This document shows, piece by piece, positions 1-14,090 of a DNA stretch of 14,090 nt. The stretch comes from an uncultured Clostridia bacterium. GTDB lineage: Bacteria > Bacillota > Clostridia > Oscillospirales > Oscillospiraceae. Where the stretch lies: NCBI GenBank assembly GCA_945926565.1, contig CAMELY010000020.1:1-14090 (forward strand). Reading direction: 5' to 3'. Each line of letters starts with the position of its first letter. Position 1 is the stretch's first letter. A model generated the notes under the pieces. It had not been told where the DNA came from, ran no database searches, and worked only from the letters and a program-made list of their open reading frames with translations. The position numbers and the translations under genes were made by a program.

Positions 1-601
1 GATCCAGCTCGGAGTTCTCCTCGATCTCCACGCCCAGCTCGTACAGGCCCTTGATGGGGGCGTTGCAGGCGAAGAAGTCCTGGGGACGGGGGCCGAAGGT
101 GATGATCTTCAGATCACGCACGCCCAGCAGAGCCCGGGCGATGGGGACGAACTCCACCATCTTGTCGGCCAGCTCCTCGGCGGTGCCGATGGGGTACTCG
201 GGGATGTAGCCCTTCAGGTGGCGCATGCCCAGGTTGTAGGAGCAGTTGAGCATGCCGCAGTAGGCGTCGCCGCGGCCGTTGATCAGGTCGCCGTCGCCCT
301 CGGCGGCAGCCACAAACATGCAGGGGCCGTCGAAGTTCTTGGCGATCAGGGTCTCGGGGGTCTCGGGGCCGAAGTTGCCCAGAAAGACGGTCAGCGCGTT
401 GCAGCCGGCCTCTTTGACCTCGGCTACAGCCTTGAGCATATCCTTCTCATTTTCCACGGTGGTCTGAGCCTCGTAGGGGGTCAGGCCCTTGGCGGCGCAG
501 GCGGCCACAACAGCGGCCCGGCGCGTCTGAGAGAGCTGAATGGGGAAGCAGTCACGGCTGACGGCGATAATGCCCAGCTTGACCTCAGGAATGTTCGTCA
601 T
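1..601 (-). CDS. L-fucose/L-arabinose isomerase-family protein, N-terminal part (runs off left edge)
   Basis: Only the first 200 codons are inside the window; the C-terminus lies beyond position 1. The protein begins MTNIPEVKLGIIAVSRDCFP and continues with an alternating strand/helix pattern (ALTVFLGNFGPE at residues 69-80, CMFVAAAEGDGD at 94-105, LKIITFGPRPQDF at 164-176). This matches the N-terminal domain of the fucose/arabinose isomerase fold as seen in many gut Clostridia. Family members interconvert aldoses and ketoses, but the catalytic metal-binding residues lie in the missing C-terminal part, so substrate and activity cannot be judged. I chose ATG at 601. A TTG directly in front (604-602) is in frame, and the AGGAGG at 613-618 is spaced 8 bases from TTG and 11 from ATG, so TTG could be the real start. 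The gene stands alone on this strand and is divergent from the MATE gene. Confidence 0.75.
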   Translation of the reverse strand, partial: MTNIPEVKLGIIAVSRDCFPIQLSQTRRAAVVAACAAKGLTPYEAQTTVENEKDMLKAVAEVKEAGCNALTVFLGNFGPETPETLIAKNFDGPCMFVAAAEGDGDLINGRGDAYCGMLNCSYNLGMRHLKGYIPEYPIGTAEELADKMVEFVPIARALLGVRDLKIITFGPRPQDFFACNAPIKGLYELGVEIEENSELD

Positions 602-636
602 CAATTTGAATTCCTCCTTTGTGATCGTGACGGGAG

Positions 637-662
637 CGGGACACCCTTGTGGGTTCGTCCCG
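637..662 (-). other. Hairpin in 5' leader of the isomerase-family gene
   Basis: CGGGAC+ACCC (637-646) pairs with GGGT (651-654) and GTCCCG (657-662). The stem has ten pairs, with a two-base bulge (655-656) and a four-base loop. It lies between the predicted transcription start (near 669) and the ribosome binding site at 613-618. No T tract follows on either strand, so it is not an intrinsic terminator. An mRNA-stabilising or regulatory stem is possible. Confidence 0.5.
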
Positions 663-675
663 GCTTTCTTGGTAC

Positions 676-704
676 AGTATACCATAGGGGACCGGAAAAG
701 GGAA
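676..704 (-). promoter_or_regulatory. Extended -10 promoter for the isomerase-family gene
   Basis: On the minus strand the sequence TGGTATACT (684-676) is an extended -10 element: TATACT preceded by TG with one base between. A weak -35 TTCCCT (704-699, three of six consensus bases) lies 17 bases upstream, as is usual for extended -10 promoters. The start would fall near 669, giving a leader of about 65 bases. Confidence 0.5.
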
Positions 705-743
705 ATAGGTTTTTGTAGAAAACGACCGACAATTTTGCGATTT

Positions 744-759
744 CTCCGGAGCTCCGGAG
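744..759. promoter_or_regulatory. 16-bp perfect palindrome, candidate operator
   Basis: CTCCGGAGCTCCGGAG is a perfect inverted repeat and also two tandem copies of the 8-bp palindrome CTCCGGAG. It lies between the two divergent promoters, about 40 bp upstream of the minus-strand -35 position and about 80 bp upstream of the plus-strand -35. Dimeric repressors often bind such symmetry, but no regulator gene is visible in the window. Confidence 0.35.
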
Positions 760-840
760 CAGAGGGGGAGCAATATGGACAAGAGCGGGGGAGAAGGGGA
801 AGGAAGAGATGTCCATAGCGCCGAAAGTAAAAACGGGGGA

Positions 841-869
841 TTGCAGGTTTTTAACGCCTATTGTATAAT
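841..869 (+). promoter_or_regulatory. Promoter for the MATE exporter
   Basis: A perfect TATAAT (864-869) is preceded at exactly 17 bases by TTGCAG (841-846), which keeps the TTG of the -35 consensus. Transcription would start near 876 and leave a leader of about 85 bases before ATG 961. Confidence 0.6.
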
Positions 870-878
870 CAAAACGCT

Positions 879-906
879 GTGCCGCAGGGAAAATGCGGCG
901 CTTTTT
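879..906 (+). terminator. Terminator-like hairpin in the MATE leader (possible attenuator)
   Basis: GTGCCGCA (879-886) pairs with TGCGGCGC (894-901) through eight pairs, one a G-U wobble. The loop is GGGAAAA and five T follow (902-906). It lies downstream of the predicted promoter and upstream of the gene, the arrangement of a transcription attenuator. Two further stems follow: GGGG/CCCC around AAAA at 909-920, and TCTGCC/GGCAGA around TCA at 929-943, the latter directly before the ribosome binding site. The short T tract leaves open that it only weakly terminates. Confidence 0.4.
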
Positions 907-960
907 GCGGGGAAAACCCCATATTGTGTCTGCCTCAGGCAGAGGATGGGAGAGCGCGAG

Positions 961-2325
961 ATGCAAGAGAAACCGATTCGGGAGAATAAAATGGGCGTCA
1001 TGCCGGTGAACCGGCTGCTGCTGTCCATGGCCCTGCCCATGATGCTGTCCATGCTGGTGCAGGCGTGCTACAATATCGTCGACAGCATTTTTGTGGCCAG
1101 ACTGGGGGAGGACGCCCTGACGGCGGTGTCCCTGGCCTTTCCCGCCCAGAACCTGATGATCGCCGTGGGCACCGGCACCGGCGTGGGCATCAACGCCATG
1201 CTGTCCAAGTCCCTGGGAGAGCGGGATCAGAAGACCGCCAACCGGGCGGCCTGCAACGGCGTCTTTCTGGCGTTTTGCTCCATGGCGGCCTTTATGCTGC
1301 TGGGACTGATCGCGGTCCGGCCCTTCTATGCCAGCCAGGTGGCGGAACAGCCCGCCATCCTGGAGTACGGCGTGGAATATCTCACCATCTGCGCCCTCCT
1401 CTGCCAGGGCATGTATCTGCAGTTTGTCTTTGAGCGGCTGCTCCAGGCCACCGGCCATACGGTGGTCAGCATGGTCACCCAGATGACCGGCGCCATCACC
1501 AACATTATTCTGGACCCGATCCTGATCTTCGGCCTGGGCCCCTTCCCCCGGATGGAGGTGGCGGGGGCTGCCGCGGCCACAGTGATCGGCCAGTTTGTGG
1601 GGGCCGCCACCGCCATCGCCCTGAACCATAAATATAATGTAGAGATCCAGGTGACGCCCCGGAACTGCTTCCGGCCCCACGGCCCTACCATCGGGCGGAT
1701 TTATAAGGTGGGCGTGCCCTCCATCATTATGGCCTCCATCGGCTCGGTGATGACCTACGGCATGAACCTGATCCTGGTGACCTTCTCCTCCACGGCGACA
1801 GCGGTGTTCGGCGTCTATTTTAAGCTCCAGTCCTTCTTCTTTATGCCGGTCTTCGGCCTCAACGGCGCCCTGGTGCCCATTATCGCCTACAACTTCGGCG
1901 CCCGCCGCCGGGACCGGATGATCCGCACCATCCAGCTGGGCATTTTGTACGCCATGTGCTTTATGCTCGCCGGACTGCTGATCTTCAACCTGTTCCCGGA
2001 GCAGCTGCTGGGCTGCTTCAACGCGTCTGACTATATGGTATCCATCGGCGTGCCCGCCCTGCGCACCATCTCCTACAGCTTTGTCTTTGCCGGCTTCTGC
2101 ATCGCCTGCGGCACCGTCTTCCAGGCCCTGGGCAACGGGGTCTACTCCATGACCGTCTCCATTGTCCGGCAATTGGTGGTGCTGCTGCCGGCGGCCTGGC
2201 TGCTGGCCCAGACCGGGGAGCTGGACGCCGTCTGGTGGAGCTTCCCCATTGCTGAGGTGGCCAGCCTCTCCCTGTCCAGCTTCTTCCTGGTGCGGATCTA
2301 TCGGAAGATTATCTCCAAGGTTTAA
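961..2325 (+). CDS. MATE-family multidrug/cation exporter
   Basis: This is a 454-residue integral membrane protein, the usual size for the MATE family, which exports drugs and other organic cations in exchange for Na+ or H+. It has about 12 hydrophobic helices in two homologous halves. The N-terminal signature is MLVQACYNIVDSIFVARLG (residues 31-49), in the typical MPVNRLLLSMALPMML context. NIILDPILIFG (181-191) ends the first half; GVYFKLQSFFFMPVFGLNGA (284-303) with PIIAYNFGA (306-314), and WWSFPIAE (425-432), mark the second half. The ATG at 961 was chosen because Firmicute homologues begin with a short polar stretch before NKMGVMPVN. GGGAG (948-952) lies eight bases upstream, and the predicted promoter (841-869) would sit inside a longer reading frame. 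The EamA permease follows after 56 bases and may be cotranscribed. The substrate is not predictable; a MepA-like subgroup is plausible. Confidence 0.9.
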   Translation: MQEKPIRENKMGVMPVNRLLLSMALPMMLSMLVQACYNIVDSIFVARLGEDALTAVSLAFPAQNLMIAVGTGTGVGINAMLSKSLGERDQKTANRAACNGVFLAFCSMAAFMLLGLIAVRPFYASQVAEQPAILEYGVEYLTICALLCQGMYLQFVFERLLQATGHTVVSMVTQMTGAITNIILDPILIFGLGPFPRMEVAGAAAATVIGQFVGAATAIALNHKYNVEIQVTPRNCFRPHGPTIGRIYKVGVPSIIMASIGSVMTYGMNLILVTFSSTATAVFGVYFKLQSFFFMPVFGLNGALVPIIAYNFGARRRDRMIRTIQLGILYAMCFMLAGLLIFNLFPEQLLGCFNASDYMVSIGVPALRTISYSFVFAGFCIACGTVFQALGNGVYSMTVSIVRQLVVLLPAAWLLAQTGELDAVWWSFPIAEVASLSLSSFFLVRIYRKIISKV

Positions 2326-2340
2326 TAGAATGTATACTGA

Positions 2341-2362
2341 CAGCGCCGGTCGGCCGGCGCTG
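2341..2362 (+). other. Intergenic hairpin between the MATE and EamA genes
   Basis: CAGCGCCGG (2341-2349) and CCGGCGCTG (2354-2362) form a perfect nine-pair GC-rich stem around a four-base TCGG loop. It starts 15 bases after the MATE stop codon. No T tract follows on either strand, so it is probably an mRNA-stability or processing element rather than a classical terminator. Confidence 0.5.
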
Positions 2363-2381
2363 AGAAAAGAGAGAATCATTC

Positions 2382-3278
2382 ATGAAAAAAGCAAGCCTGA
2401 AGCAGGTGGCCCTGCTGCTGCTCACCGCCATGATCTGGGGCGGCGCCTTTGTGGCCCAGAGCGTGGGACTGGACTATGTGGGCCCCTTCACCATCAACGC
2501 CGTCCGGTTCCTGATCGGCGGCCTGGTGCTCATCCCCTGCATCGCGGTGATGGAGCGGGTGCAGGACCGGGACGGACAGAAGCGGGATCGGGGCAGCGGG
2601 AGAGATCTGCTGGTGGGCGGCCTCTGCTGCGGGCTGGCCCTGTGCGTGGCCAGCAACCTCCAGCAGATCGGCATCGCCTACACCACCGTGGGCAAGGCGG
2701 GCTTTCTCACCGCCCTCTATGTGGTCATCGTCCCCTTCCTGGGACTGCTGTTTGGGAAAAAGCTGCGGCCGGTGATCTGGGTCTGCGTGGCTCTGGCTCT
2801 GGCGGGACTCTATCTGCTGTGCATGACCGCGGCGGAGGGCCTGGGCAAGGGAGATATTCTGGTGCTGCTGTGCGCCCTGGCATTTTCGGTGCATATCCTG
2901 GTGGTGGATCACTTCTCTTCCAAAGTGGATCCGGTGCGCCTGTCCTGCGTGCAGTTTCTGGTCAGCGGCCTGGTGGCGTCGGTTCCCATGCTGCTGCTGG
3001 AGCAACCCACCGTGTCGGCGGTGCTCAGCGCCTGGCAGCCCATTCTCTATGCCGGCGTCCTCTCCTGCGGCGTGGCCTACACCCTGCAGGCGGTGGCCCA
3101 GCGGGACTGCGACCCCACGGTGTGCTCCCTGGTGCTCTGCCTGGAGTCGGTGTTCTCCGTCCTCTTCGGCTGGCTGCTGCTGGGGCAGGCGCTGACCGCC
3201 CGGGAATGGCTGGGCTGCGCGCTCATGTTCGGGGCCATTGTGCTGGCCCAGCTGCCGGAGCGGAGGCCTGCCGCCTGA
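2382..3278 (+). CDS. EamA/DMT-family permease
   Basis: This 298-residue protein of the drug/metabolite transporter superfamily has about ten transmembrane helices in two EamA repeats, roughly residues 9-146 and 157-290. Diagnostic features are the N-terminal LTAMIWGGAFVAQ (14-26), the NAVRFLIGG segment (39-47), and the C-terminal LCLESVFSVLFGWLLLGQ (252-269), the classic end of the second repeat. The family exports or imports small metabolites such as amino acids; the substrate here cannot be told. The ATG at 2382 follows a purine-rich but weak ribosome binding site (GAGAAAAGAGAG). Together with the preceding hairpin, this may lower its expression relative to the MATE gene. The loop at residues 59-74 is unusually charged (VQDRDGQKRDRGSGRD). 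A terminator lies 100 bases after the stop. Confidence 0.9.
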   Translation: MKKASLKQVALLLLTAMIWGGAFVAQSVGLDYVGPFTINAVRFLIGGLVLIPCIAVMERVQDRDGQKRDRGSGRDLLVGGLCCGLALCVASNLQQIGIAYTTVGKAGFLTALYVVIVPFLGLLFGKKLRPVIWVCVALALAGLYLLCMTAAEGLGKGDILVLLCALAFSVHILVVDHFSSKVDPVRLSCVQFLVSGLVASVPMLLLEQPTVSAVLSAWQPILYAGVLSCGVAYTLQAVAQRDCDPTVCSLVLCLESVFSVLFGWLLLGQALTAREWLGCALMFGAIVLAQLPERRPAA

Positions 3279-3373
3279 ATCGCCCGTGAGGGTTTGAGAA
3301 ACCGGAGAAAAATCCGGGAAAAGGCCGGAAATATGGGGCGGCAGGGTTTTCACAATGGCACAAGGTTTTTTGG

Positions 3374-3416
3374 AAAAAGCAGAGACAAGTTGTACAACTT
3401 GTCTCTGCCATTTTTT
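3374..3416. terminator. 30-bp perfect palindrome with flanking A5/T6 (bidirectional terminator)
   Basis: GCAGAGACAAGTTGT (3379-3393) and its exact reverse complement (3394-3408) abut, giving a potential stem of about 13 pairs closed by a tight TGTACA turn. On the plus strand T6 (3411-3416) follows after two bases. On the minus strand the A5 at 3374-3378 reads as T5. It ends the MATE/EamA block and insulates the antiporter operon. Confidence 0.8.
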
Positions 3417-3434
3417 CGGCGATTCCTGTAAAAT
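3405..3434 (+). promoter_or_regulatory. Candidate promoter of the antiporter operon
   Basis: TAAAAT (3429-3434), preceded directly by TG, is the best -10 candidate before the operon. CTGCCA (3405-3410) lies 18 bases upstream and matches four of six -35 consensus bases. The -35 overlaps the right arm of the terminator palindrome. The start would fall near 3441. The match is modest. Confidence 0.4.
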
Positions 3435-3463
3435 GGTCAGTAATTGAGCCTATGAATGGAACA

Positions 3464-3500
3464 GGCGCCCCCCTTTTGCAGAGAGAGGCGGAGGGGCGCC
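3464..3500 (+). other. Leader hairpin just before the mrpE ribosome binding site
   Basis: GGCGCCCC (3464-3471) pairs perfectly with GGGGCGCC (3493-3500) around a 21-base loop. The stem ends four bases before the AGGAGG ribosome binding site at 3505-3510. It could influence translation of the first operon gene, but no alternative pairing that would switch it is obvious. Confidence 0.4.
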
Positions 3501-3515
3501 GGAGAGGAGGATATT

Positions 3516-4010
3516 ATGCTGATTGCCTTTTTTCTGCTGTGGATCATTCTGTGCGGAGATCTGACGGCGGAGATTGTCATCTTTGACCTGATTGTCACCG
3601 GTGCGGTCTACTGGTTCACCTGCCGGTTCTGCCGGTGGAGCTTTGCCAGAGAGAAGACCGTCTTCCGGCTGCTGGTGCCGGGGATTCAGTATGTGGGCCT
3701 GCTGCTCCGGGAGATTATCAAGGCCAATCTGGCCATGCTGAAAATTCTGCTGGGAGGCCGGCTGAAGCAGCAGGTGCAGCCCCTGCTCATCACGGTGCAG
3801 GTGCCCCTCAAGACGAACATCGCCAAAATGCTCCTGGCCAACGCCATCACCCTGACCCCGGGCACCATCACGGTGGAAAACCGGGGGACAGAGTATGTGG
3901 TGCACTGTATCAACCCGGATTTCTCCCGGGATGTGGACTGCTCCGCCCTGGTCGAGGCGCTGGAGCGGATGGAGGCCATTGCGGCCCAGGGAGAGGAGGA
4001 GACTGCCTGA
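3516..4010 (+). CDS. mrpE: Mrp antiporter subunit E (MrpE/MnhE; MbhA-like)
   Basis: This 164-residue protein matches the usual MrpE length. MrpE is a small membrane subunit of Mrp Na+/H+ antiporters and of the ion-translocating arm of membrane-bound hydrogenases. Two hydrophobic helices occupy about residues 2-35, and another lies around 50-70. The soluble C-terminal part carries the family signature LLANAITLTPGTITVE (106-121), followed by the VVHCINPDF strand (128-136). The ATG at 3516 was chosen because AGGAGG ends five bases upstream. An in-frame upstream ATG at 3456 would add 20 polar residues encoded by the leader hairpin. The stop codon overlaps the start of mrpF by one base (TGATG), so translation is probably coupled. 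It is the first gene of a ten-gene operon. Confidence 0.93.
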   Translation: MLIAFFLLWIILCGDLTAEIVIFDLIVTGAVYWFTCRFCRWSFAREKTVFRLLVPGIQYVGLLLREIIKANLAMLKILLGGRLKQQVQPLLITVQVPLKTNIAKMLLANAITLTPGTITVENRGTEYVVHCINPDFSRDVDCSALVEALERMEAIAAQGEEETA

Positions 4011-4309
4011 TGTTTCAGCTGGTGACCAAAATTTATCTCATCGTCCTGGGCCTGTGCGTCCTGGGCGCTCTGATCTACATCATTACCAGCCGGCACTTTA
4101 CCGACCGGCTGGTGGGCGTCAACCTGATCTCCACCCTGATTCTCAGCGTGATTCTGGTGCTCAGCCTGTATCTGGACAGCACCTCCATTCTGGATATCGA
4201 CATCATCTACGCCCTGCTCAGCTTCCAGGCGGTGGTGGTGCTCAGCCGGATTCTCCGGGTGCGGATGCTGGCGGAGCTGAAAAAGAGAAAGGGAGGCGGT
4301 GCGCAATGA
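4010..4309 (+). CDS. mrpF: Mrp antiporter subunit F (MrpF/MnhF; MbhB-like)
   Basis: This 99-residue membrane protein has three predicted helices (about 6-26, 35-55 and 60-83) and a short basic tail (KKRKGG). The conserved MrpF features are TDRLVGVNLISTL (31-43), matching the R-x-x-x-x-D/N-L-I-S-T pattern at the start of helix 2, and LDIDIIYALLSFQ (61-73) in helix 3. MrpF packs with MrpE and MrpG at the cation-translocating end of Mrp and Mbh complexes. Its start overlaps the mrpE stop and its stop overlaps the mrpG start in an ATGA arrangement (4306-4309), indicating coupled translation. Confidence 0.9.
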   Translation: MFQLVTKIYLIVLGLCVLGALIYIITSRHFTDRLVGVNLISTLILSVILVLSLYLDSTSILDIDIIYALLSFQAVVVLSRILRVRMLAELKKRKGGGAQ

Positions 4310-4656
4310 CAGGCATGCAGCTGCTGGGCTCTGTGATTATGGGGGCCGGCGTTCTGATTATGGTGATTGTCACCCTGAGCGTCTTCCGGATGGACTTTGT
4401 CATCAACCGGATGCACGTCACCGCCATTGCCGACACCCTGGGCACCCTGCTCATCTTCATCGGCGGCGCCCTGTGCGAGGGCATCCACTGGGTAGATCTC
4501 AAGCTGATCCTCATCCTGGCCCTCCAGTGGTTCACCGTGCCGGTCTGCGGCCACATGATCGTCCAGCTGGAGTACGCCGTGGTGGGCGACCTGAAGGAGC
4601 ACTGCGAGGCGGATCTCTCCGATCCGGGGCGCAAAGAGGGGAAGGAGGAGCACTGA
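4306..4656 (+). CDS. mrpG: Mrp antiporter subunit G (MrpG/MnhG; MbhC-like)
   Basis: This 116-residue protein has three hydrophobic helices (about 7-27, 40-57 and 65-88) followed by a charged C-terminal tail. The MrpG hallmark is FVINRMHVTAIADTLGTLLI (31-50), equivalent to the RLHA-x-x-x-x-x-TLG motif of the family. The start ATG lies in the ATGA overlap with mrpF, with GGGAGGCGGT just upstream as ribosome binding site. The stop TGA (4654-4656) shares one base with the next start. Together with E and F it completes the three small subunits in the E-F-G order typical of Mbh-type clusters. Confidence 0.9.
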   Translation: MTGMQLLGSVIMGAGVLIMVIVTLSVFRMDFVINRMHVTAIADTLGTLLIFIGGALCEGIHWVDLKLILILALQWFTVPVCGHMIVQLEYAVVGDLKEHCEADLSDPGRKEGKEEH

Positions 4657-4973
4657 TGGCGTTTTTTGAGGTTTTGCTGCTGGTGTTTCTGGTGGCCTGC
4701 GCGCTGACAGCGGTGCTGGTGCGCAGCACAATGATCACCATTTTGACCTACATGGGCTTCAGCATTGTCATGTCGGTGGTCTGGCTGATTCTCCAGGCCC
4801 CGGATCTGGCCATTACCGAGGCCGCCGTGGGAGCGGGCGTGAGCACGGTGCTCTATTTCCTCACCCTGATGAAGATCCGGGAGCTGAAGGAGAAAGAGGA
4901 TCTGGAGGAGCGCCAGCGCCAGGAGGCCTGGCGCCGTCAGACAGAGGAGGAGACCGACCATGAGCAGAAGTGA
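4656..4973 (+). CDS. MbhD-like subunit (DUF4040; MrpA C-terminal fragment)
   Basis: This 105-residue protein has three hydrophobic stretches (about 4-22, 25-45 and 50-72). The conserved QAPDLAITEAAVGAGV (47-62), including D50 and E55, is the signature of the DUF4040/MbhD domain. In classical Mrp systems that domain is the part of MrpA beyond the antiporter-like region; here it is a free-standing gene, as in membrane-bound hydrogenase clusters. Acidic residues of this domain are thought to line the Na+ path at the interface with neighbouring subunits. The last 33 residues are strongly charged (KEKEDLEERQRQEAWRRQTE) and may form a cytoplasmic helix, which is long for the family. It starts within the mrpG stop and overlaps the next gene by 14 bases. 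Confidence 0.88.
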   Translation: MAFFEVLLLVFLVACALTAVLVRSTMITILTYMGFSIVMSVVWLILQAPDLAITEAAVGAGVSTVLYFLTLMKIRELKEKEDLEERQRQEAWRRQTEEETDHEQK

Positions 4974-5865
4974 CCGCAGCGGCTGGCGCAAATTCTGCGC
5001 CTGGGTTGACGGCGAGGAGTGGTGCGCAGCGCCCTCCGCGCCTCAGCACCCTGTCTCCGCCGGCCGGGAGCCGGAGCGGGAGGTCTCTGCCTTCGAGGCC
5101 TACCAGCAGAGCCGCCGGCTGATGCAGGCCGTCGGCGCCCTGTTCTGCATCACCCTGGCGGTGGTGCTCGCCCTGGTGGTGGTGCATCTGCCCCCCTTCG
5201 GCGACCCCGCCAATCCCACCAACAACGAGGTGTCCCGCCGGTACATCGAGCAGGGCATTGAGGAGACGGGCTCTGCCAACCTGGTGGGCGGCATGATTTT
5301 GAGCTACCGTGTCTTCGACACCTTCGGCGAGTCCAGTGTCCTCTTCCTGGCCGCCTCCTGCGTCACCATCCTGCTGCGCCGGGATCGGAAAAATACGACA
5401 CCTCAGGCCCTGCGGCAAATGGCTCACGAGGAGAGAACAGACCGGAAGGACAAGGACGTGGTGCTGCGCACGGCGGTGCTGCTGCTGATGCCGGTGTCCA
5501 TCATGGTGGGCTTCTATGTCATGCTCTTCGGGCACCTGTCCCCCGGCGGCGGCTTCTCCGGCGGCAGTATCCTGGGCGGCGGCATGGTGCTCTATGCCCG
5601 CACCTTCGGCAGTAAGAGCGTCCAGCGGTTTTTCAATGAGCACATCTATCACCTGGTCAAGGTGGTCTGCCTCATGTGCTACGGCCTGATTCTCATCTAC
5701 TATGTCTTTACCGGCGCCAACGGTCTGAATAACCATATCTGGCTGGGCATTCCCGGCCATATCCTCAGCAGCGGCATCATCATGCCCATCAACGTTCTGG
5801 TGGGCTTTGAGGTGGCCTGCACCATCTACGCATTCTATGCCCTGTTCAGCGAAGGAGAGGTGTGA
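4960..5865 (+). CDS. mrpB: Fused MbhE-MrpB (MnhB) subunit
   Basis: This 301-residue protein joins two subunits that are separate in Mbh complexes. Residues 1-54 are a polar cytoplasmic N-terminus. Residues 56-140 match MbhE (end of MrpA): a helix at 56-76, then NEVSRRYIEQGIEETGSANL (89-108) and LSYRVFDTFGESSVLF (114-129). A charged linker (140-166) leads to a MnhB domain with VVLRTAVLLLMPVSIMVGFY (167-186), the diagnostic GHLSPGGGFSGGSILGGG (191-208), and three further helices to residue 296. MrpB contributes to the Na+ channel region of the complex. The ATG at 4960 lies inside the preceding gene, with GAGGAGG at 4944-4950. The polar N-terminus of about 50 residues has no obvious counterpart in the families I know. 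Group-2 Mrp systems fuse MrpA to MrpB, so this resembles the C-terminal half of such a fusion. Confidence 0.88.
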   Translation: MSRSDRSGWRKFCAWVDGEEWCAAPSAPQHPVSAGREPEREVSAFEAYQQSRRLMQAVGALFCITLAVVLALVVVHLPPFGDPANPTNNEVSRRYIEQGIEETGSANLVGGMILSYRVFDTFGESSVLFLAASCVTILLRRDRKNTTPQALRQMAHEERTDRKDKDVVLRTAVLLLMPVSIMVGFYVMLFGHLSPGGGFSGGSILGGGMVLYARTFGSKSVQRFFNEHIYHLVKVVCLMCYGLILIYYVFTGANGLNNHIWLGIPGHILSSGIIMPINVLVGFEVACTIYAFYALFSEGEV

Positions 5866-5868
5866 GAT

Positions 5869-6258
5869 ATGAGTGAGCTTTTTTCCACCCTGTGGACCCA
5901 GCGGTTCATGATTACCGCCGTCCTTTTGTTCTGCATTGGGGCCTTCAGCCTGGTTTTTAACCCCAACCTGATCAAAAAGCTCATCGGCTTTGACCTGATG
6001 GACGGCGCGATTTATCTCATGCTGACCAGCGCCGGCTATATCCGGGGCCGGGTGGCCCCCATTGTCACCGACTTCTCCGCAGCTCCGTCCGTGGAGACCT
6101 ACATCAACCCCATCCCCACCGGCCTGGTGCTCACCGGCATCGTGGTCTCGGTCAGCGTCACCGCCTTCGCCCTGGCCCTGGTGGTGCGCATCTATCAAAA
6201 GTACCACACCGTCTACCTGGACGTCATTATGGCGACCATGAAGAAGGGGGTGGACTGA
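5869..6258 (+). CDS. mrpC: Mrp antiporter subunit C (MrpC/MnhC, NuoK-like; MbhG-like)
   Basis: This 129-residue protein has three transmembrane helices (about 12-30, 39-57 and 82-108), the size and layout of MrpC and its complex I homologue NuoK. The strongest signature is NPIPTGLVLTGIVVSVSVTA (80-99), equivalent to the DPLPQALVLTAIVI motif of MrpC, with T84 and G85 in place of the usual Q-A. FSLVFNPNLIKKLIGFDLMD (26-45) is the first loop and the start of helix 2. NuoK-like subunits sit between the Na+-handling subunits and the first antiporter-like subunit. The gene starts three bases after the mrpB stop; AGGAGAGGTG overlaps that stop as ribosome binding site. Confidence 0.9.
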   Translation: MSELFSTLWTQRFMITAVLLFCIGAFSLVFNPNLIKKLIGFDLMDGAIYLMLTSAGYIRGRVAPIVTDFSAAPSVETYINPIPTGLVLTGIVVSVSVTAFALALVVRIYQKYHTVYLDVIMATMKKGVD

Positions 6259-7761
6259 GTGCTGCCCTATTATCAGCACATCCCCTTTTTCAGCATCGTC
6301 CTGCTCATGATCTGCGGCATTCTCACCAGCGTGGTGCGCAGCGGCCGGGTGGCCCTGCGCATCCACCTGGGGGCGGTGCTGGCCCTGCTGGGGGCCAATC
6401 TGGTGCTGCTGGCCAATGTGCTGCCCCGGCAGGAGCGGTTTACCTACGCCCTGGGCATCGTCTCCCACCCCTATGGCAACGAGCTGGTCTGCGGGCCCCT
6501 GGAGGCCACGCTGGCGGTGGCCTTTCTGCTGGTCATGGCCATGAGCGTCCTGGGAGGACGGGATGGCGTCTTTGAAGACGTGGAGCCGGGGAAGCAGAAC
6601 CTGTATTTCGTCATGTGCGACCTGATTATGGCCAGCCTCCTGGCCATGATCTACACCAACGACGCCTTCACCGCCTACGTCTTTATTGAGATCAACACCA
6701 TCGCCGCCTGCGCCCTGGTCATGGCCAAGGACAGCGGCGCCACCTTGGTGGCCACCATCCGCTATCTGATGATGAGCCTGCTGGGCAGCGGCCTGTTCCT
6801 CCTGGGCCTCACCTTCCTCTATCACATCACCGGCCACCTGCTCATCATCGACATCCACGACCAGGTGCAGCAGCTGGCCGCCACCGGGGCCTATCAGATC
6901 CCCCTGACTGTGCTCATGGGCATGATGGCCCTGGGCCTGGGGCTCAAGAGCGCCCTGTTTCCCAACCACACCTGGCTGCCGGACGCCCACGGCAGCGCCA
7001 CCACCGCCTCCAGCGCCATCCTCTCCGGCCTGGTGCTCAAGGGGTATGTGGTACTGCTCATCAAGTGCATCTTCTGCATTTTCGGTGAGGAGGTCTTTGC
7101 CGCCTCCCATGTGGGGGACGTGCTGTTGGTCATGGGCGCCCTGGCCATGGTGGTGGGCTCTGTGAAGGCGATTCAGGAGACCCACATCAAGCGGATGATC
7201 GCCTACTCCACCGTGGCCCAGATCGGCTACATTTACCTGGGCCTGGGCATGGGAGGCGCCGCCGCGGCGGTGGCCGCCATCTATCAGATGCTGGTGCACG
7301 CCTTTACCAAGCCCATGCTCTTCCTCTGCGCGGGTGAGCTGGCGGAGGCCTCCGGCCACCGGAAGCAGATGTATTACCTCCGGGGGGCGGGCCACCGGGC
7401 CAAGCTGGCCGGCGTCGGCTTTACGGTGGGCGGCCTCTCCATGATAGGCCTGCCCCTGCTGGGCGGCTTTGCCGTCAAGTTCTATCTGGCGGACGCGGCC
7501 CTCTCCGGGAGCTGGAAGATGTGGGTGGCCCTGGCCGCCCTGGCGGTATCCAGCGTGCTCAACGCCCTCTACTATCTCCCGGCCATCATCCAGATCTGGA
7601 GCAAGGCCCAGCCGGGGGAGAATCTGCCCCAGCTGCCGGTAAAGCGGCCCAGCCTGGCCTTTGTGGTGGCCGTTCTGGTGCTGGGGGCGGGCACTGTTCT
7701 ACTGGGCGTCTGCTGCTCCGGCACCGGGGCGCTGCTCAGCCTGGGCCTGAGCCTGCTTTGA
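6259..7761 (+). CDS. mrpD: Antiporter-like subunit 1 (MrpD/NuoM type; MbhH-like)
   Basis: This 500-residue, roughly 14-helix proton-translocating subunit belongs to the proton-antiporter family shared with NuoL/M/N of complex I. All the buried charged residues of an active half-channel pair are present: E144 in TM5 (AYVFIEINTIA), K230 in TM7 (GLGLKSALFPNHTWLPDAH), K261 in TM8 (LVLKGYVVLL), H347 and K351 (VHAFTKPMLFL), and K407 in the broken TM12 (GGFAVKFYLADAA). The HTWLPDAHGSA motif is typical of MrpD/NuoM rather than NuoL. It starts with GTG immediately after the mrpC TGA, with a G-rich AAGAAGGGGG upstream. Position after C matches MbhH. It is expected to contact MrpC on one side and a further antiporter-like subunit on the other. 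Confidence 0.92.
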   Translation: MLPYYQHIPFFSIVLLMICGILTSVVRSGRVALRIHLGAVLALLGANLVLLANVLPRQERFTYALGIVSHPYGNELVCGPLEATLAVAFLLVMAMSVLGGRDGVFEDVEPGKQNLYFVMCDLIMASLLAMIYTNDAFTAYVFIEINTIAACALVMAKDSGATLVATIRYLMMSLLGSGLFLLGLTFLYHITGHLLIIDIHDQVQQLAATGAYQIPLTVLMGMMALGLGLKSALFPNHTWLPDAHGSATTASSAILSGLVLKGYVVLLIKCIFCIFGEEVFAASHVGDVLLVMGALAMVVGSVKAIQETHIKRMIAYSTVAQIGYIYLGLGMGGAAAAVAAIYQMLVHAFTKPMLFLCAGELAEASGHRKQMYYLRGAGHRAKLAGVGFTVGGLSMIGLPLLGGFAVKFYLADAALSGSWKMWVALAALAVSSVLNALYYLPAIIQIWSKAQPGENLPQLPVKRPSLAFVVAVLVLGAGTVLLGVCCSGTGALLSLGLSLL

Positions 7762-7774
7762 GGAGGGGAGAGAG

Positions 7775-9217
7775 ATGTTTCATTATCTGCTGTTCCTCGC
7801 CATTCTCCTGCCCGTTTTGGGCGGAATTGCCATGGCGCTGGTCAAACCCCGGCATAACCAGAATATCCTGTTCATCGAGGTGCTGGGGGTGACCCTGGCC
7901 TGTTGCGTGGGCACCGCCCTGGCCGGCACCGGCCTGGCCGGCGTGCTGGAGCTGGGGCCCTTCGCCTTCCGCTTCGGGGCGGACCGGCTGGGTGAGCTGT
8001 TTGCCATTCTGTTTTCTGCCTTGTTTCTGCTGGCCGGTATCTTTTCCCTGTCCTACAACGAGCACGATGAGAAGTCCGGTCGGTTCAACGGCTTTTTCCT
8101 GCTCACCCTGGCCGCCCTGCTGGGGCTGAGCTACGCCCAGAACCTGTTCACCTTCTACTTCTTCTACGAGTGCATGACCCTGCTCTCCATGCCCCTGGTC
8201 TTCCACGAGGGGACGGACGAGAGCATGAAGGCCGCCCTCCAGTATCTGGGCTACTCCCTCTTCGGCGCGGCCCTGGTGCTCTTCGGCTTCTTCTTCGCCG
8301 GGCAGTACTGCGACACCACCGATTTTCTGGCGGGGGGCACCTTCAACGCCCAGGGAATGGCCAACCTGTCCATGGCGCTGATCGCCGCCTTCTGCCTGCT
8401 GCTGGGCTTCAGCTGCAAGGCGGGCATGCTGCCTTTGCAGCAGTGGCTGCCGGTGGCCCATCCCGTGGCCCCCGCTCCCGCCTCCGCCGTCCTGTCGGCC
8501 ACCATCACCAAGGCGGGTGTGCTGGGCATCATCCGGTCGGCCTACTACGTCTTTGGAACCGAGCTGCTCCGGGGCACCTGGGTGCAGACGGTTCTCATCC
8601 TGCTGGCTCTGCTGACCATCTTTACCGGCTCTATGCTGGCCTATCGGGAGCGGCTGCTCAAGCGGCGGCTGGCCTGGTCCACTGTGAGCCAGGTGAGCTA
8701 TGTCCTCTTCGGCCTCTTCCTGTTCAGCGGGGCGGGCCTGGCCGGAGGACTGCTCCAGGTGGTGTTCCACGCTGCTTCCAAGACTGCCCTCTTCCTCTGC
8801 GCCGGAGCCATCATTCACCAGACGGGCAAGACCAAGGTCTATGAGCTCACCGGCCTGGGCCGGCAGATGCCGCTGGTCTTCGCCTGCTTCACCTTCGCCT
8901 CCCTCTCCCTGGTGGGCATTCCCCCCTTTGCCGGCTTTGTCAGCAAGTGGAGCCTGGCCACCGAGGGCATTCTGAGCCTGGGCGGGCTGGGCATCGCCGG
9001 AGCGGCGGTGCTGCTGGTCTCCGCTCTGCTGACGGCGGGGTATCTGTTCCCCATTGCCATCCACGGCTTCTTTGACCGGGGAGAGTTCCCCAAGGGCCTG
9101 GAGCCGGACGGGCGGATGACGGCGCCTCTGGCGATTCTGGCCCTGGCCCTGCTGGCCCTGGGCGTCGTGACCGGGCCGCTGAACACGGTGATCGCTGGCA
9201 TCACCGCGGGACTCTGA
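7775..9217 (+). CDS. Antiporter-like subunit 2 (MrpD/NuoL-M family)
   Basis: This 480-residue membrane protein of about 14 helices belongs to the same proton-antiporter family as its neighbour. The key residues are conserved: E132 in TM5 (YFFYECMTLLSMP), K215 in TM7 (GFSCKAGMLPLQQWLPVAHP), K246 in TM8 (ATITKAGVLGIIR), H332 and K336 (FHAASKTALFL), and K391 in TM12 (GFVSKWSLATEG). A functional proton path is therefore likely. QQWLPVAHPVAPAPASAVLS (222-241) is the loop that varies most between paralogues. It begins 14 bases after the preceding stop, with GAGGAGGGGAG as ribosome binding site. The second half closely resembles the next gene product (GLGRQMP, SLVGIPPFAGFVSKW), pointing to tandem duplication. 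The exact orthology to NuoL, NuoM or MrpA cannot be settled by eye. Confidence 0.88.
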   Translation: MFHYLLFLAILLPVLGGIAMALVKPRHNQNILFIEVLGVTLACCVGTALAGTGLAGVLELGPFAFRFGADRLGELFAILFSALFLLAGIFSLSYNEHDEKSGRFNGFFLLTLAALLGLSYAQNLFTFYFFYECMTLLSMPLVFHEGTDESMKAALQYLGYSLFGAALVLFGFFFAGQYCDTTDFLAGGTFNAQGMANLSMALIAAFCLLLGFSCKAGMLPLQQWLPVAHPVAPAPASAVLSATITKAGVLGIIRSAYYVFGTELLRGTWVQTVLILLALLTIFTGSMLAYRERLLKRRLAWSTVSQVSYVLFGLFLFSGAGLAGGLLQVVFHAASKTALFLCAGAIIHQTGKTKVYELTGLGRQMPLVFACFTFASLSLVGIPPFAGFVSKWSLATEGILSLGGLGIAGAAVLLVSALLTAGYLFPIAIHGFFDRGEFPKGLEPDGRMTAPLAILALALLALGVVTGPLNTVIAGITAGL

Positions 9218-9230
9218 GGAGGTGGGAGCG

Positions 9231-10706
9231 ATGTCACAAGTTTGGATTCTGGCGGCCATCCTCCTGCCGCTGCTCGCGGGAGCCCTGCTGCTGCTCCGGC
9301 CGGTGGAGAACCGGCGGACTCACAATGGCCTGGTCATGGCGGTGAGCCTCGTTACCAGCCTGCTGATCGGCGGACTGCTGCTCTCCCGGCCGGAGGGGAC
9401 GCTGGAGCTGGGCTCCATCCATCCGGCGCTGACCTTCGCCTTCCGGGTGGACAGCCTGTCCCTGGTGTTTCTGGCCATCCTGGCGGTGCTGTGGCCGATT
9501 GCGGTGCTCTACTCCTTTGAGTACATGAGCCACGAGCATGAGGAGAACCGATTCTTCGGCTTTTTCACCATGACCTACGGGGTGGTGACCGCCATCGCCA
9601 CGGCGGCCAACCTGTTCACCCTCTATTTCTGCTACGAGTTGCTCACCCTGTGCACCCTCCCCCTGGTGATGCATGAGATGGACGGCAAGGCCCGGCACGC
9701 GGGCAAGACCTACATCCTCTACTCCATGACCGGCGCGGCCCTGGCCTTTGTGGCCATGGCGGCGGTGGCCCACTACGGCAGCCTGGACTTTGTGCTGGGG
9801 GGCAGTCTGAACGCCGCCGCGGCGGCAGGGCAGGAGAACCTGCTCCGGCTGTTCTTCCTGCTGGGCTTTTTCGGCTTTGGCGTCAAGGCCGCCGTCTGGC
9901 CGGGGCACCTGTGGCTGCCCACCGCCTCGGTGGCCCCCACGCCGGTCTCCGCCCTGCTTCACGCGGTGGCGGTGGTCAACGCCGGCGTCTTCGCCATCCT
10001 GCGGCTGACCTATTACAGCTTCGGCACCGGGCTGCTCCAGGGCAGCTTTGCCCAGTGGGTGATGATGGGGGCCTGCATCCTGACCATCGTCTTCGGCTCC
10101 GCCATGAGCTGGCGGCTGCAGCACCTGAAGCGGCGGCTGGCCTACTCCACGGTGAGCAATCTGAGCTACATCCTGCTGGGCGCCTCGGCCATGACCGGGG
10201 CGGGCCTGGGGGCGGCTCTGCTGCACATGGCGGCCCACTCCGTCTTTAAAATCATCCTCTTCTTCTGCGCCGGCGCCATTTTGTGCCAGACGAAACGGGA
10301 ATATGTCTTCCAGCTCCCCGGCCTGGGCCGGCGGATGCCGGTGACCTTCACCGCTTTCGCCCTGGCCTCTCTGGGCCTCATCGGTATCCCGCCCTTTGCC
10401 GGCTTTTTCAGCAAGTGGGCGATTGCCCAGGCGGCGGTGGAGCTGAACCATCCGGTGGCCTGGCTGGGCGCCCTGGCCCTGGCGGTCTCCGCCTTCTTCA
10501 CCGGCCTGTATCAGGTCATGGTGCTGGTGCCCGCCTTCTTCCCCACCCGGGAGCAGGCGGCGATTGCGGCGGAGAACCAGTCCTTTACCGAGGCGGGCTG
10601 GCAGATGAAGACCGCCCTCGTCCTGCTCATGCTGCTGGCTCTGGCCATCAGCTTTGGAGTGGGCGGCCTGAGCGACGTCCTGAGCCGCTGCGCCCAGGGC
10701 CTGATG
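9231..10706 (+). CDS. Antiporter-like subunit 3, NuoL/MrpD family, TM8 Lys replaced by Asn (stop codon 10707-10709)
   Basis: This 492-residue protein has about 14 helices. It retains E136 in TM5 (YFCYELLTLCTLP), K219 in TM7 (GFGVKAAVWPGHLWLP), H336 and K340 (AHSVFKIILFF), and K395 in TM12 (GFFSKWAIAQAA). In TM8 the segment LLHAVAVVNAGVFAILR (242-258) has N250 where paralogues 1, 2 and 4 have Lys. The H244 with PTPVSALLHA is the pattern of NuoL and MrpA, and E. coli NuoL is likewise non-basic at that site. The ATG at 9231 was preferred over in-frame GTG 9222 because AGGAGGTG (9217-9224) is six bases upstream and would be inside the gene otherwise. The preceding stop overlaps this ribosome binding site. 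Residues 301-397 are strikingly similar to subunit 2. A role in the same complex is inferred from the operon. Confidence 0.88.
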
Positions 10707-10722
10707 TGAGGAGGTGGCTGAA

Positions 10723-12690
10723 ATGCTGATTGCGCTGCTGATTCTGCTCCCTGTGGCGGGGGGCATTGCCGCCGGACTGCTGGGCCGCCGGAATAAGCGG
10801 AGCGTGAGCCGCCGGGTGACGGCGGCCACCCTCGCTGTGGAACTGGCCCTGAGCCTGGGCCTGCTGACCCAGGTGGGAAAGTGCTGGACGCTGCCGCTCT
10901 GCGGTCGGGGCATCTCCTTCGCCGTCACCGGACTGCAGGCGGTGCTGGGTGTGCTGGCCGCATTGCTGTGGGCGGTCTCCGGCCTGGAGAGCCGGGAGGA
11001 GCTGCTGGGGGATCACCACGCCTGGCGGTATGACTTCTTCCTGCTGCTCACCCTGGGGGCGATTGAGGGGGTATTCCTCTCCGGTGACCTCTATACCACC
11101 CTGGTCTTCTTTGAGGTCATGAGCTTCACCTCCTTTGTCTGGGTGATTCATAACGGCACGGAGCCCGCCAAGCGGGCTGCCGGGAGCTATCTCACCTACG
11201 CGGTGGCGGGGGGACTGGTCTCGCTCATGGGCCTCTTCCTGCTGGATACCGCCCTGGGTACCCTCTCCTTTGCCGAGCTGCCCGCCGCTGTGGCCGCCTA
11301 TGAGGGCAACAAGGCCCTGATCTACGTCGCCGGCGGGCTGAGCATGGCCACCTTTGCCGCCAAGGTCTGCATGTGGCCGCTGCACACCTGGCTCCCCGGC
11401 TCCTATACCCAGGCCCCGGCGCCTGCCACGGCGCTGCTCTCCGGCATCGTCACCAAGGCAGGCATCTTCGGCATCTTTGCCATCACCGACAAGATTTTCC
11501 TGGCCGACGCCGCCTGGGGCAGGGTGCTGCTCTTCTTTGCCGTGATTACCATGCTCTGGGGCGGCTTTATGGCCCTGTGCCAGACCAACCTCAAGACGCT
11601 GCTGGCCTATTCCTCCATGTCTCAGATCGGCTTCATTCTCACCGGCATTGCCATGCAGGCTCTGCTGGGGGAGGAGGGAGGCATGGCCGCCTGGGGCAGT
11701 GTTCTCCACCTGACCAACCACGCCTGGATCAAGCTGATCCTCTTCCTGGCCGCCGGGCTGCTCTTTCGGACGGTGGGCAGCCTGGAGCTGGACGATCTTC
11801 GGGGCTTCGGACGGAAGAAGCCGCTGCTGCTGGTCATCTTCCTCTGTCTCGCTCTGGGCGTCATGGGCGTCCCCCTGTTCAACGGCTACATCTCCAAGAC
11901 GCTGCTCCATGAGAGCATTGTGGAGTATACCGGCCTGCTGGAGGGAGCGGGCCAGTCTGCCGGGCTGTACCATGCGGTTGAGTGGCTGTTTCTCATCGCC
12001 GGCGGCATGACGGTGGCCTATATGACCAAGGTGCTGGTCTGCCTCTTTGGGGAGGAGAACGAGAGCGCTGCCGCCCAGCGGGAGTTTGACCGGACGCCGG
12101 TGAATGCCAGCCCGCTGGTGCTGACCGTGCTGACGGTGTGCGCCCTGCTCTGCCCGGTGCTGGGCATTACGCCCCACCTCACCATGGAGGGCATTGCCCG
12201 GTTTGCCCAGGACTTCTTCTCCGAAGAGGGCCTGGTAGAGGCGGTGGCTTACTTCTCCCTGACCAACCTGAAGGGGGCGGTGATCTCCCTGGCCATCGGC
12301 GGGGTGCTCTACTTCGCCTTTGTGCGCACCCTGGTGCGGCGGAAAACGGGCATGGGCGTGCAGTACCGGAATCCCTGGCCGGCCGCCCTCAGCCTGGAGG
12401 ACGGCCTGTACCGGCCGCTGCTCATGGTCTGGCTGCCCTTTGTGGGGGCGGTGCTGGCCCGGTTCGGGGCGAGCATCTTCTCCTGGCTGGTGGCGGCGGG
12501 GAACCGGCTGCTCTTCTTCCGGGCGACGCCGACCGTAACGCCTGCCGAGGACGAGCGGTTTGCCAAATACGACCCGGATCCCCAGGGCCGCCGGGGCATC
12601 TCCGGCACCCTGGCCTTCGGCCTGGCCATGTTCGGGCTGGGGTATATGGCCATGATGATCTATATTTTGGTTCGGCTGGCCCTCGGCTGA
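10723..12690 (+). CDS. Antiporter-like subunit 4, long form with C-terminal extension (NuoL-like)
   Basis: This 655-residue subunit is the last gene of the operon. The antiporter core (1-450) has E131 in TM5 (LVFFEVMSFTSFVW), K214 in TM7 (TFAAKVCMWPLHTWLPGSY), K245 in TM8 (GIVTKAGIFGIFA), H333 and K337 (NHAWIKLILFL), and K392 in TM12 (NGYISKTLLHESI). About 200 residues follow the core. They contain helices near 462-482, 515-536, 564-590 and 627-652, with a polar stretch NPWPAALSLEDGLYRPLL (550-567). Distal NuoL subunits of complex I carry a C-terminal lateral amphipathic helix plus an extra TM helix, so this could be the terminal subunit of the arm; that is inference. ATG 10723 is preceded by AGGAGGTG (10709-10716), which would lie inside the gene if the in-frame GTG at 10714 were used. 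The stop is followed within 20 bases by a shared terminator hairpin. Confidence 0.88.
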   Translation: MLIALLILLPVAGGIAAGLLGRRNKRSVSRRVTAATLAVELALSLGLLTQVGKCWTLPLCGRGISFAVTGLQAVLGVLAALLWAVSGLESREELLGDHHAWRYDFFLLLTLGAIEGVFLSGDLYTTLVFFEVMSFTSFVWVIHNGTEPAKRAAGSYLTYAVAGGLVSLMGLFLLDTALGTLSFAELPAAVAAYEGNKALIYVAGGLSMATFAAKVCMWPLHTWLPGSYTQAPAPATALLSGIVTKAGIFGIFAITDKIFLADAAWGRVLLFFAVITMLWGGFMALCQTNLKTLLAYSSMSQIGFILTGIAMQALLGEEGGMAAWGSVLHLTNHAWIKLILFLAAGLLFRTVGSLELDDLRGFGRKKPLLLVIFLCLALGVMGVPLFNGYISKTLLHESIVEYTGLLEGAGQSAGLYHAVEWLFLIAGGMTVAYMTKVLVCLFGEENESAAAQREFDRTPVNASPLVLTVLTVCALLCPVLGITPHLTMEGIARFAQDFFSEEGLVEAVAYFSLTNLKGAVISLAIGGVLYFAFVRTLVRRKTGMGVQYRNPWPAALSLEDGLYRPLLMVWLPFVGAVLARFGASIFSWLVAAGNRLLFFRATPTVTPAEDERFAKYDPDPQGRRGISGTLAFGLAMFGLGYMAMMIYILVRLALG

Positions 12691-12703
12691 GCGGAATACG
12701 AAT

Positions 12704-12753
12704 GGAAAAAACGCCCCTGCGGTGCATGCACAAGCACACCGCAGGGGCGTTCG
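12704..12753. terminator. Shared convergent terminator (15-bp stem)
   Basis: AACGCCCCTGCGGTG (12710-12724) pairs perfectly with CACCGCAGGGGCGTT (12737-12751) around a 12-base loop. On the minus strand six T (from A12706-12711) follow, making a strong intrinsic terminator for the tRNA unit. On the plus strand only two T follow, so it may end the antiporter operon less efficiently or mainly protect its 3' end. Confidence 0.8.
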
Positions 12754-12790
12754 TCATGGTGGGGCATTCAAAAACAGAGCTTAAAACGAC

Positions 12791-12824
12791 AAAGAGCCGG
12801 TTCCCAACAGGAACCAGCTCTTTT
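12791..12824 (-). terminator. First terminator of the serine tRNA unit
   Basis: AAAGAGC (12791-12797) and GGTTCC (12799-12804) pair with GGAACC (12810-12815) and GCTCTTT (12817-12823), interrupted by one C/A mismatch, around a five-base loop. On the minus strand it follows the tRNA-Ser(GCU) 3' end by six bases and is succeeded by the T-rich TTTGTCGTTTT. Confidence 0.65.
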
Positions 12825-12829
12825 ATCAA

Positions 12830-12917
12830 CGCAGAAGGAGGGATTTGAACCCTCGCGTGCTTTAACACACCTACGCCCTTAGCAGGGGCGCCTCTTCGGC
12901 CTCTTGAGTACTTCTGC
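12830..12917 (-). tRNA. tRNA-Ser (anticodon GCU)
   Basis: The minus strand folds as a class II tRNA. Acceptor GCAGAAG (12917-12911) pairs with CTTCTGC (12837-12831), and the discriminator is G at 12830. The anticodon arm is CGCCC-CTGCTAA-GGGCG, giving GCU for AGC/AGU codons. A long variable arm follows (TAGGTGTGTTAAAGCACGC), then the T arm with GGTTCAAATCC. CCA is not encoded: TTG follows the discriminator. Length is 88 bases. It lies 52 bases downstream of the second serine tRNA and is probably processed from the same transcript. Confidence 0.93.
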
Positions 12918-12969
12918 AAGCCGAAAACCACCAAGGGTATTCTGTTTTTTGTGCGCGGGAGGAGAAAAG

Positions 12970-13059
12970 TGGCGGAGAGAGTGGGATTCGAACCCACGGC
13001 TCCTTGTGAGAGTCACCGGTTTTCAAGACCGGCTCCTTAAACCGCTCGGACATCTCTCC
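12970..13059 (-). tRNA. tRNA-Ser (anticodon UGA)
   Basis: Class II tRNA on the minus strand. Acceptor GGAGAGA (13059-13053) pairs with TCTCTCC (12980-12974), followed by discriminator G (12973) and an encoded CCA (12972-12970). The anticodon arm is CCGGT-CTTGAAA-ACCGG, giving UGA for UCA and other UCN codons. The variable arm is long, and the T arm contains GGTTCGAATCC. It is the first gene after the consensus promoter at 13087-13115. Confidence 0.95.
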
Positions 13060-13086
13060 AGGTGATACCTCGCAGACACAAGATGT

Positions 13087-13115
13087 ATTATAGCGCGCTG
13101 CCCCCCGATTGTCAA
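13087..13115 (-). promoter_or_regulatory. Perfect-consensus promoter of the serine tRNA pair
   Basis: On the minus strand TTGACA (13115-13110) is separated by exactly 17 bases from TATAAT (13092-13087). Both hexamers are full matches to the housekeeping consensus. The start would be near 13080, about 20 bases before the first tRNA. An A/T-rich stretch (AAAAAAAGC, from 13116) directly precedes the -35 and may act as an UP element. Confidence 0.92.
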
Positions 13116-13127
13116 GCTTTTTTTATG

Positions 13128-13166
13128 GAAAACAGCCCCTGCCCTCGAAAAGAGAGCAGGGGCTGT
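13128..13166 (-). terminator. rpoC terminator
   Basis: ACAGCCCCTGC (13132-13142) pairs with GCAGGGGCTGT (13156-13166). The stem extends inward on the minus strand by a G-U and three more pairs around a five-base loop. On the minus strand TTTTCC follows the stem, 25 bases after the rpoC stop codon. Confidence 0.8.
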
Positions 13167-13190
13167 GAAACAGTGGAAGGGAAGAGCAGC

Positions 13191-14090
13191 TTACTCCTCG
13201 CCCTCGGTGAAGAGGGCGCCCTCCTCGAAGACGAACTCCTCCTCGGCCTCAGCGGCAGCGTCAGGGGCCTCCTGTGCGGTCTCCTGAGCGGGTGCATCCT
13301 GGCCCTCGGCGACGGGCTGGCCGTCGTCGGTGAAGTCGTCGTCCACCCGGAACTGGGGCAGGCCGGTACCTGCGGGGATCAGCTTGCCGATGCAGACGTT
13401 CTCCTTCAGACCCTGGAGGTGATCCACCTTGCCGTAAATAGCGGCCTCGGTGAGCACCTTGGTGGTCTCCTGGAAGGAGGCGGCGGACAGGAAGGAGTCG
13501 GTAGCCAGAGAGGCCTTGGTGATGCCCAGCAGCAGCCGGGTGCAGGTGGGCAGAACCAGGGGGCTGCCGTCCTCGCGGGTCTCGCCGGCGTCAATCCGTG
13601 CCTGAACCGCAGCGACAGCGTCCTCGAAAATGGAGATGTTGATGGAAGAGCCGGAGAGCAGCTCGGAATCCCCGGCGTCCTCTACACGCACCTTGCGCAT
13701 CATCTGGCGGCAGATGACCTCGATATGCTTGTCGTGGATATCGACGCCCTGGCTGCGGTAGGGCTTGAGCACTTCCTTGACCAGGTACTCGTGCAGAGCG
13801 TGGATGCCCCGGATGCGGAGCACGTCCTGGGGGTACAGGGCGCCGGGCACCAGCTGGAAGCCCTTTTCCACGTGATCGCCGTCCTTGACCAGCAGCTGGG
13901 AGTGGGGCAGCATATAGCTGCGCACGTCGCCGTCGTCGGCGGTGATGTCCACGCTGACCAGGGTGCCCTTGCGGACATTGCCGATCTTGACGGTGCCGGT
14001 GATCTCGGCCAGCTGGGCCATCTTCTTGGGCCGGCGGGCCTCGAACAGCTCCTCAACACGGGGAAGACCCTGGGTGATATCGCCGCCGGC
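13191..14090 (-). CDS. rpoC: DNA-directed RNA polymerase beta' subunit, C-terminal part (runs off right edge)
   Basis: The last 299 codons of RpoC are present, entering from the right edge as GGDITQGLPRVEELFEARRP, the nearly invariant C-terminal motif of beta'. Downstream motifs include VSVDITADDGDVRSYMLP, HALHEYLVKEVLKPYRSQGV with DIHDKHIEVICRQMMRKV (the trigger-loop-distal C-terminal region), and LLGITKASLATDSFLSAASF with QETTKVLTEAAI. The reading frame is intact to TAA at 13191-13193. After LIPAGTGLPQFRVDD the protein carries a tail of about 50 residues that is rich in Glu, Asp, Ala and Gln (for example EAPDAAAEAEEEFVFEEGA). Such acidic tails vary between Firmicutes. The gene is followed directly by its own terminator, so the transcription unit ends here rather than continuing into ribosomal protein genes. 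Confidence 0.97.
   Translation of the reverse strand, partial: AGGDITQGLPRVEELFEARRPKKMAQLAEITGTVKIGNVRKGTLVSVDITADDGDVRSYMLPHSQLLVKDGDHVEKGFQLVPGALYPQDVLRIRGIHALHEYLVKEVLKPYRSQGVDIHDKHIEVICRQMMRKVRVEDAGDSELLSGSSINISIFEDAVAAVQARIDAGETREDGSPLVLPTCTRLLLGITKASLATDSFLSAASFQETTKVLTEAAIYGKVDHLQGLKENVCIGKLIPAGTGLPQFRVDDDFTDDGQPVAEGQDAPAQETAQEAPDAAAEAEEEFVFEEGALFTEGEE

Follow-up and report, generated by a model that had tools for sequence, protein, structure and literature searches.

A probable ten-gene Mrp-type operon with four antiporter-like subunits recurs in Clostridia without a detected redox module

The window, i.e. the whole stretch of 14,090 nucleotides analysed, is the entire contig C20 of a 1.44 Mb assembly, 76.5% complete. 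Its plus strand carries ten genes in the order E-F-G-MbhD-(MbhE/MnhB fusion)-C-D1-D2-D3-D4, the last four encoding antiporter-like subunits (APLS). A profile search of the window proteins placed all ten above the curated Pfam cut-offs, confirming the gene order and the four antiporter subunits of the original prediction. The small subunits are MrpE (MbhA/MbsA; 3516..4010; MNHE, PF01899, 84.3 bits), MrpF (MbhB/MbsB; 4010..4309; MrpF_PhaF, PF04066), MrpG (MbhC/MbsC; 4306..4656; PhaG_MnhG_YufB, PF03334), MbhD, equivalent to the first part of the MrpA C-terminal region (4656..4973; PF13244), a fusion of MbhE and MnhB in a single protein of MbsE architecture (4960..5865; PF20501 and PF04039) and MrpC (NuoK/MbhG/MbsG; 5869..6258; Oxidored_q2 of MrpC type, PF00420). 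They are followed by D1, of the MbsH/MrpD type, with 500 aa and a GTG start (6259..7761); D2, with 480 aa (7775..9217); D3, with a NuoL-type N-terminal domain (PF00662) and an ATG start, the limit of the open reading frame being a GTG at 9222 (9231..10709); and D4, which ends in TM15, a lateral amphipathic helix and TM16 (10723..12690, in a 658-aa frame open from 10714). Each APLS matches Proton_antipo_M (PF00361) with 170-180 bits. The starts of G (4306), D3 (9231) and D4 (10723) were refined from the sequence. Since neighboring genes overlap or are separated by at most 13 bases, the ten genes are likely to form a single operon.

The edges proposed originally are a strong terminator upstream and a stem close to the last stop downstream. 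Upstream, a stem of 13 pairs followed by a T-run (3379..3408, plus strand), resembling an intrinsic terminator by consensus match only, separates the operon from an EamA-family transporter gene; a hairpin considered in the leader before E was rejected (fold z -0.52). Downstream, a terminator-like stem of 18 pairs (12709..12752), 18 bases past the last stop, has its T-run on the minus strand and thus fits a convergent transcript, coming from two tRNA-Ser genes and then rpoC (named from sequence), on the minus strand, which lie beyond it.

A search for this neighborhood across Clostridia genomes revealed that the operon recurs: the complete ten-gene set is present in 79 of 89 distinct family loci, and the other 10 are truncated no more than 81 bases from where their contig stops. 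The 89 loci are those left after removal of five duplicates (L017, L018, L020, L023 and L024 share their sequence with L043, L045, L044, L046 and L048, respectively); under stricter rules, 80 of 94 loci had counted as complete, before the recount at 79 of 89. In three loci a gene is split between frames (D3 in L025, C in L026, D2 in L029), and in L082 and L117 the contig stops within D4. No flanking gene is common to more than 23 of the 89 loci, the commonest neighbor being trmB-like by sequence. The distribution of the arm is patchy, as it is present in 15 of 32 genomes of the genus, and named isolates carry it, such as Clostridium sp. MD294 strain ASF356, on a complete chromosome. The wider sample comprised 20 loci from 19 of the 22 matching genomes elsewhere in the order, and 20 of the 52 matching genomes elsewhere in the phylum. 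Among the 20 phylum loci examined, 16 are arms that have between two and four APLS and, L216 excepted, no redox genes detected in or beside them. Relatives with two and three APLS are found among the examined loci, L217 being a close three-APLS outgroup.

The surveyed stretches of the 89 family loci and the window were searched for homologues of Mbh L, J, M and N, NuoE, NuoF, FeFe hydrogenase and formate dehydrogenase, and none was found; similarly, no mbhI-N gene was seen in the window. An APLS unit without a redox module, as anticipated, is therefore borne out for the kinds of module searched, and homologous loci are not always placed beside NiFe or quinone/ferredoxin modules, all such queries (NiFe, NuoE/F, FeFe hydrogenase, formate dehydrogenase) giving 0/89. 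The possibility of redox genes just outside view was rejected, because tRNA-Ser and rpoC follow on the opposite strand and relatives with longer flanks lack the searched families. Ten further assemblies were tested. Nine contain exactly four PF00361 genes (in G723, the four sit on two contigs) and no other protein of this family, so that two of the four APLS do not appear to belong to unrelated complexes. PF01058, the NuoB/MbhJ/HycG-type family, is absent from nine of the ten, and two arm-bearing genus members, G027 and G030 (96% and 93% complete), have no match to PF00346, PF01058 or PF00374, the families covered by this genome search; the arm differs from complex I in this respect.

In the assembly containing the window, five PF00361 proteins were found, D1-D4 and one on contig C19; there, a second operon, for an Mbh-type hydrogenase and its membrane arm, holds the only PF01058 match. 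The idea that the window carries an Mbh operon stripped of its hydrogenase was rejected on account of this separate operon and of a tree in which D1-D4 stand apart from MbhH. Of the earlier reading as an Mbh membrane arm, what stands is a unit with four APLS and no redox module of the kinds searched; the closer likeness is to Group 3 Mrp and MBS. Both D1 and the E-B fusion look more like their Mbs than their Mbh counterparts. DAB/MpsAB bicarbonate transporters, another system considered for comparison, have a PF10070-type partner gene.

Group 3 Mrp (CPA3) is described as having no mrpA by strict definition and possibly several mrpD copies (PMC8415708). In the operon, a single cluster encodes E, F, G, B and C, the small subunits of Mrp, neither MbhD nor MbhE is joined to an APLS, and no full-length mrpA is present. 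MBS shares the order A-B-C-D-E(fused)-G-H plus H', MbsE spanning both parts of the E-B fusion (PMC8415708), and MbsH' has TM15, lateral helix and TM16 as D4 does (PMC7684303). The L, J, M and N genes of a redox module are missing from the cluster in all 89 loci and the window, and the cluster has four H+ subunits, whereas MBH has one and MBS has two besides its redox module (PMC7684303). Judged from its gene content and order, their conservation, the channel residues and the absence of the redox partners searched, the operon probably encodes a Group 3 Mrp-type cation/proton antiporter that is stand-alone and has four APLS. In the single complex envisaged, D1 would adjoin the cation module of small subunits (C, MbhD, E-B, F, G, E), with D2 and D3 next in line and D4 at the far end, its lateral helix reaching back. 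Protons would enter via the four APLS channels, coupled along a central charged axis, and would power the exit of a cation, Na+ or K+, via the F/MbhD/C/E-B path; four channels might move more protons per cation. The proton and cation gradients would thus be interconverted, with Rnf or, if present, Mbh/Ech as the supply in these fermenters. RnfC was found in all ten assemblies tested; it was not found in the incomplete genome of the window, G025 or G026, which carry Mbh, and in G030 no RnfC match above the cut-off and no Mbh/Ech families were detected, which counts against the antiporter reading. Further points against it, detailed below, are the MrpF Asn, the MrpC Asp/Tyr, the Gln in some MrpG, the unlengthened D4 helix, L216, L219 and the Nitrospira locus, in addition to the patchy distribution.

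The cation path was evaluated by comparison with Group 1 Mrp, for which residue roles have been described (PMC7419157, section 8). Equivalents of E706a (MbhD Glu55, 89/89), D792a and E796a (Asp120 and Glu124 of the E-B fusion, 90/90 each), D29f (MrpF D32, invariant), P86g (MrpG, 88/88) and P114e (the MrpE Pro, 86/86) are all kept, while a His of MrpG is replaced by Gln in 7 of 88 sequences. In contrast, MrpF Asp35, termed invariably conserved in Mrp by that paper on Group 1 Mrp (PMC7419157), is replaced by Asn (Asn38) in 86/86 sequences, window included, and MrpC has Asp45 (89/90) and Tyr49 (87/90) near the two His of Mrp. Among related arms without a redox module, position 35 of MrpF is mostly Asn, with exceptions in L223 and L225 (Asp), L227 (Gly) and L228 (Ala), and the hydrogenase-linked C19 and L224 retain Asp. 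These substitutions, and their distribution, would suit a different ion or a reverse direction, such as K+ or another cation, a cation-driven proton exporter, or another substrate altogether; with most of the Mrp cation path invariant, this is considered unlikely. Cation riboswitches were not found at Rfam gathering scores in the window and 20 loci (L021, L022, L030, L049, L056, L063, L074, L084, L092, L100, L122, L200, L205, L217, L220, L226, L229, L230, L231, L232), which tells neither way.

Each of D1, D2, D3 and D4 forms a single clade in the tree (bootstrap 100 in each case). The best solved relative of D1 is MbsH (6u8y_H, 145.5 bits). D2 and D3 are 41% identical and group together (bootstrap 100), pointing to the origin of D2 through duplication of D3. 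D4 is similar in fold to MrpA and NuoL, and its clade adjoins the MrpA/NuoL group with a support of 66 only; having a clade of its own, it was not considered a disguised MrpA. The channel residues E(TM5), K(TM7), K or H(TM8), H(TM11) and K(TM12), counted in uncut genes aligned near the start only (n 61-88, window included), are kept in D1 (88/88), D2 (69/69), D4 (61/61) and D3 (82/82, except K(TM12), 81/82). The distance matrices of C and D1-D4, over the 52 sets in which all five are complete, correlate at 0.88-0.93 (Spearman), as vertical descent alone would also cause.

The core of the D4 lateral helix spans residues 561-600 of the 658-aa frame. Its 40 residues equal the family median (range 38-62, n=65 including four duplicates), and it lacks an insertion like the 26-residue one reported in Complex_I_3, a similar one being described in 2M (PMC9040806). 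The brace may therefore not span all four APLS, and the unusually long arm originally predicted, if braced as in complex I, is so far unsupported, as is the high H+/Na+ ratio put forward with it. Use of this helix as a ruler for APLS number was rejected, because tail lengths past mid-TM15 do not track it: 67 residues in two-APLS L222, 114-255 in three-APLS D4-type proteins, 107 in E. coli NuoL, 129 in the window, and 178 and 259 in four-APLS L231 and L232. An unlengthened helix, the D2/D3 duplication and the existence of two- and three-APLS relatives would fit two smaller assemblies that share the small subunits in a condition-dependent manner, for example a two-APLS Mrp of D1 and D4 versus a D2/D3 alternative; this arrangement is rather improbable, given a single set of small subunits, invariant channel residues in each APLS and the joint presence of D1-D4 in all 79 whole-operon loci (D2 of L029 and D3 of L025 being in two frames, and D4 of L082 and L117 cut).

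Also improbable is a role as the membrane half of a redox pump, in which the arm would join a module of FeFe-hydrogenase/NuoEF, formate dehydrogenase or Mbh/Ech type whose genes lie elsewhere. The absence of the searched redox genes from the surveyed loci, of PF01058 from nine of ten assemblies and of PF00346, PF01058 and PF00374 from G027 and G030, reported above, argues against it. Some loci favor it: L216, an outlying member lacking D3 and thus with three APLS, carries a divergent set of NuoE, NuoF and FeFe-hydrogenase genes at 0.5 kb from MrpE; in the more distant L219, a molybdopterin oxidoreductase and a FeFe hydrogenase are encoded further upstream in the same orientation, past a D4-like gene and two others; L224 has L/J/M attached to the arm; L229 has a 4Fe-4S protein upstream, and L230 a weak match at the same place. 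As L224 also has the fused form of E-B, the fusion was rejected as a hallmark of the family.

The proposed stand-alone antiporter has several relatives in the literature. Group 3 Mrp systems, such as the stand-alone Mrp of Pyrococcus furiosus and the cyanobacterial mrp clusters, share E, F, G, B, C and MrpD-type genes with the operon (PMC8415708, PMC5703873); by gene letters, the examples described there have one to three APLS, the Nitrospira locus excepted, and the four APLS, the MbhE-MnhB fusion and the Asn at MrpF Asp35 distinguish the present one. Group 1 Mrp (Bacillus, Anoxybacillus) has two APLS, carries in the MrpA C-terminus the MbhD/E region found here as separate genes, and differs at MrpF Asp35 and MrpC His. 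The group 3 locus of Ca. Nitrospira alkalitolerans is described as mrpA-G and, downstream of mrpD, another two NuoM/NuoL-like genes, which the authors interpret as additional mrpA/mrpD-like genes (PMC7784846); by gene count it may have four APLS, if mrpA is full length. Compared by that description, it differs in having an mrpA gene and in belonging to an aerobic nitrite oxidiser, and a four-APLS complex is not discussed in the part of the paper describing it (PMC7784846). APLS beyond the standard number are also present in Nitrospira 2M, rhizobial green complex I and Manganitrophaceae Complex_I_3, but these four-/five-pump complexes I are redox enzymes (PMC9040806). The unusualness originally claimed for the arm is thus reduced: four APLS are confirmed, while multi-mrpD Group 3 Mrps, four-pump complex I and possibly a four-APLS Nitrospira locus are already in print, and 16 of the 20 phylum loci are similar arms.

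Beyond the antiporter assignment, a more speculative reading, less likely than not, is a 'low-gear' Clostridia Mrp, a single stand-alone complex in which four coupled channels and a re-tuned cation site (MrpF Asn, MrpC Asp/Tyr) could let a weak proton-motive force power the export of cations, at the cost of more protons per cation; it would have derived from a three-APLS form whose middle subunit was duplicated, with four-pump complexes I arising separately. The MrpF substitution, and a D4 bracing helix without the insertion of four-pump complex I, were not expected. As arms without a detected redox module span two to four APLS, with L217 as a close three-APLS outgroup, the relation of stoichiometry to subunit number is testable by antiport assay. 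NuoB/HycG-type proteins are, as noted, mostly absent from the assemblies; the named entries among the 120 D4 relatives listed are hydrogenase-4 component B, complex I subunit 5, NADH dehydrogenase, sodium:proton antiporter and similar, the first three of which suggest respiratory enzymes.

The source assembly comprises 1.44 Mb in 202 contigs and is 76.5% complete; the window corresponds to one entire contig, C20. Pfam gene calls bear out the ten-gene operon with four antiporter-like subunits (APLS) observed in the original prediction, identifying, from 3516 to 12690, MrpE, MrpF, MrpG, MbhD, a MbhE-MnhB fusion, MrpC and the four APLS, named D1 to D4. Three starts were revised from the gene junctions (G 4306, D3 9231, D4 10723), and GAGGAGG stands before those of D3 and D4. 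Since the genes overlap or are separated by at most 13 bases, the operon is likely to be a single transcript. Downstream, on the opposite strand, two tRNA-Ser genes are followed by rpoC (named by sequence). Upstream, MatE- and EamA-family transporter genes (775-3278) are separated from the operon by a terminator-like stem; genes of these types, named by sequence, also precede it in five close relatives (L017-L021).

Conservation of the unit was evaluated on 14 genus relatives and the best 80 loci of at least 577 relatives found, from which five duplicates were removed, leaving 89 loci. The full set of ten genes occurs in 79 of them, and the other 10 are truncated, each at 81 bases or less from the end of a contig. 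Queries for L, J, M, N, NuoE, NuoF, FeFe-hydrogenase and formate dehydrogenase detected no homologue near any of the 89 loci, in flanks extending up to 10 kb past the match and often shorter, so that a regular association of homologous loci with these redox modules is not seen. Clustering of 640 flanking ORFs revealed no general neighbour, the commonest one (trmB-like by sequence) adjoining 23 loci. Ten assemblies, picked from the relatives' records, were searched with profiles for PF00361 (Proton_antipo_M, the domain of D1-D4), PF01058 and RnfC. Exactly four PF00361 proteins were found in nine of them and five in one, where the fifth shares its contig with the sole PF01058 match of that assembly; PF01058 was not found in the other nine, among them that of Clostridium sp. 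MD294 strain ASF356, a complete chromosome, and RnfC is present in all ten. In these nine assemblies D1-D4 have therefore no other such complex, and the alternative by which two of the four genes belong elsewhere finds no place there. As a genomic unit, the four-APLS operon is well supported.

In three loci one operon gene is split into two frames (D3 in L025, C in L026, D2 in L029), by either assembly error or decay. In one genus subgroup (L026-L030) a small protein, matching PF21758 PAC_bac in L028, and UbiX- and UbiD-like decarboxylase genes, named by sequence, lie just upstream of E, on the strand of the operon and with short gaps.

The original prediction had described a hydrogenase arm without a hydrogenase. 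This description had to be given up, because the same genome carries, on contig C19 (1926-10523), a Mbh-type hydrogenase operon with its own separate arm: the window operon is not a hydrogenase arm deprived of its hydrogenase. The C19 gene order is large subunit, hypA, hypB, E, F, G, D, E, B, C, one APLS of 646 aa, then M, J, N. The large subunit and J are backed by PF00346, PF00374 and PF01058; E, G, D, E/B, C and the APLS were named by similarity, and F, M, N, hypA and hypB by sequence reading. A K gene was not identified in this operon, hypA and hypB sit between the large subunit and E, and the APLS seems to take in the MbhI region. The five PF00361 proteins of the genome are D1-D4 and this one.

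The fused E-B protein was detected at more than 250 bits in 15 of 32 genus genomes, including the window's own, and PF00346, PF01058 and PF00374 were each matched in 28. Two genomes, G027 (96% complete) and G030 (93% complete), contain the arm without any of the three families. RnfC was above cut-off in 22 of the 32, G027 among these, and was not found at this level in G030, G025, G026 and the window's genome.

The origin of the subunits was analysed by a maximum-likelihood tree of 107 aligned APLS, from this family, phylum relatives, solved structures and E. coli NuoL/M/N. D1, D2, D3 and D4 form one clade each, and D2 is sister to D3, all with support 100; this grouping indicates that the fourth APLS here came from a duplication, D2 being a duplicate of D3. 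The nearest outgroup of D2 and D3 is the second APLS of a three-APLS locus, L217 (support 81; this node received 0.85 in FastTree). Support is weak at the deep nodes, where the D4-type clade stands beside MbsH', NuoM, MrpA and NuoL at 66.

Among 20 further loci from the order, 12 have four APLS and one has three, while 7 are cut; of the 12, one has D4 in two frames and one (L203, in genome G100, from 6173 onwards) runs from MbhD through D4, with E, F and G undetected upstream. Another 20 loci, from the phylum, include 4 with four APLS, two of which (L231, L232) differ in gene order, 11 with three, one with two (L222), one with two and a second pair (L225), one with about five (L219), a redox-linked one (L224) and one cut. 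By these counts, the arms in which no redox module was detected make up a graded series, and its members with two to four APLS could serve to examine how proton stoichiometry is set by the number of APLS.

By homology, the four-APLS complex would work as an antiporter. Proton-channel residues were mapped through alignments from MbsH and MbsH' (PMC7684303), with helices numbered by homology. D1 (88/88), D2 (69/69) and D4 (61/61) all retain Glu in TM5, Lys in TM7, TM8 and TM12, and His in TM11; in D3 the TM8 residue is His instead of Lys, and the set is kept in 82/82 save for one Arg in place of TM12 Lys. Cation-path residues, assigned in section 8 of PMC7419157, were mapped likewise. The equivalents of E706a, D792a, E796a, D29f, P86g and P114e are invariant (86-90 sequences each), that of H131e is kept in 85/86 and the MrpG His in 81/88; the MrpC histidine positions are occupied by Asp45 (89/90) and Tyr49 (87/90).

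The detail of greatest interest, in our view, is the equivalent of D35f, which is Asn38 in 86/86 MrpF sequences. D35f is termed invariably conserved in PMC7419157, where its change to Leu inactivated the complex; D35 changes, limited to Glu and Asn in B. subtilis, were less harmful in that host, whereas in E. coli they proved strongly detrimental. Given the milder effect in B. subtilis, transport is not necessarily abolished by Asn, which may alter the cation or the gate of the predicted antiporter. Among the MrpF sequences from the order and the phylum, with those of the window and C19 included, 32 of 38 have Asn, and the arms concerned contain two, three or four APLS. Asp is kept in C19 and the redox-linked L224, as well as in L223 and L225; L227 has Gly and L228 Ala.

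Group 3 Mrps with multiple mrpD copies are already described (PMC8415708). Gene letters give three APLS in the clusters mrpFGBCDDAE and mrpCD1D2EFGAB (PMC5703873), a Nitrospira locus with mrpA-G and two further NuoM/L-like genes possibly has four (PMC7784846), and the two-APLS unit is remarked in PMC7419157 to be extendable to four in complex I-like enzymes. Nothing describing this family was found in the open-licence literature under stand-alone four-APLS Mrp or Mrp in Lachnospiraceae. Specialists would readily accept the family, but would be surprised at how widely the four-APLS form occurs, at the Asn in MrpF and at a D4 brace that is not lengthened. In a protein-cluster search with D4, 5331 of 7999 scored clusters passed 1e-60; among the 120 matches listed, those relatives that have names are annotated as hydrogenase-4 component B, complex I subunit 5 or NADH dehydrogenase, names which may misdirect metabolic models.

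Some relatives have a different layout. L216 (3271-15500), an outlying family member without D3, carries a divergent NuoE-NuoF-FeFe-hydrogenase set 0.5 kb from MrpE. L219 (1-19901), from a single-contig genome, contains D1, a D1-like APLS and three D4-like paralogues, with a Cache-domain protein in between; its arm adjoins a FeFe hydrogenase and a molybdopterin oxidoreductase, the frame of which follows an Fe-S frame after a stop, and which is possibly a selenoprotein formate dehydrogenase. In the D4-type proteins of three-APLS relatives L220, L221 and L229, the C-terminal tail past TM15 is made up of tandem repeats of 23-25 residues, a repeat being about as long as the insertion that complex I with extra pumps is reported to have in its lateral helix.
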